Source: Auraticoccus cholistanensis (GTDB lineage Bacteria; Actinomycetota; Actinomycetes; Propionibacteriales; Propionibacteriaceae). Taken from it: DNA of 64,000 nt. Shown here piece after piece: positions 1-64,000 of this stretch (positions are counted from its first letter, which is position 1; the number at the start of each line of letters is the position of its first letter). Where the stretch lies: positions 7,613-71,612 of the forward strand of contig NZ_WPCU01000009.1 of NCBI RefSeq assembly GCF_009742705.1. Reading direction: 5' to 3'. A model generated the notes under the pieces. The model did not search any database. It saw nothing but the letters and a program-made list of their open reading frames with translations, and had not been told where the DNA came from. Both the position numbers and the translations under genes were made by a program.

Positions 1-650
1 TGGCCAACCGGCTCTTCCTCGAGCCGGTGCTGCTGGGCCGCTACCCGGCCGACGTGCTGGCCGACACGGGCACCACGCAGTGGTTCGCCGAGCGGTCGGA
101 CGACCTGGCCACCATCGCCGCCCCCCTGGACTTCGTGGGCATCAACTACTACAGCGCCCACACCGTCGCCGCGCCCGAGGACGGCCGGTTCGACGACCCC
201 TCGCTGGCCACCCCCACCCCGGGCAGCGAGCGGGTCGTGACCGTCGACACCGGCGCGGAGAAGACCCAGATGGGCTGGGAGATCCACCCCGACGGCCTGG
301 TGGAGACCCTCGAGATGGTGCACGCCCTCGCCCCGGACACCCACCTCTACGTCACCGAGAACGGCTCCGCCTGGCCCGACGAGGTCACCCCCGGGGGACG
401 GGTGAAGGACGAGGACCGGCGCCGCTACCTGGCCGCCCACCTCGACGCCTGCGCCCGGGCGGTCGAGCGCGGCCTGCCGCTCAAGGGCTACTTCTGCTGG
501 AGCCTGCTGGACAACTTCGAGTGGGCCTTCGGCTACGACCGCCGCTTCGGCATCGTCCGGGTCGACTACGAGACCCAGCAGCGCACCGTGAAGCTGAGCG
601 GGGAGTACTACCGCGACGTGATCGCCGCCGAGCGCTCCGGGCGGGAGTGA
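1..650 (+). CDS. Beta-glucosidase, glycoside hydrolase family 1 (C-terminal part)
   Basis: The gene enters from the left edge; the reading frame is open from base 3, giving about 215 residues. It would hydrolyse terminal beta-glucosides (cellobiose-type sugars) by the retaining mechanism of family GH1. The visible part carries the GH1 nucleophile motif (YVTENGS, Glu as nucleophile). Near the end it has the aglycone/substrate-binding block KGYFCWSLLDNFEWAFGYDRRFG. The end at RTVKLSGEYYRDVI is the usual GH1 C-terminus, so only the N-terminal half with the acid/base NEP motif is missing. The precise substrate cannot be judged. The next gene on the same strand starts 23 bp downstream from its own promoter. 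Confidence 0.95.
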   Translation, partial: ANRLFLEPVLLGRYPADVLADTGTTQWFAERSDDLATIAAPLDFVGINYYSAHTVAAPEDGRFDDPSLATPTPGSERVVTVDTGAEKTQMGWEIHPDGLVETLEMVHALAPDTHLYVTENGSAWPDEVTPGGRVKDEDRRRYLAAHLDACARAVERGLPLKGYFCWSLLDNFEWAFGYDRRFGIVRVDYETQQRTVKLSGEYYRDVIAAERSGRE

Positions 651-660
651 GCCGCCCGCG

Positions 661-666
661 TAGTCT
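661..666 (+). promoter_or_regulatory. -10 box (TAGTCT) for a leaderless NUDIX transcript
   Basis: TAGTCT is followed by exactly 7 nt and then the ATG at 674, so transcription would begin at or beside the start codon. No Shine-Dalgarno sequence precedes the ATG. This spacing recurs at many genes in the window. Confidence 0.6.
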
Positions 667-673
667 CAGCCGC

Positions 674-1342
674 ATGCCCCTGTGGGACCAGCAGCTGCTC
701 CGTCAGGCCCTGGCCTCCCCGGTGGAGTCCTCGCTGCTGCGGATCCGCCCGGCGGTGGGCGCCCGCGAGGCGGCGGTGCTGGTGCTGCTCGGTCCCACCC
801 TCGACGGCGACGACGTCGACGTCACGCTGCTGGAGCGGGCCAGCACGCTGCGCCACCACGCCGGCCAGATCGCCTTCCCCGGCGGGGCCCGCGACCCCGG
901 TGACCCGTCCCTGGAGGCGGCCGCCATCCGCGAGGCCCACGAGGAGATCGGCATCGACCCCGACGAGGTCGAGGTGATCGGGCGGCTGCCGGCCGTCCAC
1001 GTCGAGGTGAGCTCCTTCGACGTCACCGCCGTGGTGGCCGGCTGGCCGGGGGACCGCCCGCTGCAGCCGAGGGACGCCGCCGAGGTGGCCGCCGTGCACC
1101 GCATCCCGCTCTCGGTGCTGACCGCGCCCGAGCACCGGGTCACCGCCACCCTGCCGCGGGGCTACACCGGGCCCGCGTTCGTGGTGGACGACCTCTTCGT
1201 GTGGGGCCTCACCGCCCACCTGCTCGACACCGTGCTCGACCTGGCCGGCTGGCAGCAGCCGTGGGACACCGCGCACCGGCGACCGGTCCCGGACCGCTTC
1301 CTGCTCGACCGCCGCGGGGACCGCGGGCCGCGGCGCAGCTGA
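674..1342 (+). CDS. NUDIX hydrolase, CoA pyrophosphatase type
   Basis: A 222-residue NUDIX hydrolase. The block LRHHAGQIAFPGG followed by the NUDIX box (G-x5-E-x7-REAHEEIG, about residues 75-100) is the signature of the CoA pyrophosphatase subgroup (NudL/CoAse, UPF0035). This subgroup cleaves CoA to 4'-phosphopantetheine and 3',5'-ADP. The conserved REAHEEIG glutamates bind the divalent metals. The start at 674 fits the normal family length and the -10 box immediately upstream. The gene probably works in CoA turnover or housekeeping; the exact nucleotide substrate is an inference from the family. Confidence 0.85.
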   Translation: MPLWDQQLLRQALASPVESSLLRIRPAVGAREAAVLVLLGPTLDGDDVDVTLLERASTLRHHAGQIAFPGGARDPGDPSLEAAAIREAHEEIGIDPDEVEVIGRLPAVHVEVSSFDVTAVVAGWPGDRPLQPRDAAEVAAVHRIPLSVLTAPEHRVTATLPRGYTGPAFVVDDLFVWGLTAHLLDTVLDLAGWQQPWDTAHRRPVPDRFLLDRRGDRGPRRS

Positions 1343-1434
1343 CCCGCGCCCGGGTCGGTGGGTGCCGGTCGAGCGGCGCCCACGGGGCGAGGGGCGGCGG
1401 GGTCGGTCGCTCGTCGCCGGCTGGAGCGCGCCGA

Positions 1435-1440
1435 TAGGTT
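1435..1440 (+). promoter_or_regulatory. -10 box (TAGGTT) for leaderless glpD
   Basis: TAGGTT is followed by GGGGGC (6 nt) and then the glpD ATG at 1447. The spacing predicts a leaderless mRNA. Confidence 0.55.
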
Positions 1441-1446
1441 GGGGGC

Positions 1447-3213
1447 ATGATCCCCGCCACCACCCAGCAGTCACGCGCGGCCGCGCTCGAGGCCATGAGC
1501 GACGAGGAGGGTCTGGACGTCCTGGTCATCGGCGGCGGGGTCACCGGCGCCGGGGCGGCCCTGGACGCCGCCACCCGCGGCCTGCGGACGGGGATCGTGG
1601 AGATGCAGGACTGGGCGTCGGGGACGTCCTCGCGCTCCAGCAAGCTGATCCACGGCGGCATGCGCTACCTGTACAACCTCGACTTCGCCCTGGTGCAGGA
1701 GGCGCTGCGCGAGCGCGGGCTGCTGCTCAGCACCATCGCCCCCCACCTCGTCAAGCCGCAGCCCTTCCTGTGGCCGCTCAAGGTGCCGGTGGTCGAGCGG
1801 ACCTACAGCGCCCTCGGCGTCGGCCTCTACGACGCCATGTCCGCGCTGGGCAACCTCACCCTGCCCGGCGACAAGGAGGGTGCGGGCGTCCCGCCGCAGA
1901 AGCACTACGGCAAGAAGGGCGCGCTCGAGCTGTTCCCCGACCTGCGCAGCGACCAGCTGACCGGTGCCATCCGCTTCTACGACGCCCGGGTCGACGACGC
2001 CCGGCTCGTCCTCGGGCTGGTGCGCACCGCCGTCTCCTACGGCGCGCTGGCCGCCACCCGGGCGCAGGTCACCGAGATCCTCAAGGACCGCACCGGACGC
2101 GTCGTCGGCGCCCAGGTCACCGACCTCGAGACCGGCTCCACCTACGAGGTGCGGGCCAAGCACGTCATCAACTGCACCGGCGTCTGGACCGAGGAGACCG
2201 AGTCCCTGGTCACCGAGGGCGGCGGCCTGGAGGTGCTGGCCTCCAAGGGCGTCCACCTGGTCATCCCCAAGGACCGCATCAAGGGCAGCACCGGGCTCTT
2301 CCTGCGCACCGAGAAGTCGGTGCTGTTCGTCATCCCCTGGCAGCACTACTGGGTCATCGGCACCACCGACACGCCGTGGGAGGGGCCGCTGCGCCACCCC
2401 ATCACCACCCGGGCCGACATCGACTACGTGCTCGAGGAGGCCAACAAGGTGCTGGCCAGCGACCTCACCACCGACGACATCATGGGCACCTGGGCGGGCC
2501 TGCGGCCGCTGCTGCAGCCCGCCTCGGCCAAGGAGCAGAGCTCGGCCAAGGTCTCCCGGGAGCACACCGTGGCCGAGGTCGCCCCCGGCATGGTGTCGGT
2601 GGCCGGCGGCAAGCTCACCACCTACCGGGTGATGGCCCGCGACGCCGTGGACTTCGCCCTCGGGCCCTCGATGGCCCGGCGCTGGCCCTCCATCACCGAG
2701 CGGATCCCGCTGGTGGGCGCGGTCGGCCTCGAGGCCGCGGGACGCTACCTGGCCCGGGTCGCCCCCGGCTACGGCTGGGACGCCGACCGTGTCGAGCACC
2801 TGCTGTCGCGCTACGGCTCCGAGGTCGGCACCCTGATCGACCTCATCGAGGCCGACCCGACGCTGGCCCAGCCGCTCACCAGGGCCCCCGCCTACCTCCG
2901 CGTCGAGGTGGCCTTCGCCGTGCAGTACGAGGGCAGCCTGCACCTGGAGGACATCCTGCTGCACCGGCTGCGGATCGACCACGAGGCCCGTGACCGCGGG
3001 CTCAGCGCCGTCGACGAGGTGCTGGCCATCGCCGTGCCGCTGCTGGGCTGGGACGAGGACCGCCAGCGTGCCGAGGTGGAGGCCTACCGGGCCCGGCTGG
3101 CGGGGATCCGCGCCGGCGAGGCCGAGGCGACCGACGCCGAGGCGATCGCCGAGCGCACCAAGGCGGAGGACCTGATCCCGATCCGGCCGCTGCGGGCGGT
3201 GCACCGGACCTGA
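1447..3213 (+). CDS. glpD: Glycerol-3-phosphate dehydrogenase, FAD-dependent
   Basis: A 588-residue aerobic glycerol-3-phosphate dehydrogenase that oxidises glycerol 3-phosphate to dihydroxyacetone phosphate and passes electrons to quinone at the membrane. The N-terminus has the FAD dinucleotide-binding motif VIGGGVTGAGAALDAATRG (about residues 27-45). It is followed by the GlpD signature SGTSSRSSKLIHGGMRYL and by the FAD-end motif SVAGGKLTTYRVMARDA. The C-terminal helical domain (DAO_C) is present, so the gene is full length. There is no glpF or glpK beside it. The last nine codons form one arm of an unusual inverted repeat (see 3187-3499). Confidence 0.95.
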   Translation: MIPATTQQSRAAALEAMSDEEGLDVLVIGGGVTGAGAALDAATRGLRTGIVEMQDWASGTSSRSSKLIHGGMRYLYNLDFALVQEALRERGLLLSTIAPHLVKPQPFLWPLKVPVVERTYSALGVGLYDAMSALGNLTLPGDKEGAGVPPQKHYGKKGALELFPDLRSDQLTGAIRFYDARVDDARLVLGLVRTAVSYGALAATRAQVTEILKDRTGRVVGAQVTDLETGSTYEVRAKHVINCTGVWTEETESLVTEGGGLEVLASKGVHLVIPKDRIKGSTGLFLRTEKSVLFVIPWQHYWVIGTTDTPWEGPLRHPITTRADIDYVLEEANKVLASDLTTDDIMGTWAGLRPLLQPASAKEQSSAKVSREHTVAEVAPGMVSVAGGKLTTYRVMARDAVDFALGPSMARRWPSITERIPLVGAVGLEAAGRYLARVAPGYGWDADRVEHLLSRYGSEVGTLIDLIEADPTLAQPLTRAPAYLRVEVAFAVQYEGSLHLEDILLHRLRIDHEARDRGLSAVDEVLAIAVPLLGWDEDRQRAEVEAYRARLAGIRAGEAEATDAEAIAERTKAEDLIPIRPLRAVHRT

Positions 3214-3499
3214 GGTCCGGCTGCGCAGCCAGGAGCTGTGCTCGGTCGAGGTCGTGTCGGTTCGCGCGGTCTCGTGCGTCCGCACGCGGTCGTCCCGGAC
3301 CGCTGTCCCGCCCGGGCGAGCCTCCTCCTCGTCCCTCGGAGGAGTTCGCCCAACGCCCGCCACACCCCGACAGCGGTCCGGGACGACCGCGTGCTCGTGC
3401 CCGGGCTCGTCCCGGACGCCGCGTGCTCGTGCCGGCGTCGGCTGCTCACCCGGCTCGCGGAAGGCGGCGGGCTCAGGTCCGGTGCACCGGCCGCAGCGG
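3187..3499. repeat. Nested inverted repeats between glpD and the convergent hydrolase gene
   Basis: The outer arms 3187-3214 and 3472-3499 are 28 bp each and match as reverse complements at 27 of 28 positions. The left arm lies inside the last codons and stop of glpD. The inner arms 3282-3307 and 3369-3394 are a perfect 26-bp inverted repeat around a 61-bp spacer, and a 12-bp palindrome sits at 3219-3230. The ~295-bp gap between the convergent genes holds no believable ORF. It may act as a bidirectional terminator, but it is much longer than one needs to be. The outer pair looks like an inverted duplication of the glpD 3' end. Confidence 0.8.
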
Positions 3500-3508
3500 C
3501 GGACTGGT

Positions 3509-4324
3509 CTAGGCGGGGAGGCTCTGCAGCCACCCGGTGAGGGTGGCTGCCAGGGCGGTGGGGGAGTCCTCGGGGAGCTGGTGGCCGCCGGGGAGGACGA
3601 CGGGGGCGGGGGCGCCCAGGCGGGGGCGGGGGAGCAGCGGGTCGGCGGCGGCTCGGACGTGCAGCGTGGGGACGGCGCGGGGGCCGGTGCGCAGGGCGCG
3701 GAGGGTGGCCGGGTGCAGGGCGGCGGAGCGCAGCGGGGCGAGGGCGCGCTGCGGGCCGGGCCACTCGCGCAGGGCCTGCACGCAGGGGCTCGAGGCGGGC
3801 AGGTCGGCGCCGGCCCAGGCGTGCAGCCGCTGCGGGGTGAGCACCCGCGTCCCGGCGAGCGCGCCGGCGAGCAGCCGGCGGTAGCCCTGCAGGGCCGGCG
3901 GGGCGGGCGCCGCGACGAGGGCCAGCGCCCGGACCCGCTCGGGGTGGGCGGCGGCGAGGGCGGTGGCGCTGATGCCGCCCCAGCCGTGACCGACCAGCAC
4001 CACCCGTGGCACCGCGAGGGCGTCCAGCAGCGCGTGCAGGTCGTCGACGGTGTCGGGGAGCCGGTAGCCGGAGGGGGTGCGGTCGCTGGCGCCGGTGCCG
4101 CGCGGGTCCAGCGCGAGCACGGCTCGTCCGGCTCCGAGCAGCGGGATCAGGTGGCGCCAGGACCACCAGGTGCGGCCGGCGTCGGGCAGCAGCAGCACCG
4201 GATCGCCGGCGGCGCCGCCGCCCGGGCGGCTGACGGCCAGGTGCAGCCGCAGGCTCCGGGCGTGGACCAGCCGGTGCTCCCACTCACCCTCGGGCAGCAG
4301 CGGCCGCAGCAGGGCGCTGAACAC
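3509..4324 (-). CDS. Alpha/beta hydrolase-fold protein lacking the nucleophile
   Basis: A 271-residue alpha/beta-hydrolase-fold protein, similar in layout to epoxide hydrolases and haloalkane dehalogenases (oxyanion-region PDAGRTWWSWRH near residue 48, ALDPRGTGASD near 71). At the nucleophile elbow it reads GHGWGG (residues 112-117), so residue 114 is Gly where Ser or Asp is expected. The His-containing GGHQLPED near the C-terminus is kept. As read, it should not form an ester intermediate, so it may be a binding or structural protein. It lies 15 bp downstream of the holin-like gene on the same strand and is probably co-transcribed. The start is a GTG with only a weak Shine-Dalgarno sequence. 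Confidence 0.8.
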   Translation of the reverse strand: MFSALLRPLLPEGEWEHRLVHARSLRLHLAVSRPGGGAAGDPVLLLPDAGRTWWSWRHLIPLLGAGRAVLALDPRGTGASDRTPSGYRLPDTVDDLHALLDALAVPRVVLVGHGWGGISATALAAAHPERVRALALVAAPAPPALQGYRRLLAGALAGTRVLTPQRLHAWAGADLPASSPCVQALREWPGPQRALAPLRSAALHPATLRALRTGPRAVPTLHVRAAADPLLPRPRLGAPAPVVLPGGHQLPEDSPTALAATLTGWLQSLPA

Positions 4325-4339
4325 CCCGGGCCGCGGCGG

Positions 4340-4867
4340 TCAGGAGACGTCGCCGGAGCGGGTCTCCACCGTGCCCGGGTGCGTCTGGGCGGCCACGCTG
4401 CGCGGACGGTCGTCGCCGTACTGCAGCCGCACCGCCACGTCGGCCTTGCCCCGCTCGACCGCGCCCTTCAGCGCGGTGACTGTGGCCTGCACCTCCGCCT
4501 GGGTCTGCTTGAGCCCGCGGTTGGCCTTGATGCTGCGCATCCCGGCGAAGCCGAGACCGCCGGCGACCAGCAGCAGGATGGCGGCCATGATGACGAAGCC
4601 GAGCGGGAGGGCGCCGGTCGGCACGGCGGGGTCCTGCGGCTCGACGGGGCCGTCGGGCTGCAGCAGCAGGAAGAAGCCGAGCGAGGCGGCCACGAACAGC
4701 AGCGAGAGCGCGTTCAGGGCGAGGAAGCCGGCCAGCCCGAGCAGCGCGCCACCGATGCCGAGCTTCTTGGCCATGTCGGTGGCCTCGACCTTGGCCAGGG
4801 CGGCGGTCGACCTGCCGAGCGCCGTGATGTCCTGCTGGATGTTCTTCATCGTGTCAGCGGTGGTCAT
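4340..4867 (-). CDS. Phage-holin-family (superfamily III) membrane protein
   Basis: A 175-residue protein with an amphipathic N-terminus (residues 1-36), two hydrophobic helices (about 38-70 and 90-112) joined by a Pro/Asp-rich loop, and a charged C-terminal helix. This is the layout of the actinobacterial 'phage holin family' (Actinobacteriophage holin superfamily III), which is chromosomal and not evidence of a prophage. In mycobacteria such a gene sits near acs and an alpha/beta hydrolase, and the same neighbours are found here. Its role is unknown. The ATG at 4867 lies downstream of a GGGAGGCGA ribosome-binding site. Confidence 0.75.
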   Translation of the reverse strand: MTTADTMKNIQQDITALGRSTAALAKVEATDMAKKLGIGGALLGLAGFLALNALSLLFVAASLGFFLLLQPDGPVEPQDPAVPTGALPLGFVIMAAILLLVAGGLGFAGMRSIKANRGLKQTQAEVQATVTALKGAVERGKADVAVRLQYGDDRPRSVAAQTHPGTVETRSGDVS

Positions 4868-4936
4868 GGTGTCGCCTCCCTGTGCCGTCCGGCTGAGCCT
4901 AGTGCACGCCCAGCCGGCCGGGAGGCCCCACCTGGT

Positions 4937-6160
4937 TCAGCCGGCTCGCCGGGCGTGGGCCCGGCCTCGTCGCCGCAGCGCCACCGCGGCGAGCACGGCC
5001 GCCACCAGGGAGCCCAGCAGCACGGCGGTCTTGGCCTCCTCGACCAGCTCCGGCGACCCGGCGAAGGCCAGCTCGGCCACCAGCAGGGCGACGGTGAAGC
5101 CGACGCCGGCCACCACGCTGATGCCCAGGACGTCGCGCCAGCCGATGTCCGGTGCGAGCTCGGCCCGGGTGAAGCGGGCGGTCAGCCACGCCCCGCCGGT
5201 GACGCCCAGCACCTTGCCCGCCACCAGGCCGATCATGATGCCGAGCGGCACCGGCTCGGTGAACACCGCCTGCAGGGCCGACGGGGCGACCACCACGCCG
5301 GCCGACATCAGGGCGAACAGCGGCACCACGAAGCCGGCGGAGACCGGACGCCAGAAGTGCTCCCAGCGGTCGACCGGGTCGTTGCCCTCCTCCGGCGAGG
5401 TCCGGGTCAGCAGCCCCAGGACCACGCCGGCGATGGTGGCGTGGACGCCGCTGCTGAACATGCACCACCAGCAGAGCACGAACAGCGGGACGTGCAGCCA
5501 CCACCAGTCCAGCCGGCGCCGCTGCAGCAGCCACCAGGCCAGCGCGCAGGCGAACGCGCCGAGCAGCCACAGCGGGGCGAGGTCGGTGGTGAAGGCCACC
5601 GCGATCACCGCGATCGCCCCGATGTCGTCGACGATGGCCAGGGTCAGCAGGAAGGCCCGCAGGCTCGTCGGCAGGTTGCCGCCGACGATGCCGAGGATGG
5701 CCAGCGCGAAGGCGATGTCGGTGGCCATCGGCACGGCCCAGCCGCGGGCGTCCCCGCCGGGCAGGGCCAGGTTGAGGCCGAGGTAGATCAGGGCGGGCAC
5801 GACCATGCCGCCGGCCGCGGCGACGATGGGCACCAGCGCGGCGGACGGCTTGCGCAGCGAGCCGGCGACCAGCTCGCGCTTGAGCTCCAGCCCGGCGACG
5901 AAGAAGAAGATGGCCAGCAGCCCGTCCGCGGCCCAGTGCTGCAGGTCGAGCGGCCCGATGCCGATGTGCCGGACGGCCTCGTAGCTCCCGCCTGCGACGT
6001 TGGCCCAGACGACCGCCACCAGGGCCGCGACCAGCATCAGGACCCCGCCGACGGTCTCCATCCGCAGGACCTCGGCGACGGCGACCTGGTCCTGGTTGTC
6101 ACCGGGGGCGAAGAGCACCACCCGGCGTCGGGTGGTGCGGGGCGGCTGCTGCTCGGCCAT
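4937..6160 (-). CDS. nhaA: Na+/H+ antiporter NhaA
   Basis: A 407-residue polytopic antiporter that exchanges cytoplasmic Na+ for external H+ and so supports pH and sodium homeostasis. Diagnostic blocks are present in order: ADGLLAIFFFVAGLELKRE (about residues 77-95), MATDIAFALAILG, and AIVDDIGAIAVIA with the paired Asp residues that bind the ion (Asp163/164 of the E. coli protein). The C-terminus is an Arg-rich cytoplasmic tail. It lies downstream of acs on the same strand, but a strong hairpin (6257-6321) separates them. The next gene downstream starts 69 bp away. Confidence 0.95.
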   Translation of the reverse strand: MAEQQPPRTTRRRVVLFAPGDNQDQVAVAEVLRMETVGGVLMLVAALVAVVWANVAGGSYEAVRHIGIGPLDLQHWAADGLLAIFFFVAGLELKRELVAGSLRKPSAALVPIVAAAGGMVVPALIYLGLNLALPGGDARGWAVPMATDIAFALAILGIVGGNLPTSLRAFLLTLAIVDDIGAIAVIAVAFTTDLAPLWLLGAFACALAWWLLQRRRLDWWWLHVPLFVLCWWCMFSSGVHATIAGVVLGLLTRTSPEEGNDPVDRWEHFWRPVSAGFVVPLFALMSAGVVVAPSALQAVFTEPVPLGIMIGLVAGKVLGVTGGAWLTARFTRAELAPDIGWRDVLGISVVAGVGFTVALLVAELAFAGSPELVEEAKTAVLLGSLVAAVLAAVALRRRGRAHARRAG

Positions 6161-6256
6161 GGGGCTCCTGTCGGGTCGACGGACTCGTCGCCGACCAGAC
6201 TTCCCGGCACACCGCCGAACACCCTAGCGGGTCCGCCGGTACCGAGCCCGACGCGG

Positions 6257-6321
6257 AAGTGGTCACGGACGACGACCAGGGGGCCCGGCTGGACCTCCCG
6301 GCACGTCGTCCGTGACCACTT
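6257..6321 (-). terminator. 18-bp perfect inverted repeat downstream of acs
   Basis: The arms 6257-6274 and 6304-6321 are exact reverse complements around a 29-bp GC-rich spacer. The repeat lies 18 bp past the acs stop codon and 97 bp before the nhaA start. No U-tract follows. It most likely ends acs transcription or stabilises the 3' end; an operator for nhaA is the alternative. Confidence 0.6.
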
Positions 6322-6339
6322 ACCCGTGCGCGGCCGCGC

Positions 6340-8298
<1,959 letters not shown>

Positions 8299-8403
8299 GG
8301 CTGCCCTCTCAGCTGGTGCATCGTTGCCTCGCAGGTCCGTCCCGGCAGGGTCGGACGCTCCTCGGCAGACACTAGCGCCGACGTCTGCCCGCCGTCAGGC
8401 CCG

Positions 8404-8928
8404 TCAGGCCCCCGCGGCGCCGGCGGCCGGTCCGCCGGACCGCACGGCACCGGCCGCGCCGGAGCGGGCCGTCACCTCGTCGTTGATGGTGCGCACCACG
8501 TCGTCGGCGCGGGCCTCGAAGACCCGGTCGAGCACGGTGTCGTCCAGCTGCTCGTCACCGCCCAGCAGCACCACGCGCACCCCGAACACGCCCTCCTTGG
8601 TGGTGGCGCCGGTGATGTCGTCCCAGGAGGTGAGGCGGGAGCCGAAGATGTGCCCCATCCGCACCCCGGCGGGGCCGACCTCGATCTCGATCCGGCGCAG
8701 CCGCCAGGCCGCCAGGCAGAACGGGAGCCCGGCCACGGCCACCACCAGGAAGACGATCCGGGCCGGCAGCGGGCTCAGGGTCAGCAGCGGCTGGGCGGTG
8801 GAGACGATGGACAGGGCCAGCATGACCAGCACCAGCACGGTGAGCCCGACCGCCGTGCGCAGCCGCACACCCGGCAGCAGCCAGCGGCTCTGCACCGAGG
8901 CCAGGTCCTCACGCACCGGAGGAGTCAT
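8404..8928 (-). CDS. PH-domain-like small membrane protein
   Basis: A 174-residue protein. The ATG at 8928 is chosen because CAGGAG lies 5 nt before it. Two closely spaced transmembrane helices (about residues 19-65) are followed by a soluble beta-rich domain resembling bacterial PH (bPH/DUF2244-like) domains: RRIEIEVGPAGVRMGHIFGSRLTSWDDITG. The tail is Ala/Gly-rich. Such proteins are common and uncharacterised in Actinomycetota. A TAGACT -10 box lies on the minus strand near 9029-9034, giving a leader of roughly 90 nt. Confidence 0.65.
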   Translation of the reverse strand: MTPPVREDLASVQSRWLLPGVRLRTAVGLTVLVLVMLALSIVSTAQPLLTLSPLPARIVFLVVAVAGLPFCLAAWRLRRIEIEVGPAGVRMGHIFGSRLTSWDDITGATTKEGVFGVRVVLLGGDEQLDDTVLDRVFEARADDVVRTINDEVTARSGAAGAVRSGGPAAGAAGA

Positions 8929-9158
8929 GTCGCTCCTGACTGCCACGTCCCGCACCCCGACGCCGTCGTGCGGGAGCAGGAGCTCGTCGGGCTGGTGCGG
9001 CCCGCACAGGATGTCGGGTCACCACCAGTCTAGGCCCGGGCGGCGCCCGCGGCCCGGACCGACGGGCGGTTCGGGGTCGAGTCGGGGGAAGGACCCATGC
9101 CGGGCTGGGCGCGATGGGGAAGACTGGCACCACCGCGACCCGAGGAGCTCCTTCAGAC

Positions 9159-12100
9159 ATGCACGGCTTGGCCAGGCTCAGCATGGGCAACCGCGCCCTG
9201 ATCGCACTCGTCACCGTCTTCGTCATGGTGTTCGGCGTCATCACCACCAGCAACCTCAAGCAGGAGCTGATCCCCTCCCTCTCGCTGCCCACCGCGGTGG
9301 TCATCACCAGCTACCCGGGGGCCTCCCCGCAGGTGGTGGAGGAGAGCGTCACCGTGCCGGTCGAGCAGGCGGTGCAGGGGCTGCAGGACCTGGAGTCGAT
9401 CTCCTCGGAGTCCTCCACCGGCTCCTCCATGGTCACCGTGCAGATGACCTACGGCACCAACATGTCGGTGGTCCAGCAGGACCTGCAGGCCGCGATCAGC
9501 CGGATCGACCAGGTGCTGCCGGAGCAGGCCGACAGCCAGGTCTTCACCGGCTCGGTCGACGACATCCCGGTGCTCCAGGTCAGCGCCGCCAGCGACGAGG
9601 GCGCCGCCCGGCTGGCCGACACGCTGGAGGACGTGGTGGTGCCCGAGCTGGAGAAGCTGGAGGGCGTCCGCGCCGTCTCCATCTCCGGTGCGCCGACTCC
9701 GCAGGTGCTGGTCGACCTCGACACCGACGAGCTGGCCGAGGAGGGGCTGACCACCGCCGACGTCGCCGAGGCCGTCCAGGCCGCCGGCGCCCGCAGCTCG
9801 GCCGGCACCGTGGAGTCCGGCGAGGGCGACCTGTCGGTCACCGTGGGGGAGAGGCTGACCAGCGCCGAGGACGTCGCGGACGTCCGGCTGCTGTCCAGGA
9901 CCCGACCCGGGGAGACCTTCCCGCTCTCCGACGTGGCCGAGGTCGAGGACCGCGACGAGCCCCCCACCTCCGTCTCGCGCACCGACGGCCGCGAGAGCCT
10001 GTCGATGTCGATCACCAAGACCCCCGACGGCAACACGGTGGAGGTGTCGGAGGCCGTCCGGGCCGAGCTCGACGTGCTGGCCGAGCGGCTCGGCGAGGGC
10101 ACCGGCTTCACCACCGTCTTCGACCAGGCGCCCTTCATCGAGCAGTCCATCGAGGACCTGCTGACCGAGGGCGGGCTCGGTCTGGTGATGGCGGTGGTCG
10201 TCATCCTGCTGTTCCTGCTGTCGGTGCGCTCGACGCTGGTGACCGCGGTGTCCATCCCGGTGTCGGTGCTGATCGCGCTGATCGGGCTCGGCGTCGCCGA
10301 CTACTCCCTCAACATCCTGACGCTGAGCGCACTCACCATCGCCGTCGGGCGGGTGGTGGACGACTCCATCGTGGTCATCGAGAACATCAAGCGCCACCTC
10401 TCCTACGGCGAGCCGAAGGTGGCGGCCATCCTCACCGCGGTGCGCGAGGTGGCGCTGGCCATCACCGCCGCCACCGTCACCACCGTGGCGGTGTTCCTGC
10501 CCATCGGGCTGGTCGGCGGCCAGACCGGTGAGCTGTTCCGGCCCTTCGCCGTGACGACCGCGCTGGCGCTGCTCGCCTCGCTGCTGGTCTCGCTCACCAT
10601 CGTGCCGGTGCTCGCCTACTGGTTCCTCAAGCAGCCCGGCGGCGAGGTCGACGTGGCGGCGGTGCGGGCGGCGGCGGAGCAGAAGGAGCGCCGCAGCTGG
10701 CTGCAGCGCGGCTACGTGCCGCTGCTGCGGGGGGTGCTGCGCTTCCCGGTCGTGTCGCTGCTGGTGGCGGCCCTCGTGCTCGCCGGCACCGTCGCCATGG
10801 TGCCGCTGCTGAAGGTGTCCTTCCTGGGCGACTCCGGCCAGGACACCCTGACCGTCAGCCAGGAGTTCGAGCCCGGGCTGAGCCTGGAGGCCCAGACCGA
10901 GCGGGCCGTCGAGGTCGAGGAGGAGCTGCGCGACGTCCCCGGCGTGGTGACGGTGCAGACCACGGTGGGCAGCAGCGGCGGGGCCGAGGCGGCCTTCGGC
11001 GGCGGCGGCAGCGCCGACTCGGCCAGCTTCTCGGTCACCACCGACCCCGAGGCCGACCCCGCCCGGGTGCAGGCCGACGTGCAGGCGGTGCTCGACGGGT
11101 TCGGCGAGGACGTCGGCGAGCTCAGCGTCTCCGCCGCCGGCGGCGGCTTCGGCGGCAGCACCGACGTCGAGGTGGTGCTGACCGGCTCCGACCCCGACGC
11201 CCTCGAGCGGGGCGCGCGGGACGTGCTGGAGGCGATGGAGGGCATCGAGCAGGTCACCGAGACCACCTCCTCGCTGGTGGCCGACCAGCCCATCGTCAGC
11301 GTCCGCGTCGACCCGGAGGAGGCGACCCTGCAGGGGCTCACCCCGCAGGCCATCTCCAGCCAGCTCGAGGGCATCCTGGCCCCGGCGACGATCGGCTCGA
11401 TCGAGGTCGACGGCCTCACCCAGGACGTGGTGATGCGCGTCGGCGAGGCGCCGGTCGGGCTGGCCGAGCTCCGCGACCACGAGCTGCAGGGGACCGCCGG
11501 CCCGGTGCCGCTGTCCGACGTGGCCGACGTCGTGGCCGACGAGGTCGCACCCCAGGTGAACCGCACCGACGGCCAGCGCAGCGCCACCGTCTCGCTCACC
11601 CCCGCCGACCAGGACGACCTCGGCGCGGTGACCAGCGCGGTGACCGAGCGGCTGACCGGGGTGGACCTGCCCGAGGGCGTGCGGGCCGAGCTGGGCGGGG
11701 TCGCCACCGAGCAGGCCGACGCCTTCAACCAGCTCGGGCTGGCCCTGCTGGTGGCGATCGCCATCGTCTACGTCGTGATGGTGGCCACCTTCAAGAGCCT
11801 GGTGCAGCCACTGATCCTGCTGGTCTCGATCCCCTTCGCCGCGACCGGGGCCATCGGCGGGCTGCTGGTCACCGGGACGGCTCTCGGGGTGCCGTCGCTG
11901 ATCGGGATGCTCATGCTCGTCGGCATCGTGGTGACCAACGCCATCGTGCTGATCGACCTGGTGAACCACTACCGCGCGGGCGGGCAGCCCGGCTGGGACG
12001 CCCTGCTCAACGGGGCCCGGCAGCGGCTGCGGCCCATCCTGATGACCGCGGTCGCGACCATCTTCGCGCTGCTGCCGATGGCGATGGGCATCACCGGCGG

Positions 12101-12536
12101 CGGGCTCTTCGTGTCCCGGCCGCTGGCCGTGGTGGTGATCGGCGGGCTGTTCTCCTCCACGCTGCTCACCCTGCTCGTGGTGCCCGTGCTGTACGAGCTG
12201 GTGTCCCGCCGGGCGGACCGGCGCGAGGAGCGGCGGGTGCGCCGGGAGGCGAGGGCCGCCGGCGAGGACCCGCAGGCCGCGGTGGAGAGGCTGCGGCGGC
12301 AGCGCTGGGCCGAGGCCACCGGTGAGCCGGCGCCGGACGTCCCCGCCCGCCGGGACCCCGCGGCGGAGCCCGCACCGCTGCCCGCGGAGGAGGACGGGCG
12401 CTCGGTCGAGCCGGTCGGCGCCGCCACCCCGGGGGCGCAGCGTCCGGTGCTGGTCAACGGCTCGGCTCCGAGGAGCCGCCCGGCGCAGCCGCGGCACGCC
12501 GTGGTCGACCAGGACGAGCCGGACGGCTCCTCCTGA
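9159..12536 (+). CDS. RND-family efflux permease (HAE type, SwrC/AcrB-like)
   Basis: A 1125-residue RND transporter driven by the proton gradient. TM1 (NRALIALVTVFVMVFGVI) is followed by the porter domain and then TM2-6, including ALTIAVGRVVDDSIVVIENIKRHL with the paired Asp of the proton relay. The second half repeats this plan with TM7-12 (VVTNAIVLIDLVNHYRAGG). The last ~110 residues form an Arg/Pro-rich cytoplasmic tail. No periplasmic adaptor or outer-membrane channel gene is adjacent, as in Gram-positive SwrC-type exporters. Substrates could be lipids, peptides or drugs. The ATG at 9159 follows GAGGAG by 11 nt; an upstream in-frame ATG at 9114 lacks a ribosome-binding site. Confidence 0.88.
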   Translation: MHGLARLSMGNRALIALVTVFVMVFGVITTSNLKQELIPSLSLPTAVVITSYPGASPQVVEESVTVPVEQAVQGLQDLESISSESSTGSSMVTVQMTYGTNMSVVQQDLQAAISRIDQVLPEQADSQVFTGSVDDIPVLQVSAASDEGAARLADTLEDVVVPELEKLEGVRAVSISGAPTPQVLVDLDTDELAEEGLTTADVAEAVQAAGARSSAGTVESGEGDLSVTVGERLTSAEDVADVRLLSRTRPGETFPLSDVAEVEDRDEPPTSVSRTDGRESLSMSITKTPDGNTVEVSEAVRAELDVLAERLGEGTGFTTVFDQAPFIEQSIEDLLTEGGLGLVMAVVVILLFLLSVRSTLVTAVSIPVSVLIALIGLGVADYSLNILTLSALTIAVGRVVDDSIVVIENIKRHLSYGEPKVAAILTAVREVALAITAATVTTVAVFLPIGLVGGQTGELFRPFAVTTALALLASLLVSLTIVPVLAYWFLKQPGGEVDVAAVRAAAEQKERRSWLQRGYVPLLRGVLRFPVVSLLVAALVLAGTVAMVPLLKVSFLGDSGQDTLTVSQEFEPGLSLEAQTERAVEVEEELRDVPGVVTVQTTVGSSGGAEAAFGGGGSADSASFSVTTDPEADPARVQADVQAVLDGFGEDVGELSVSAAGGGFGGSTDVEVVLTGSDPDALERGARDVLEAMEGIEQVTETTSSLVADQPIVSVRVDPEEATLQGLTPQAISSQLEGILAPATIGSIEVDGLTQDVVMRVGEAPVGLAELRDHELQGTAGPVPLSDVADVVADEVAPQVNRTDGQRSATVSLTPADQDDLGAVTSAVTERLTGVDLPEGVRAELGGVATEQADAFNQLGLALLVAIAIVYVVMVATFKSLVQPLILLVSIPFAATGAIGGLLVTGTALGVPSLIGMLMLVGIVVTNAIVLIDLVNHYRAGGQPGWDALLNGARQRLRPILMTAVATIFALLPMAMGITGGGLFVSRPLAVVVIGGLFSSTLLTLLVVPVLYELVSRRADRREERRVRREARAAGEDPQAAVERLRRQRWAEATGEPAPDVPARRDPAAEPAPLPAEEDGRSVEPVGAATPGAQRPVLVNGSAPRSRPAQPRHAVVDQDEPDGSS

Positions 12537-12542
12537 CCGCAG

Positions 12543-12564
12543 CGCCGGCTGCCGGCAGCCGGCG
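12543..12564. terminator. 22-bp perfect palindrome between convergent genes
   Basis: A perfect palindrome (CGCCGGCTGCC and its complement, no spacer) lies 6 bp after the RND stop codon and 7 bp before the stop codon of the convergent methyltransferase gene. It is best read as a shared bidirectional terminator. Confidence 0.7.
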
Positions 12565-12571
12565 GGGCAGC

Positions 12572-13318
12572 TCAGAGGCTGAACTGCAGCACGTCGTCGT
12601 CCTCGTCGGTGCCGCCGCCGGGCACCGGGCGCGCCCGCCAGCAGGAGGACTGGAAGGGCAGCATCAGCGGCTCCAGCGGGCGTGCGAGGGAGTCGAACAG
12701 GGCGGCGACGTCGGCCAGCAGCGCGTCGCGACGGTCCTCCTCGACCGCCTGCACGGCGGGGCGGCGGGCCACCATGTCGACCAGCCCGGAGCGGGTGATC
12801 GGGATCCAGTTGCGGAAGTCGCGGTGCTCCACGGCGGTGAAGAAGGGGCTGTCCACCAGCAGCTCCACCGCCTCCTGGCCGTAGTCGCCGCGCATCGCCC
12901 CCGGGTCGACCTCCTGCACCATCCGGGCCAGCCGGCGCACCCAGGGCACGGTGTCGTCGCGGGTGGTCTGCACCACCGACAGGGTGCCCCCGGGGCGCAG
13001 CACCCGGGCGATCTCGGGCAGCGCCAGCCCGGGGGCGAAGTGCTGCAGGGTGTCGGAGGCGGTCACCGCGTCGAACTGGCGGGCCTTGAACGGCAGGCTC
13101 TCCGGCTGGCCGAGCACGGTCGCCGGCCCGCCCTGCGGCCCGGGCGTCGAGGCGGGCGCGGGCTGCCGGTCGAGCACGGTGACGTGGTGGCCGACGGCCT
13201 GCAGCTCGCGGGCGAAGACCGCCGATCCGTGGGCCAGGTCCAGGACCGCGGCGCCGTCGACCTCCACGAGCCAGGTCAGCGCGCCCGCCGGGTGCAGTGA
13301 TCGCCTGGTGGGTGCCAT
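12572..13318 (-). CDS. Class I SAM-dependent methyltransferase
   Basis: A 248-residue methyltransferase of the UbiE/Methyltransf_11 type. The SAM-binding motif I is altered (VLDLAHGSAVFARELQAVGHHVTVLDR, about residues 25-51). Motif II/III follows as FDAVTASDTLQHFAPGLALPEIARVLRPGG, ending in the usual acceptor-strand turn RVLRPGG. The C-terminus has no recognisable substrate domain, so the substrate is unknown. The ATG at 13318 is 6 nt after a TACAGT -10 box on the minus strand, so the transcript is probably leaderless. Confidence 0.8.
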   Translation of the reverse strand: MAPTRRSLHPAGALTWLVEVDGAAVLDLAHGSAVFARELQAVGHHVTVLDRQPAPASTPGPQGGPATVLGQPESLPFKARQFDAVTASDTLQHFAPGLALPEIARVLRPGGTLSVVQTTRDDTVPWVRRLARMVQEVDPGAMRGDYGQEAVELLVDSPFFTAVEHRDFRNWIPITRSGLVDMVARRPAVQAVEEDRRDALLADVAALFDSLARPLEPLMLPFQSSCWRARPVPGGGTDEDDDVLQFSL

Positions 13319-13324
13319 ACCCAG

Positions 13325-13330
13325 ACTGTA
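13325..13330 (-). promoter_or_regulatory. -10 box (TACAGT) for leaderless methyltransferase mRNA
   Basis: On the minus strand TACAGT is followed by CTGGGT (6 nt) and then the ATG of the methyltransferase gene. Confidence 0.55.
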
Positions 13331-13353
13331 GAGGTCCTGCGAGGCCGGGCGTC

Positions 13354-13554
13354 GTGAGCGACCCGTTGCAGGACCTCCTGCGGGTGGAGCGGATCCGTTC
13401 GGCGCTGGAGGCGGCCCGGGCCCTGGTAACCGAGCGCGCGCCGGTGGGGACGGGCTCACGGTTGGGCACAGGCGCAGATGGGGAGCGCGCAGGGCGCAGA
13501 TGGGAGGGCGCAGGGCGCGGGACCCGCTGGAACGAGTCCGACGGGCCCCGCTGA
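13354..13554 (+). pseudogene. Possible remnant of a truncated gene before the Tad operon
   Basis: This GTG-started frame of 66 codons begins with a protein-like helix (SDPLQDLLRVERIRSALEAARALVTERAP). That stretch resembles the start of the Fic/oxidoreductase-type proteins often encoded just upstream of Tad loci in Actinomycetota; the comparison is from memory. After about 30 residues the frame turns into Gly/Arg-rich low-complexity sequence over an imperfect tandem repeat (GCGCAGATGGG units at about 13469-13505). I read it as a decayed 5' fragment. A small real protein is less likely. No ribosome-binding site is evident. Confidence 0.35.
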
Positions 13555-13815
13555 CTCGGTCGGCACGGTGACCATGCGTGCACCGGGATGTCGGCCCCGG
13601 ACCAGCCGGGGACTCGACGACCACTCAAGATGGCTGGATCGCCGCGTGGGTTCCTGCACGACCGAGCTCCTGCTCCCATTGTGACCCCGATCACCCTCGA
13701 TGGGAAGACCTGTGGGGCACTGGTCTGACCGCGGGTCGTCCACAGCCGCGGGAGGCCGTCCACAGGTCCCCGGCGTCGCCGTGCGGCGGACGGCCCGGGC
13801 GACCACGGTCGCGGC
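13555..13815. other. Upstream region of the Tad operon with no gene seen
   Basis: The 13319-13815 interval contains only the possible remnant above and about 260 bp of non-coding sequence before ssd. Its base composition drops locally (around 13620-13690 it is less GC-rich than its surroundings), as expected of a promoter region. I could not assign a convincing -35/-10 pair. Confidence 0.4.
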
Positions 13816-14871
13816 ATGCGGAGCACGGGCGGAGGTCCCTCGGGCGGACCGGTGGCGCTGGTCAGCGGCGACGAGGAGCTGGCGGCGGGTTTCCTGGCGG
13901 CGGCGGCCGCCGCCGGCGTCGAGGTGCAGCAGGTGCACCGCGCCGAGGAGCTGCGGCCGGTGTGGGTCTCGGCCCCGCAGGTCTACCTCGGCCTCGACGT
14001 CGCCGAGCTGGTGCAGGCGGCGGGGCTGCGTGGCCGTCCTGGGGTGGGCCTGCTGGCCCGCCGGGGCAGCCCGGCGCTGAGCCGGTGGTCCGCCGCGCTG
14101 GACGCCTGCGTCATCGAGCTGCCCGACGTCGACGGGGTGCTGATGTCACGGCTGGCCGCCTCCGCCGGCAGCTCGGGCGGTGAGCTGGTGGTGCTGGTGG
14201 GCGCCGCCGGCGGGGTGGGCGTGTCCACCTCGGCGCTGGCCGTGGGGCGGGCGCTGGCCGAGCAGGAGTTCCGGGTCGTGGTGGTCGACCTGGACCCGTT
14301 GGGCGGCGGGCTCGACCTGACCGCCGGGGCCGAGCAGCTGCCCGGCTGGCGCTGGCCCGAGCTCGCCGCCGCCAGCGGGCAGGTGGGCGACCTCGGCGGC
14401 CACCTGCCGCAGGTCGAGGGGCTGGACCTGCTGGCGATGCCGCGGCGCGAGGGTGCGGTGCCCGGTCCGGCCGCGGTCGCCTCGGTGCTCGCCTCGGCGC
14501 GGCGCTGGTACGACGTCTGCCTGGTCGACGGGGCCTCCGGCGAGGGGGCGGAGGCCGCCGAGGCGCTGGCTGCGGCGTCACGGTGCTGGTTGCTGGTGCG
14601 GGCCGAGCTGCAGGGGCTGGCCGCCGGCGCCCGGCGGTGCGACCGGCTGCGGGCGGCCGGGCACCGCGTCGAGCTCGTGGTGGTCGCGGCCCCGGCGGCG
14701 GGGGTGGGCAGGCAGGCGGTGGAGCAGGCGGTGGGCGCGCCCGTGGTGGCCGTGGTCCCCGAGGACCGGCGGCTGCGCGGCGGCGTCGCACGGGGCGAGC
14801 GGGCGCTGGCCAGCGGCTCGCGGCGGTGGCGGCGGGCGGTGCGCCGGCTGGCGGCGGAGGTGCTCGCGTGA
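13816..14871 (+). CDS. ssd: Ssd/TadZ-like septum-site/pilus localisation protein
   Basis: A 351-residue MinD/ParA-fold protein at the head of a Tad operon, like Rv3660c (Ssd) of Mycobacterium. The N-terminal ~120 residues are a receiver-like region; the ATPase fold starts at about residue 125. The Walker A position reads GAAGGVGVSTSALA and lacks the usual deviant-Walker lysines. The Walker A' strand (VVVVDLDPLGGGLDLTAG) is kept. In TadZ/CpaE proteins this module places the pilus machine at the cell pole or septum. The GTG of tadA overlaps its stop codon (GTGA), indicating translational coupling. Confidence 0.8.
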   Translation: MRSTGGGPSGGPVALVSGDEELAAGFLAAAAAAGVEVQQVHRAEELRPVWVSAPQVYLGLDVAELVQAAGLRGRPGVGLLARRGSPALSRWSAALDACVIELPDVDGVLMSRLAASAGSSGGELVVLVGAAGGVGVSTSALAVGRALAEQEFRVVVVDLDPLGGGLDLTAGAEQLPGWRWPELAAASGQVGDLGGHLPQVEGLDLLAMPRREGAVPGPAAVASVLASARRWYDVCLVDGASGEGAEAAEALAAASRCWLLVRAELQGLAAGARRCDRLRAAGHRVELVVVAAPAAGVGRQAVEQAVGAPVVAVVPEDRRLRGGVARGERALASGSRRWRRAVRRLAAEVLA

Positions 14872-16013
14872 GCGCCGACACCGGTGAGCTGGACCTGCTG
14901 CGTCCCCGGCTGGCCGAGCTGGGGCGCGAACCCGGCCCCGCCGACGTGGCGGGTGAGATGCGTCGGCTCGGCTGGGTGGTCACCGACGAGTCCCTGCTGC
15001 ACACCATGGAGGCGCTGCGGCGCGACGCCACCGGCGCGGGTCCGCTGGACCCGCTGCTGCGGCTGCCGGGGGTGACCGACGTCCTGGTCAACGGACCCGA
15101 GCACGTCTTCATCGACCGGGGCCAGGGTCTGGAGCGGGTCGCCACCAGGTTCGCCGACGACGACGAGGTGCGCCGGCTCGCCAGCCGGCTGGCGGCTCGC
15201 GTGGGCCGGCGGCTGGACGACTCCTCGCCCTTCGTCGACGCCCGGCTGCCCGACGGCACCCGGGTGCACGCGGTGCTGGGCACCCTCGCCGACCCGGGCA
15301 CCTGCCTGTCGCTGCGCGTGCCGGCGGGCCGCCGGTTCAGCCTGCAGGACTGGGTCGCCTCCGGCTCGCTGCCCGCCGCCGGGGCGGAGCTGCTGCGCCA
15401 GCTGGTGGCGTGCCGGGCCGCCTTCCTGGTCTCGGGCGGGACGGGGTCGGGCAAGACCACGCTGCTGGCCTCGCTGCTCTCGCTCGTCCCGGCCCACGAG
15501 CGGCTGCTGGTGGTCGAGGACTCCCGCGAGCTGTCCCCGGACCACCCGCACTGCGTGCGCCTCGAGGGTCGGCCGGTCAACGCCGAGGGCGCCGGGGCGG
15601 TGTCGCTGACCGACCTGGTCCGCCAGGCGCTGCGGATGCGGCCGGACCGGGTGGTGCTGGGCGAGGTGCGCGGGGCCGAGATCTGCGACCTGCTGACGGC
15701 CCTGAACACCGGCCACGAGGGCGGCTGCGGCACCGTGCACGCCAACAGCGCCGCGGACGTGCCGGCACGGCTGGAGGCCCTGGCCGCGCTCGGCGGGATG
15801 CTCCCCGACGCCCTGCACTCGCTGGCAGCCGCCGCCCTCGACGCGGTGGTCCACATCCGCCGCGACGGCGACGGGCGACGGCTGGTGGCCGGGATCGACG
15901 TGCTCGTCCGGGACGGGCGCACGGTCCGCGCGGTGCCGGCGGTCGGTTTCGGTCCGCGGGGGCTGCGCAAGGACGAGGGCTGCGCCGCCCTCGAGAGGCT
16001 GCTGGCCCGGTGA
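14868..16013 (+). CDS. tadA: Tad pilus assembly ATPase TadA (CpaF)
   Basis: A 381-residue secretion ATPase (VirB11/CpaF family, hexameric, cytoplasmic) that powers Flp-type pilus assembly. The N-terminal domain (PLLRLPGVTDVLVNGPEHVFIDRG) is followed by Walker A SGGTGSGKTT with Lys196. The Asp box (LLVVEDSREL), Walker B (RPDRVVLGEVRGAE) and His box (GHEGGCGTVHANS) come next. All catalytic elements are intact. It starts at a GTG overlapping the ssd stop and is followed with a 4-bp overlap by tadB. A single ATPase is expected to serve both extension and retraction. Confidence 0.93.
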   Translation: MSADTGELDLLRPRLAELGREPGPADVAGEMRRLGWVVTDESLLHTMEALRRDATGAGPLDPLLRLPGVTDVLVNGPEHVFIDRGQGLERVATRFADDDEVRRLASRLAARVGRRLDDSSPFVDARLPDGTRVHAVLGTLADPGTCLSLRVPAGRRFSLQDWVASGSLPAAGAELLRQLVACRAAFLVSGGTGSGKTTLLASLLSLVPAHERLLVVEDSRELSPDHPHCVRLEGRPVNAEGAGAVSLTDLVRQALRMRPDRVVLGEVRGAEICDLLTALNTGHEGGCGTVHANSAADVPARLEALAALGGMLPDALHSLAAAALDAVVHIRRDGDGRRLVAGIDVLVRDGRTVRAVPAVGFGPRGLRKDEGCAALERLLAR

Positions 16014-16804
16014 GCGCCCTCGCCGCCCTGCTGGCCGGGCTGGCCGTCTTCTGGCTGGTCCCGCCGGCGGGTGCCCGCGACCTGCGGCGGCTGACCGCCG
16101 CACCGCTCCCCGGCCCGCGACGGCCGCGCCGCCGGTCGCCGTGTCCGGCGGTCGCGCCGGCCGCGCTGACCCCGGTGGTGGGAGCGGCCCTGCTGGGCGG
16201 GCGCCCGGCCGCCGTGGTGGTGCTCTGCCTGGCCCTGGTGGCCCTCACGGTCGCCGCCGTGGCGCGCACCCACCGTGCGGCGTCCCGCGCCGGGGAGACG
16301 TCGGTGGAGGTGGCCCGGGCCTGCAGCGTGCTGGCCGCCGAGCTGCGGATCGGGAAGGTGGCTGGGGAGGCCCTGGTCGACGCCGCCGACGACTGCCCGC
16401 TGCTGGCCCGGGCCGCGGCCGTGCACCGCTCCGGCGGGGACGTCGTCCCCGTGCTGCGCGAGCTGGCGGCCGCACCCGGCGGGTCGGGGCTGGCGGCGGT
16501 GGCCGACGCCTGGCAGGTGTCGGTGCGGACCGGGGCACCGCTGACCCGTGCCCTGGACCGGGTGTCGGCCGCGCTCGCGGCCGACCGCGCGGTGCACCGG
16601 CTGGTGGACGCCGAGCTGTCGGCGCCGCGGGCCACCGGGCGGATGCTCGCGGTGCTGCCGCTGGTCGGCCTGCTGCTGGGCTACGCGGTCGGGGGCGACC
16701 CGGTGGCCTTCCTGCTCGGCGGCTGGCAGGGCCAGGGCTGCCTGCTGGCCGGGGTGGTGCTGGCCTGCGCCGGGGTGCTGTGGAGCGAACGGCTGGCCCG
16801 GTGA
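16010..16804 (+). CDS. tadB: Tad pilus inner-membrane protein TadB
   Basis: A 264-residue membrane platform protein of the type II secretion F family. Hydrophobic segments lie at the N-terminus (about residues 1-20), at 50-80 and twice near the C-terminus (about 200-260). The cytoplasmic T2SSF-type helical bundle (LAAELRIGKVAGEALVDAA, QVSVRTGAPLTRALDRVSAAL) lies between them. With TadC it should form the inner-membrane base on which TadA acts. It starts at a GTG overlapping the tadA stop. Sequence similarity is modest, as usual in this family; operon position makes the call firm. Confidence 0.85.
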   Translation: MSALAALLAGLAVFWLVPPAGARDLRRLTAAPLPGPRRPRRRSPCPAVAPAALTPVVGAALLGGRPAAVVVLCLALVALTVAAVARTHRAASRAGETSVEVARACSVLAAELRIGKVAGEALVDAADDCPLLARAAAVHRSGGDVVPVLRELAAAPGGSGLAAVADAWQVSVRTGAPLTRALDRVSAALAADRAVHRLVDAELSAPRATGRMLAVLPLVGLLLGYAVGGDPVAFLLGGWQGQGCLLAGVVLACAGVLWSERLAR

Positions 16805-17562
16805 ACGGCTGGACGTGGGTGGCGGCCGGGCTGGCCGCACTGGCCGCGGCGGCCTGGGTGCGGGACCAGCCCGGCCTCGTGCGGTCCGCCGCCGCCTCGC
16901 CCGCCCGCGGCGGCCGGCCGCGCTGGCTCGGGTGGTGCCGCGGGCGGCCCGACGCCGTGCCGATGAGGACCCGGGTGCTGCTGGCCGTGCCGGTGGCGGC
17001 GGTGGCGCTGCTGCTGGTGGAGCGGCCGGCCCCGCTGGCCCTGCTGGCGGCGCTGCTCGCCGGGCTCGGGGTCTGGGTCGCGACGGGCCGGGTGGAGTCC
17101 GAGGAGCACCGGCGACGCCGGGAGCGGCTGCTGGCGGCGTGGCCTCGCACCTGGGAGCTGCTGGCCTGCTGCGTCGAGGCCGGGCTGCCGCTGGTGCAGG
17201 CCTGCCGGGCGGTCGCCGCCGTCCCCGAGGACCCGGCCGCGGAGGTGCTGCGGACGGTGGTGGCGAGGGTCGACGTGGGGATGAGCGAGGAGCAGGCGCT
17301 GCTCGAGCTGCGTGACGACCCCCTGGTGGGCCGGGTGGTCGCCGACCTGGCCCGCGGCCTGCGGTCCGGCACCGGCATGACCGAGCTGCTGCTGGCCCAC
17401 GCCGCCGAGGCCCGCGACAGCCACCACGCCGCGCTGCAGTCGAGGGCCAAGGCGGTCGGTGTGCGCAGCGTGCTGCCGCTGATGACCTGCTACCTGCCCG
17501 CCTTCTTCCTGGTGGGCATCGTCCCGGTCATCGGGGGAGCGGTCACCGCCCTGCTCCGGTGA
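16801..17562 (+). CDS. tadC: Tad pilus inner-membrane protein TadC
   Basis: A 253-residue T2SSF-family membrane protein. N-terminal helices (about residues 4-20 and 55-95) are followed by the F-domain (TWELLACCVEAGLPLVQACRAVA, MSEEQALLELRDDP, ARGLRSGTGMTELLLAHAAEARDSHHAALQSRAKAVGVRSVLPLMTCYLPAFF). The C-terminal helix is about 230-250. The LPLMTCYLPAFFLVGIVPV end is characteristic of TadC. It starts with GTG overlapping the tadB stop. Its own stop overlaps a further in-frame GTG (17559) that could extend the next gene. Confidence 0.88.
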   Translation: MNGWTWVAAGLAALAAAAWVRDQPGLVRSAAASPARGGRPRWLGWCRGRPDAVPMRTRVLLAVPVAAVALLLVERPAPLALLAALLAGLGVWVATGRVESEEHRRRRERLLAAWPRTWELLACCVEAGLPLVQACRAVAAVPEDPAAEVLRTVVARVDVGMSEEQALLELRDDPLVGRVVADLARGLRSGTGMTELLLAHAAEARDSHHAALQSRAKAVGVRSVLPLMTCYLPAFFLVGIVPVIGGAVTALLR

Positions 17563-17816
17563 CCTGCCCGTCCGACCCGACCGCCCCGCGTCCCGGTCCG
17601 CCGTCCGGCGGGCCGGGGCTCGGTGCTGCCCCCGCGCCGTGGGGTGCACCCCGCCGCGACGCACAGGCGGGCCCGACCTCCGGGTCTCGTCCACAGGCCG
17701 GTGCGGCGGGGGAACCGACCCGGCCGCCGGCGCCGACGGTGGGGGCAGGCCGAGGGGCCAGGTGCCCACCCGGGCGCCGAGGAGCAGGCGAGGGGCCTGC
17801 GAGAAGGGAGTGGACC

Positions 17817-18041
17817 ATGTCCGAGCACGAGACCGCCGTGGTGGCGACGCAGGAGACCGAGGACGTCGCCGGTCGCGACGACCGCGGCATGACGACGGCG
17901 GAGTACGCGGTCGGCACCGTCGCGGCGGTGAGCTTCGGCGGGGTGCTGGTGAAGATCCTCACCGACGAGAACCTGCGCAACCTGATCCTGCAGATCATCC
18001 TGTGGATCCTCGAGACCGTCAGCGGCGTGGTGCTGTCGTGA
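17817..18041 (+). CDS. DUF4244 Flp-pilin-like protein
   Basis: A 74-residue small membrane protein with the motif RGMTTAEYAVGTVAAVSFGGVLVKILTD (about residues 22-49), the DUF4244 family signature. The Gly-Met-Thr-Thr-Ala-Glu-Tyr stretch before one hydrophobic helix resembles the Flp prepilin processing site, with Glu at +5. It is the most likely major pilin of this Tad machine. The ATG at 17817 is preferred because GAAGGGAG lies just before it and the length then fits the family. A GTG at 17559 that overlaps the tadC stop would add 86 low-complexity residues. Confidence 0.75.
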   Translation: MSEHETAVVATQETEDVAGRDDRGMTTAEYAVGTVAAVSFGGVLVKILTDENLRNLILQIILWILETVSGVVLS

Positions 18042-18484
18042 ACGGCGTGGCGGGCCGCGGGCGCTTCCCCGGCCCGCCACGTCCCCCACGAACCCCACGG
18101 CCTTCGCGTCGTGCCGCGGCACCGGCCACGACCGTCAGGAGCCGGAGCAGCCGGGGGATGGTGACCGCGGAGCTCGCGGTGGGGGTCCTGGCCAGTGTGG
18201 TGCTGACGGTGCTGCTCGCGGGGACGCTCGGCCTGGTGGGGGTGGAGCTGACGAACCGGGCCGTCGCCTCGGAGGTGGCCGAGCTGGTGGCCCGAGGGGA
18301 CCGCGACGCCGCCGAGCAGGTGCGCCGCCGCGCCGGCGGACCGGTCCGGGTGACCGTGGAGACCTCGCCCGGCGGGGTGGTGGTGACCGCCTCGTGCACC
18401 GTCGACCCGGTGGGCAGGCTGGGGCCGGAGGTGACGCTGAGCTCGGTGGCCCGGGTCAGCTGGCAGCCGGGGGAGGCGCCGTGA
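18038..18484 (+). CDS. TadE-like pilus protein
   Basis: A 148-residue protein. A basic Pro/Arg-rich N-terminus is followed by a prepilin-like RGMVTAELAVGVLASVVLTVLLAGTLG helix (about residues 42-70) and a small extracellular domain with one Cys. It corresponds in position and layout to the TadE-like Rv3655c, thought to be a minor or pseudo-pilin. The start is the GTG overlapping the previous stop codon. The unusually long basic leader may mean the true start lies further in, but no better ribosome-binding site was seen. Confidence 0.72.
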   Translation: MNGVAGRGRFPGPPRPPRTPRPSRRAAAPATTVRSRSSRGMVTAELAVGVLASVVLTVLLAGTLGLVGVELTNRAVASEVAELVARGDRDAAEQVRRRAGGPVRVTVETSPGGVVVTASCTVDPVGRLGPEVTLSSVARVSWQPGEAP

Positions 18485-18894
18485 GCGCGGGCGTCCGCGG
18501 CGGCTCGCGACCCGGAGCGGGACGTGGGGAGCGGGGGTCGGGCACCGGGCTGACCGTGGCGGTGGTCGCGGTGCTGGCGCTGGTGGCCACGGCGGTCGCC
18601 CTGGTCGGGTCCGCCGCCCTGCACACCGGGCGGGCCCGCGCGGTGGCCGACCTGGCTGCGCTGGCGGGGGCGAGGGCGCTGTCCGAGGCCGGCGAGGGGT
18701 GTGCGGCCGCCCGCCGCACCGCCGAGCTGAACGGGGCCCGGCTGCAGGACTGCCGGGTGGAGGGCGACGCGATCAGCTTCGTGGTGTCGGTCCGGGTGCG
18801 GGTGGAGCTGCCGCTGCGGACGCCCGGTCTGCCTCGCCACGTCCAGGCCGACGCCCACGCCGGCACGGCAGACCTGGCCGCGGCCCGGCCGTGA
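18481..18894 (+). CDS. Rv3654c-type TadE/TadG-like protein
   Basis: A 137-residue protein whose GTG start overlaps the previous stop. It has one N-terminal helix (SGTGLTVAVVAVLALVATAVALVGSAA, about residues 20-46). Next comes RARAVADLAALAGARALSEAGEGCAAARRTAELNGARLQDCRV, the Rv3654c-like/TadG N-terminal signature with two Cys that could pair. It is the last gene of the Tad operon, and the convergent helicase gene ends 9 bp away. An exported pseudopilin or accessory role is inferred from position. Confidence 0.72.
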   Translation: MSAGVRGGSRPGAGRGERGSGTGLTVAVVAVLALVATAVALVGSAALHTGRARAVADLAALAGARALSEAGEGCAAARRTAELNGARLQDCRVEGDAISFVVSVRVRVELPLRTPGLPRHVQADAHAGTADLAAARP

Positions 18895-18903
18895 CGGGTG
18901 CGC

Positions 18904-21261
18904 TCAGTCCCGGCCGAGGACGCCCGCCAGCAACCGGGCGGCCGAGGGCTTGTCCAGCACCTGGTTCTGGTTGCCGCACTTGGGCGAGACCACGCAGGCC
19001 GGGCAACCGGTGTCGCAGCGGCACTGCCGGAGCCGGTCGAGGGTGGCGCCGAGCCACTGCTCCACCACCGCGTACGCGTGCTCGGCGAAGCCCGCCCCGC
19101 CCGGGTGGCCGTCGTGGACGAAGATCGTGCAGGCCGAGGTGTCCGGATGCAGCACCGTGGAGAGCCCGCCGATGTCCCAGCGGTCGCAGGGGGCGAAGGC
19201 CGGCAGCAGCCCGATGGCGGTGTGCTCGGCCCCGTGGGCGGCGCCGGCGAGCGCCAGGTCGGAGAGCGCCAGCTCGGCGAGCAGCTCCTCGTCCACGGTC
19301 AGCCACATCGACTGGGTGGCCAGCACGCGGCGGGGCAGGTCGAGCGGGGTGGAGTCCCACACCGCCCCGCTGACGGCGTCGCGGCGCAGGTACCCCGTCA
19401 CCTGCGAGGCCACCTCGACGTCGCCGAGGTGCACCCCGGCGCCCGGCAGCCGGCGGCGGACGTGCTCCCGCAGCACCCGGACGTCGCTGACCGACTGCGC
19501 CTGCGTGCGGAAGGGCGGCTCCTCGGCCCGGGCCACGCACTCGGCCGTCGCGGGGTCGTAGTGCTCGACCACCCAGGTGGTGCCGCGGTGCAGGTACACC
19601 GCGCCCTCGTGGACCGACCGGTCGGCGGTGCCGGGGTCGGCCTGGCCCACCACCCGCCCGGTGCCGGCCTCGAGGATCTCGACCGGGCGTCCGCCGGCGC
19701 TGCGCAGGTCGATCGCGTCCACGGCACGGTCCGGACGGGTCCAGAACCAGCCCCGTGAGCGGCGCCGCAGCACCCCCTGGTCGGCGAGGCGCTCCGCCGT
19801 CGGGATGGTCGCGGGCCCGAACCAGCGCTCGTCCTCGGGGCACAGCGGCAGCTCCTGGGCCGCCGCGGCGAGGTGGGGTCCGAGCACGTAGGGGTTGGCC
19901 GGGTGCAGCACGGTCACCTCGACCCGCCCGGAGAACACCGTCTCGGGGTGGTCGAGGAGGTAGCGGTCCAGCGGGTCGTCCCGGGTCAGCAGGGTCACCT
20001 CGGCCTGCCCGCCGCGCCGGCCGGCGCGGCCCGCCTGCTGCCAGAAGGCGGCCATCGTGCCCGGGTAGCCGCCGATCACCACCGCGTCGAGCCCGGCCAC
20101 GTCGATGCCGAGCTCGAGGGCGTTGGTCGCGGCCACCGCCCGCACCGACCCGTCCTGCAACCGGGCCTCGATGCTGCGGCGCTCGGTGGCCAGGTAGCCG
20201 CTGCGGTAGGCCTCGGCCACCGGGAGGCCGTCGGGGGCGGCCACCGGCAGACCCACCTCGTCCAGCCGGTCGCGGACCGACATGGCCACCAGCTCGGTGC
20301 GCAGCCGCGAGGGCAGGAAGGCCAGCGCCTGCCGGCCGGCGGTGACGTGGGCGGCGAGGGCCTCCGCGGTGTCCTCGTCCACGCCCTGCTCGGGCTCGCG
20401 CAGGGTGATGCTGACCTCGCCCCGGGGGGAGCCGTCGCGGTCGACGACGTGCACCTCCTCGGGCTCGACGCCGATCAGCCGGGCGCTGGAGCGCTGCGGT
20501 TCGGCGGTGGTGGCCGAAGCCAGCACGAACACCGGGTCCGACCCGTAGTGGGCGCAGAGCCGGCGCAGCCGCCGCAGCACCGCGCTGACGTGCGCGCCGA
20601 AGACGCCGCGGTAGCGGTGGGACTCGTCGACCACCACGTGGGTCAGGCAGCCGAGCAGCCGCGACCAGCGCTGGTGAGAGGGCAGCACCGAGCGGTGCAC
20701 CATGTCGGGGTTGGTCAGCACCAGCGAGGCGTGCTCGCGGGCGAACCGGCGCTCGGCGTCGGAGCTGTCGCCGTCCAGCGCGCCGACCCGCCAGCGCGGC
20801 AGCCCCAGGGCCTGGCAGGCGCGCAGCTGGTCGTGGGCCAGCGCCTTGGTGGGGGAGAGGTAGAGCGCGGTGGGGCGACGGACCCCGCGGATCGAGGCCA
20901 GCACGTCCTCGCGCGAGGGCCGCCGTCCGGCGCTCGGACCGCCGGCCGCGGTGGGGGCGGCCGGCTCGCCGAGGGCGTCGGCCAGCAGCGGCATCAGATA
21001 GGCCAGCGACTTGCCCGACGCCGTGCCCGTGGCCACCACGGTGTGCCGGCCGGCCCGGACGGACTCCGCCGCCTCGACCTGGTGCACCCACGGCCGTTCG
21101 ACGCCCTGACGGCGTAGCGCCACCACCGCCTCCCCGGGCAGCCACTGCGGCCAGTCGGCGGTCAGAGCGGGTCGGGGCGGCAGCACGTGCAGGTGGCGGA
21201 GCGGCTGCTCGTCCCCGCTGCGGCCGCCCGCGGCGGTGGGTGGTCGTGAGGTGATGGTCAT
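18904..21261 (-). CDS. DEAD/DEAH-box helicase with C-terminal Zn-type Cys cluster (MrfA/DUF1998 type)
   Basis: A 785-residue superfamily 2 helicase. Motif I is ATGTASGKSLAY, motif II is VVDESHRYRG (DESH), motif III is LASATT, and motif VI is QQAGRAGRRGGQ. The C-terminal DUF1998-like domain ends with four closely spaced Cys (CRCDTGCPACVVSPKCGN), which bind metal in MrfA-type repair helicases. MrfA of Bacillus excises mitomycin crosslinks; a DNA-repair role here is inferred by family. The ATG at 21261 is chosen as the start of MTITSRPP. In Mycobacterium the homologue also lies near the Tad genes, so the neighbourhood is ancestral. Confidence 0.88.
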   Translation of the reverse strand: MTITSRPPTAAGGRSGDEQPLRHLHVLPPRPALTADWPQWLPGEAVVALRRQGVERPWVHQVEAAESVRAGRHTVVATGTASGKSLAYLMPLLADALGEPAAPTAAGGPSAGRRPSREDVLASIRGVRRPTALYLSPTKALAHDQLRACQALGLPRWRVGALDGDSSDAERRFAREHASLVLTNPDMVHRSVLPSHQRWSRLLGCLTHVVVDESHRYRGVFGAHVSAVLRRLRRLCAHYGSDPVFVLASATTAEPQRSSARLIGVEPEEVHVVDRDGSPRGEVSITLREPEQGVDEDTAEALAAHVTAGRQALAFLPSRLRTELVAMSVRDRLDEVGLPVAAPDGLPVAEAYRSGYLATERRSIEARLQDGSVRAVAATNALELGIDVAGLDAVVIGGYPGTMAAFWQQAGRAGRRGGQAEVTLLTRDDPLDRYLLDHPETVFSGRVEVTVLHPANPYVLGPHLAAAAQELPLCPEDERWFGPATIPTAERLADQGVLRRRSRGWFWTRPDRAVDAIDLRSAGGRPVEILEAGTGRVVGQADPGTADRSVHEGAVYLHRGTTWVVEHYDPATAECVARAEEPPFRTQAQSVSDVRVLREHVRRRLPGAGVHLGDVEVASQVTGYLRRDAVSGAVWDSTPLDLPRRVLATQSMWLTVDEELLAELALSDLALAGAAHGAEHTAIGLLPAFAPCDRWDIGGLSTVLHPDTSACTIFVHDGHPGGAGFAEHAYAVVEQWLGATLDRLRQCRCDTGCPACVVSPKCGNQNQVLDKPSAARLLAGVLGRD

Positions 21262-21387
21262 CGCCCGCCCAGCCTGACACGGCCCTGCGACGAAAACCGC
21301 ACAGCGACCCGACCGGCCAGACCAGTACACGTGTGGTTATATGTCCCCGCCTTTGTTCACCGCCGAGCACGCAGCCAGGAGAGCCCT

Positions 21388-23697
21388 ATGCCCATCACCC
21401 TCGACGGGTCCAACCTGACGATCGTCGCCGTGGTCGGCGCCATCGCCGCCATCGCCATCGCGATGAGCCTGGTGTTCCGCCGGGAGGTGCTGCGGGCCGG
21501 CGAAGGCACCGAGAACATGCAACGCATCGCGCTCGCGGTGCAGGAGGGCGCCGCCGCGTTCCTGGGCCGGCAGTTCCGCACCCTCGGCATCTTCGCCGTG
21601 GTCGCGTTCCTGCTGCTGTTCCTGCTCCCGGTCCACGGCGAGGGCGGTGAGTGGCTGCTCAAGATCGCCCGCTCCGTCGCCTTCCTGGTCGGCGCCGGGT
21701 TCTCCGCCCTGATCGGCTACCTCGGCATGTGGCTGGCCGTCCGGGCCAACCTCCGCGTCGCCGCGGCCGCCCGGGACGCCGGTCGGGAGCCCGCGATGCG
21801 GATCGCCTTCCGCACCGGCGCGTCGGTCGGCATGGCCACCATCGGCTTCGGCCTGCTGGGCGCCGCGGTCGTCGTCCTGATCTTCCGCGGTGACGCCCCC
21901 ACCATCCTGGAGGGCTTCGGCTTCGGCGCCGCCATGCTGGCCATGTTCATGCGGGTCGGCGGCGGCATCTTCACCAAGGCCGCCGACGTCGGCGCCGACC
22001 TGGTCGGCAAGGTCGAGCAGGGCATCCCCGAGGACGACCCCCGCAACGCCGCCACCATCGCCGACAACGTGGGCGACAACGTCGGCGACTGCGCCGGCAT
22101 GGCCGCCGACCTGTTCGAGTCCTACGCCGTGATGCTGGTCGCCTCGCTGATCCTGGGGCGGGCCGCCTTCGGCGAGGCCGGCCTGGTCTTCCCCCTGATC
22201 GTGCCGGCCATCGGCGTGGTCACCGCGCTGATCGGGGTCTACCTGACCAAGCCGCGCACCGGCGAGAACGGCCTGCGGACCATCAACCGCTCCTTCTACC
22301 TGTCGGGGATCATCTCCGCGGTGCTGTGCGCGGTCGCCGCCTACCTCTACCTGCCCGGCGACTTCGCCGGGCTGGGCACCGAGGTCCAGTTCAGCGGCCC
22401 GGTCGACGACCCGCGCCTGGTCGCCGTCGGCGCGGTGGTCGTCGGCATCGTGCTGGCCATGGTCATCCTGTCGCTGACCGGCTACTACACCGGCACCGAG
22501 GACCGGCCCGTCCGCGAGGTCGGCCGCACCTCGCTCACCGGCCCGGCCACGGTCATCCTGGGCGGCATCTCGCTGGGCCTGGAGTCGGCCGTCTACACCG
22601 CCCTGGTCATCGCCGCCGCGGTGCTCGGCGCCTTCTCCCTCGGCGGTGGCGGCGTGGTGGGCCTGTTCGCCATCGCCCTGGCCGGCTGCGGCCTGCTGAC
22701 CACCGTCGGCGTCATCGTGGCGATGGACACCTTCGGCCCCGTCTCCGACAACGCCCAGGGCATCGCGGAGATGTCGGGCGACGTCGACGGCGAGGCGGCG
22801 CAGGTGCTGACCGAGCTCGACGCCGTGGGCAACACCACCAAGGCCATCACCAAGGGCATCGCCATCGCCACGGCGGTGCTGGCCGCCACCGCCCTGTTCG
22901 GCTCCTTCACCGACGCCGTCGCCGCCGAGCTGGGCGAGGGCTACCAGGGCTTCGTCGACCAGGCGGCCGTCTACGCGCCCACCACCCTGGTGGGCATCGT
23001 CATCGGCGCCGCGGTGGTGTTCCTGTTCTCCGGGCTGGCCATCAACGCGGTCGGCCGCGCCGCCGGTGCCGTGGTCTACGAGGTCCGCCGCCAGTTCCGC
23101 ACCATCCCCGGCATCATGGAGGGCACCGGCAAGCCCGAGTACGGCCGTGTGGTCGACATCGTCACCCGCGACTCGCTCCGCGAGCTGGCCACCCCGGGTC
23201 TCCTGGCCGTCTTCGCCCCCATCGCCGTCGGCTTCGGCCTCGGGGCCCCGGCGCTGGCCGGCTACCTCGCCGGCGCGATCGCCTGCGGCACCCTGATGGC
23301 GGTCTTCCTGGCCAACTCCGGCGGCGCCTGGGACAACGCCAAGAAGCTGGTCGAGGACGGCAACCACGGCGGCAAGGGCTCCGACGCCCACGCCGCCACG
23401 GTGATCGGCGACACCGTCGGCGACCCGTTCAAGGACACCGCCGGCCCGGCGATCAACCCGCTGATCAAGGTGATGAACCTGGTCGCCGTGCTGATCGCGC
23501 CCGCCGTGGTGGGGCTGTCCACGCTGGGGTCGGACTCCCCGCTGCGCTACCTGGTCGCCGCCGTGGCGCTGGCCGTGGTGGTGGCCGCGGTGGTGGTCAG
23601 CACCCGGCGCGGCAGCACCATGGAGGCCGGTGCGGGCGAGCCCGACCCGACCGGCGAGCGGGTCAGCGACCCGGCGGAGACGAGCCGGCGCTCCTGA
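21388..23697 (+). CDS. hppA: Membrane-bound H+-pumping pyrophosphatase, K+-independent type
   Basis: A 769-residue polytopic pump that couples PPi hydrolysis to proton export. The substrate-binding segment DVGADLVGKVEQGIPEDDPRNAATIADNVGDNVGDCAG (about residues 202-239) and the second DNAKK/DTVGDPFKDTAGPAINPL block near the C-terminus are intact. The K+-determining motif reads GNTTKAITKG with Lys485, the signature of K+-independent enzymes; K+-dependent ones have Ala there. AGGAG precedes the ATG at 21388. A TTATAT element at about 21337-21342, beside an ACACGTGT palindrome, may be its -10 region. The soluble enzyme Ppa is encoded at 58.9 kb, so both PPi routes exist. Confidence 0.95.
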   Translation: MPITLDGSNLTIVAVVGAIAAIAIAMSLVFRREVLRAGEGTENMQRIALAVQEGAAAFLGRQFRTLGIFAVVAFLLLFLLPVHGEGGEWLLKIARSVAFLVGAGFSALIGYLGMWLAVRANLRVAAAARDAGREPAMRIAFRTGASVGMATIGFGLLGAAVVVLIFRGDAPTILEGFGFGAAMLAMFMRVGGGIFTKAADVGADLVGKVEQGIPEDDPRNAATIADNVGDNVGDCAGMAADLFESYAVMLVASLILGRAAFGEAGLVFPLIVPAIGVVTALIGVYLTKPRTGENGLRTINRSFYLSGIISAVLCAVAAYLYLPGDFAGLGTEVQFSGPVDDPRLVAVGAVVVGIVLAMVILSLTGYYTGTEDRPVREVGRTSLTGPATVILGGISLGLESAVYTALVIAAAVLGAFSLGGGGVVGLFAIALAGCGLLTTVGVIVAMDTFGPVSDNAQGIAEMSGDVDGEAAQVLTELDAVGNTTKAITKGIAIATAVLAATALFGSFTDAVAAELGEGYQGFVDQAAVYAPTTLVGIVIGAAVVFLFSGLAINAVGRAAGAVVYEVRRQFRTIPGIMEGTGKPEYGRVVDIVTRDSLRELATPGLLAVFAPIAVGFGLGAPALAGYLAGAIACGTLMAVFLANSGGAWDNAKKLVEDGNHGGKGSDAHAATVIGDTVGDPFKDTAGPAINPLIKVMNLVAVLIAPAVVGLSTLGSDSPLRYLVAAVALAVVVAAVVVSTRRGSTMEAGAGEPDPTGERVSDPAETSRRS

Positions 23698-23716
23698 CCC
23701 CTGCACGCACCCGGCC

Positions 23717-23750
23717 GCACCGGTCCGTCCCGCTGGGGGCGGACCGGTGC
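23717..23750 (+). terminator. Hairpin after hppA
   Basis: An 11-bp perfect stem (GCACCGGTCCG and its complement) around a 12-nt loop begins 20 bp after the hppA stop. It is a likely intrinsic-type terminator without a U-tract. Confidence 0.7.
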
Positions 23751-23865
23751 TGTGCGTGGGGGGCCGGGGAGGGTGTCAGCGGCGCCGTCTAGGTTGGCTG
23801 GCACCCCAACGATCCGAGCGTCCGCGTCCGAACCGGCCGGTCGCTCCACCCCCCGGAGGTCCCTC

Positions 23866-25302
23866 ATGCCCCTGCACGACCCCACCCCCCGCCGGCACCG
23901 GCCGGTCGCCGTCCTGGCGGCCCTCGGTCTCGGCCTGGCCGGTCTGGCCGCCCCCGCCGCCGCCGCTCCCGGCGCCGACGGCGAGCTGATGAGCTACGTC
24001 GTCAACACCCGCCCCAGCGCGGCCCAGACCGAGCGCGCCGAGCAGGCCGTCGAGGCAGCCGGCGGCACCGTGGTGCAGTCCTGGCCGCAGATCGGCGTCG
24101 TGGTCGCCCACTCCGACTCCGACAGCTTCAGCGCCGACGTCCGCACCGGCCGGCTCGGCCGCTCCGTCGTCTCCGTCGGCGCCACCCGCACCGCCGCCGT
24201 GGAGGTGCCCGAGGCCGGTCCCCAGCTCCGCGTCGCCCGCACCGGCGACACCTTCGCCGAGCGCCAGGGCGTCTCCGCCACCGAGGTGGTCGCCACGGAC
24301 CCGCGCGAGGCGGAGCAGTGGGACATGGCCCAGATCGGCGCCGACGTGGCCGACGACGGCAGCAGCGACGTGGTCGTCGGGGTGCTCGACAGCGGCATCG
24401 ACGACACCCACCCCGACCTGGCCCCGAACCTGGACGCCTCCCGCTCGGTCGGCTGCACCGACGCCGGTGTCCCCGACACCGACCGGTCGGCCTGGATCCC
24501 CACCACCAGCGACCACGGCACCCACGTCGCGGGCACCATCGCCGCCGCCCGCAACGGCATCGGCATCGTCGGGGTCGCACCGGAGTCGACGCTGACCTCC
24601 ATCAAGGTCGTGAACGACGACGGGTTCATCTACCCCGAGTACGCGATCTGCGGCTTCGTCTGGGCCGCCGAGCACGACGTCGACGTCACCAACAACAGCT
24701 ACTACATCGACCCCTGGCAGTTCTGGTGCGGCTCCGACCCCGACCAGGCGGCAGTCAAGGAGGCCGTCACCCGGGCGGTGGAGTACTCCGAGAAGCGGGG
24801 CGTGGTGAGCGCCGCGGCCGCCGGCAACTCCAACTACGACCTGGCCCACAAGACGACCGACTCCAGCAGCCCCAACGACACCACCCCGGTCACCCGCGAC
24901 CTCGACGCCGGCTGCCTCGACCTGCCCGCCGAGATCGACGGCGTGGTCACCGTGGCCTCCAACGACGTGGACGTGCTCAAGTCCAGCTTCTCCAACTACG
25001 GCGAGGGCGTCATCGACGTCACCGCCCCGGGCAGCCGGATCCTCTCCACCACCCTGAACGGCGGCTACGGGCTGAAGTCGGGCACCTCGATGGCCTCCCC
25101 GCACGCGGCCGGTGTGCTGGCGCTGCTGAAGGCCGAGCACCCAGGGGCCAAGCCGGCCCAGCTGGTGCGGATGCTCACCAGGCAGGCCGACGACGTCGCC
25201 TGCCCCGACGACGACCGCTGCACCGGCACCACCGACGACAACGCCTTCTACGGCGAGGGCCTCGTCGACGCCGCCGAGGCCACCGGGGACGCCCGTCCCT
25301 GA
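23866..25302 (+). CDS. Secreted S8 subtilisin-like serine protease
   Basis: A 478-residue secreted protease. It has a Sec signal peptide (cleavage near Ala33-Ala-Pro), an N-terminal inhibitor-like propeptide region (about residues 40-145) and the S8 catalytic domain. The catalytic triad is visible as Asp175 (VLDSGIDDTHPDL), His217 (DHGTHVAGT) and Ser408 (GTSMASPHA), with Asn in AAAAGNSNYD for the oxyanion hole. No sorting motif or anchor follows, so it should be released. GGAGG precedes the ATG at 23866. A TAGGTT -10 element about 76 bp upstream (near 23790) gives a short leader. The substrate is unknown. Confidence 0.92.
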   Translation: MPLHDPTPRRHRPVAVLAALGLGLAGLAAPAAAAPGADGELMSYVVNTRPSAAQTERAEQAVEAAGGTVVQSWPQIGVVVAHSDSDSFSADVRTGRLGRSVVSVGATRTAAVEVPEAGPQLRVARTGDTFAERQGVSATEVVATDPREAEQWDMAQIGADVADDGSSDVVVGVLDSGIDDTHPDLAPNLDASRSVGCTDAGVPDTDRSAWIPTTSDHGTHVAGTIAAARNGIGIVGVAPESTLTSIKVVNDDGFIYPEYAICGFVWAAEHDVDVTNNSYYIDPWQFWCGSDPDQAAVKEAVTRAVEYSEKRGVVSAAAAGNSNYDLAHKTTDSSSPNDTTPVTRDLDAGCLDLPAEIDGVVTVASNDVDVLKSSFSNYGEGVIDVTAPGSRILSTTLNGGYGLKSGTSMASPHAAGVLALLKAEHPGAKPAQLVRMLTRQADDVACPDDDRCTGTTDDNAFYGEGLVDAAEATGDARP

Positions 25303-25313
25303 CCTGCGGACGC

Positions 25314-25350
25314 ACGACGGCCCGGCACCTGCGAGGTGCCGGGCCGTCGT
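25314..25350. terminator. 17-bp perfect stem-loop between convergent genes
   Basis: The arms 25314-25330 and 25334-25350 are perfect complements around a 3-nt GCG loop, between the subtilase stop and the convergent symporter stop. It is a bidirectional terminator by position and strength. Confidence 0.85.
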
Positions 25351-25367
25351 GGTGCTGTGGAGGACCG

Positions 25368-26741
25368 TCAGGCCGGGACGGCGATCTTCTCCTGGCTGGC
25401 GCTGTCGCTCGGGTCGCGGTCGACCTCGATCGAGCTGACGTTGGCCGAGTTGTAGACCTGCTCGTCCAACAGGCCGTTGCGCTTGGCCACGATGAGCGGC
25501 ACCAGGGCCTGGCCGGCCACGTTGGTGGCGGTCCGCATCATGTCCAGGATCGGGTCGATGGCCAGCAGCAGACCCACGCCCTCCAGCGGCAGACCCAGCG
25601 TGGACAGGGTCAGGGTCAGCATCACCACGGCGCCGGTCAGGCCGGCGGTGGCCGCCGAGCCCACGACCGAGACGAAGGCGATCAGCAGGTACTGCGGCAG
25701 CCCCAGCTCGATGCCGAACAGCTGGGCGACGGTGATGGCGGCCAGCGCCGGGTAGATGGCGGCGCAGCCGTCCATCTTGGTGGTGGCGCCGAAGGGCACC
25801 GCGAAGGAGGCGTAGTCCGGCGAGACACCCAGGTTCCGGGTGACGACCCGCTGGGTCAGCGGCAGGGTGCCGACCGAGGAGCGGGAGACGAAGGCGAACT
25901 GGATGGCCGGCCAGGCACCGGCGAAGTAGCGCCGGGCGCTGAGACCGTGGGCCTTCACCAGCACCGGGTACAGCACGAAGAGCACGATCGCGCAGCCGAT
26001 GTAGACGTCGGCGGTGAAGACGGCGAGCGGGCCGATCAGGTCCCAGCCGTAGTTGGCGACCGCGCGCCCGATCAGGCCGGCGGTGCCGATGGGGGCGAGC
26101 CGGATGACCCACCACACCAGCTTCTGCACGATCTCGAGCACGCTGCGGTTGAAGGCGAGGAAGGGCTCGGCCTTCTCACCCACGGCCAGCGCCGCCGCGC
26201 CGAGGGCGATGCCGAGCACCACCAGCTGCAGCACGTTGAACGACAGCGAGACGCCGTCGTCGGAGCTGGAGGCCTGCAGACCCAGGATGTTGGCCGGCAC
26301 GATCGAGGAGAGGAAGTCCAGCCAGGTGCCCTGGGTGGAGGGGGCCTCGGCGCCGGCGGTGTCGATGGTGGCGCGGGCGCCGGGGTTGGTCAGCAGCCCG
26401 ATGGTGATGCCGATGACCACCGAGATCAGCGAGGTGATGGCGAACCACACCAGGGTCTGGACCGCCAGCCGGGCGGCGTTGGTGACCTGGCGCAGGTTGG
26501 CGATGGAGACGATGATCGCGGTCAGCACCAGCGGCACGACGATCACCCGCAGCAGGCTGACGAAGGTGCTGCCGACGGTGGAGAGCGTGGTGCTCAGCCA
26601 GTCGAGGGAGTAGGTGCGGGCCAGGAAGCCGAGCGCGATGCCGGCCACGAGGCCGAGCAGCACCTGGGCCCAGAAGGGGAACCGGGCGCGGCGGGGGGTG
26701 ACGCCCCGGTCCGCGGAGGGCTCCGTCACGGAGGTGGACAT
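25368..26741 (-). CDS. Dicarboxylate/amino acid:cation symporter (DAACS)
   Basis: A 457-residue transporter of the GltP/DctA/TcyP family, with about eight transmembrane helices and two re-entrant loops. HP1 carries VSRSSVGTLPLT, in place of the ASSAATLP of glutamate carriers. The TM7 motif reads KMDGCAAIYPALAAI instead of NMDGTALY. These variants resemble the cystine-type (TcyP) branch rather than canonical glutamate or C4-dicarboxylate carriers, so the substrate should be left open. TM8 (DPILDMMRTATNVAGQALVPLIVAKRNG) is intact. It is divergent from the downstream methyltransferase gene across a 527-bp gap. Confidence 0.88.
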   Translation of the reverse strand: MSTSVTEPSADRGVTPRRARFPFWAQVLLGLVAGIALGFLARTYSLDWLSTTLSTVGSTFVSLLRVIVVPLVLTAIIVSIANLRQVTNAARLAVQTLVWFAITSLISVVIGITIGLLTNPGARATIDTAGAEAPSTQGTWLDFLSSIVPANILGLQASSSDDGVSLSFNVLQLVVLGIALGAAALAVGEKAEPFLAFNRSVLEIVQKLVWWVIRLAPIGTAGLIGRAVANYGWDLIGPLAVFTADVYIGCAIVLFVLYPVLVKAHGLSARRYFAGAWPAIQFAFVSRSSVGTLPLTQRVVTRNLGVSPDYASFAVPFGATTKMDGCAAIYPALAAITVAQLFGIELGLPQYLLIAFVSVVGSAATAGLTGAVVMLTLTLSTLGLPLEGVGLLLAIDPILDMMRTATNVAGQALVPLIVAKRNGLLDEQVYNSANVSSIEVDRDPSDSASQEKIAVPA

Positions 26742-26981
26742 GAGGTGTGCCTTTCGAGAGCGGGGCACGTCGACGCCCACGATGTGCTGACGACGCAGCC
26801 CCAGAGCTGGAGGGGAGGGGTTGGAGAGGGGTGGGGTGGAGCCGTCAGGCCCGACAGCCGCTGCTGGCCACCAGGGCGAGGTCCACGTGGCGCCGCCGCC
26901 GCAGCGGCACCCACTTCCGTGTCATCACGCGAAGGCCAACCCGGCCCGCCCGGCCTCTATTCCCGCCCCACCCCGACAACC

Positions 26982-27212
26982 TGTATGTCGTCGTGGTCAC
27001 GGTCGGCGTGCCGCGGCGTGTCGCGCTGTACGGAGCCCATGGCGTACACGTCCTCAGGGGCGACGCCCGGGCACCGCGCGGCCGCGCCGTGAGCAGCGCG
27101 GTCCGGGCACGCGGGCCGGGTGGCGGGTGCTGCGCCCTGGGAACGTGTACGCCGACGCTCCCGGACACGACGACACGCCGCGACACGCCGACCGTGACCG
27201 CGACGACATACA
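26982..27212. repeat. Large imperfect palindrome, ~79-bp arms
   Basis: The arms 26982-27060 and 27134-27212 are reverse complements at roughly four of five positions. The outermost 42 bp differ at only two positions, and an inner 11-bp block (GGCGTACACGT) is exact. The spacer is about 73 bp. Weaker complementarity (CCCCACCCCG against GGGGTGGGGG) continues outside the arms. It lies between divergent genes, so it is not a simple terminator. It could be a structured RNA, a miniature repeat element or a large operator. Confidence 0.75.
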
Positions 27213-27255
27213 CGCGGGCGGGGTGGGGGTGGGGACGGCGGGGGCGGAGGTGGTC

Positions 27256-27261
27256 TAGGTT
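27256..27261 (+). promoter_or_regulatory. -10 box (TAGGTT) for leaderless methyltransferase mRNA
   Basis: TAGGTT is followed by GCCCGGC (7 nt) and then the ATG at 27269. Confidence 0.6.
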
Positions 27262-27268
27262 GCCCGGC

Positions 27269-28804
27269 ATGGTGCCCCGCCCCGAGGTGATCCGCCCCCC
27301 GCTGGAGGAGGTCGACCGGCTGCGCGACCGCTTCCTCGAGGTCGGGTGGCGCACCGACGACGTGCTGGGGCTGATCGGCGCCGCCGGCCAGGCCGGGCTG
27401 GGCCGCAACTCCACCGTGCCGGCCGAGCGGGCCCTCGCCGGCGACCGGTCGCCGCTGGCCACGCTGACCCGGCTCTGGCTGCTGCAGCGGGAGGTGGCCG
27501 AGGCGGACCTGCGGCGGGCGCTGGGTCCCAGCACCGACGACCTCCTCGCCGCCGGGTTGCTCGGGCTCGACGGCGACCGGGCCCGGGCGCTGGTGGACGT
27601 GCGCCCCTACGGCAGCGAGGACGACGGCGCCAGCGGCTGGCTGGTCTCGGACCTGACCCCGGGGCTGGACCAGCAGGTCGCCCCGATGCGGCCCGACTAC
27701 GTGCTGGGTGCTTCTCCGGCCTCCACCACGCTGGCCCAGCTGACCATCCGCCGGCCGGTCGGCCGCGCCTTGGACCTCGGCACCGGCTGCGGGGTGCAGA
27801 GCCTGCACCTGAGCCGGCACGCCGACAGCGTGGTCGCCACCGACCTGAACCCCCGCGCGCTCTCGCTCGCGGCGCTCACGCTGCGGCTGAGCGGGGCCCG
27901 CACCCCGGCGGGGGAGGAGGTGCAGCTGCGCGCCGGCGACCTCTACCAACCGGTCGCCGGCGAGCGCTTCGACCTGGTGGTCACCAACCCGCCGTACGTG
28001 ATGGCCCCGCCCTCGGGCTCGGGTGAGCGGCTGGTCTACCGCGAGGGCGCCCTGCCCGGTGACGAGCTGGTGCGCCGGGTGGTGACCGAGGGTGCGGCCC
28101 TGCTCGCCGACGGCGGCACCTGCCAGGTGCTGGCCAACTGGGCCCACGTCGCCGGGGAGCCCTGGCAGGAGCGGCTGGCCGGCTGGGTGGAGGGCACCGG
28201 CTGCGACCTCCTGGTGCTCCAGCGGGAGGTGCTGGACCCGGCGGAGTACGTCGAGCTGTGGCTGGCCGACGCCGGGCTCACCCGCGACCCCGCCTACCGG
28301 GACCGCTGCGATCAGTGGCTGGACTACTTCGAGGCGCTGGGCATCGAGGCGGTCGGGATGGGCTGGATCAGCGTCCACCGAGCCGGCCGCGACGTCCCGC
28401 AGGTACGCACCCTCGACTGGCCCCACGCCGTCGAGCAGCCGGTCGGCCCGGCCTTCGCCCGCCAGCAGCAGGGGCTCACCCTCTCGCTGCTGCCCGAGGA
28501 GGAGCTGCTGCTCCGGCGGTGGGCGCTGGCCCCCGACGTGGTCCAGGAGACGGTGGGCGCGCCCGGGGCGGCGGACCCCGAGCACATCGTGCTGCGCCAG
28601 CAGACCGGGTTCCGCTCCGCGCTGCGGGTGGACACCGCGGTGGCGGGCGTGCTGGGCGCCTGCGACGGCGAGCTGGCCCTCGGGGTCGTGCTGGACGCGG
28701 TGGCCAGCCTGCTGGAGCAGGACCCGGTCGCCACCCGCGCCCAGGTGCTGCCCGAGGTGCGCCGGGCGCTGGCCGACGGGCTGCTCAGCGAGCCGGTGCT
28801 GTGA
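27269..28804 (+). CDS. HemK-like class I SAM methyltransferase
   Basis: A 511-residue protein with an N-terminal helical domain (about residues 1-150). A Rossmann methyltransferase core follows: RALDLGTGCGVQSLHLSRHADSVVATDLN (motif I), then LVVTNPPYVM, the NPPY motif of N-methyltransferases such as HemK/PrmC and RsmC. The C-terminal ~190 residues are a family-specific domain. Homologues occur next to topA across Actinomycetota. The target (protein Gln, rRNA or DNA base) is not known. It could be a second PrmC-like enzyme, but the long extra domains argue for a separate family. Confidence 0.8.
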   Translation: MVPRPEVIRPPLEEVDRLRDRFLEVGWRTDDVLGLIGAAGQAGLGRNSTVPAERALAGDRSPLATLTRLWLLQREVAEADLRRALGPSTDDLLAAGLLGLDGDRARALVDVRPYGSEDDGASGWLVSDLTPGLDQQVAPMRPDYVLGASPASTTLAQLTIRRPVGRALDLGTGCGVQSLHLSRHADSVVATDLNPRALSLAALTLRLSGARTPAGEEVQLRAGDLYQPVAGERFDLVVTNPPYVMAPPSGSGERLVYREGALPGDELVRRVVTEGAALLADGGTCQVLANWAHVAGEPWQERLAGWVEGTGCDLLVLQREVLDPAEYVELWLADAGLTRDPAYRDRCDQWLDYFEALGIEAVGMGWISVHRAGRDVPQVRTLDWPHAVEQPVGPAFARQQQGLTLSLLPEEELLLRRWALAPDVVQETVGAPGAADPEHIVLRQQTGFRSALRVDTAVAGVLGACDGELALGVVLDAVASLLEQDPVATRAQVLPEVRRALADGLLSEPVL

Positions 28805-28938
28805 ATCCACGGGCCGGGCAGGCGGCGGGCTGAACCGGCGGCACCACCCGTCCCGCGCCGCCACCCCGGCCCTGCCCGCAGCCGGGCGTCGCCCACAGCC
28901 GGGCGGCTTCGCAGCAGCCTGCGCCGCTCGCTTGGGGG

Positions 28939-28944
28939 TACGGT
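28939..28944 (+). promoter_or_regulatory. Possible -10 box (TACGGT) for topA
   Basis: TACGGT lies about 57 bp before the topA GTG in an otherwise non-coding 196-bp gap, giving a leader of roughly 50 nt. No clear -35 hexamer is visible. Confidence 0.4.
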
Positions 28945-29000
28945 GTCCAGCGTGCCCGCGGGGAGGGCCATCCGGGAGCTCCGGACGAGGAGAGGAAGCA

Positions 29001-31871
29001 GTGGCAGCAACAACACGTCGGCTCGTGATCGTGGAGTCGCCCACCAAGGCGACCAAGATCGCCAGCTTCCTCGGCGACGGCTACGTCGTGCAGTCCAGCC
29101 GCGGCCACGTCCGCGACCTCCCCACCGGGGCCGCGGACGTCCCGGCCAAGTACAAGGGCGAGAAGTGGGCCCGCACCGGGGTCAACGTCGAGGCCGGCTT
29201 CGAGCCCCTCTACATCGTCCAGCCCGACAAGAAGGGCACCATCCGCGAGCTCAAGCAGGCCCTGGCCGGGGTCGACGAGCTGCTGCTGGCCACCGACGGC
29301 GACCGCGAGGGCGAGGCCATCGCCTGGCACCTGCTGCAGGAGCTCAAGCCGAAGGTGCCGGCCCGGCGGATGGTGTTCCACGAGATCACCCCCGGCGCCA
29401 TCGCCGAGGCGGTGCAGAACCCCCGCGAGCTGGACACCGACCTCGTCGACGCCCAGGAGACCCGCCGGATCCTCGACCGGCTCTACGGCTACGAGGTCTC
29501 CCCGGTGCTGTGGAAGAAGGTCATGCCGCGGCTGTCGGCCGGCCGGGTGCAGTCGGTGGCCACCCGCCTGGTGGTCGACCGCGAGCGGGAGCGGATGGCC
29601 TTCCGCAGCGCCTCCTACTGGGACGTCGACGCCGTCCTCGCCCCCGGCACCGACGCCGGCTCCGAGGGTGGGGAGGAGGCGTCCACCTTCGGGGCCCGGC
29701 TGACCCACGTCGGCGCCCGCCGCGTCGCCCAGGGCCGCGACTTCGACAGCCGGGGGGTGCTGCAGCAGGGCCGCGGCGAGGAGGTCCTGCAGCTCGACGA
29801 GACCGCCGCCCGCGAGCTCACCGCCCGGCTCGAGACCGCCGCCTGGTCGGTGACCTCGGTGGAGGCCCGCCCCTACACCCGCAAGCCCTACGCGCCCTTC
29901 CGCACCACGACCCTGCAGCAGGAGGCCGGGCGCAAGCTGGGCTTCACCGCCCAGCGGGCGATGTCGGTGGCCCAGGAGCTCTACGAGGGCGGCTTCATCA
30001 CCTACATGCGGACCGACTCGATCACCCTCTCCACCACCGCGGTGGAGGCGGCCCGGGCCCAGGTCCGCCAGCTCTTCGGCTCGGAGTACCTGCCGGACAA
30101 GCCCCGGGTCTACACCTCCAAGGTCAAGAACGCCCAGGAGGCCCACGAGGCCATCCGCCCCGCCGGCGACACCTTCCGCACCCCGGCCCAGACGGGGCTG
30201 CGCGGGGACGCCTTCCGGCTCTACGAGCTGATCTGGATGCGCACGGTGGCCTCCCAGATGGCCGACGCCCGCGGGCAGTCGGTCCGGGTCGAGATCGCCG
30301 CCACCCCGGGGCAGGGCGAGCCGTGCACCTTCGTCGCCTCGGGCCGCACCATCACCTTCCACGGCTTCCTCAAGGCCTACGTCGAGGCCGTCGACGAGAC
30401 CGACGGCGCCCAGTCCGACGACGCCCAGGCCCGGCTGCCGCAGCTGGACGAGGGCCAGCCGCTGGAGCAGCGCGAGCTGAGCGCCAACGGCCACGAGACC
30501 AAGCCGCCGGCCCGCTACACCGAGCCCTCGCTGGTGGCGAAGCTGGAGGAGCTGGAGATCGGCCGGCCCTCCACCTACGCCTCGATCATCCGCACCATCA
30601 CCAGCCGCGACTACGTGTTCAAGAAGGGCTCGGCGCTGGTGCCGACCTGGCTGGCCTTCGCGGTCACCCGGCTGCTGGAGGAGCACTTCGCCAAGCTGGT
30701 CGACTACCAGTTCACCGCCGACATGGAGGACACCCTCGACGAGGTCGCCGGCGGCCGCGCGGAGCGGCTCTCGGTGCTCAGCGACTTCTACTTCGGCGCC
30801 CGCGACGGCGCCGAGGGGGTCGGCGCCGCCACCGGTCGGTCCGGGCTGCACACCCTGGTCAGCGAGCTGGGCGACATCGACGCCCGCCGGCTGTCCACCT
30901 TCGAGCTCGGCGACGTCGACTCCGGCATCGTCGTGCGGGTGGGCCGCTACGGCACCTACGTGGAGGACGCCGAGGGACGCCGGGCCAACGTGGCCGACGA
31001 CCTGCCTCCCGACGAGCTGACCGTCGAGAAGGCCCGCGAGCTGCTCAGCCGCCCGATGGGGGAGGAGCGCGAGGTCGGCACCGACCCCGAGACCGGGCGC
31101 ACCGTCGTGGCCCGCAACGGCCGCTTCGGGCCCTACGTCACCGAGGTGCTGGAGGAGGACGCCCCCAAGGGGGCCAAGCCGCGCACCGGCTCGCTGTTCG
31201 CCTCGATGACGGTCGAGGACGTCACCCTGGAGCAGGCGCTGCGCCTGCTCAGCCTCCCCCGGGTGGTGGGCACCGACCCCGACGGCGTCGAGATCACCGC
31301 CCAGAACGGTCGCTACGGCCCCTACCTGAAGAGGGGCACCGACTCGCGCTCGCTGAGCAGCGAGGACCAGATCTTCGACATCACCCTCGACGAGGCGCTG
31401 GCCATCTACGCCCAGCCCAAGCAGCGCGGCCGGGCGGCGGCCAAGCCGCCGCTGAAGGAGCTCGGCCCGGACCCGGTCTCGGGCGCGCCGATGGTGGTCA
31501 AGGACGGCCGCTTCGGCGCCTACGTGACCGACGGGGAGTACAACGCCACCCTGCGCCAGGGCGACGACGTGGCCACCCTGACCCCCGAGCGGGCGGCCGA
31601 GCTGCTGGCCGAGAAGCGGGCCAAGGGCCCGGCCAAGAAGACCGCCAAGCGGGCGACCAGGTCGACCGCGGCCAAGAAGACGTCGGCCAGCACCGCGAAG
31701 AAGGCGACCGCCAAGAAGACCCCCGCCAAGAAGACGGCCGCCAAGAAGACCGCGGCCGCGAAGACGACGGCGACGAAGGCCACGACGACCACGGCGAAGA
31801 AGACCGCGGCGACCTCGGCAGCGACCGCCGGCAGGAGCTCCGCCGGGTCGTCCGGCAGCACCGACGGGTGA
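29001..31871 (+). CDS. topA: DNA topoisomerase I
   Basis: A 956-residue type IA topoisomerase that relaxes negative supercoils. The TOPRIM domain starts at VIVESPTKATKI with the later DGDREGEAIAWH acidic motif. The active-site Tyr is Tyr335 (GFITYMRTDSITLS). Four C-terminal repeats of the actinobacterial type (GRYGTYVED, GRFGPYVTE, GRYGPYLKR, GRFGAYVTD) replace zinc fingers. The protein ends in a ~75-residue Lys/Ala/Thr tail with repeated AKKT units, which in mycobacterial and streptomycete TopA aids DNA binding and processivity. GAGAGGAAG precedes the GTG at 29001. Confidence 0.96.
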   Translation: MAATTRRLVIVESPTKATKIASFLGDGYVVQSSRGHVRDLPTGAADVPAKYKGEKWARTGVNVEAGFEPLYIVQPDKKGTIRELKQALAGVDELLLATDGDREGEAIAWHLLQELKPKVPARRMVFHEITPGAIAEAVQNPRELDTDLVDAQETRRILDRLYGYEVSPVLWKKVMPRLSAGRVQSVATRLVVDRERERMAFRSASYWDVDAVLAPGTDAGSEGGEEASTFGARLTHVGARRVAQGRDFDSRGVLQQGRGEEVLQLDETAARELTARLETAAWSVTSVEARPYTRKPYAPFRTTTLQQEAGRKLGFTAQRAMSVAQELYEGGFITYMRTDSITLSTTAVEAARAQVRQLFGSEYLPDKPRVYTSKVKNAQEAHEAIRPAGDTFRTPAQTGLRGDAFRLYELIWMRTVASQMADARGQSVRVEIAATPGQGEPCTFVASGRTITFHGFLKAYVEAVDETDGAQSDDAQARLPQLDEGQPLEQRELSANGHETKPPARYTEPSLVAKLEELEIGRPSTYASIIRTITSRDYVFKKGSALVPTWLAFAVTRLLEEHFAKLVDYQFTADMEDTLDEVAGGRAERLSVLSDFYFGARDGAEGVGAATGRSGLHTLVSELGDIDARRLSTFELGDVDSGIVVRVGRYGTYVEDAEGRRANVADDLPPDELTVEKARELLSRPMGEEREVGTDPETGRTVVARNGRFGPYVTEVLEEDAPKGAKPRTGSLFASMTVEDVTLEQALRLLSLPRVVGTDPDGVEITAQNGRYGPYLKRGTDSRSLSSEDQIFDITLDEALAIYAQPKQRGRAAAKPPLKELGPDPVSGAPMVVKDGRFGAYVTDGEYNATLRQGDDVATLTPERAAELLAEKRAKGPAKKTAKRATRSTAAKKTSASTAKKATAKKTPAKKTAAKKTAAAKTTATKATTTTAKKTAATSAATAGRSSAGSSGSTDG

Positions 31872-31875
31872 TCCC

Positions 31876-33294
31876 GTGGCCCGCCAACCCGACCCCGACG
31901 GGGCCGCCCGCCGCTACTTCGAGCTGCCGTTCGCCGTCCCCGGGCAGCGGCTGGTCCGTCCCGACCTGGGCCTGGTCAGCATGGTCTCCCGGGGTCCCGA
32001 GCACTCCTACGAGCTCGACGTCACCATCCTGGACGCCGCCGACCTGAGGCTCACCCGGGCCGGGATCACGCTGGCCCACCGGGTCGCCGACGGCCACGGC
32101 GAGTGGTACCTCGCCGCGCCGGCGTGGGCGCCGCTGCTGCCGGAGGAGACGGTGGAGCCCATGCTGGACTCCGACCTGCCCCCCCAGATCGCCGAGCTGG
32201 TGCTGCCCTTCCGCCGGCAGGCCGCCCTGCAGCCGGTGGCGGCGCTGCACTGCGAGCGGGCCGCGTTCTCCATCCGTGGCCCCGAACGGCGCACCAGGGC
32301 GGTCGTCCACGACGACCGGGTGACCGTGCGCCGCGGCGGCGTCACCGTCTCGCGCTACCGCGAGGTGACGCTGCAGCCGGTCGACCTCAACCGCAAGCAG
32401 CTGGGCTGGCTGACCGAGACGCTGCAGGCCGTCGGCGGCACCCGGGTGGAGCGGCTGCCCTCGCCCGGCAGCCGGCTGGGCGTGCCGGCGTCCGGGCTGG
32501 ACCGCTGGAGCCGCACCGGGTGGGACACCGGCACCGACCTGGAGGGGTTCGTCACGGCCCTGGTGGCCTCGCGGCTGCGGGAGTGGCTGGTGGCCGACCT
32601 GTCGCTGCGCACCGGCAGCACCGACTCCGCCGGCGACCTCACCGAGGTGCTCTCCGGGCTGCGGGGGGAGCTGCGGGGTCTGGGCGCCGCGCTGGACCCG
32701 ACGTGGCTCGACGAGGTCGACGAGGAGCTGGACTGGCTGGTGGCCGAGCTGGGCGGTGCCGTCCCGGCCGCCGGCGCCGGCCGCGAGCAGCTGACGGCGG
32801 TGCTCGCCGGGCAGCGCTACCTGCACCTGCTGGACCTGGTGGTGCAGGCCTCGCTGGTGCCACGGCTGGGGCGCGGGGCGGAGTCGCCGGCCAGCGAGGC
32901 GCTGGGCCGCTCGGTCCGGGCGGCGGCGGAGGAGCTGATCAAGGCCGGGCGCCGGCTGGGTCCCAGCTCGCCGCCGGTGGACTGGGTGGCGATGGGCGCG
33001 CTGGTCGAGCAGGCCCACGCCGCCACCCTGGTCGCCCGCCGCAACCTGCCGGGCTGGGCCCGCAAGGTCGACAAGCGGCTGCGGCGGGTCTCGGACCTGC
33101 TGCCCGGCTGCGTCGACCCGCAGCTGGAGACCATCGAGCACTCCGTGGAGGACCTCGGCCCGCAGCAGGCCTTCGCCGCCGGCCGCCGCTACGAGCAGCT
33201 GCTGACCGCGCAGAGCCGGGCCCGGCGCGAGCTCCTCGCCCGCTGGCCCCAGCTGGAGAACAAGCTCCGCACGGCGATCAGGGCCTCCTGGTGA
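31876..33294 (+). CDS. CYTH/CHAD-like protein between topA and tmk
   Basis: A 472-residue protein with no firm family. The first ~200 residues have a CYTH (triphosphate tunnel) flavour: alternating charged strands (HSYELDVTILDAADLRLTRAGITLAHR, GGVTVSRYREVTLQPVDL). The canonical ExExK start is not kept. The second half is helical and basic, with GWARKVDKRLRRVSDLLPG, compatible with a CHAD domain that binds polyphosphate. A degenerate CYTH-CHAD protein is my best guess. It begins 4 bp after the topA stop, and its own stop overlaps the tmk GTG, so it is in the same operon. Confidence 0.55.
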   Translation: MARQPDPDGAARRYFELPFAVPGQRLVRPDLGLVSMVSRGPEHSYELDVTILDAADLRLTRAGITLAHRVADGHGEWYLAAPAWAPLLPEETVEPMLDSDLPPQIAELVLPFRRQAALQPVAALHCERAAFSIRGPERRTRAVVHDDRVTVRRGGVTVSRYREVTLQPVDLNRKQLGWLTETLQAVGGTRVERLPSPGSRLGVPASGLDRWSRTGWDTGTDLEGFVTALVASRLREWLVADLSLRTGSTDSAGDLTEVLSGLRGELRGLGAALDPTWLDEVDEELDWLVAELGGAVPAAGAGREQLTAVLAGQRYLHLLDLVVQASLVPRLGRGAESPASEALGRSVRAAAEELIKAGRRLGPSSPPVDWVAMGALVEQAHAATLVARRNLPGWARKVDKRLRRVSDLLPGCVDPQLETIEHSVEDLGPQQAFAAGRRYEQLLTAQSRARRELLARWPQLENKLRTAIRASW

Positions 33295-33941
33295 GCGCGC
33301 CGGGGGTCTTCGTCGTCTTCGAGGGCGGCGACGGGGTGGGCAAGACCACCCAGGTCCGGCTGCTGGCCGAGCGGCTCACCGCCAGCGGCCGTCCGGTGGT
33401 GCTGACCCGCGAACCCGGCGACACCGCCGTGGGGGCCCGCATCCGCGACCTGCTGCTCGACCCGGCCCACCCCGAGATGGCGCCGCGGACCGAGGCGCTG
33501 CTCTACGCCGCCGACAAGGCCCAGCACCTGGCCGAGGTGGTCCGGCCTGGGCTGGCCCGGGGGGCGGTGGTGGTCTGCGACCGCTACGTCGACTCGATGC
33601 TGGCCTACCAGGGCGCCGGTCGGGTGCTGGCGGTCGACGAGGTGGAGGAGGTGGCCCGGTGGGCCACCGAGGGCCTGCGGCCGTCCCTCACCGTGCTGCT
33701 CGACCTCGACCCGGACCGGGCGGTCGCCGCCATCGCCGGCAAGGACCGGCTGGAGGCGGAGTCGGTGGAGTTCCACCGCCGCGTCCGGGAGGGCTTCGCC
33801 CGGCTGGTGGCCCGCGACCCCGACCGCTACCTCGTGCTGCCGGCCCGGCAGCGCCGCGAGGAGATCGCCGAGCAGGTGTGGCGACGGCTGCAGCCGCTGC
33901 TGGCGCCGGTGTCGGTGGCGAGTGGCACGGTGGAGCCATGA
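33291..33941 (+). CDS. tmk: Thymidylate kinase
   Basis: A 216-residue kinase that converts dTMP to dTDP for DNA synthesis. The P-loop FEGGDGVGKTTQ lies at residues 9-20, and the dTMP-binding motif LTREPGDT follows. The DRY-type motif VVCDRYVDSMLAYQGAGR and a short LID region (ESVEFHRRVREGF) are intact. The GTG start overlaps the previous stop and the stop overlaps the holB ATG, so the three genes are translationally coupled. Confidence 0.94.
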   Translation: MSAPGVFVVFEGGDGVGKTTQVRLLAERLTASGRPVVLTREPGDTAVGARIRDLLLDPAHPEMAPRTEALLYAADKAQHLAEVVRPGLARGAVVVCDRYVDSMLAYQGAGRVLAVDEVEEVARWATEGLRPSLTVLLDLDPDRAVAAIAGKDRLEAESVEFHRRVREGFARLVARDPDRYLVLPARQRREEIAEQVWRRLQPLLAPVSVASGTVEP

Positions 33942-35179
33942 CCGTGCTGCCCGGTGGCCTGCCCGCACCCGCCCCCACCGCGCCGCCCCGCCCGGTGGAG
34001 CTGCTGCCCGGGGTCTGGCGCGACCTCGTCGGCCAGCACGGTCCCGTCGCCACCCTGCGCCGGGCGGCGGCGGGGGAGCCGCACGCGATGAGCCACGCCT
34101 GGCTGATCACCGGGCCGCCGGGGTCCGGGCGCTCCACCGCGGCCCGGGCCTTCGCCGCCGCCCTGCAGTGCGACCGGCACGGCTGCGGGGAGTGCCAGCA
34201 GTGCCGCACCGCGCTGTCCGGCGCCCACCCCGACGTCACCCTGGTGCGCACCGAGCAGCTCTCGATCGGCGTCGACGAGGTCCGCGAGCTGGTCCGCCGG
34301 GCGGCGATGAGCCCCACCCTGGGGCGGCGCCAGGTCCTCGTCGTCGAGGACGCCGACCGGCTCACCGAGCGCGGTGCCGACGCGCTGCTGAAGAGCATCG
34401 AGGAGCCGGCGGCCAAGACGGTCTGGCTGCTGTGCGCGCCCACCTCCGACGACGTGGTGCCCACCATCCGCTCCCGCTGCCGGCTGCTCACCCTCTCCAC
34501 CCCCCGACCGGCCGACGTCGCCGCGCTGCTGCACCGCCGCGACGGCGTCGACGAGGCGCTGGCCGCCCACGCCGCCCGCGCCGCCCAGGGACACATCGGC
34601 CGGGCCCGCGTCCTCGCCCGCGACGAGGGCGCCCGCAACCGCCGCCGGGAGGTGCTGCAGATCCCCGGGCAGCTGACCGGGCTGGGTGCCTGCCTGACCG
34701 CCGCCGCCAACCTGGTCGAGGCCTGCGCGGAGGAGGCCGCCGCGGCGACGTCGGCGCTGGACGCCAAGGAACGCGCCGCGCTGGAGGAGGCCCTCGGCTT
34801 CGGCACCCGGGGTGCCCGCCCCCGGCAGGCGGCCAGCGCCCTGAAGGAGCTGGAGGAGCAGCAGAAGGCCCGGGCCAAGCGCTTCCAGCGCGACGCCCTG
34901 GACCGCGCGCTCACCGAGCTGACCGCCTGGTACCGCGACGTGCTGGCGCTGCAGACCTGCCAGGCGCGCGAGGTCGCCCCCGAGCTGGAGGGCCGCCCCG
35001 GGCCCGAGCTGGTCAACGCCGAGCTGCGCGCCGAGATCGCCGTGGCCGCGCGCCGGGGCTCCCCGGAGTCGACGCTGCGCCGCATCGACGCGCTGCTGGC
35101 CTGCCGGCAGGCGCTGGAGACCAACGTGGCCCCGCTGCTGGCGGTGGAGGCCATGATGATCGCCCTCGTCGAGGGCTGA
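33938..35179 (+). CDS. holB: DNA polymerase III subunit delta'
   Basis: A 413-residue clamp-loader subunit. The AAA+ fold shows Walker A GPPGSGRSTAAR (Arg in place of Lys, as is usual for delta'). A zinc module with four Cys follows (CDRHGCGECQQCRTA), then Walker B-like VLVVEDADRLTERGADALLKSIEEP and sensor 1 STPRP. The C-terminal ~200 residues form the collar domain and include a coiled, charged segment (KELEEQQKARAKRFQRDAL). It probably closes the topA-CYTH-tmk-holB operon. Confidence 0.9.
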   Translation: MTVLPGGLPAPAPTAPPRPVELLPGVWRDLVGQHGPVATLRRAAAGEPHAMSHAWLITGPPGSGRSTAARAFAAALQCDRHGCGECQQCRTALSGAHPDVTLVRTEQLSIGVDEVRELVRRAAMSPTLGRRQVLVVEDADRLTERGADALLKSIEEPAAKTVWLLCAPTSDDVVPTIRSRCRLLTLSTPRPADVAALLHRRDGVDEALAAHAARAAQGHIGRARVLARDEGARNRRREVLQIPGQLTGLGACLTAAANLVEACAEEAAAATSALDAKERAALEEALGFGTRGARPRQAASALKELEEQQKARAKRFQRDALDRALTELTAWYRDVLALQTCQAREVAPELEGRPGPELVNAELRAEIAVAARRGSPESTLRRIDALLACRQALETNVAPLLAVEAMMIALVEG

Positions 35180-35297
35180 GCCCACCGGCCGCCCGTCACG
35201 GCGCCCGACACTCCGCACCGGCTGCGGGCAGATGGGGGCGGGCGTTGACAGAATCGGGCGGTACGCAGGTTCCCCACTGCCCCAGAAGGAGTCCGAG

Positions 35298-36122
35298 ATG
35301 AGCTCACCGGATCCGGAGAAGAAGGACGACGCCTCCCAGGCCTCCACCGGCGCCCCCTCCAGCGCCACCACCGGGTCCGGTCCGCGATCCGAGGACGACA
35401 CCGCGACGACGACCCTGCCGCGCACCTCGGCGGCGCCGGCCGACACCGAGCAGACGACGGTGATGCGCTACCCGGACGCCGACCGCGACCGGTCCACCGC
35501 CCGCACGACCGGCACGGGCACCGGCGCCGGCAGCACGGGCGCGGCGACCGGCGGCGCCACCACGGCGGCGCCCGAGGACCGCGCCAGCGCCCGGGCCGCC
35601 GCCCGCGCCGAGCGCGAGCGCGCGCTGGGGGTGCGCAACCACCCCGCGCCGGTGGAGGAGGAGGTCGACCCGGGCCCGACCAAGCACAACACCGACCGCT
35701 TCCTGGGCTCCCTCGGGCTGTTCCTGCTGCGGCTGGTCACCGCGGCGGTGATGGGCGTCCACGGCGCCCAGAAGCTGCTCGACATCGACGGCACCACGCA
35801 GTTCTTCACCAGCACCGCGCTGCCCTACCCGGAGGTCTTCGCGCTGGTCACCGCCATCGGCGAGGTGCTGATCGCGCTGGCCCTGCTGCTCGGCCTGCTG
35901 GTGCGGGTGGCCGGGCTGGGGGTGCTGGCGATCTCCGTCGGCGCCCTGGTGCTCGTCCACTGGTACCGCAACCCGTTCGTCGCCGGGCAGTCCGGCTTCC
36001 AGGGCGAGCTCGAGCTCGTGCTCGCCGGGGTCGGTCTGCTGCTCGCCTGCGTCGGCGGCGGCTGGTGGGGCATCGACGCGGCGCTCCGCCGCGGCCGCGC
36101 CCGCCGGCGCGCCGGCGTCTGA
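35298..36122 (+). CDS. DoxX-family membrane protein
   Basis: A 274-residue protein. The first ~125 residues are a disordered Ser/Thr/Asp/Ala-rich cytoplasmic segment. Four transmembrane helices follow, with DoxX motifs (FLLRLVTAAVMGVHGAQKLLDIDG, PYPEVFALVTAIGEVLIALALLLGLLVRVAGLG). DoxX proteins are linked to redox and oxidative-stress membrane complexes in mycobacteria; the function here is unproved. AGAAGGAG precedes the ATG. A TTGACA hexamer at 35245-35250 may be its -35 element, without a matching -10. Confidence 0.8.
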   Translation: MSSPDPEKKDDASQASTGAPSSATTGSGPRSEDDTATTTLPRTSAAPADTEQTTVMRYPDADRDRSTARTTGTGTGAGSTGAATGGATTAAPEDRASARAAARAERERALGVRNHPAPVEEEVDPGPTKHNTDRFLGSLGLFLLRLVTAAVMGVHGAQKLLDIDGTTQFFTSTALPYPEVFALVTAIGEVLIALALLLGLLVRVAGLGVLAISVGALVLVHWYRNPFVAGQSGFQGELELVLAGVGLLLACVGGGWWGIDAALRRGRARRRAGV

Positions 36123-36146
36123 GCTCCGGCCCCCGAACTCCCGGCT

Positions 36147-36180
36147 GACGCCCCGGTGCCCCTGCGGGCACCGGGGCGTC
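36147..36180. terminator. 15-bp perfect stem-loop after the DoxX gene
   Basis: The arms 36147-36161 and 36166-36180 are perfect complements around a CTGC loop, between convergent genes. It is a bidirectional terminator. Confidence 0.85.
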
Positions 36181-36204
36181 GTCGCGCCCGGGCAGGAGGG
36201 GGGG

Positions 36205-37152
36205 TCAGATCAGCAGGAGCAGGAGGAGCAGGGCGGCCAGCACGGCAGCTGCCACCGCCACCACGGGGACCCAGCGGGGGCTCCCGGGACGACGGGTGGC
36301 CGGCGGCCGGCCGCGGCGCTGGAGGGCCTCGTCCAGCTCGGCGGCCCGCCGCCGCAGCGGCTCGATCTCGGCCGCCGGCGCGGCCGGGGACGGCTCCAGC
36401 TCGAGCTCGTCGAGGGTCACCACGGTCACGCCGGGGTCCTGCTCCCAGGAGCCCCCGGGGCCGGCCGGCAGCCGCAGCAGCCCGAGGGTGCGGTGCTCCC
36501 GGTCCGGCGGCAGCTGGGCGACCACGTCCTCCCAGACGCGCCGCATGACGGCCTGCTGCGCCGCGTCGTCGTGGCGGGCCGGCCACATCGCCCGGCTGAC
36601 CCGGCCCATCAGGGCCGCACCGCGGGCGAGCCCGATGCGGGCCGAGCGGGGCAGCTCCTCGGCGGGCAGCGAGTCCACGGCGGCCAGCACGGGGTCGAGC
36701 TGCGGCCGGGGGTCGGCGCCGGGGGCGAACAGCGTCAGCACCGCTCCGAGCCGGGTCGTGCCCTCCCGGTGCAGCAGGACGGCGACCACTCCGGTGGCGG
36801 GGGCGCCCGCCGTCAGCCGGACGGCGGCGGCCCCGAAGGGCGCCCCCGAGCCGGTCCGTCCGGTGGCCAGCACCCCCTCGGTGTCGGCCTGCTCGCCGCT
36901 GGAGCGGAGGGTGGTGGCGAGCTCTTCCCGGACGACCGCCAGGTCGGGCAGCTCGACACCCAGCCGGACCACCACCGCGGACGGCACCCCGTCCACCGTC
37001 CACACCCAGCAGCCGGTCAGGAAGCCGCCGACGGCCAGGTCGACCAGCGGCAGGGTCACCCCGCGCAGGGTCGCGAGGTCCTCGCGGAGCTCGGCGGCGG
37101 CCACGCCGTGGTAGTCGGCGAGGGGGACGAGGGCGGTGCGGGCGGCGGACAC
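36205..37152 (-). CDS. Hypothetical tail-anchored protein
   Basis: A 315-residue protein with no recognised family. It has a mostly soluble alpha/beta N-terminal part and a Pro/Glu-rich, then coiled segment (EIEPLRRRAAELDEALQRRG, about residues 260-280). It ends in one C-terminal membrane helix followed by no soluble domain, so it should be tail-anchored in the cytoplasmic membrane facing inward. The GTG at 37152 is chosen because TATCCT lies 7 nt before it on the minus strand, the leaderless arrangement common in this window. Longer frames up to 37362 would run into the divergent lipoprotein gene. Confidence 0.6.
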   Translation of the reverse strand: MSAARTALVPLADYHGVAAAELREDLATLRGVTLPLVDLAVGGFLTGCWVWTVDGVPSAVVVRLGVELPDLAVVREELATTLRSSGEQADTEGVLATGRTGSGAPFGAAAVRLTAGAPATGVVAVLLHREGTTRLGAVLTLFAPGADPRPQLDPVLAAVDSLPAEELPRSARIGLARGAALMGRVSRAMWPARHDDAAQQAVMRRVWEDVVAQLPPDREHRTLGLLRLPAGPGGSWEQDPGVTVVTLDELELEPSPAAPAAEIEPLRRRAAELDEALQRRGRPPATRRPGSPRWVPVVAVAAAVLAALLLLLLLI

Positions 37153-37159
37153 CCGCCAC

Positions 37160-37165
37160 AGGATA
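37160..37165 (-). promoter_or_regulatory. -10 box (TATCCT) for a leaderless transcript
   Basis: On the minus strand TATCCT is followed by GTGGCGG (7 nt) and then the GTG at 37152. Confidence 0.5.
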
Positions 37166-37264
37166 GGGAGCACGGAGGTCCCGCCCTGCCCGGCCACCAG
37201 CCAGCCCTGCTCGCACCCGCCGGCGCGGTACGCCGTCCCGCCCGTGCCGGGGAGGCGCCTCGCG

Positions 37265-37270
37265 TAGGGT
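37265..37270 (+). promoter_or_regulatory. -10 box (TAGGGT) for a leaderless TAP-hydrolase mRNA
   Basis: TAGGGT is followed by GAACGG (6 nt) and then the GTG at 37277. Confidence 0.55.
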
Positions 37271-37276
37271 GAACGG

Positions 37277-38857
37277 GTGCCACCGACCAGCAAGCGGGTG
37301 ACCGCCTCGATCGCCGCGGTGCTGGCGCTGGTCCTTCCCTCCTGCACCCCCGGGTCTCCCACGGACCCGGCGCCGACGCAGAGCTCGCCCGCGCGGACGG
37401 GCTCCCCGAGCGCGGAGCCGTCGGACCACCCGGACCGTCCCGACCCGCAGGTTCCCGACGTCGCACCGGAGGGCTTCGTGACGCCGCCGCCGGGCCAGGG
37501 CGCCGAGCGCTACCGGCAGCAGCGGATCGGGTGGACGTCCTGCGGGGCCCACCAGTGCGCCACGGTCGCGGCCCCGCTGGAGCACGCCCGGCCGGACCGC
37601 CAGGCCATCACCCTCAGCCTGCTCAAGGTCCCCGCCACCGAGGAGCCACGGCTGGGCACGCTCTTCGTCAACCCCGGCGGCCCGGGCTTCCCCGGCACCA
37701 GCACCGCCGCCGAGCTGCCCCGCACCGGGCTCGAGCAGTACGACATCGTCGGCTGGGACCCCCGCGGGGTGGGCGGTTCGACGCCGGTCCGCTGCTTCCA
37801 GGGCGAGGACGTGGACGCCTACATGGCCCTCGACACCTCACCGGACGACTCCGCCGAGCGGCAGGCCCTGGTGGTGGCCAACCGCTCCTTCGGCCAGTCC
37901 TGCCTGGAGCGCTCGGGCGAGCTGCTGCAGCACATCAGCACGCTGGAGACGGTGCGCGACCTCGACCTGCTGCGCTCCCTGGTCGGTGACGAGCGGCTCA
38001 GCTACCTCGGCTACTCCTACGGCACCTACATCGGGGCGCTGTACGCCGAGCTGTTCCCCGACCGGGTGGGACGGCTGGTGCTGGACAGCGCGGTCAACAT
38101 CACCGACGCCGAGGACGTCACCCAGGCCGAGGGGTTCGACCGGGCCCTGGGCGCCTTCGCGGACTGGTGCGTGAGCCAGGGCTGCCGGCTGGGCACCACG
38201 CGGGAGGAGGTGCTGGAGCAGGTCACCACGATCTTCGACGCCACCGACGTGCAGCCCATGGCCACCGCCGGCGACCGCCAGCTGACCCAGTCGCTGGCCG
38301 TCACCGGCGTCGTGCTGCTGCTCTACAGCGAGCAGAGCTGGCCGCAGCTGCGCGAGGCCCTGGAGCTCGCCGCCGACGGCGAGGGGGACGCGCTGCTGTT
38401 CTACGCCGACCAGTACAACCAGCGCGGTGAGGACGGGCAGTACGGGCAGAGCACCTTCGCCTTCCCGGCGATCAGCTGCGTCGACACCGCCGACGGCGGC
38501 CTGGACGAGGCGCTGGAGCAGTGGCAGGCCGACGAGGAGGTGGCGCCGGTGTTCGGCCGCTACTTCGGTCCCGCGCTGACCTGCCCGGTGTGGCCGGTCA
38601 CCCCCGACGTGCCCGAGGGCACCATCACCGGGGCGGGGGCGGACCCGCTGCTGGTGATCGGCACGACCGGCGACTCCGCCACCCCGTACGAGTACGCGGT
38701 GTCGATGGCCGAGCAGCTGGAGTCGGGGCACCTGCTCACCCTCGAGGGCGAGGGCCACGGCGCCTTCGGCGACGGCAACGCCTGCGTCGACGGGGCGGTG
38801 GTGGCCTACCTGACCGAGGGCACGCTGCCGCCCGAGGGGACCCGCTGCCGTGAGTGA
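37277..38857 (+). CDS. Secreted TAP-type alpha/beta hydrolase (tripeptidyl aminopeptidase-like)
   Basis: A 526-residue exported hydrolase of the SlpD/E, Tap peptidase group. The signal peptide ends in LVLPSC, a weak lipobox with Cys about residue 23, so it may be a lipoprotein. A Pro/Ser-rich linker precedes the catalytic domain. Visible elements are NPGGPGFPGT (oxyanion loop), WDPRGVGGS, and the nucleophile elbow GYSYGTYIG. Near the end the acid GTTGDSATPYEYA and the His in LEGEGHGAFG form the C-terminal TAP domain. It should remove short peptides from the N-termini of extracellular substrates. Its stop codon overlaps the next gene. Confidence 0.87.
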   Translation: MPPTSKRVTASIAAVLALVLPSCTPGSPTDPAPTQSSPARTGSPSAEPSDHPDRPDPQVPDVAPEGFVTPPPGQGAERYRQQRIGWTSCGAHQCATVAAPLEHARPDRQAITLSLLKVPATEEPRLGTLFVNPGGPGFPGTSTAAELPRTGLEQYDIVGWDPRGVGGSTPVRCFQGEDVDAYMALDTSPDDSAERQALVVANRSFGQSCLERSGELLQHISTLETVRDLDLLRSLVGDERLSYLGYSYGTYIGALYAELFPDRVGRLVLDSAVNITDAEDVTQAEGFDRALGAFADWCVSQGCRLGTTREEVLEQVTTIFDATDVQPMATAGDRQLTQSLAVTGVVLLLYSEQSWPQLREALELAADGEGDALLFYADQYNQRGEDGQYGQSTFAFPAISCVDTADGGLDEALEQWQADEEVAPVFGRYFGPALTCPVWPVTPDVPEGTITGAGADPLLVIGTTGDSATPYEYAVSMAEQLESGHLLTLEGEGHGAFGDGNACVDGAVVAYLTEGTLPPEGTRCRE

Positions 38858-39548
38858 GCGCCGGGACCCGGTGCTGCTGCTGTGCGCCCACGGCACCGAC
38901 AACCTGCAGGGCCGGGCCGTCGTGGACACGCTGGCGCGCCTGGTGGCCGAGCGGGGTGTGCGGGTGGCGCAGACCTGGGTGGACGTCCAGCACCCCCAGG
39001 TCGAGGAGGTGCTGACCGGCCTCGTCGGGGCGGGGGAGCAGGTGGTCGTCGTGCCGGCCCTGCTGTCGGCCGGCTACCACACCCAGGTCGACATCGCCCG
39101 GGCCGTGGCCGCCCACCCGGGACGGGCGGTGGCCACCGGTGCCCTCGGGCCCGACCCGCAGCTCGCCGCGCTGCTGCACCGACGGCTGCGTGAGGCCGGC
39201 GCCGGGCCGTCCGACGCCGTGGTGGTGGCCGCGGCGGGTTCCAGCCGCAGCGACAGCGCCCGTGACGTCCGCGCGGTGGCCGACCTGCTCTCGCAGCGGT
39301 GGGGGAGCGAGGTGGCCGTCGGCTTCGGCGCCAAGGCCGAGCCGTCGGTGGCCCAGGCCGTCGGCGCCGCCCGGGCCGGCGGCGCGACCAGGGTGGTGGT
39401 GGCCAGCTACCTGCTGGCGCCCGGCTACTTCCACGACCGGCTGCTGGAGCAGGGGGCCGACGTGGTCACCCAACCCCTGGGCGTGGCGCCGGAGCTGGTG
39501 CAGGTGGTGCTCGACCGCTACCGCTCGGCGCTCCCTCCCGCTTCCTGA
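38850..39548 (+). CDS. cbiX: CbiX-type sirohydrochlorin chelatase
   Basis: A 232-residue protein made of two CbiX/SirB-like halves. Each half carries conserved chelatase features: LLLCAHGTDNLQGR with the first His near residue 14 and ALLSAGYHTQVDIA with the second in the first half, and a similar but less complete block in the second half (VVASYLLAPGYFHDRL). These enzymes insert Co2+ or Fe2+ into sirohydrochlorin for B12 or siroheme. No other cob or siroheme genes are nearby, so the choice of metal is open. The GTG start overlaps the TAP-hydrolase stop by 8 bp, so they share a transcript. Confidence 0.85.
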   Translation: MSERRDPVLLLCAHGTDNLQGRAVVDTLARLVAERGVRVAQTWVDVQHPQVEEVLTGLVGAGEQVVVVPALLSAGYHTQVDIARAVAAHPGRAVATGALGPDPQLAALLHRRLREAGAGPSDAVVVAAAGSSRSDSARDVRAVADLLSQRWGSEVAVGFGAKAEPSVAQAVGAARAGGATRVVVASYLLAPGYFHDRLLEQGADVVTQPLGVAPELVQVVLDRYRSALPPAS

Positions 39549-39555
39549 GAGACAT

Positions 39556-39584
39556 TTGGTTTCCTCTCAACCGTTGCTTACTGT
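39556..39584 (+). promoter_or_regulatory. Promoter of the Rpf gene
   Basis: TTGGTT (39556-39561) and TACTGT (39579-39584) are separated by exactly 17 bp in a locally AT-richer stretch. The predicted start of transcription is about 39591, leaving a leader of ~160 nt. Confidence 0.6.
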
Positions 39585-39590
39585 GGAGCA

Positions 39591-40424
<834 letters not shown>

Positions 40425-40453
40425 CGCACGCCGCCCGCACGGGCGGGGCCTCG

Positions 40454-40487
40454 ACGGGCCCGGGGCGCCCCCGCGTCCCGGGCCCGT
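40454..40487 (+). terminator. Hairpin after the Rpf gene
   Basis: ACGGGCCCGGG (40454-40464) pairs perfectly with CCCGGGCCCGT (40477-40487) around a 12-nt loop, 30 bp past the Rpf stop. It lies before the tRNA gene and should insulate it. Confidence 0.7.
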
Positions 40488-40569
40488 GGCCTGCCCGGGG
40501 TCCAACCACGGATTGCGTGCGGCCGTCCGCCGACGGCTATAGTGAGCAGCCGTGCGGTCGTCCGCACCC

Positions 40570-40645
40570 GCCGCCTTAGCTCAGATGGCAGAGCGACGCA
40601 CTCGTAATGCGTAGGTCTCGGGTTCGATTCCCGAAGGCGGCTCCA
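40570..40645 (+). tRNA. tRNA-Thr (anticodon CGT)
   Basis: A complete cloverleaf. The acceptor stem GCCGCCT/AGGCGGC (40570-40576 with 40635-40641), the D arm TAGCTCAGATGGCAGAGC and a 7-nt anticodon loop CTCGTAA (anticodon CGT, reading ACG) are visible. The T loop TTCGATT and an encoded CCA (40643-40645) complete it. The discriminator base is T. It is a single-copy, isolated tRNA gene between a terminator and the ANTAR gene. No integrase or att repeat is adjacent. Confidence 0.95.
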
Positions 40646-40699
40646 CGCACAGGCAGCCCGACCTGGGCCGCCGTCGTCCGCCGAGTCGAGGGAGCCGCC

Positions 40700-41440
40700 G
40701 TGCCGGACGAGGCCAGAGGTGCCGCCATCCGCGCCCGACTCGGCACGGCGCTGACGACGGCCGAGGACGTCGAGAGCTACCTGCAGGCGGCGGTCGACTC
40801 GCTGGCCGAGGTCACCGGCCTGCCGGTCTCCTCCTCCCTCTCCACCAGCGTCCAGGGCCACGCCTACACGATGGCCACCACCAGCCGGGAGGCCTGGCAG
40901 GCCGACCAGGTCGAGTTCGACGCGGCCGAGGGCCCCTGCTGGGAGGCCCTGCAGCTGGGCCGGCTGCACGGCGGCATCGACCTGGACGAGGAGAGGCGCT
41001 GGCCCACCTGGTCCGCGGTCGCGCGGCTGCTCGGGTTCCGCTCCGGGGTGGCGGTCATGGCCGAGCTGAGGCCGGGGGACCGGCTCGTGCTCAACTGCTA
41101 CGGCGAGGACAAGACCCTGCTGGACCCGGCGGCCGTCGAGCGGGCCCAGCAGTTCGTCGACGAGCTGGCGGCGACGCTGCCGGTCGCGCTGCGGATCGCC
41201 CAGCAGGCCAGCGACGTGCACCACCTGCAGCAGGCCCTGGTCAACCGGTCGGTGATCGACCAGGCGCTGGGGGTGCTGATGGCCCAGAACCGGTGCTCCC
41301 GCGACGAGGCCTTCGGCATCCTGCGGCGCGCCTCCCAGAACCGCAACGTCAAGCTGCGCGACGTCGCGGCGGCGATCGTGGAGCGCCTCACCGGGCACCC
41401 GGTCGCACCGCCCGCCGGGTTCAACCGCTCCCAGGACTGA
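40700..41440 (+). CDS. GAF-ANTAR domain regulator
   Basis: A 246-residue signalling protein. The GAF domain covers roughly residues 10-165 (AEGPCWEALQLGR, RSGVAVMAELRPGDRLVLNCYG). A short coiled linker leads to a C-terminal ANTAR domain (ALVNRSVIDQALGVLMAQNRCSRDEAFGILRRASQNRNVKLRDVAAAIV). ANTAR domains bind paired hexaloop RNA hairpins and prevent transcription termination; the GAF ligand is unknown. The GTG at 40700 follows GAGGGAG. A start inside the tRNA gene is possible only in the longer frame and is rejected. The convergent lyase gene ends 4 bp after its stop. Confidence 0.85.
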   Translation: MPDEARGAAIRARLGTALTTAEDVESYLQAAVDSLAEVTGLPVSSSLSTSVQGHAYTMATTSREAWQADQVEFDAAEGPCWEALQLGRLHGGIDLDEERRWPTWSAVARLLGFRSGVAVMAELRPGDRLVLNCYGEDKTLLDPAAVERAQQFVDELAATLPVALRIAQQASDVHHLQQALVNRSVIDQALGVLMAQNRCSRDEAFGILRRASQNRNVKLRDVAAAIVERLTGHPVAPPAGFNRSQD

Positions 41441-41444
41441 GGCC

Positions 41445-42713
41445 TCAGCGCGGCGGCTGGGGCAGCGCGGGCCCGCGCTCGACCAGGGCCTGCGGCACCT
41501 CCACCACCATCAGGTCCAGCGACCGGCCCTCGGTGAGGCGGCCGGACTGGATCAGCACCCGGCGGCTGTCCGGGCTGAAGATGGGGTGGGTGTGGTCGGG
41601 CTTCATCACGTGCCCGGTCGTCAGCACGGTCTGCTCCCCGCTGCGCCGGTCGATCAGCGTGACGTCGCCGGCGAAGTCGTCGGCGACCGCCCAGCGGCCG
41701 TCGGGGGAGCCGTTGCAGTGCCAGAACCCCTGCCCCGGACCCTGGCCCAGGAGGCGCACCGCGTCGGTGCGCAGGTCCAGCACGGCGACCCCGCTGGGCT
41801 TGGTGGCCAGGTAGGGCAGGTGGGCCATCACGTTGAACATCAGCTCGTCGGGGCCCGAGACGGTCTCGTGGGTGACCCACTCGTCCGGCGTCTCCCGGTA
41901 GAGCGGGCGGTTGTTCGAGCCGTCGGCCCGCACGCCCCAGATCCGCTGCGGGGCGTCCCCGGTGGTCTCGTGGCAGTAGATGATCTCCCCGGGCACCCAC
42001 GGGTTCACCTGCACGTGCCCCATCCGGAAGTCGACGTCGAGCACCGTGGTGATCTCACCGGTGGCCAGGTCGATCCGGCGGATGCCGCCCGGACCCCGAC
42101 CGGCCTCGGCGAAGCGGCGCCGGGCGGCCTCCCGCTCCTCGGCGGGGTCGGTGTTGGCCGAGTCCACCGCGGTGCGGACCCCGCGCTCGGAGCCGACGGC
42201 CCAGGCCGGCTGCTCCCAGCCGACGCCCCAGTAGGCGGCGCTGCCGTCGGGGTCGACGGCGAAGCCGCCGGAGTCACGCAGGTCGTCGGGCAGCACGCAG
42301 ACCACCCGCTCCGGGGGCGTGGTCAGCCCCGGACGTCCCGCCAGCGCGTTCTCGACGAGCGGGTCCAGCTGCAGCTCCACGAGCTCGCGCCGGCCGTCGC
42401 GGGTGCGCATGTGGAACAACCGGTTGCTGTCGCGGGCGAGGTTCAGGCTGCCGGTGTCCATGCCGGGGTCGTCGGTCAGCTGCACGATGTCGCCGCGGGC
42501 CTCGTGCACCAGGAAGGCCTGCGAGCCGTTGCCGCCGCGCTCGGAGCGGAAGAGCACCCACTCCCCGTCCGCGGTCCAGGTCGGGTGGGTCTGGTACGGC
42601 TTCGGGCTGCCCGCCGGGTGCGAGGTCAGCACCCGGACCTCCACCCCGGTCACCGGGTCGGTGTAGCTGCTGGTCTCGCTGGGGTGCCGGACGCCGGTGT
42701 TCGGGGTGCTCAC
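41445..42713 (-). CDS. Oligogalacturonate lyase-like beta-propeller (PL22 family)
   Basis: A 422-residue seven-bladed propeller protein without a signal peptide, so it is cytoplasmic. Repeated blade motifs (QTHPTWTADGEWVLFRSERGG, GFAVDPDGSAAYWGVGW, DHTHPIFSPDSRRVLIQSGR) and EIIYCHETTGDAPQRIWGVRADG match oligogalacturonate lyases. Those enzymes use a metal bound by His residues, with a His-x-His-Pro segment in the last blade that is present here. The reaction would be beta-elimination of unsaturated digalacturonate during pectin breakdown. No other pectin gene is nearby. The AraC regulator 59 bp upstream on the same strand may control it. Confidence 0.72.
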   Translation of the reverse strand: MSTPNTGVRHPSETSSYTDPVTGVEVRVLTSHPAGSPKPYQTHPTWTADGEWVLFRSERGGNGSQAFLVHEARGDIVQLTDDPGMDTGSLNLARDSNRLFHMRTRDGRRELVELQLDPLVENALAGRPGLTTPPERVVCVLPDDLRDSGGFAVDPDGSAAYWGVGWEQPAWAVGSERGVRTAVDSANTDPAEEREAARRRFAEAGRGPGGIRRIDLATGEITTVLDVDFRMGHVQVNPWVPGEIIYCHETTGDAPQRIWGVRADGSNNRPLYRETPDEWVTHETVSGPDELMFNVMAHLPYLATKPSGVAVLDLRTDAVRLLGQGPGQGFWHCNGSPDGRWAVADDFAGDVTLIDRRSGEQTVLTTGHVMKPDHTHPIFSPDSRRVLIQSGRLTEGRSLDLMVVEVPQALVERGPALPQPPR

Positions 42714-42771
42714 GTGGGAAAACGCTATCTCGTCGCCGGGCGGAGCGCACGAGGGGTCCACGGCGGAGGTC

Positions 42772-43752
42772 TCAGGAGCGCAGCGTCTCGCTGGGAGAGC
42801 GGCCGTACACCGCGCGGTAGTGGCTGGCGAAGCGACCCGGCCGCGGGAAGCCCCAACGGGCCGCGACCGCGGCGACCGTCCGGCCGTCCCCGGGCTGGGC
42901 CTCCAGCAGCTCGCGGTGGGCGCGCTCGAGACGGACACGGCGCAGGTACTCCGAGGGGGTGGCGGAGTGGTGGCGGGCGAAGGCGTACTGCAGGGCCCGC
43001 ACGCCGATCCCCGCCGCGGCCGCGATCTGCGCGGCCGTGACGGGCTCCCCCGCGTGCTCCTCGATGAAGGCGGTGGCCCGTCGCACCGCCGCGGGTGCCG
43101 ACCCGAGCGGCTCCCGGGAGGGGGACAGCGACATGGTCGTGTTGGGGAAGGTCGCCAGGGCGGCCACGGCGAGGTGGCGGACCATCTCCTCGGCGAGCAC
43201 CGGGTGCCCCAAGGCCGACCCGCCGTCGAGCATCTGGCGGTTGGCCAGCGCGAAGACGTCGAGCCAGTACCGGGCCGCGGCCGCGTCGACCGGAGCCAAC
43301 CCGCAGAACCGGAGCTCGCCGGGCGGCAGGCCGTAGCGCTCCTCGGCGACCTCGCGGACCCGGTCGAGCGGGAGCGCCAGGGTGGCGAGCTTGGGGTCCT
43401 CCCAGGACACGTCCAGCGGGACGCCCGTCGGCAGCAGCACGGCGTCCCCCCGCTGGAACCGGTGCACGTCGCCGGGCACCCCGATCTCGTAGCGGCCCTG
43501 GGTGATGTGGCCCAGCAGCAGGTAGTGGAAGGGCTGGGTCGTCGTCTCGTACCGGGTCGGGCTGTGCCACCGGGTGGCCTGCAGCGAGGGTCCCTCGGCC
43601 ACCCGTGCCACCGTCGTCCCCCCGGGCGTCCGCGCGCGACGCACCCGGCCCTCGTGCGCGATGATCGTGCGCTCGACGACCTCGGCCACCTCGTCGGTGG
43701 TGCGGGCGACCAGCGTGTGCTGCTGGATCGGGGGTGCGGGGTGCTCGGACAC
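42772..43752 (-). CDS. AraC-family transcriptional regulator (first of two)
   Basis: A 326-residue regulator. The N-terminal cupin-like sensor region (HYLLLGHITQGRYEIGVPGDVHRFQRGDAVLLPTGVPLDVSWED) is followed by a helical linker. The C-terminal double helix-turn-helix comes last (EPVTAAQIAAAAGIGVRALQYAFARHHSATPSEYLRRVRLERAHRELL and VAAVAARWGFPRPGRFASHYRAVYGRSP). It has the same architecture as the protein at 46923-47972. It starts with GTG; a TAGCCT -10 box lies on the minus strand at 43807-43812. The oligogalacturonate lyase gene just downstream is a plausible target. Confidence 0.88.
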   Translation of the reverse strand: MSEHPAPPIQQHTLVARTTDEVAEVVERTIIAHEGRVRRARTPGGTTVARVAEGPSLQATRWHSPTRYETTTQPFHYLLLGHITQGRYEIGVPGDVHRFQRGDAVLLPTGVPLDVSWEDPKLATLALPLDRVREVAEERYGLPPGELRFCGLAPVDAAAARYWLDVFALANRQMLDGGSALGHPVLAEEMVRHLAVAALATFPNTTMSLSPSREPLGSAPAAVRRATAFIEEHAGEPVTAAQIAAAAGIGVRALQYAFARHHSATPSEYLRRVRLERAHRELLEAQPGDGRTVAAVAARWGFPRPGRFASHYRAVYGRSPSETLRS

Positions 43753-43841
43753 GGGAGTTCTTCTTCGGGAGAGGTCGGGGCCGGCTGCCTGACCCTGCCG
43801 CCTACCAGGCTACGGGACCGCTCGGCAGGGGTGCGAACGCG

Positions 43842-43878
43842 CTCGTGCCCGCCGGTCACGGGGACCGGCGGGCACGAG
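43842..43878 (-). terminator. 16-bp perfect stem-loop
   Basis: The arms 43842-43857 and 43863-43878 are perfect complements around ACGGG. The hairpin lies 38 bp past the stop of the 47-residue gene (minus strand) and upstream of the first AraC promoter. It most likely terminates the rpmG side of transcription. Confidence 0.8.
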
Positions 43879-43915
43879 ACGTCGACCGGGAGCGCCGAGC
43901 GCGTCCCGGAGCAGA

Positions 43916-44059
43916 TCAGCGGCGGGTGCGCGACACCTTCCGCAGACCCTCCTTGATCTTGCGCTGGTTCTCGGGCTTGCGCAGCTCGCGCTCGGCGATC
44001 TGCAGGACCTTGCCCACCACGGCGCCCTTGACGGCACCCTTCAGCAACCTGGCGATCAT
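43916..44059 (-). CDS. Small basic protein, 47 residues
   Basis: A very short gene with an excellent AGGAGG ribosome-binding site 7 nt before the ATG at 44059. The product begins MIARLLKGAVKGAVVGKVLQIAERELRK and ends in a Lys/Arg-rich tail (RKVSRTRR). It is an amphipathic helix with Gly/Ala-x3 spacing, then a basic segment, with no Cys. No family is recognised with certainty. It lies between rpmG and a strong terminator on the same strand, so it may be co-transcribed with rpmG. Confidence 0.65.
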   Translation of the reverse strand: MIARLLKGAVKGAVVGKVLQIAERELRKPENQRKIKEGLRKVSRTRR

Positions 44060-44186
44060 GTGCCACACCTCCTCTTCCTTCCCTCCAGTCAACCAGACAG
44101 GACCACGACGGCCGCCGCCCGGCGCCGGAACCAGGGGAAGACCGGGGTGGACCGGTGCTCGACCCGTCCACCCCCTCAGACCGCGG

Positions 44187-44354
44187 TCAGCGCTGCTCGC
44201 GGAACTCCACGTGGCGGCGGGCGACCGGGTCGAACTTGCGCAGCGTCAGCCGCTCGGGGTCGTTGCGGCGGTTCTTGCGGGTGACGTAGGTGAACCCCGT
44301 GCCGGCGGTGGAACGCAGCCGGACGACGGGACGCAGCTCGGTGCGGCTGGCCAT
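44187..44354 (-). CDS. rpmG: 50S ribosomal protein L33, zinc-independent (C-minus) form
   Basis: A 55-residue bL33 ([43 protein letters not shown]). The two CxxC zinc-binding pairs of the C-plus form are absent (no Cys at all), so this is the zinc-free paralogue that bacteria use when zinc is scarce. AGGAGG precedes the ATG. A 15-bp palindrome matching the Zur operator pattern lies 18 bp upstream, which fits the known control of such paralogues. The other members of a C-minus set (S14, S18, L28) are not in this window. Confidence 0.93.
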
Positions 44355-44371
44355 GGTGACCTCCTGGTCGT

Positions 44372-44386
44372 TGAGAACGGTTCTCC
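44372..44386 (-). promoter_or_regulatory. Zur-box-like operator upstream of rpmG
   Basis: TGAGAACGGTTCTCC is a 7-1-7 palindrome (GAGAAC-G-GTTCTC is perfect). It fits the actinobacterial Zur box TGAAAATGATTTTCA at its most conserved positions (TGA.AA.G.TT.TC). It lies 18 bp before the start of a zinc-free L33 gene, a classic Zur target, so derepression under zinc starvation is expected. This is inferred, not shown. Confidence 0.65.
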
Positions 44387-44445
44387 TTCCCTAACACCGG
44401 GAGGGGTCCGGACCTTCCCGCCGCTGCCGCCCGGTGCAGGTCGCC

Positions 44446-45048
44446 TCAGCGGTCCCGGCCCAGGTCCACCACCCCCTGCTCCACCGCCCTGGCCACCGCG
44501 TCGGCCTCCTGCTGGGTGAGCGTGCCCGCACCGACGGCGTCGGCGAGCCGCTGCTGCAGCGCCGCCGCGCGGTCGGCGTCCGCAGCCTCGGCGGCGGCCT
44601 GCAGCGCCTGACGCACCTCCTCCTCCCCGACGCCCAGCTCCTCGGCCAGGGCCGCCGCCAGGGCCGCCCGACGCCCGTCGCGGGCCGCCTCCCGCTCGGC
44701 GTCGGTCGGCTCGTCGCCGGCCTCGGAGGAACGGTCCGGCAGCTCCTCGCGGGCGTCCTCGAGGGCGGCGGTCACCTCCGCCTCGTCGACGCCCAGCTCC
44801 TCGGCCAGCCGCGCGGCGAGCCCGCCGTCGCGGGGACCGCCGGCGGGTCGTCCACCGGCGGACGGAGCCCCCTCCTGCTGCCCGGCGGCCGGCCCGCCGG
44901 ACGGCGGGGGGCTGGACGTGTCGTCGGCGGCGGCGACGCCCACGCCGCCGCCCAGGGTCAGGGCGCCGGCGGCGACGACCGCCGCGGCCCGGGCCCGGTG
45001 GCCCCGCCTCGTCGGCGCGGTCGGGGTGCGGTCCTGCTGTCCGGTCAT
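44446..45048 (-). CDS. Exported protein with repeated LAEELGV modules
   Basis: A 200-residue protein. The twin-Arg-containing N-terminus (RRGHRARAAAVVAAGALTLGGGVGVAAADD) acts as a signal or anchor, with cleavage likely near Ala40. A Pro/Gly/Gln-rich spacer follows. Helical modules repeat the pattern LAEELGV(D/G)E.EV.(A/Q)AL (about residues 83-100 and 137-160). A third, degenerate one lies at LQQRLADAVGAGTLTQQEADAVARAVE. Similar exported proteins are common in Actinomycetota and uncharacterised. GGAGGAGAG precedes the ATG. Function is unknown; a ligand-binding or DNA-associated helical bundle is possible. Confidence 0.6.
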   Translation of the reverse strand: MTGQQDRTPTAPTRRGHRARAAAVVAAGALTLGGGVGVAAADDTSSPPPSGGPAAGQQEGAPSAGGRPAGGPRDGGLAARLAEELGVDEAEVTAALEDAREELPDRSSEAGDEPTDAEREAARDGRRAALAAALAEELGVGEEEVRQALQAAAEAADADRAAALQQRLADAVGAGTLTQQEADAVARAVEQGVVDLGRDR

Positions 45049-45184
45049 GGTCTCTCCTCCCGTCGGGGCGACCTCGGTCGCCCGGCCGCCGGGTGCGGCC
45101 GGGGACCACGGTGCGGCGCCCGGCTGGCAGCGACCTGGGGCTGCGCTGTCGGAGGGCTGTGGACCTCGGTGCCCGGGGGAGGGG

Positions 45185-45604
45185 CTAGTCGCCGCGCGCC
45201 CGGGCGGTCTCCCGGGCGCTGGCCCGTCGCAGGGCCTCGACCAGCTGCTGCTTGGTCATCCGGCTGCGCCCGGGGACGTCCAGCCGGCGGGCCAGCTCGT
45301 ACAGGTGGGCCAGGCTGGCGTTGGCGTCGACACCCCCGGCGGTGGCGCGTCCGCTGTCAACCCCTCCTTCGGCCTGGGCGTCCGAGGGGCCGGCGGTCTC
45401 CTTGGGCTCCCAGTGGTCGCCCACCTTCTCGTAGGAGTGCTTGACCGCGCTCCACGCCACCCGGTGGGCGCGCCCACCCTCGCCGTACTGCTCCACCGCG
45501 GCGTCATGGGCTGCGGCGTAGGTCCGCCGGGCGTGCTCGTCGGAGCGCTGCAGGGTGCTCGGCAGCTCCTCCGAGGGTGCCGGCTCCGGGGTCCCGGCGC
45601 TCAC
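45185..45604 (-). CDS. ChaB and Rho-N domain protein
   Basis: A 139-residue protein. The N-terminal ChaB-like domain (LPSTLQRSDEHARRTYAAAHDAAVEQYG...HRVAWSAVKHSYEKVGDHWEPK) is followed by an acidic linker and a C-terminal Rho termination factor N-terminal (SAP-like) domain (LYELARRLDVPGRSRMTKQQLVEALRRA) that can bind nucleic acid. This fusion is widespread in Actinomycetota next to stress regulators. The GTG at 45604 is chosen because AGGAGG sits 8 nt before it. It is divergent from the sigma-factor gene across 164 bp. Confidence 0.82.
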   Translation of the reverse strand: MSAGTPEPAPSEELPSTLQRSDEHARRTYAAAHDAAVEQYGEGGRAHRVAWSAVKHSYEKVGDHWEPKETAGPSDAQAEGGVDSGRATAGGVDANASLAHLYELARRLDVPGRSRMTKQQLVEALRRASARETARARGD

Positions 45605-45768
45605 GACCACCACCTCCTGGCCCGTCCCGTACCCGTTTTCTCGGCTTCGTCTCAGACACTTTCACCCGGCGGTCCTTGTGTCCTGGGCCGAGCGGTGGTT
45701 CTGTGAGGGCAAGGCCAAGCAGCGCGCCTTGTACCACTCGTTGCCCCCAACGAACAGAGGAGCTGCTC

Positions 45769-46602
45769 GTGTCCGCACCCACCGCCCCCGCTTCCGGCGC
45801 CGACAACCCGCTCGAGGCGGCTGTCGCGACCGTCCCCACCCGCGCCGACGACCACGCCGAGGTCGAGCTGCGCACCGCCGAGCTCTTCGAGCGGCTGGCG
45901 CAGTGCCCCGAGTCCGAGCGGGAGATGCTGCTCGACGAGGTCGTGCTGCTGAACCTCCCGCTGGCCGACTCGCTCGCGCGGCGGTTCCGGCACCGCGGCG
46001 AGGACGAGGAGGACCTGGTGCAGGTCGCCCGGGCCGGCCTCACCGAGGCCGCCCACCGCTACCAGCCCGACCGGGGCCCGTTCGCCGGCTTCGCCGTCCC
46101 CACCATCCTCGGTGTGCTGAAGCGCCACTTCCGGGACCGGGGGTGGATGGTCCGCCCGCCCCGCCGGTGCCAGGAGGTCGTGCTGTCGATCCGCAAGGCC
46201 TGGCCCGAGCTGACCCAGGAGCTGAAGGCCGAGCCGACCGACGCCCAGCTGGCGGAGTACATCGGTGAGTCCGTCGAGGCCGTCTGCGCGGCCCGCCAGG
46301 CCGAGCAGGGGTACCGGCCGGTGGCCATGGACCTCAGCCCGACCGAGGGCGTCCACCCCGAGAGCGACGACACCTTCGAGATCAGCGCCTGCGAGGCCCG
46401 GCTGCTCATGGAGCGGGCCATCCAGAGCCTGGACGAGCGCGAGCGCCGGCTGGTGTTCATGCGCTTCTACGAGCAGCGGACCCAGAGCGACATCGCCGCC
46501 GAGCTGGGCACCAGCCAGATGCAGGTCTCGCGGCTGCTGGCCCGGGTGATGACCAAGCTGCGCGACGTGGTCGGCTCGCTGGACGACTGCTCCCAGAACT
46601 GA
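45769..46602 (+). CDS. SigB/SigF-type RNA polymerase sigma factor
   Basis: A 277-residue group 3 sigma-70 factor. Region 2 runs from LLDEVVLLNLPLADSLARRFRHRGEDEEDLVQVARAGLTEAAHRYQPDRG through PFAGFAVPTILGVLKRHFRD to MVRPPRR. Region 3 (QEVVLSIRKAWPELTQELKAEPTDAQLAEYIG) and region 4 follow, with a helix-turn-helix RTQSDIAAELGTSQMQVSRLLARVMTKLR. Order and spacing match the SigB/SigF stress or sporulation class. No anti-sigma (RsbW) or anti-anti-sigma gene is adjacent, which is unusual for the class. GAGGAG lies 7 nt before the GTG at 45769. Confidence 0.9.
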   Translation: MSAPTAPASGADNPLEAAVATVPTRADDHAEVELRTAELFERLAQCPESEREMLLDEVVLLNLPLADSLARRFRHRGEDEEDLVQVARAGLTEAAHRYQPDRGPFAGFAVPTILGVLKRHFRDRGWMVRPPRRCQEVVLSIRKAWPELTQELKAEPTDAQLAEYIGESVEAVCAARQAEQGYRPVAMDLSPTEGVHPESDDTFEISACEARLLMERAIQSLDERERRLVFMRFYEQRTQSDIAAELGTSQMQVSRLLARVMTKLRDVVGSLDDCSQN

Positions 46603-46612
46603 GCAGCGCCTC

Positions 46613-46635
46613 GGCGCCGGGCACAGCCCGGCGCC
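46613..46635 (+). terminator. 10-bp perfect hairpin after the sigma-factor gene
   Basis: GGCGCCGGGC and its complement around ACA, 10 bp after the sigma stop codon. A second, larger hairpin follows at 46650-46685. Confidence 0.6.
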
Positions 46636-46649
46636 AGGGCCGAGACGCA

Positions 46650-46685
46650 CGACCGCCCGGCTCCCCTGGGGGAGCCGGGCGGTCG
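46650..46685. terminator. Long GC-rich stem-loop between convergent genes
   Basis: CGACCGCCCGGCTCCC pairs with GGGAGCCGGGCGGTCG across a short loop, between the sigma-factor gene and the small minus-strand gene. It is likely a bidirectional terminator. Confidence 0.8.
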
Positions 46686-46708
46686 CGTTCTCGACGGCGG
46701 GTGCGACG

Positions 46709-46897
46709 TCAGTCGTCGTCGCGGGGATCCACCACGTAGACCCAGTGGTCGATCGAGTCCTCGTCCTCGTCGAAGCCCACCGGGTCCGGGCGGTACTCCC
46801 AGTCGGTGATCGGCTCCCAGAGCAGCTGGCTGATGTCGTCCGGGGGCCGGGGCGCCAGGGTCGGTCTGGCAGGTGCTGGATGGGTGGGGGTCGTCAT
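46709..46897 (-). CDS. Small acidic protein, 62 residues
   Basis: The ATG at 46897 follows GAAGGAG by 6 nt. The product starts with a Pro-rich segment and continues DDISQLLWEPITDWEYRPDPVGFDEDEDSIDHWVYVVDPRDDD: acidic, Trp/Tyr-containing, no Cys and no membrane helix. The family is unknown. It lies 25 bp downstream of the second AraC gene on the same strand and is probably transcribed with it. It is included because of its ribosome-binding site and non-random composition compared with shadow frames. Confidence 0.55.
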   Translation of the reverse strand: MTTPTHPAPARPTLAPRPPDDISQLLWEPITDWEYRPDPVGFDEDEDSIDHWVYVVDPRDDD

Positions 46898-46922
46898 CAC
46901 ACGCTCCTTCGCGGCCGGGGGA

Positions 46923-47972
46923 TCACGACAGCTCCATACCCCCTGCGGGCGGGTCGAAACGGTCGGCGTGCAGGGTCGTGCTCGGACGCTGGCCGAACAC
47001 GCTGCGGTAGAGCGCGGCGAACTGGCCCGGGTGGTGGAACCCCCACCGGGCCGCGATCTGGGCCACCGTCGCCCCGTCCCGGGCGTCGGCGCGCAGCAGG
47101 TCGGCGTGGACCCGGTCCAGCCGCAGCCGGCGCAGGTAGGCCGCGGGGGTGGTGTCGAGGTGCCGGCGGAAGGTGTACTGCAGCGCCCGCTGGGTCACCC
47201 CGACCGTCCGCGCCACCTCCTCGACGCTGATCGAGTCCCCGGCCGCCCCCTCCAGGATCTCCAGCGCGTGCCGGAGCGTGTAGGGGACCGGTTCGCCGGC
47301 GGTCGGGACGGCGGCGTCGGCGCTGACCGACCCGGTGAAGGTGCCGAGGGCGGCCACCGGCAGGGCGTGCTCCAGGGCGCGCAGCACCGAGGGAAGGGCG
47401 CCGCCTCCGTCGTGGGCCAGCAGCAGGGAGCGGGCGGCGGCCACCGTGTCGCGCCAGGCGGCCCCGGCCTCGGGCGAGATGGGACGGCGCCCCGGCAGCC
47501 GGCGGAGGTCGGTGCCGCCGGTGGGCAGCAGGGACGGGTCGACGAGCAGCAGGGACAGGGTGGGGAACTGGGCGCTGAGCACGACGTCCTGGCCCGGTGC
47601 GCCGAGCACGAAGCTGTCCCCGGCGTGGTACTCCTCGCTCACCCCCGCCGCGTCGAGGCGCAGCCGACCGCGCACCAGCGTGCCGAGCACCAGGTGCCGC
47701 AGCGACCCGACGGTGAGCTCGGTGGTGGCGGTGGTGGTGACCTCGTCGAAGCTCAGCCCGCCGGCCACCACCCGGTCGTGCCGGAAGGACACCTCGCGGC
47801 TGGCGCAGTTGCCGCGGATGCGCACCTTGAAGGTGCGTGCCACGTGCTTGAGGGCGTCGCCGGCGTGCTGGCCCTCGAAGGTCGTCCGCCCCGTCGAGAC
47901 GGTGGCGTGGGCGGGGACGACGGGGTCCGGTACGAGGCGGAGGGCCTCACGGGGAACGGAGTCAGTCGACAT
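46923..47972 (-). CDS. AraC-family transcriptional regulator (second of two)
   Basis: A 349-residue regulator with the same plan as the one at 42772-43752. The N-terminal cupin-like domain (LRHLVLGTLVRGRLRLDAAGVSEEYHAGDSFVLGAPGQDVVLSAQFPTLSLLLVD) is followed by a linker and the double helix-turn-helix (DSISVEEVARTVGVTQRALQYTFRRHLDTTPAAYLRRLRLDRVHADLL and VAQIAARWGFHHPGQFAALYRSVFGQRP). It may be an AraC-type sensor of a small metabolite. Its predicted promoter (-10 TATACT at 48049-48054) has three 25-bp direct repeats just upstream, a likely site of auto- or cross-regulation. Confidence 0.88.
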   Translation of the reverse strand: MSTDSVPREALRLVPDPVVPAHATVSTGRTTFEGQHAGDALKHVARTFKVRIRGNCASREVSFRHDRVVAGGLSFDEVTTTATTELTVGSLRHLVLGTLVRGRLRLDAAGVSEEYHAGDSFVLGAPGQDVVLSAQFPTLSLLLVDPSLLPTGGTDLRRLPGRRPISPEAGAAWRDTVAAARSLLLAHDGGGALPSVLRALEHALPVAALGTFTGSVSADAAVPTAGEPVPYTLRHALEILEGAAGDSISVEEVARTVGVTQRALQYTFRRHLDTTPAAYLRRLRLDRVHADLLRADARDGATVAQIAARWGFHHPGQFAALYRSVFGQRPSTTLHADRFDPPAGGMELS

Positions 47973-48048
47973 GCGGGTCCTGGGTCCGAGCTGGTCTACC
48001 AGGCCGCTTCTTGACCCGAACGCGTGCGTCGCCGGAGCGCGCGCGCTC

Positions 48049-48054
48049 AGTATA
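48049..48054 (-). promoter_or_regulatory. -10 box (TATACT) of the second AraC gene
   Basis: On the minus strand TATACT gives a predicted start of transcription near 48042 and a leader of about 70 nt. The -35 position falls in the first 25-bp repeat (48064-48088), around GAGAACCG. Confidence 0.55.
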
Positions 48055-48063
48055 CCGTCCCCC

Positions 48064-48138
48064 GCCGGAGGCGGTTCTCATTCAGCGCGCCGGAGGCGGT
48101 TCTCATCCAGCGCGCCGGAGGCGGTCCTGATCCAGGCG
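48064..48138. repeat. Three tandem 25-bp direct repeats
   Basis: The units 48064-48088, 48089-48113 and 48114-48138 begin GCCGGAGGCGGT and share the core GGCGGTTCTCATYCAGCGC. Units 1 and 2 differ at one base; unit 3 has two changes and a different last part. They begin 3 bp beyond the ANTAR gene stop and abut the promoter of the second AraC gene. There is no spacer variation as in CRISPR. Direct repeats of this length beside an AraC-family promoter suggest binding sites. Confidence 0.85.
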
Positions 48139-48141
48139 GGC

Positions 48142-48795
48142 CTACTCCAGCTCGCCGGCGGTGGTCAGCTGCTCGGCGATGGCGCGGACCTTGCTGTTGC
48201 GCCGCTGCGAGACCGCCGTGAGCAGCTCGAAGGCCTGGTCCGGGTCGAGACCGAGCCGCTCCATCAGGATGCCCTTCGCCTGGCCCAGCACGTCACGGCT
48301 GGCGATCGCCTCCTCCAGCTGCTGCTCGCGCCGACGCAGCGCCAGCACCACCGAGGCCAGGGCGGCGAGGGCCCCGGCCACCCGCGGCAGCGGCTCCTCG
48401 AGGGCCTCCGGGCCGGGTGCCCACAGGGTGAGGCTGCCCAGCCGCTGCTCACCGACCACCAGGGCCAGGGCGAGGCAGGAACGCAGCCCCGTCCCGTCCA
48501 CGGCGGCAGCCAGAGGCGGCCAGGTGGCGGCCACGTCGGCAGCCGGCAGCGCCAGCGCGGTCGGTCCGACCATCGTGGCGGGCCCGGCGCCGGTGCTGGT
48601 CTGCTCCTCCTCGAGCAGGCCGGGCCGGGGATCGCTCAGGTGGATCTCGTCGGGATCGAGCCGCAGCGAGACCGAACCACCGGGGACCAGCTCGCAGGCC
48701 AGCGCGAGGAGCTCCAGCGGCATCCGGGCGGTGGGCGCCTCCACCAGGCGCGAGGCCCAGCTGTGCCACCGGGCGGCGTCCACCGAGAACTCCAT
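48142..48795 (-). CDS. ANTAR-domain regulator (second)
   Basis: A 217-residue protein with a GAF-like N-terminal domain (ELVPGGSVSLRLDPDEIHLSDPRPG, LRSCLALALVVGEQRLGSLTLWAP). A coiled linker and a C-terminal ANTAR domain follow (EEAIASRDVLGQAKGILMERLGLDPDQAFELLTAVSQRRNSKVRAIAEQL). It is predicted to bind RNA and cause antitermination. The ATG at 48795 is used. It precedes the tandem repeats and the second AraC gene on the same strand. Confidence 0.83.
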   Translation of the reverse strand: MEFSVDAARWHSWASRLVEAPTARMPLELLALACELVPGGSVSLRLDPDEIHLSDPRPGLLEEEQTSTGAGPATMVGPTALALPAADVAATWPPLAAAVDGTGLRSCLALALVVGEQRLGSLTLWAPGPEALEEPLPRVAGALAALASVVLALRRREQQLEEAIASRDVLGQAKGILMERLGLDPDQAFELLTAVSQRRNSKVRAIAEQLTTAGELE

Positions 48796-48880
48796 CACCG
48801 GGGTAGCCTCCTGAGGGTCGCGGCAGCCGTCAAGGCGGCGCGAAGCCGGCCGGCGCGCCCTGGGAGCGGCAGACGAAGCG

Positions 48881-50059
48881 TCAGGGGTGGAACACGATCT
48901 TGATGGCGCCGTCCTCCTTGCGCTGGAAGCGGCGGTAGGCCTCGGGGGCCTCCTCCAGCGGGAGGTGGTGGGTCGCGAACGTCTCCAGGCCCAGCGGGTC
49001 GGCGTCGTCGACCACCAGCGGCATCAGCTCGTCGAGCCAGCGCCGGACGTTGGCCTGGCCCATCCGCAGCGTCACCTGCTTGTCGAACATGGTCTGCATC
49101 GGCAGGGTGTCCGCCGCCCCGGCGTAGACGCCGCTCAGCGAGATCGTCCCGCCGCGGCGGACCGCCTCGACCGCCGTGTGCACCGCGTGCAGCCGGTCCA
49201 CGCTGGCGGTGGTCATCACCGGCCGGGCCAGCGGCCCGGGGAGCCAGCTGGCGAGCTTCTGCGCTGCCTCGGCCGCCGGCGAGCCGTGGGCCTCCATGCC
49301 GACCGCGTCCACCACGGCGTCCGCGCCCCGGCCTGCCGTGCGGTCGAGCACGTGGTCCACCACGTCCCCGTCCCGCAGGTCGACCACGTCGACGCCGAGC
49401 GCGCGCGAGCGGGCGATCCGCTCGGGGACCAGGTCGACCCCGATGACGCTGATGTCGCGCTGCAGCGCGATGCGGCAGGCCATCTCGCCGATCGGCCCCA
49501 GCCCCAGCACCAGCAGGGTCTCACCCGGCTGGATGCCGGAGTAGGCGACGCCCTGCCAGGCCGTGGGCACCACGTCGGAGAGGAACAGGTAGCGGTCGTC
49601 GGACGCCTCGTCGGGCACCTTGATCGGCCCGTAGTCGGCGTGCGGCACCCGCAGCAGCTCGGCCTGCCCGCCGGGCACGGCGCCGTAGAGGTCGGTGTAG
49701 CCGAACAGGCGGGCGCCCATGTGGTGCTCGCGGACCTGGGTCGTCTCGCACTGGGTCTGCAGCCCGTGCTCGCACATGAAGCAGTGCCCGCAGGCGATCT
49801 GGAAGGGCACCACCACCCGGTCGCCCAGCTCGAGCTGGGGCACCGCGGAACCCTTGGCCACCACCCGCCCCATCGGCTCGTGGCCGAGGACGTCACCGGG
49901 GTGCAGGAAGGCGCCGAGGGTCTCGTAGAGGTGCAGGTCGGACCCGCACAACCCCGTCGAGGTCACCTCGATGATGATGTCGGTGTCGTCGACGAGGACG
50001 GGGTCGGGGACCTCCTCGACCCTGACGTCCCGCTTCCCGTGCCAGGTGACTGCCTTCAT
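48881..50059 (-). CDS. Zinc-dependent alcohol dehydrogenase-family protein
   Basis: A 392-residue medium-chain dehydrogenase. Catalytic zinc ligands are visible in [11 protein letters not shown] and GHEPMGRV; the structural zinc Cys cluster is [15 protein letters not shown]. The nucleotide-binding motif is [15 protein letters not shown], and the downstream Asp (VIGVDL) favours NAD(H). The FDH-like insert ([39 protein letters not shown]) matches glutathione-independent formaldehyde dehydrogenase-like enzymes. The substrate is uncertain. It is divergent from the SDR gene. Confidence 0.85.
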
Positions 50060-50230
50060 GCGCTCCCCATCAGATGTTGCGGTCGATCCGTGCTCCGCGT
50101 ACCCGGGGAGTCCTCGGCCGAAACGGTCGGACCGCCTCCCCGCGACCCGCGACGACCTCACGGTAGCGTGGTCGCCGGACCCTGGCGCGGAGCCCGACGG
50201 CGGGCCGCCCGGCGCAGGGCGAGGAGGGGC

Positions 50231-51001
50231 ATGGGCGGATCGGCAGGCACGTCGGCGGTCGACGTCTCCGGCAAGGTGGTGGCCGTCACCGGTGCCGCGC
50301 AGGGCATCGGACGCGCGATCGCCGAAGCCCTCGTCGCCGGCGGCGGCACCGTGGTGGTGGCCGACGTCGACGCCGGGCGCGGTGCCGCCACCGCCGCCGA
50401 GATCGGCGCGGGCTTCGTCCCCGTCGACGTCACCGACCCCGCCTCGGTGGCCGAGGCGGTGGCCGCGGTGGTGCGCCAGCACGGCCGGGTCGACGGCTGG
50501 GTCAACAACGCCGGCGTCACCGTCAACGCCGACGCGGAGTCGATGACCGACGAGCAGTGGCGCAGGGTGCTGCAGGTCAACCTCGACGGCGTCTTCTACT
50601 GCTGCCGGGAGGTGGGCCGGCAGATGCTGCAGCAGGGGTCGGGCGCCATCGTCAACATCGCCTCGATGTCGGGCCACGTCTCCAACACCCCCCAGAACCA
50701 GGTCGGCTACAACGTGTCCAAGGCCGGGGTGATCATGCTGACCCGGTCGCTGGCGGGGGAGTGGGGCGGCCGGGGGGTGCGGGTCAACTCGGTCTCGCCC
50801 GGCTACACCGCCACCGCGCTGCTCGACGAGGTGGTCGCCCGCGACCCGGAGATGACCCGGCGGTGGTTCGGGCTGACGCCGATGGGACGTCCGGGGCGCC
50901 CCGACGAGATCGCGCCGGTGGTGGCCTTCCTGCTCTCCGACGCCGCCAGCTTCGTCACCGGCAGCGACTACGGCGTGGACGGCGGCTACACCGTCTGGTA
51001 A
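50231..51001 (+). CDS. Short-chain dehydrogenase/reductase (classical SDR)
   Basis: A 256-residue SDR. The cofactor motif TGAAQGIG (residues 20-27), NNAG (92-95), the catalytic Ser of NIASMSG (about residue 145), and Tyr160/Lys164 of YNVSKAG are all present. The C-terminus DGGYTVW is normal. The Asp after strand beta-2 ([11 protein letters not shown]) predicts NAD(H). Polyol or 3-oxoacyl reduction are both possible. GAGGAGG precedes the ATG. A TAGCGT at about 50164-50169 may be its -10 box. It is divergent from the zinc dehydrogenase gene. Confidence 0.88.
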
Positions 51002-51078
51002 GCGGGCAGGGCGATATCCGCAGCAGCGGCGTGACGAAATAACACCCTCTCCAGAGGTTGACGCCGCTGACGGCTGCT

Positions 51079-51100
51079 CGTCACCTGCCGTTCACCCGGC
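51079..51100 (+). promoter_or_regulatory. PHO-box-like direct repeat upstream of the PhoX gene
   Basis: Two adjacent 11-nt units, CGTCACCTGCC and GTTCACCCGGC, fit the actinobacterial PhoP direct-repeat unit (GTTCACC plus 4 nt). They lie 65 bp before a PhoX-type phosphatase gene. TTGACG at about 51058 lies just upstream. Control by PhoP under phosphate limitation is the likely meaning. Confidence 0.55.
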
Positions 51101-51164
51101 CCTCCTTGGCTGGTCGCACCGTGCGTGGCTCCGGGGGGAGCGCGCCCCGACCGAGGAGATCCCT

Positions 51165-53192
51165 GTGCAGTTCCTTCCCATGCTCGGCAAGACCCACGGC
51201 AGCCGCAGCGCCGTCACCTGCCACCTGAAGTGCGACTCGGCCTGCGACTCGCCGGTGCCCAACCAGAGCAGCGAGCCCAGCTTCCGCGACGTGGCCGAGG
51301 CCGCCCTCAGCCGCCGTTCGGTGCTGCTGGGCGGCAGCGCGCTGGCCGCCGCCGCCGCGATCCCGTTCACCGTCGGGCAGCCGCTCCCGGCCGCCGCCAC
51401 CGAGGGTGCGCGCGCGCCCGGCGAGAAGGCCGTCCGCGGCAAGCTGCCGTTCACCCCCATCGCCGCCGTGGACGCCGCCGAGGACGCCTTCACCGTCCCG
51501 CAGGGCTACGAGTGGCGCGCCATCATCCGCTGGGGCGACCCGCTGTTCCACGACTCCCCGGCCTTCGACCCGGAGAACCCGGACCCCGAGGCCCAGGAGC
51601 GCCAGTTCGGGTACAACAACGACTACCTCGACATCCTCGTGGAGAAGAACGGCAAGAAGGCCCTGCTGTGCTGCAACCACGAGTACACCAACCGCAACAT
51701 CATGTTCCCGCCGTCGCGCTCCGCCGCCGAGGAGGAGCAGGTCCTCAAGGCCACGATGGCCGCCCACGGCTTCGCGGTGGTCGAGCTGGAGCGCAACCGC
51801 AAGGGCGCCCAGTGGCGCTACATCAAGGGCGCCCCCCGCAACCGGCGCATCACCGCCAGCACCCCCTTCGAGCTGACCGGCCCGGCCGCCGGCTCGGACT
51901 TCGTGAAGACGGCGGCCGACCCCGAGGGCACCACCGTGCTCGGCACCATCGGCAACTGCGCCGGCGGCACCACCCCGTGGGGCACCATCCTGTCGGGTGA
52001 GGAGAACTTCAACGGCTACTTCAAGGCCGACCCGAGCGCCCGCGGCAGCGCCCGCTACGGCCTGAACAACCGCCCCTCGAACTACGGCTGGGAGGCGATC
52101 GAGCCCCGCTTCGACGCCACCTCCGAGGCCTACCGCAACGAGCCGAACCGCTTCGGCTACATCGTCGAGATCGACCCGAGCGACCCCACCTCCACCCCGC
52201 GCAAGCACACCGCGATGGGCCGGTTCAAGCACGAGGGGGCCAACGTCCGGGTGGACGAGGACGGCACCGTGGTGGCCTACATGGGTGACGACGAGCGCTT
52301 CGACTACCTGTACAAGTTCGTCTCCAGCCGCAAGTTCATGAAGGGCGGCTCCGCCAAGGCCCGTCGCAACAACCTGCAGCTGCTCACCGAGGGCGACCTC
52401 TACGTGGCCCGCTTCAGCGGCTCCCAGCGCCCCGACAACGACAACCTGGGCCGCGGCGTCTGGCTGCCGCTGGTCGTGGACGGGGAGTCCCGCGTGCCGC
52501 AGATGAGCGTCGAGGAGGTCCTCGTCTTCACCCGCGAGGCCGCCGACAAGCTGCGTCCCACCCCGATGGACCGTCCCGAGGACGTCGAGCCGAGCCCGCA
52601 CTCGGGCAAGGTCTACGTGGCCTGCACCAACAACACCAACCGTGGGGTGGGGCAGAACCCGGGCACGGACGCGGCCAACCCGCGCGTGAACAACAAGGAG
52701 GGCCACATCATCGAGATCACCGAGCGCGGCAACCGCGCCGGTGCCACCAGCTTCGACTGGAACATCCTGATCGTCTGCGGCGACGAGAGCACCGAGGGCA
52801 CCTACTTCGCCGGCTGGGACGGCCCGGTGGCCCCGATCTCCTCCCCCGACAACCTGGCCTTCGACTCCGAGGGCAACCTGTGGATCTCCACCGACGGCCA
52901 GCCCGGCACCATCGGCAAGGCCGACGCCCTGCACCGGGTGCCGCTGACCGGCGCGGAGCGCGGTCACCTGACGCAGTTCCTGGCCGTGCCGAACCAGGCC
53001 GAGACCTGCGGCCCGGTGATCCACGACCAGGACGGCTCGGTCTTCGTGGCCGTCCAGCACCCGGGTGAGGACGGCAGCTGGGACGACCAGCAGTCCTACT
53101 TCCCCGACTACGTGCCCGCCGGGGCCAAGCCGCGCCGCGGCGAGTGGCGCGGGCCGCGCCCGTCGGTGGTGCAGGTCACCCGGAAGCGCTGA
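51165..53192 (+). CDS. PhoX-family (DUF839) alkaline phosphatase
   Basis: A 675-residue exported phosphatase. It carries a twin-arginine signal (SRRSVLLGG with the Arg pair at 50-51, then a hydrophobic helix ending near AAAT), so it should leave the cell folded through Tat. The PhoX domain has characteristic segments: CCNHEYTNRNIMFPP, GNCAGGTTPWGTILSGEENFNGYF (with a Cys near the metal site), GRFKHEGANV and MSSDN-like ISSPDNLAFDSEGNLWIS. PhoX enzymes use calcium and iron to release phosphate from organic esters. The start at the GTG 51165 has GAGGAG before it; a later ATG at 51180 is possible. Confidence 0.9.
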   Translation: MQFLPMLGKTHGSRSAVTCHLKCDSACDSPVPNQSSEPSFRDVAEAALSRRSVLLGGSALAAAAAIPFTVGQPLPAAATEGARAPGEKAVRGKLPFTPIAAVDAAEDAFTVPQGYEWRAIIRWGDPLFHDSPAFDPENPDPEAQERQFGYNNDYLDILVEKNGKKALLCCNHEYTNRNIMFPPSRSAAEEEQVLKATMAAHGFAVVELERNRKGAQWRYIKGAPRNRRITASTPFELTGPAAGSDFVKTAADPEGTTVLGTIGNCAGGTTPWGTILSGEENFNGYFKADPSARGSARYGLNNRPSNYGWEAIEPRFDATSEAYRNEPNRFGYIVEIDPSDPTSTPRKHTAMGRFKHEGANVRVDEDGTVVAYMGDDERFDYLYKFVSSRKFMKGGSAKARRNNLQLLTEGDLYVARFSGSQRPDNDNLGRGVWLPLVVDGESRVPQMSVEEVLVFTREAADKLRPTPMDRPEDVEPSPHSGKVYVACTNNTNRGVGQNPGTDAANPRVNNKEGHIIEITERGNRAGATSFDWNILIVCGDESTEGTYFAGWDGPVAPISSPDNLAFDSEGNLWISTDGQPGTIGKADALHRVPLTGAERGHLTQFLAVPNQAETCGPVIHDQDGSVFVAVQHPGEDGSWDDQQSYFPDYVPAGAKPRRGEWRGPRPSVVQVTRKR

Positions 53193-53216
53193 GCACCAGC
53201 ACCGGCAGCACCGGTC

Positions 53217-53249
53217 GAGCGGGTGGGGACGTCACGTCCCCACCCGCTC
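53217..53249. terminator. 16-bp perfect stem between convergent genes
   Basis: GAGCGGGTGGGGACGT (53217-53232) pairs exactly with 53234-53249. It lies 25 bp after the PhoX stop and 37 bp before the convergent rhomboid stop, so it can serve both. Confidence 0.85.
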
Positions 53250-53285
53250 GTGCGTCCCCGACCGGCCGCGGCGAGGTGGGGCGCG

Positions 53286-53885
53286 TCAGCGGCGGCGGCC
53301 CGCGACCACCCGCTGCCGCCGGGCCAGCAGCCAGGCCATCAGCACCCCGGCCAGCGCGCCGAACAGGTGGCCCTCCCAGCTGACCCCCGACTGGGTGGGC
53401 AGCACGCCCCACACGATGCCGCCGTAGGCGAGCAGCACGAACAGCGAGGCCGCCATCGCCAGCGCGCGGCGGACGAAGATGCCCCAGCAGAACAGGAAGG
53501 TGGCGTAGCCGTATACCAGTCCGCTGGCCCCGATGTGGACCGTCCCGTCGGCGCCGAGCAGCCAGACGGCCAGCCCGCCGAGGACGGCGATGCCCAGCGT
53601 GGCCGCCCAGAACCGGCGGGTGATCAGGGCGGTCAGCACACCCAGCACGACGAAGGCACCGGTGTTGGCCACCAGGTGGGCCAGCCCGCTGTGGAGCAGC
53701 GGCGAGGCGAGCACCCCCGCCAGCCCGTCGACCTCCCGGGGCTGGATGCCGAACTGGTCCAGGAAGCCGCCCAGGACGGTGTCGACCAGCTCGCTCAGCC
53801 ACATCAGCACGGTGAGCACCAGCGGCGGCAGGGCCGGCGCCACGGCGCCCAGCAGCCGCCCGCGCGGCTCGAGGGTGGTCGACAT
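53286..53885 (-). CDS. Rhomboid-family intramembrane serine protease
   Basis: A 199-residue, roughly six-helix membrane protein. The dyad is visible: Ser121 in HIGASGLVYG and His173 in VSWEGHLFGALAG, with HSGLAHLVANT (His65, His70, Asn74) contributing to the oxyanion site. The family cleaves transmembrane substrates. The ATG at 53885 is 6 nt after a TACACT -10 box, so the mRNA is probably leaderless. Confidence 0.88.
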   Translation of the reverse strand: MSTTLEPRGRLLGAVAPALPPLVLTVLMWLSELVDTVLGGFLDQFGIQPREVDGLAGVLASPLLHSGLAHLVANTGAFVVLGVLTALITRRFWAATLGIAVLGGLAVWLLGADGTVHIGASGLVYGYATFLFCWGIFVRRALAMAASLFVLLAYGGIVWGVLPTQSGVSWEGHLFGALAGVLMAWLLARRQRVVAGRRR

Positions 53886-53891
53886 GGCACG

Positions 53892-53897
53892 AGTGTA
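53892..53897 (-). promoter_or_regulatory. -10 box (TACACT) for leaderless rhomboid mRNA
   Basis: On the minus strand TACACT is followed by CGTGCC (6 nt) and then the ATG at 53885. Confidence 0.55.
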
Positions 53898-53938
53898 GGT
53901 GCGCCGGCTGTGCCCGCCGCCGGTCGTGGGGAAGGGGG

Positions 53939-54703
53939 TCAGCCCGCCGGCAGGCGGTAGACCGAGACGTGGGAGGTGGACTCCGCGGTGAGCTCCGTGC
54001 CCCGCCAGTCGGCGTGCCGGCTCTCGAGCTCGAGCCCGGCCAGCTGCGCCATCAGGTCGAGCTCGGCCGGCCAGATGTAGCGGTGCGGGCTGCGGAACAG
54101 CTCGGCCTCGCGTCCCCGCCCGAAGCGGAAGTGGTGGGAGACCAGCCGCTGGGTCACCGGGTCGAGGAGGTCGAGGCCGATGTAGCCGGGTTCGGCGGTG
54201 AACACCGTCCCGGGCTGGCCCGGCGGCAGGACGCGCAGCTGCGGCACCCACAGCTCGACCACGAAGCGCCCACCGGGGAGCAGGTGGCGGGCCGCGTTGC
54301 GGACGCAGGCGACCTGCTCGGCCTGGGTCAGCAGGTTGGAGATGGTGTTGAACACCAGGTACACCAGCGAGAACCGCCCCGGCGCCGTGGCGGTGGCCAT
54401 GTCACCCAGCACGACCGGCAGCGCGTCGGCGTCGACCTTGGTGCGCAGCTGGTCGACCATCGGCTGAGACAGCTCGATGCCCGTCACCGGCACCCCGCGC
54501 TGCAGCAGCGGGACGGCCACCCGGCCGGTCCCGACGGCGAGCTCCAGCGCCGGGCCGCCGTCGGCGAGCTCGACCAGCCGGTCGACCGTCGGGCCCAGCA
54601 CCTCCTCGGCGAACATCCCGGTGCCCGGGGTGTCGTAGCGCTGGGCGGCCACGGCGTCCCAGATCTCCTCCTGCCGCACGTCCTCGTCGGGGGTCACGGG
54701 CAC
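53939..54703 (-). CDS. Class I SAM-dependent methyltransferase
   Basis: A 254-residue methyltransferase of the Methyltransf_25 type. Motif I is ALELAVGTGRVAVPLLQRGVPVTGIELSQPMVDQL, with the acidic end of strand 2 (GIEL). LVYLVFNTISNLLTQAEQ and LLPGGRFVVELWVP follow. The C-terminal beta part (HHFRFGRGREAELFRSPHRYIWPAELDLMAQLAGLEL) is typical of small-molecule methyltransferases. The substrate is unknown. It starts with GTG and has no clear ribosome-binding site, so the start is less certain than the call. Confidence 0.82.
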   Translation of the reverse strand: MPVTPDEDVRQEEIWDAVAAQRYDTPGTGMFAEEVLGPTVDRLVELADGGPALELAVGTGRVAVPLLQRGVPVTGIELSQPMVDQLRTKVDADALPVVLGDMATATAPGRFSLVYLVFNTISNLLTQAEQVACVRNAARHLLPGGRFVVELWVPQLRVLPPGQPGTVFTAEPGYIGLDLLDPVTQRLVSHHFRFGRGREAELFRSPHRYIWPAELDLMAQLAGLELESRHADWRGTELTAESTSHVSVYRLPAG

Positions 54704-54782
54704 GACGATGCCCCCGGCCGGCAGGTGTGTCCACGGGATAAGGGTGCTCCTGGCAGCCTGTCCCGGCGCACCCGCACGTCGC

Positions 54783-54788
54783 TACGCT
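54783..54788 (+). promoter_or_regulatory. -10 box (TACGCT) for leaderless DUF1707 mRNA
   Basis: TACGCT is followed by CGGCAC (6 nt) and then the ATG at 54795. Confidence 0.5.
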
Positions 54789-54794
54789 CGGCAC

Positions 54795-55460
54795 ATGTCA
54801 GAGCAGCAGCCGCAGCTGCGGATCGGTGACCGCGAGCGCGACCTGGTGGCCTCCGTCCTGCAGGACGCCATGGCCGAGGGGCGGATCACCATGGAGGAGA
54901 TGCAGGAGCGGGTGGACGCCGCGCTGCGCGCCCGCTACTTCTCCGACCTCGACCCGCTCGTCGCCGACCTGCCCATCGAACCGCCGTCGACGGCGCTGAC
55001 CCGCCCCCGCCCCGGTGTGGAGCCGCGGCTCGCCAGCACCCCGGGGTCGTCCGAGGCCGACCGCCTGGTGCTCGACGCCGGCTGGTCCAGCGTGGCCCGG
55101 ACGGGACGCTGGGACGTGCCCCCGTTCATCGAGATCAACGCCTCGCTGGGCTCGGTGAAGCTGGACTGCCTGCAGGCCGTCGCCCCACCGGTGGTCGACA
55201 TCCGCGTCATCGGCAGCGCCGGCAGCGTGACCATCGTGGTCCCCGAGACGTGGGCGGCCAACGTGGACCGGCTGCGCACCGGCTGGGGGTCCGCGCACTG
55301 CAAGCTGCCCACCAGCCCGCAGCCGGGCGGCACGTTGCTGGTGCTGCACGGCTCGGTGGGGATGGGCACGCTGAACGTCCGCAACGCGAACTGGTTCGAC
55401 CGCCGCAAGCTGGAGAAGCAGGGCATCACGACGGCCCGGCGCCCCGAGCTGGGGCGCTGA
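54795..55460 (+). CDS. DUF1707 domain protein with LiaF-like C-terminus
   Basis: A 221-residue cytosolic protein. The N-terminal DUF1707 domain (LRIGDRERDLVASVLQDAMAEGRITMEEMQERVDAALRARYFSDLDPLVADLP, residues ~9-62) is a SHOCT-like helical module. A Pro-rich linker leads to a beta-rich C-terminal domain (FIEINASLGSVKLDCLQAVAPPVVDIRVIGSAGSVTIVVPETWAANVDRL) like the cell-wall-active-antibiotic response (LiaF) fold. There are no membrane helices. A role in envelope stress or membrane-associated regulation is inferred only from the domains. Confidence 0.82.
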   Translation: MSEQQPQLRIGDRERDLVASVLQDAMAEGRITMEEMQERVDAALRARYFSDLDPLVADLPIEPPSTALTRPRPGVEPRLASTPGSSEADRLVLDAGWSSVARTGRWDVPPFIEINASLGSVKLDCLQAVAPPVVDIRVIGSAGSVTIVVPETWAANVDRLRTGWGSAHCKLPTSPQPGGTLLVLHGSVGMGTLNVRNANWFDRRKLEKQGITTARRPELGR

Positions 55461-55478
55461 GGCCCACCCGGCCAGTCG

Positions 55479-55958
55479 TCAGGGCAGCCGCAGCCCGGCC
55501 AGCCGGGCCGAGGCCACGTCGGTCCAGCCGTCGTCCAGCTCGAGCAGCGCCCAGCCGGCGGGCGGGAAGCCGCGGCCGAGCAGCCCGTGGTCGGGGTGCC
55601 CGGCGCCGAGCCGGGCCACCAGCTCGGCCACGGTCGGGTTGTGGCCGACCACCAGCAGGCCGGGGAGCTCGGGGTCGCAGCCGGCGACCAGCTCCAGCAG
55701 CTCCTCCGGTCCGGCCCGGTAGAGGGACGGCTCGACCTGCACGTCGACGCCCAGCCCGAGCAGCTCGGCGGTGGCGCGGGCCCGCTCGGCCGGTGAGCAC
55801 CACACCAGCGGCAGCGGCCAGGAGCCGCCGCGCAGGTGCTCCCCGAGCGCCCGCGCCTCGGCCCGTCCCCGCTCGGTGAGACGGCGCTCGCGGTCGGGCC
55901 GGCCGGGCCGGCCGTCCTCGGTGGTGGCGTGGCGCACCAGGTGCAGCCAGCGGGTCAT
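55479..55958 (-). CDS. SixA-type phosphohistidine phosphatase (histidine phosphatase family)
   Basis: A 159-residue histidine phosphatase. The phosphate-binding motif LVRHATTED (His10) and the second conserved His in LLVVGHNPTVAELV are both present, with RLTERGRAEARALGEHL between. SixA proteins remove phosphate from phosphohistidine on signalling or PTS proteins; small-molecule substrates are possible. It is full length. The ATG at 55958 is 6 nt after a TACGGT -10 box, so the mRNA may be leaderless. Confidence 0.87.
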   Translation of the reverse strand: MTRWLHLVRHATTEDGRPGRPDRERRLTERGRAEARALGEHLRGGSWPLPLVWCSPAERARATAELLGLGVDVQVEPSLYRAGPEELLELVAGCDPELPGLLVVGHNPTVAELVARLGAGHPDHGLLGRGFPPAGWALLELDDGWTDVASARLAGLRLP

Positions 55959-55964
55959 GTCCTC

Positions 55965-55970
55965 ACCGTA
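55965..55970 (-). promoter_or_regulatory. -10 box (TACGGT) for leaderless sixA-like mRNA
   Basis: On the minus strand TACGGT is followed by GAGGAC (6 nt) and then the ATG at 55958. GAGGA could alternatively be read as a ribosome-binding site. Confidence 0.4.
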
Positions 55971-56001
55971 GACCCGCGCGGTCGGGCCCGGCGACGACCC
56001 C

Positions 56002-56007
56002 TAGTCT
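56002..56007 (+). promoter_or_regulatory. -10 box (TAGTCT) for leaderless esterase mRNA
   Basis: TAGTCT is followed by GTCCGGC (7 nt) and then the ATG at 56015. Confidence 0.6.
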
Positions 56008-56014
56008 GTCCGGC

Positions 56015-56998
56015 ATGCCACGTGTCGACCTGCCCCTGGACCAGCTGCTCGAGTACCGCTGCACCACCCCCGAGCCCGACGACCTGGACGAGTTCTGGAC
56101 CACCACCCTGGCCGAGAACGACCACCCCCTCGACGTCGTGCTCAGCCGCGTCGACACCGGCCTGACGCTGGTGGAGACCTACGACGTCACCTTCGCCGGC
56201 TACGGCGGCGCGCCGATCAAGGCCTGGCTGCACCTGCCGGCCGGGCACCAGGGCCGGCTGCCCGTGGTGGTGCAGTTCCACGGCTACTCCGGCGGGCGCG
56301 GGCTGCCCCAGCAGATGGCCCCGTGGCCGCTGGCGGGCTGGGCCCACCTGACCGTGGACACCCGCGGCCAGGGCTGGTCGCAGGGCGGGGTCGACCCGAC
56401 GCCCGACCCCGACGCCGCCGCGGCGTCCTCGCACTACCCCGGCTCGATGACGTCGGGGGTGGAGAGCCCGCAGACCTACTTCTACCGCCGGGTCTACACC
56501 GACGCCGTCCGCGCCCTGCAGGTGGCGGCCTCGCTGGAGCAGGTCGACCCCGACCGGGTGCTGGTCACCGGCGGCAGCCAGGGCGGCGCCATCACGATCG
56601 CCGCGGCCGGGCTGGCGCCGAAGGCCGGTGTCCGGCTCGCCGGGGCCATGCCCGACGTCCCCTTCCTCTGCGACTTCCGCCGCTCCCTGGAGATCGCCTC
56701 CGCCGGTCCGTACCCCGAGATCGAGGCCTACCTCAAGGGCTGGCGCGGCCGCGGTGAGCAGGTGCTGAACACCCTCAACTACTTCGACAACGTCCACCTC
56801 GCCCGCCGGGCCGAGTGCCCGACGCTGTTCTCGGTGGCGCTCCTCGACACCGTCTGCCCGCCGTCGACCGTCTACGCCGCCTACGCGGAGTGGCGTGCCG
56901 AGAAGGAGATCGCGGTCTACGAGTACAACGGCCACGAGGGCGGCCAGGCCTACCAGCAGGCCCGTCAGCTGGGCTGGGCCCGGGCCCGGCTGGGCTGA
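56015..56998 (+). CDS. Acetyl xylan esterase/cephalosporin-C deacetylase (CE7)
   Basis: A 327-residue alpha/beta hydrolase of carbohydrate esterase family 7, usual length ~320. The nucleophile is Ser188 in TGGSQGGAIT; the acid Asp278 (VALLDTVCPPST) and His307 (YNGHEGG) complete the triad. The CE7 signature RGQGWS is present (DTRGQGWSQGG). It should deacetylate acetylated xylo-oligosaccharides inside the cell, since there is no signal peptide. With the beta-glucosidase and oligogalacturonate lyase it suggests plant-polysaccharide use. Confidence 0.92.
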   Translation: MPRVDLPLDQLLEYRCTTPEPDDLDEFWTTTLAENDHPLDVVLSRVDTGLTLVETYDVTFAGYGGAPIKAWLHLPAGHQGRLPVVVQFHGYSGGRGLPQQMAPWPLAGWAHLTVDTRGQGWSQGGVDPTPDPDAAAASSHYPGSMTSGVESPQTYFYRRVYTDAVRALQVAASLEQVDPDRVLVTGGSQGGAITIAAAGLAPKAGVRLAGAMPDVPFLCDFRRSLEIASAGPYPEIEAYLKGWRGRGEQVLNTLNYFDNVHLARRAECPTLFSVALLDTVCPPSTVYAAYAEWRAEKEIAVYEYNGHEGGQAYQQARQLGWARARLG

Positions 56999-57018
56999 GC
57001 CGGAGGAGGCCTTGCGTC

Positions 57019-58056
57019 TCAGCGCGGCTTGGTGGCCACCAGCAGGTCGCGCTGGATGGAGGCGTCCACCCGGTGGGAGAAGGAGTGCCAGGGGCCGCCG
57101 TCCAGCGGCTCCAGCCCCGCCTCGCGGCAGATCCCGGCCAGGTCCTCCCGGGCCAGCCCCAGGGTGTTCCAGGAGACCCCGAGCGCGCCGCCGGGGCGCA
57201 GCTGCGAGGCCCACACCGGGACGGCCTCGCGGAGCAGCCCGCCCGGCGTGCGGTCGCGGCGCCCGCTCACCCCGCGGACGTCGGTGGTGCTGCCGTGCAC
57301 GACCCCGTACGGGGCGTCGGTCACCACGGCGTCGAAGCGGCGCTTGCCGAAGAGCTGCGCCGAGCTGCGGGTGTCACCGCTGAACACGGTCAGCGACAGC
57401 GGCGGGCCCTGCTCGGGGCGGACCTCCACGTCGAGCCGCTTGCCCAGGCTCTTGCCCTCGCGCCGGACCGGGGTGAGGTCGGCGGTGTGCTTGAGCCGCT
57501 TGCGCCGCAGCCAGGTCTTGAGGAAGGCGGCCGTCTGCTCGACGGCCTTGAGGTCGCCCTCAACCCCGGCGGCGTGGTGCCCGGCCAGCCAGGCCGTGGT
57601 CAGGGTGGTGCCGCGCCCGCACAGCGGGTCCAGCACCGTCAGCGGCCGGCCGTCCTGACGGGCGCCGGTGCGCACCTGGGCGCAGGTGACGTTGAGCAGC
57701 AGCCGGGTGAACAGCTCGTTGGTCTTGCCCGGGTACTTGGGGATGGTGACCAGGTCCTCGTCCAGCACCGACGTCTCCGGCACCGGCAGCGGGCGCAGCA
57801 GCGGGTCGTCCTCGCTGCCGCTCCGCTCGAACACCGCCAGCCGCAGCGACTGCCCGGCCAGCACGGCGAGGGCCTCGTCGTCGAGCCCCGGCCCGGAGTC
57901 GAAGGCGAGGTAGTCCGCCCCGGCGAGCCGCACCGGCCGCACCCCGGTGAAGGCCCCGGCCCCGCACACCTCGAGCTCGGCCGCCGCCAGCGGCGCCGAC
58001 CCGGCGGCGTAGACCCGGTTCCCGGAGGGGGCGATCATCATCAGGTAGCTCGGCAC
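57019..58056 (-). CDS. TRM11-like class I SAM methyltransferase
   Basis: A 345-residue protein. The N-terminal domain (PSYLMMIAPSGNRVYAAGSAPLAAAELEVC) precedes a Rossmann methyltransferase core. The latter has LTVLDPLCGRGTTLTTAWLAGHHAAGVEGD (motif I), typical of the TRM11/RsmD-type group, and VVTDAPYGVV in place of the usual (D/N)PPY motif. RNA guanine N2-methylation is the family activity (tRNA G10 in TRM11), but no THUMP domain is visible. The target is therefore open. The GTG start has no obvious ribosome-binding site. Confidence 0.82.
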   Translation of the reverse strand: MPSYLMMIAPSGNRVYAAGSAPLAAAELEVCGAGAFTGVRPVRLAGADYLAFDSGPGLDDEALAVLAGQSLRLAVFERSGSEDDPLLRPLPVPETSVLDEDLVTIPKYPGKTNELFTRLLLNVTCAQVRTGARQDGRPLTVLDPLCGRGTTLTTAWLAGHHAAGVEGDLKAVEQTAAFLKTWLRRKRLKHTADLTPVRREGKSLGKRLDVEVRPEQGPPLSLTVFSGDTRSSAQLFGKRRFDAVVTDAPYGVVHGSTTDVRGVSGRRDRTPGGLLREAVPVWASQLRPGGALGVSWNTLGLAREDLAGICREAGLEPLDGGPWHSFSHRVDASIQRDLLVATKPR

Positions 58057-58090
58057 CCGCCCATCCTCTCGCAGCCGGGCGCGCGGCGGC

Positions 58091-58462
58091 TCAGCCGGCC
58101 AGCGCCGCCCCGAGCTGCAGCCCCGCCCAGGCGGCGGCCAGCCCGGCGCCGAGGCTGGTCAGCGCGTAGACCGCGGCGGTGCGCCGGGCCCGGGTCCGCA
58201 GCAGGGCGACCAGGTCCAGGCTGAAGGTGGACCAGGTGGTCAGCGCGCCGCAGAAGCCGGTCCCGACCAGCGCCAGCGTCCCCGAGCCGGGCAGCAGCAG
58301 GGCCGCCGCCAGCCCCAGCACGAAGGACCCCACCACGTTGCACACCAGCACCGCGCGGGGGAAGCCGTCGCCGGTGGACGGCAGCAGCAGACCCAGCCAG
58401 CCGCGCAGCGCGCCACCGGCCAGCCCGCCGACCGCCACCGCCAGCCACTCCCAGCCGCTCAC
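58091..58462 (-). CDS. crcB: Fluoride exporter CrcB/Fluc (subunit 1)
   Basis: A 123-residue four-helix membrane protein of the Fluc fluoride channel family, with the conserved Asn42 in VCNVVGSFVLG and TTWSTFSLD on the third helix. It forms a dual-topology heterodimer with the product of the adjacent overlapping gene and lets fluoride leave the cell. The GTG start overlaps the stop codon of the partner gene (GTGA), so translation is coupled and stoichiometry is fixed. Confidence 0.9.
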   Translation of the reverse strand: MSGWEWLAVAVGGLAGGALRGWLGLLLPSTGDGFPRAVLVCNVVGSFVLGLAAALLLPGSGTLALVGTGFCGALTTWSTFSLDLVALLRTRARRTAAVYALTSLGAGLAAAWAGLQLGAALAG

Positions 58463-58869
58463 GGGGCCTCCCCGGGGCCGTCGGGCCCACCAGCACGGGA
58501 GCGGGAGCCGGTGCCGGCGAGCAGCAGGCCCGCCCAGGCGGCGAGCACCCCCGCCACGGTCATGCCCAGCACCGCGGCGAGCGGTCCGGGGCCGGGGGAG
58601 CCCGCTGCCAGCACCGTGACCGCGGAGAAGGTGGTCAGCCCGCCCAGCACGCCGGGACCCAGCAGCGGCACCAGCCAGCGGCCGCGGCGTCGTCCGCAGG
58701 ACCAGCCCGTCAGCAGCCCGAGCAGCAGCGCGCCGCCCACGTCCAGCACCCACAGCACCGGCCAGGGGCCGGGGACCAGCTGGGTGAGGGCGGCCCGCAG
58801 CAGCGCACCGGCCGCGCTGCCCGCCGCGACGAGAGCGACGTGGCAGGCGGCCGGCAGCGGCTGGTCCAC
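58459..58869 (-). CDS. crcB: Fluoride exporter CrcB/Fluc (subunit 2, variant)
   Basis: A 136-residue four-helix CrcB paralogue, the partner of the subunit encoded downstream. It keeps GGLTTFSAVTVLA on helix 3 (the TTFS element that lines the pore), but the usual Asn of helix 2 is Asp43 (WVLDVGGALLLG). The GTG start is 4 bp after the ppa stop. A fluoride riboswitch would normally precede such genes; none was seen upstream of ppa. Confidence 0.83.
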   Translation of the reverse strand: MDQPLPAACHVALVAAGSAAGALLRAALTQLVPGPWPVLWVLDVGGALLLGLLTGWSCGRRRGRWLVPLLGPGVLGGLTTFSAVTVLAAGSPGPGPLAAVLGMTVAGVLAAWAGLLLAGTGSRSRAGGPDGPGEAP

Positions 58870-58873
58870 CAGC

Positions 58874-59449
58874 TCAGTGGAGGTTGACGTTCTTCTTCTC
58901 GTAGTGGGTGCCCTTGGCCCGCTCCAGGCTGGCCCGGATCTCGGCCTCGGCCTCCTCGCGGCCGACCATGGTGGCGCCCTCGACCGACTTGCCGGGCTCC
59001 AGGTCCTTGTAGACGGTGAAGAAGTGCTCGATCTCGCGCACCATCATCACCGGCACGTCGGAGATGTCGTGCCAGTGGTCGCGCCGCGGGTCGTCCAGCG
59101 GCACGCAGATCACCTTGTCGTCGCCGCCGGCCTCGTCGGTCATCCGGAACATGCCGATCGCGCGGCACTCGATCAGGCAGCCGGGGAAGGTCGGCTCGGC
59201 GATCAGCACCAGCGCGTCCAGCGGGTCGCTGTCCTGGCCGAGGGTCTGCTCGATGAAGCCGTAGTCGGCCGGGTACTGGGTGGAGGTGAACAGCGTCCGG
59301 TCCAGCCGGATGCGGCCGGTCTCGTGGTCCATCTCGTACTTGTTCTTGCCGCCCTTGGGGATCTCGATCGTGACGTCGAAGCTGATCCCGAACGGCGGGC
59401 GCTGGTTCCGCCCCTGTGTCTGCGCCGGCTCCGCGTACTCTTCTGCCAC
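58874..59449 (-). CDS. ppa: Soluble inorganic pyrophosphatase (family I)
   Basis: A 191-residue family I pyrophosphatase that hydrolyses PPi to drive biosynthesis. Motifs are [52 protein letters not shown] (the metal-binding D-x-D-P-x-D-x-x block), and [23 protein letters not shown]. The N-terminal ~20 residues are an extension relative to the E. coli enzyme. The GTG at 59449 fits. It heads a transcript with the two crcB genes (4-bp gap). A 24-bp region with an 8-bp inverted repeat lies upstream (59475-59498). Confidence 0.95.
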
Positions 59450-59474
59450 AGTCTCCCCATTCGTGTGCTCGGCC

Positions 59475-59498
59475 CGTACCAGTGCACGTCCTGGTACG
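59475..59498. promoter_or_regulatory. 8-bp inverted repeat in the ppa-dacB intergenic region
   Basis: CGTACCAG (59475-59482) and CTGGTACG (59491-59498) are perfect complements around 8 nt. They lie in the short divergent gap between ppa and the PBP4 gene. A regulator-binding operator is likely; no regulator can be named. Confidence 0.45.
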
Positions 59499-59517
59499 AA
59501 GTTGCCCAGAGCCTAGC

Positions 59518-60987
59518 GTGAGGACCACCCCGACCTTGACCCCGCCGACGACCTCCGTCCGCGCCGGTGGGCGCTGGACCCGCGGCCCCCGCGGCGTCCT
59601 GGTCGGGCTGCTCTCGCTCGTCCTGGTGCTGGGGCTGCTGGCCGGCGCCGCCGCGCTGTGGGGGCGCCCCGCGCTGCACGCCGCGGGCTGGCTCGTCGAC
59701 GGCGGCAGCGCCACGCTGCCGCCCGACCTGCGGCGGCCCGGGCCCCCGGCACCGGCGCCCGCACCGGCCGGCGCGCCCGAGCTGCTGCCGCCGGCGGGGG
59801 AGGGGGAGGCGGTCTCGGCCGGGCGGCTGGCCGAGCGGCTGCGCGACGTCTCCCGCCGAGACGTCGGCGGCCGCGCCGACGTCTCGGTCACCGACGTCGC
59901 CGACGGCGAGCTGGTCCACCACGAGGGCGGTGACGCGGCGAGCATGCCCGCCTCCACCCAGAAGCTGCTCACCGGTGCGGCGGTGCTGCAGCTGCTCGGA
60001 CCCGAGCACGAGTTCAGCACCACCGTCGAGCGCCGCGGCGAGGTGTGGGTGCTGGTCGGCGGCGGCGACCCGCTGCTCACCGGGGCCACCGAGGACGGCT
60101 ACCCGCGCCGCGCCAGCCTGGAGCAGCTGGCCGCGCAGACCGCGGAGGCCGTGCAGCGCGCCGGCGGCGGCCGGGTCGACCTGGGGCTGGACGAGCGGCT
60201 CTTCGAGGGCCCGGCCTGGAACCCGGACTGGCCGGAGAACTACCGCAACCAGGTCACCCCGGTCTCGGCGCTGGTGGCCGACCAGGGCCAGCTGGACGGC
60301 GTCTCGCCCGGCCGTCGCGAGCGTCAGCCGGCCGCGGCCGCGCTGGAGCGCTTCGCCGAGCTGCTCGCCGACCGCGGGGTCCGTGTGGGCGACGTCGACA
60401 CCTCCGGCACCGGTGGCTCGGGGGAGGTCGTGGCGGAGGTCCGCTCGCCGTCGGTGGCGGTGCTGGTGGAGCAGATGCTGCTGCACAGCGACAACGACGT
60501 GGCCGAGCTGCTGCTGCGTCACGCCGGCCTGGCCGCGGGCGGACCGGGCAGCTCCGACGGCGGGGCCGCCGCGGTCGGGGCCGTGCTGGACGAGCTGGGG
60601 ATCGACGACGACGGCCGGCGGACCCGGGACGGCAGCGGGCTCTCGCGGCAGAACCGCGTCACCTCCACCACGCTCAGCGCCCTGGTGGCGGCCTCCCTCT
60701 CCCCGGACCACCCGCAGCTGCGCCCGCTGGCCACCGGCCTGCCGCTGGCGGGCGGCACCGGCAGCCTCACCAGCCGCTTCGTCGACACCGGCACCGCCGC
60801 CGGCCGCGGCACCGTGCGGGCCAAGACCGGCACGCTGAGCGGCACCCACTCCCTCGCCGGGTACCTGCGCACCGCCGACGGCCGGCTGCTCGCCTTCGCG
60901 CTGCTGGTCAACTCCGCCGACAACGACTACCTGGCCCGGGTCTGGCTGGACCGGGCCACCGCGGCCCTCGCCTCCTGCGGCTGCTGA
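59518..60987 (+). CDS. dacB: D-alanyl-D-alanine carboxypeptidase/endopeptidase (PBP4 type)
   Basis: A 489-residue S13-family penicillin-binding protein. An N-terminal membrane anchor (GVLVGLLSLVLVLGLLAGAAALW, about residues 22-44) and a Pro-rich linker precede the catalytic domain. Motif 1 is Ser146-Thr-Gln-Lys149 (PASTQK), motif 2 is SDN (LLHSDNDVAELL), and motif 3 is KTG (RAKTGTLSGTHSLAG). The domain II insert lies between motifs 1 and 2. It trims or hydrolyses peptidoglycan cross-links outside the membrane. It starts with a GTG at 59518; longer frames would overlap ppa. Confidence 0.92.
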   Translation: MRTTPTLTPPTTSVRAGGRWTRGPRGVLVGLLSLVLVLGLLAGAAALWGRPALHAAGWLVDGGSATLPPDLRRPGPPAPAPAPAGAPELLPPAGEGEAVSAGRLAERLRDVSRRDVGGRADVSVTDVADGELVHHEGGDAASMPASTQKLLTGAAVLQLLGPEHEFSTTVERRGEVWVLVGGGDPLLTGATEDGYPRRASLEQLAAQTAEAVQRAGGGRVDLGLDERLFEGPAWNPDWPENYRNQVTPVSALVADQGQLDGVSPGRRERQPAAAALERFAELLADRGVRVGDVDTSGTGGSGEVVAEVRSPSVAVLVEQMLLHSDNDVAELLLRHAGLAAGGPGSSDGGAAAVGAVLDELGIDDDGRRTRDGSGLSRQNRVTSTTLSALVAASLSPDHPQLRPLATGLPLAGGTGSLTSRFVDTGTAAGRGTVRAKTGTLSGTHSLAGYLRTADGRLLAFALLVNSADNDYLARVWLDRATAALASCGC

Positions 60988-61046
60988 CCCCTGCCGCGCG
61001 GCGACCCGGCACACCGCACGCGGCGCCGGGGACCGGGTGCGCCACC

Positions 61047-61052
61047 TAGAGT
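61047..61052 (+). promoter_or_regulatory. -10 box (TAGAGT) for leaderless metalloprotease mRNA
   Basis: TAGAGT is followed by TCTCGCC (7 nt) and then the ATG at 61060. Confidence 0.55.
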
Positions 61053-61059
61053 TCTCGCC

Positions 61060-62070
61060 ATGAGCCCGCTGCCCCGGATCGACCAGCGGCTGGCCGTGGG
61101 CACCGGCCGGCGGCTGGTGCCCGGTGGTCCGCAGGTGAGCCCGGCCGAGGCCCGGCAGGTGGTGGACAGCCTGTACCGCCACGCCGCCCGGGCGGCGGGG
61201 CACGTCCGCGAGGTCACCGGGCTCGACGCCCCGCAGGACAGCCAGGTGCTGGTGGTCGACCGCCGACGCTGGATCGAGGCCAACGTGCAGTCCTTCTCGA
61301 CGCTGCTGGCCGGGCTGGCCGAGCCGTCGCCGGGCCGGCGGAGCGGGTCGTCCTCGGCCAGCGTCCAGATGGGCGCGCTGCTGTCCTACCTGGCCACCCG
61401 GGTGCTCGGCCAGTACGACCCCTTCGCCGCCCAGCAGGGCGTCCCCGGGCGGCTGCTGCTGGTCGCGCCCAACGTCCTCGCCGTCGAGCGCCAGCTGGGG
61501 GTCGACCCGGAGGACTTCCGGCTGTGGGTGTGCCTGCACGAGGAGACCCACCGGGTGCAGTTCGGCCACGCCCGCTGGCTGCCCGACCACCTGCGGCTGC
61601 TGCTCGCCGACGTGCTCGCCCAGGCCGACCTGGGCGACCCGGAGGTGCTGGGTCGGCTGGTCCGCCGGCTCCGTCCCGGCGCCCGCCGGGGCGACGGGTC
61701 GCTGGTCGACCTGCTCACCACCGCCGAGCAGCGCGAGCGGATCGACGCCATCACCGCGGTCATGTCGCTGCTGGAGGGCCACGCCGACGTGATGATGGAC
61801 CGAGTCGGTCCCGACGTCGTGCCCTCGGTGCGCACCATCCGGCACCGCTTCACCCGCCGCCGCGAGCGCGGCGGCCCGGACCGGGTCGTGCGCCGGCTGC
61901 TGGGGGTGGAGGCCAAGCTGGCCCAGTACCGCGACGGCGCCCGGTTCGTGCGCCACGTCGTGCGCCGGGTGGGGGTCGACGGCTTCAACACCGTCTTCAC
62001 CTCCCCCCAGACCCTGCCCACCCTCGAGGAGATCCACCAGCCGCGCCGCTGGCTGGATCGCACCCGCTGA
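61060..62070 (+). CDS. Zinc-dependent metalloprotease (DUF2342)
   Basis: A 336-residue protein of the DUF2342 family, annotated in actinobacteria as a putative zinc metalloprotease or 'coenzyme F420 biosynthesis-associated'. The zinc motif is HEETH (His160, Glu161, His164), with a distal Glu in LEGHADVMMD (Glu239), the gluzincin-like arrangement. No signal peptide is seen. The same neighbours (PBP4, tilS, hpt, ftsH) recur in Actinomycetota, so the protein belongs to this ancient block. Its substrate is unknown. Confidence 0.83.
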   Translation: MSPLPRIDQRLAVGTGRRLVPGGPQVSPAEARQVVDSLYRHAARAAGHVREVTGLDAPQDSQVLVVDRRRWIEANVQSFSTLLAGLAEPSPGRRSGSSSASVQMGALLSYLATRVLGQYDPFAAQQGVPGRLLLVAPNVLAVERQLGVDPEDFRLWVCLHEETHRVQFGHARWLPDHLRLLLADVLAQADLGDPEVLGRLVRRLRPGARRGDGSLVDLLTTAEQRERIDAITAVMSLLEGHADVMMDRVGPDVVPSVRTIRHRFTRRRERGGPDRVVRRLLGVEAKLAQYRDGARFVRHVVRRVGVDGFNTVFTSPQTLPTLEEIHQPRRWLDRTR

Positions 62071-62072
62071 CC

Positions 62073-63020
62073 GTGGCCCGTCGCGCCCTGGGGCCGGCCA
62101 CGCTGCGGGTCGCCGTCGCCGTCCGGCGGGCGCTGGCCGAGCACGCCCCCGGCGGGCAGCCGCTGCTGGTGGCCTGCTCCGGCGGCGCCGACTCGCTGGC
62201 GCTCGCCGCCGGGGTGGCCGAGGCCGTCCGGCAGCAGCCGAGGCCGGCGCGGGTGCTGGTGGTGGACCACGGCCTGCAGCCGGGGTCGGCGGAGGCGGCC
62301 GCCGACGCGGTCGGGCGGTGCCGCGGGCTCGGCCTCCCGGGCACGGTGGTGAGGGTGCGGGTCGAGGGCCCGGGCGGTCCCGAGGCCAGCGCCCGGGACG
62401 CCCGCCACCGGGCGCTGCTGGCCGAGGCGGGCGTCGACGACGCGGTGGTGCTGCTGGGCCACACCCTCGACGACCAGGCCGAGCAGGTGCTGCTCGGCCT
62501 GGCCCGCGGCTCGGGCCCGCGGAGCCTGGCCGGGATGGCCGTACGGCGGGGGCCGCTGCTGCGGCCGCTGCTGGGGCTGCGGCGCGCCGACACCGAGGCC
62601 TGCTGCCGCGAGCTGGGGCTGCAGCCCTGGCAGGACCCGACCAACGCCGACCCGGCGCTGACCCGGGCCCGCGTCCGGCACCGGGTGCTGCCGCTGCTGG
62701 AGGCCGAGCTCGGCCCGGGTCTGGCCGAGGCGCTGGCCCGCACCGCCGACCTCTGCCGGCGCGACGCCGAGGCCCTCGACGAGCTGGCCGGCCGGCACCG
62801 GACGGAGGCGGAGCCGCTCTGCGCCGACCTGCTGCCGCTGCCGCCGGCGGTCCGGCACCGGGTGCTGCGGCGCTGGCTGCTCGAGCGCGGCGCCCGCCAG
62901 CCCGGGCACGACCACGTGCTGGCGGTCGACGCGCTGCTCACCTCGTGGCGGGGCCAGGGCCCCATCGACGTCCCGGGTGTGCGGGTGCGACGCCGCGACG
63001 GCCGGCTCACCACGTCCTGA
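62073..63020 (+). CDS. tilS: tRNA(Ile)-lysidine synthase
   Basis: A 315-residue ATP-pyrophosphatase that modifies C34 of tRNA-Ile(CAU) to lysidine. The PP-loop motif SGGADSLALA (about residues 33-42), VDHGLQPGSAEAAA, GHTLDDQAEQVLL and DPTNADP are intact, the last three being TilS-specific. The C-terminal domain is short, as in other actinobacteria. The GTG start is 2 bp after the metalloprotease stop, so they are in one operon. Confidence 0.92.
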   Translation: MARRALGPATLRVAVAVRRALAEHAPGGQPLLVACSGGADSLALAAGVAEAVRQQPRPARVLVVDHGLQPGSAEAAADAVGRCRGLGLPGTVVRVRVEGPGGPEASARDARHRALLAEAGVDDAVVLLGHTLDDQAEQVLLGLARGSGPRSLAGMAVRRGPLLRPLLGLRRADTEACCRELGLQPWQDPTNADPALTRARVRHRVLPLLEAELGPGLAEALARTADLCRRDAEALDELAGRHRTEAEPLCADLLPLPPAVRHRVLRRWLLERGARQPGHDHVLAVDALLTSWRGQGPIDVPGVRVRRRDGRLTTS

Positions 63021-63095
63021 CCCGGGCCCGGGTCCCGACCCCCGCCCGACCCCCGCGGTGGCGCCGCCCGTGGCCCGCGTGGTTGGCTTGCCCCC

Positions 63096-63647
63096 GTGGA
63101 CGCAGTGCACATCTCCGACGACCTGACCGAGGTGCTGTTCAGCAAGGAGCAGGTGCAGGAGCGCCTGGTCGAGCTGGCCGCCCAGATCGACGCCGACTAC
63201 GACGGCCGCGACATCCTGCTGGTCGGGGTGCTGAACGGCGCGGTGATGGTGATGGCCGACCTGTCACGGGCGTTGGTCAGCCACTGCGAGATGGATTGGA
63301 TGGCCATCTCCTCCTACGGCTCGGGCACCCAGTCCTCGGGTGTGGTGCGCATCCTCAAGGACCTCAACACCGACATCGCCGGACGGCACGTGCTGGTCGT
63401 GGAGGACATCATCGACACCGGTCTGACGCTGTCCTACCTGATCACCAACCTGCTCTCCCGCGAGCCCGCCAGCCTCAAGATCATGACGATGTTCCGCAAG
63501 CCGGACGCGCTGGCCAACCAGGTCGAGGTGGACTACGTGGGCTTCGACATCCCCAACGAGTTCGTCGTCGGCTACGGCCTCGACTACGACGGCCGCTACC
63601 GCAACCTGACCAGCGTCGGCACCCTCGCACCGCACGTCTACAGCTGA
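63096..63647 (+). CDS. hpt: Hypoxanthine phosphoribosyltransferase
   Basis: A 183-residue purine salvage enzyme that joins PRPP to hypoxanthine or guanine. The PRPP-binding motif VLVVEDIIDTGLTLS (two acidic residues then DTG) and GVLNGAVMVMADL near the N-terminus are present. VEVDYVGFDIPNEFVVGYGLDYDGRYRNL carries the purine-binding aromatic and metal-site residues. The GTG at 63096 follows a weak -10-like TTGGCT. It lies directly upstream of ftsH, as is usual. Confidence 0.95.
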   Translation: MDAVHISDDLTEVLFSKEQVQERLVELAAQIDADYDGRDILLVGVLNGAVMVMADLSRALVSHCEMDWMAISSYGSGTQSSGVVRILKDLNTDIAGRHVLVVEDIIDTGLTLSYLITNLLSREPASLKIMTMFRKPDALANQVEVDYVGFDIPNEFVVGYGLDYDGRYRNLTSVGTLAPHVYS

Positions 63648-63697
63648 CCGGCGCGGGCGGTCCTGCCGAGCGGGTGCCCGCGTTCCCCCCGGCCGGG

Positions 63698-63703
63698 TAA
63701 GGT
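63698..63703 (+). promoter_or_regulatory. -10 box (TAAGGT) upstream of ftsH
   Basis: TAAGGT lies about 47 bp before the ftsH ATG, giving a short leader of ~40 nt. No convincing -35 hexamer is seen. Confidence 0.45.
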
Positions 63704-63749
63704 CTGGGTGCCCAGAAGTCGCCGGGGCGCCCCGTTCTCAAGGCAGGTC

Positions 63750-64000
63750 ATGAACTTCCAACGCATCCTCCGCGGGCCCTTCCTGTGGATCATCCTGGTG
63801 ATGATCGTCGTGGTCATCGCCCTGGACTTCTTCGACTCCTCGAACTCCTACCGCGAGACGCCGACGTCGGAGGTGGTCGCGGTGATCAACGGCGACGAGC
63901 CGCTGACCAACGTGACGCTGCGCGACGGCGAGCAGCAGATCCTGGTCGAGAAGACCGAGGGCGAGGAGCGCCGCATCAAGGCGGTCTGGGTCGGCGGGCA
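63750..64000 (+). CDS. ftsH: ATP-dependent zinc metalloprotease FtsH (N-terminal part)
   Basis: The gene starts at the ATG 63750 (AAGGCAGGTC before it) and runs off the right edge; 83 codons are visible. The N-terminus MNFQRILRGPFLWIILVMIV forms the first transmembrane helix. The start of the extracytoplasmic FtsH_ext domain follows (ETPTSEVVAVINGDEPLTNVTLRDGEQQILVEKTEG). The AAA and protease domains lie outside the window, so completeness cannot be judged. The hpt-ftsH order is characteristic. Confidence 0.9.
   Translation, partial: MNFQRILRGPFLWIILVMIVVVIALDFFDSSNSYRETPTSEVVAVINGDEPLTNVTLRDGEQQILVEKTEGEERRIKAVWVGG

Follow-up and report, generated by a model that had tools for sequence, protein, structure and literature searches.

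An intergenic palindromic repeat found so far only in three related soil-type bacteria: spacers in whole helical turns suggest a protein that holds the two arms across a short DNA loop

Palindromes dispersed over intergenic regions are common, and they are often taken for RNA or for single-strand hairpins. ERIC, MIRU and similar intergenic repeats share the size range of the element analyzed here, and ERIC is palindromic. REP doublets (REPINs) and BIMEs are presented in PMC3116915 and PMC3733652 as extragenic, dispersed elements that occur as pairs of inverted units with a spacer and as single units. The same sources speak of many families of 20–100 units, with spacers of 20–100 bp whose sequence can differ. 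CGTC repeats are placed in five phyla in PMC3733652, Actinobacteria not being among them, and the word 'actinobacteria' is absent from the main text of that paper. A length that is periodic with the helix is described for the internal eliminated sequences of Paramecium, where it is read as looping in a transpososome-like complex (PMC3464196). The spacers described below are unrelated in sequence and yet differ in length by steps of 11.5 bp, a pattern that speaks for double-stranded DNA.

The palindrome and its arm module

The window, i.e. the whole analyzed stretch of 64,000 nucleotides from Auraticoccus cholistanensis, contains an imperfect palindrome between two genes to which an earlier note had drawn attention. 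The geometry given there was confirmed: the arms at 26982–27060 and 27134–27212 agree at 64 of 79 positions (81%), with two mismatches in the outer 42 bp. After mononucleotide shuffling of this intergenic stretch (200 sets), the highest match of any 79-bp pair at equal spacing was 45/79, and the RNA fold of 26960–27230 (−212.5 kcal/mol, z = −11.4) was matched by 0/200 shuffles. The conserved unit exceeds the 79 bp reported and amounts to 89 bp per arm once the outer CCCYG boxes are included. The palindrome thus comprises a left arm at 26971..27059 on the + strand (82.8 bits with our arm model R1), a 75-bp spacer at 27060..27134 and an inverted right arm at 27135..27223 on the − strand (82.2 bits), both arms being part of the 79-arm alignment A2. 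The spacer falls into a length class of 73–75 bp and is unrelated in sequence to other spacers. On their outer sides the arms are bordered by C-rich flanks, as judged from the flank composition of the 79 arms (C 0.69 and G 0.17 at positions −20 to −11); these lie at 26950..26970 (+) for the left arm and at 27224..27240 (−, G-rich on the + strand) for the right arm.

Our gene caller also bore out the divergent flanking genes, namely a transporter gene of the sodium:dicarboxylate symporter family (PF00375) at 25368–26741 (−) and a gene at 27269–28804 (+), which we take to be methyltransferase-like from its NPPY motif. The near-identical open frames previously seen on both strands of the palindrome are present and are a consequence of its symmetry. 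When the arms were tested for synonymous change, a mild excess was apparent in one frame per strand (0.378 vs 0.285 and 0.320 vs 0.223), and the excess frames of the two strands share the same wobble position. A coding repeat was considered and rejected: the arms lie between called genes, and the synonymous excess is therefore read as site structure.

Two observations concern the neighboring genes. A short open frame of 26 aa, MTRKWVPLRRRRHVDLALVASSGCRA, lies at 26845–26925 (−), upstream of the transporter gene, and frames with similar residues (VPLxRRRHxDLAL...GCR) are found at the same place in two related genomes, G001 and G015, when the alignment is read by eye; we assume that this frame may be an attenuator leader peptide. 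Near the ATG of the methyltransferase-like gene, at 27250–27271, we noted TCTAGGTT, which may be the −10 of a leaderless promoter; the corresponding position in G001 reads CCTAGGTT.

Each arm is built from CCCYG, 6 variable bases, TGTATGTCGTC, a middle part with two 10-bp direct repeats CGTGTCGCGG, GACGGCGTACAC and CAGGG; its ends are inverted half-sites, and GTCGTC occurs inside the arm and not as a terminal tag. Over 79 arms, 88.7% of the cells at the ends are complementary compared to 88.3% in shuffled columns, and 15–31 of 500 shuffles reach the observed pairing measures, indicative of a slight excess. A covariance analysis within the arm (79 arms) gave a score of 0.054, which lies inside the range obtained with slid partners (0.030–0.069), and the commonest changes break pairs (C-C in 25/79 arms at one pair, C-A in 17/79 at another). 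Since covariation does not go beyond these controls and pair-breaking changes are the commonest, the arm ends are kept as sequence more than as fold. The two arms of one copy differ in A. cholistanensis at 13.95 of 78 bases, compared to 13.78 between copies (matched or bettered in 3601/5000 permutations); in G001 the arms of a copy resemble each other slightly more than expected (17.9 vs 20.2 differences, 5/5000 permutations), which speaks against a complete independence of the two arms.

These data bear on two proposals that had been made for the palindrome. A structured RNA is not supported, as there is neither an Rfam match at gathering score at the palindrome (the single match in the window being a tRNA at 40570–40642) nor covariation, and in their folding the spacers do not stand out from shuffled sequence (mean z 0.15, 29 spacers). 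The proposal of a large cruciform operator has to be divided: as a pairing structure it is not supported, the arms of a copy being no more alike than others in A. cholistanensis, although their slightly greater likeness in G001 speaks the other way; as an operator-like protein site it fits the helical phasing described below.

Dispersed copies and helically spaced arms

That the palindrome could be a dispersed element was borne out by the genome-wide arm search that had been suggested, which revealed many copies on both strands of its own genome (G000; 3.8 Mb, 17 contigs; 30 loci) and further ones in G001, of the same genus (13 loci), and G015, of the same family (9 loci). We employed a gapped search with R1, a sequence-only model built from 79 arms picked by an earlier ungapped search; it recovered the same loci plus 3 more in G015 and 1 truncated arm. 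R1 yields 55 matches in G000, from which 3 reverse-strand echoes and one partial match of 26 bits were left out, giving 51 arms at the 30 loci. Twenty of these loci are two-armed (one with a truncated arm), 9 are single and 1 has 925 bp with a nuclease-like gene between its arms. G001 carries 23 arms, 10 of its loci being two-armed, and G015 has 10 matches and 1 two-armed locus. The full-length arms of G000 score 69–86 bits, and below them are found one truncated arm (42 bits) and the partial match already mentioned. The mean arm identity is 0.67 in G015 vs 0.82 in G000, and the G015 copies are mostly single. Single arms have a mean score of 101.5 (n = 9) compared to 108.0 for paired arms (n = 41, p = 0.09).

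Arms were detected in 3 of the 198 genomes of the family that were searched (E ≤ 1e-8; the filters used miss weak matches), and the repeat is so far found in these three related bacteria. Plasmids and phages gave no arm match at E 1e-5. A 19-letter pattern (17 specified bases) occurs at 4 places in viral contigs; the best of them rescored at 22 bits over part of an arm, and therefore none is a full arm. Among open-licence papers, we found no literature on this repeat family.

The spacers of the two-armed copies in G000 measure 61, 62, 62, 63; 73, 75, 75; 84, 84, 85, 85, 86, 86, 87; 96, 96, 97, 99; and 107, 108 bp. Their period is 11.50 bp (n = 20, R = 0.851, bootstrap 95% 11.14–11.92), with 0/20,000 jittered sets as good, and an earlier fit on 19 copies had given 11.45 bp. 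According to PMC1762422, fits of lac repression in cells yielded 11.60 and 11.08 bp per turn, explained by negative supercoiling, and hence a step of 11.5 bp corresponds to roughly one turn of DNA that is underwound; an 11-bp period is described as typical for bacterial genomes in PMC4132750. In G001, with spacers of 83, 85, 104, 106, 116, 117, 118, 120, 125 and 141 bp, the period is weak (n = 10; p = 0.33 in a free scan of 5–25 bp, 0.059 within 10–12 bp), and with the phase fixed from G000 the p values are 0.018, 0.059 and 0.216 at periods of 11.0, 11.25 and 11.5 bp, respectively. The only spacer of G015 measures 106 bp. Site spacing in helical phase, as expected of DNA-looping sites, is thus present in G000 and weak in G001.

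The spacer sequences are unrelated to each other. Among 406 pairs of 29 spacers, 315 weak matches were found vs 257–313 in 10 shuffled sets; ungapped identity was at most 0.56 compared to a shuffled maximum of up to 0.58, and spacers of the same length are not more alike than others (0.419 vs 0.410). Lengths in helical steps are what two bound sites touching across a short loop would leave, a pattern suggestive of a protein that holds the two arms together and bends the spacer into a loop.

We therefore favor, with a probability of roughly one half, a lineage-restricted two-armed element of REPIN/MITE-like type, whose protein-bound arms pair over a short DNA loop and which may serve mobility. 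Each 89-bp arm would be a putative protein-binding DNA module with two inverted half-sites around the 10-bp direct repeats. One predicted protein would bind both facing modules, and the bound modules would pair by looping the ~60–140 bp of indifferent DNA between them. For this pairing the two arms would have to lie on one side of the helix, which could be the reason why the observed spacers measure whole helical turns. As a purpose, synapsis between the two termini of a miniature mobile element that is served in trans would be the most likely, with a resident looping function as a close second. The data from the own genome support dispersal, helix-phased pairing and a constraint that acts on the DNA as a double strand; the binding protein, the loop and its service to mobility are what we infer.

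History of the sites, gene context and alternative explanations

The copy with 925 bp between its arms (L122) bears on the question of movement. It encloses a 289-codon gene (L122:4157-5026, +) exactly between two facing arms, and the right arm's CCCTG box contains the stop codon of this gene. The gene matches DUF559 with 23.7 bits (cut-off 20.6), and AbiEi_4 stays below its cut-off. G001 has a clean empty site at this position, where the convergent neighbors are 5 bp apart between their stop codons vs 1135 bp in G000; hence, the unit of arms and gene is present or absent as one. At this single clean empty site with its ancestral gap of 5 bp, no clear target-site duplication is apparent. Since relatives of the gene (44–47% identical) occur in all three genomes without arms within 1.5 kb, it may be cargo and not the mobilising enzyme.

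Flanks of 8 of the 9 G015 loci were compared to G000, and among the matches listed 3 clear shared sites were found (window/L023, L002/L155 and L113/L143), with the right-hand gene alone shared at L002/L155 and the weaker pair L107/L008 left out of the count. At each shared site, G000 has two arms and G015 one. The arms at these sites are 64–71% identical and rank 13, 38 and 41 of 50 among G000 arms, others of which match equally well or better; this may reflect either selection that holds each arm to the consensus or homogenisation within genomes. Between G000 and G001, no shared site was found in the 1.5-kb flanks among the matches listed, L114 and L129 sharing a gene and not the position. 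At L111, a separate copy (L128) is present in G001 within an interval of ~4.9 kb between the same two genes; in G015 this interval spans 12.4 kb and has no listed arm.

The locus of the window carries no arm in G001. As a separate observation, the orthologous intergenic site in G001 is occupied by another palindromic repeat, which is ~75 bp long and present there twice (L152; G001:C1:169807-169882, 169990-170065); this repeat has more matches elsewhere in G001 and none in G000 or G015. Viewed on their own, the loci L105, L108, L111 and L002 and their counterparts show a gene order beside the copies that is disrupted or enlarged in one or the other of G001 and G015, with an extra 3–12 kb or a missing neighbor. 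The L105 locus has a 3.1 kb interval in G001, and only one of the two neighbors of L108 was found in G001 and G015. The extra genes in the G001 intervals (L128 and the L105 locus) resemble ordinary enzymes and a regulator, judged by eye.

A tentative but possible alternative is a resident chromosomal site, at which a nucleoid or regulatory protein bridges the arms in place, the copies having spread long ago and being now immobile and kept by selection. Such a site fits the same helical phasing, the full-length G000 arms include no intermediate decayed copies, and the low rank of the orthologous arms is expected if arms are held to the consensus; homogenisation, however, would explain these ranks equally. 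It speaks against a resident site that few sites are common, with clear G000 counterparts for 3/8 compared G015 loci and none seen in the 1.5-kb flanks for G001, though one G001 copy does lie in an interval matching a G000 locus, and the L122 unit is missing as a block in G001. The arms kept in their old neighborhood at the three G015-shared sites suit a resident function as well. Against movement stand these arms at old sites, the unrelated spacers, which argue against copying of the whole two-armed unit, and the lack of a Y1/RAYT transposase (PF01797; 0/3 arm-carrying genomes, compared to matches in 5/14 control genomes). Because of the empty site and the low site sharing, we slightly prefer movement over resident function.

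The gene context of the copies was analyzed for 49 loci (30 of G000, 13 of G001 and 6 of the 9 of G015), with genes called by our own codon-usage script. By their neighbor genes, 32 loci are tandem, 11 convergent and 6 divergent, L122 being counted as tandem owing to its enclosed gene although its outer genes are convergent. The divergent setting of the window palindrome is therefore the rarer case. The element is extragenic; negative gaps occur at 3/49 loci, namely at L106, where a gene call runs through masked sequence, at L122, owing to the gene that it encloses, and at L142, with an overlap of 6 bp.

This context gives some weight to a bidirectional transcription terminator or RNA-stabilising hairpin 3′ of genes, which we nevertheless regard as unlikely. 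Of 79 arms, 49 face a gene 3′ end at a median distance of 42 bp, and where a single arm lies in a tandem gap, it has the direction of the genes in 11/13 cases (p = 0.022; 10/12, p = 0.039, without L125, which is two-armed with a truncated arm). In addition, the RNA fold predicted for the palindrome is very stable, and the arm units taken singly have better folds than their shuffled versions (mean z −2.3, first 60 arms). However, no T run follows the arms (T ≤ 0.19 at each of 32 positions), as would be expected for an intrinsic terminator, the pairing is without covariation beyond the slid controls, and helical phasing would have no role in an RNA hairpin. The 6/49 divergent loci, the window palindrome included, do not fit either. 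Moreover, the C-rich flank is equally strong at gene starts (C 0.577, n = 30) and gene ends (C 0.564, n = 49) and is hence part of the element.

It is highly improbable that the arms are a plain decaying repeat without function, whose length steps derive from a few ancestral length classes in one genome. The weak period in G001 and the mostly single, less alike copies in G015 would be in line with this, but it does not predict classes one helical turn apart, spacers of equal length are not more alike than others, and full-length arms stay near the consensus while the spacers are random. The palindrome is real, and a chance local inversion, as which the earlier note would have read a palindrome with no second copy and no conservation, can practically be discounted given its 30 loci in the own genome, the copies in relatives and shuffles that never come near the observed arm match.

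Comparison with known systems

For the two-armed element with protein-paired arms that we favor, confirmation would mean that the twist of DNA in a living actinobacterium can be read from the genome itself; the 89-bp arm could then serve as bait for finding the predicted protein directly. We consider it doubtful, and put forward with reserve, that this is a new class of actinobacterial miniature element with 89-bp nucleoprotein modules in place of hairpins at its ends, the second module arriving or surviving only at whole-helix spacing, and that a recombinase not yet described moves it, perhaps together with the DUF559/Vsr-like nuclease of one copy. If true, the genome would hold a natural helical-twist experiment.

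With ERIC and MIRU, the sequence relation was compared through the Rfam scan of the window alone, in which the tRNA was the only match. Like the internal eliminated sequences of Paramecium, the element has a helix-periodic length of DNA between two ends, which here would be paired; as described in PMC3464196, those sequences differ in being eukaryotic and single-copy, with a period of ~10.2 bp, tens of thousands of members and a known excision enzyme. It resembles MITEs as a short element with long terminal inverted repeats, here the 89-bp arms, and in that one larger copy has a gene, matching DUF559, between similar arms. Unlike in MITEs, the 29 spacers are unrelated between copies, no recognised transposase is linked to the arms, the family searched being Y1/RAYT, and no target-site duplication could be defined at the one clean empty site. 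From REPs and REPINs it differs by its unit of 89 bp with CCCYG/CAGGG ends, compared to 20–40 bp with a GTAG or CGTC tag in the REP literature compared, by the absence of a RAYT (Y1) transposase from the three arm-carrying genomes and of a hairpin kept by compensatory change, and by its helical-step spacer lengths, of which that literature makes no mention. In layout, REPs and REPINs are nevertheless the closest of the systems compared, since extragenic inverted doublets and singlets are found here too.
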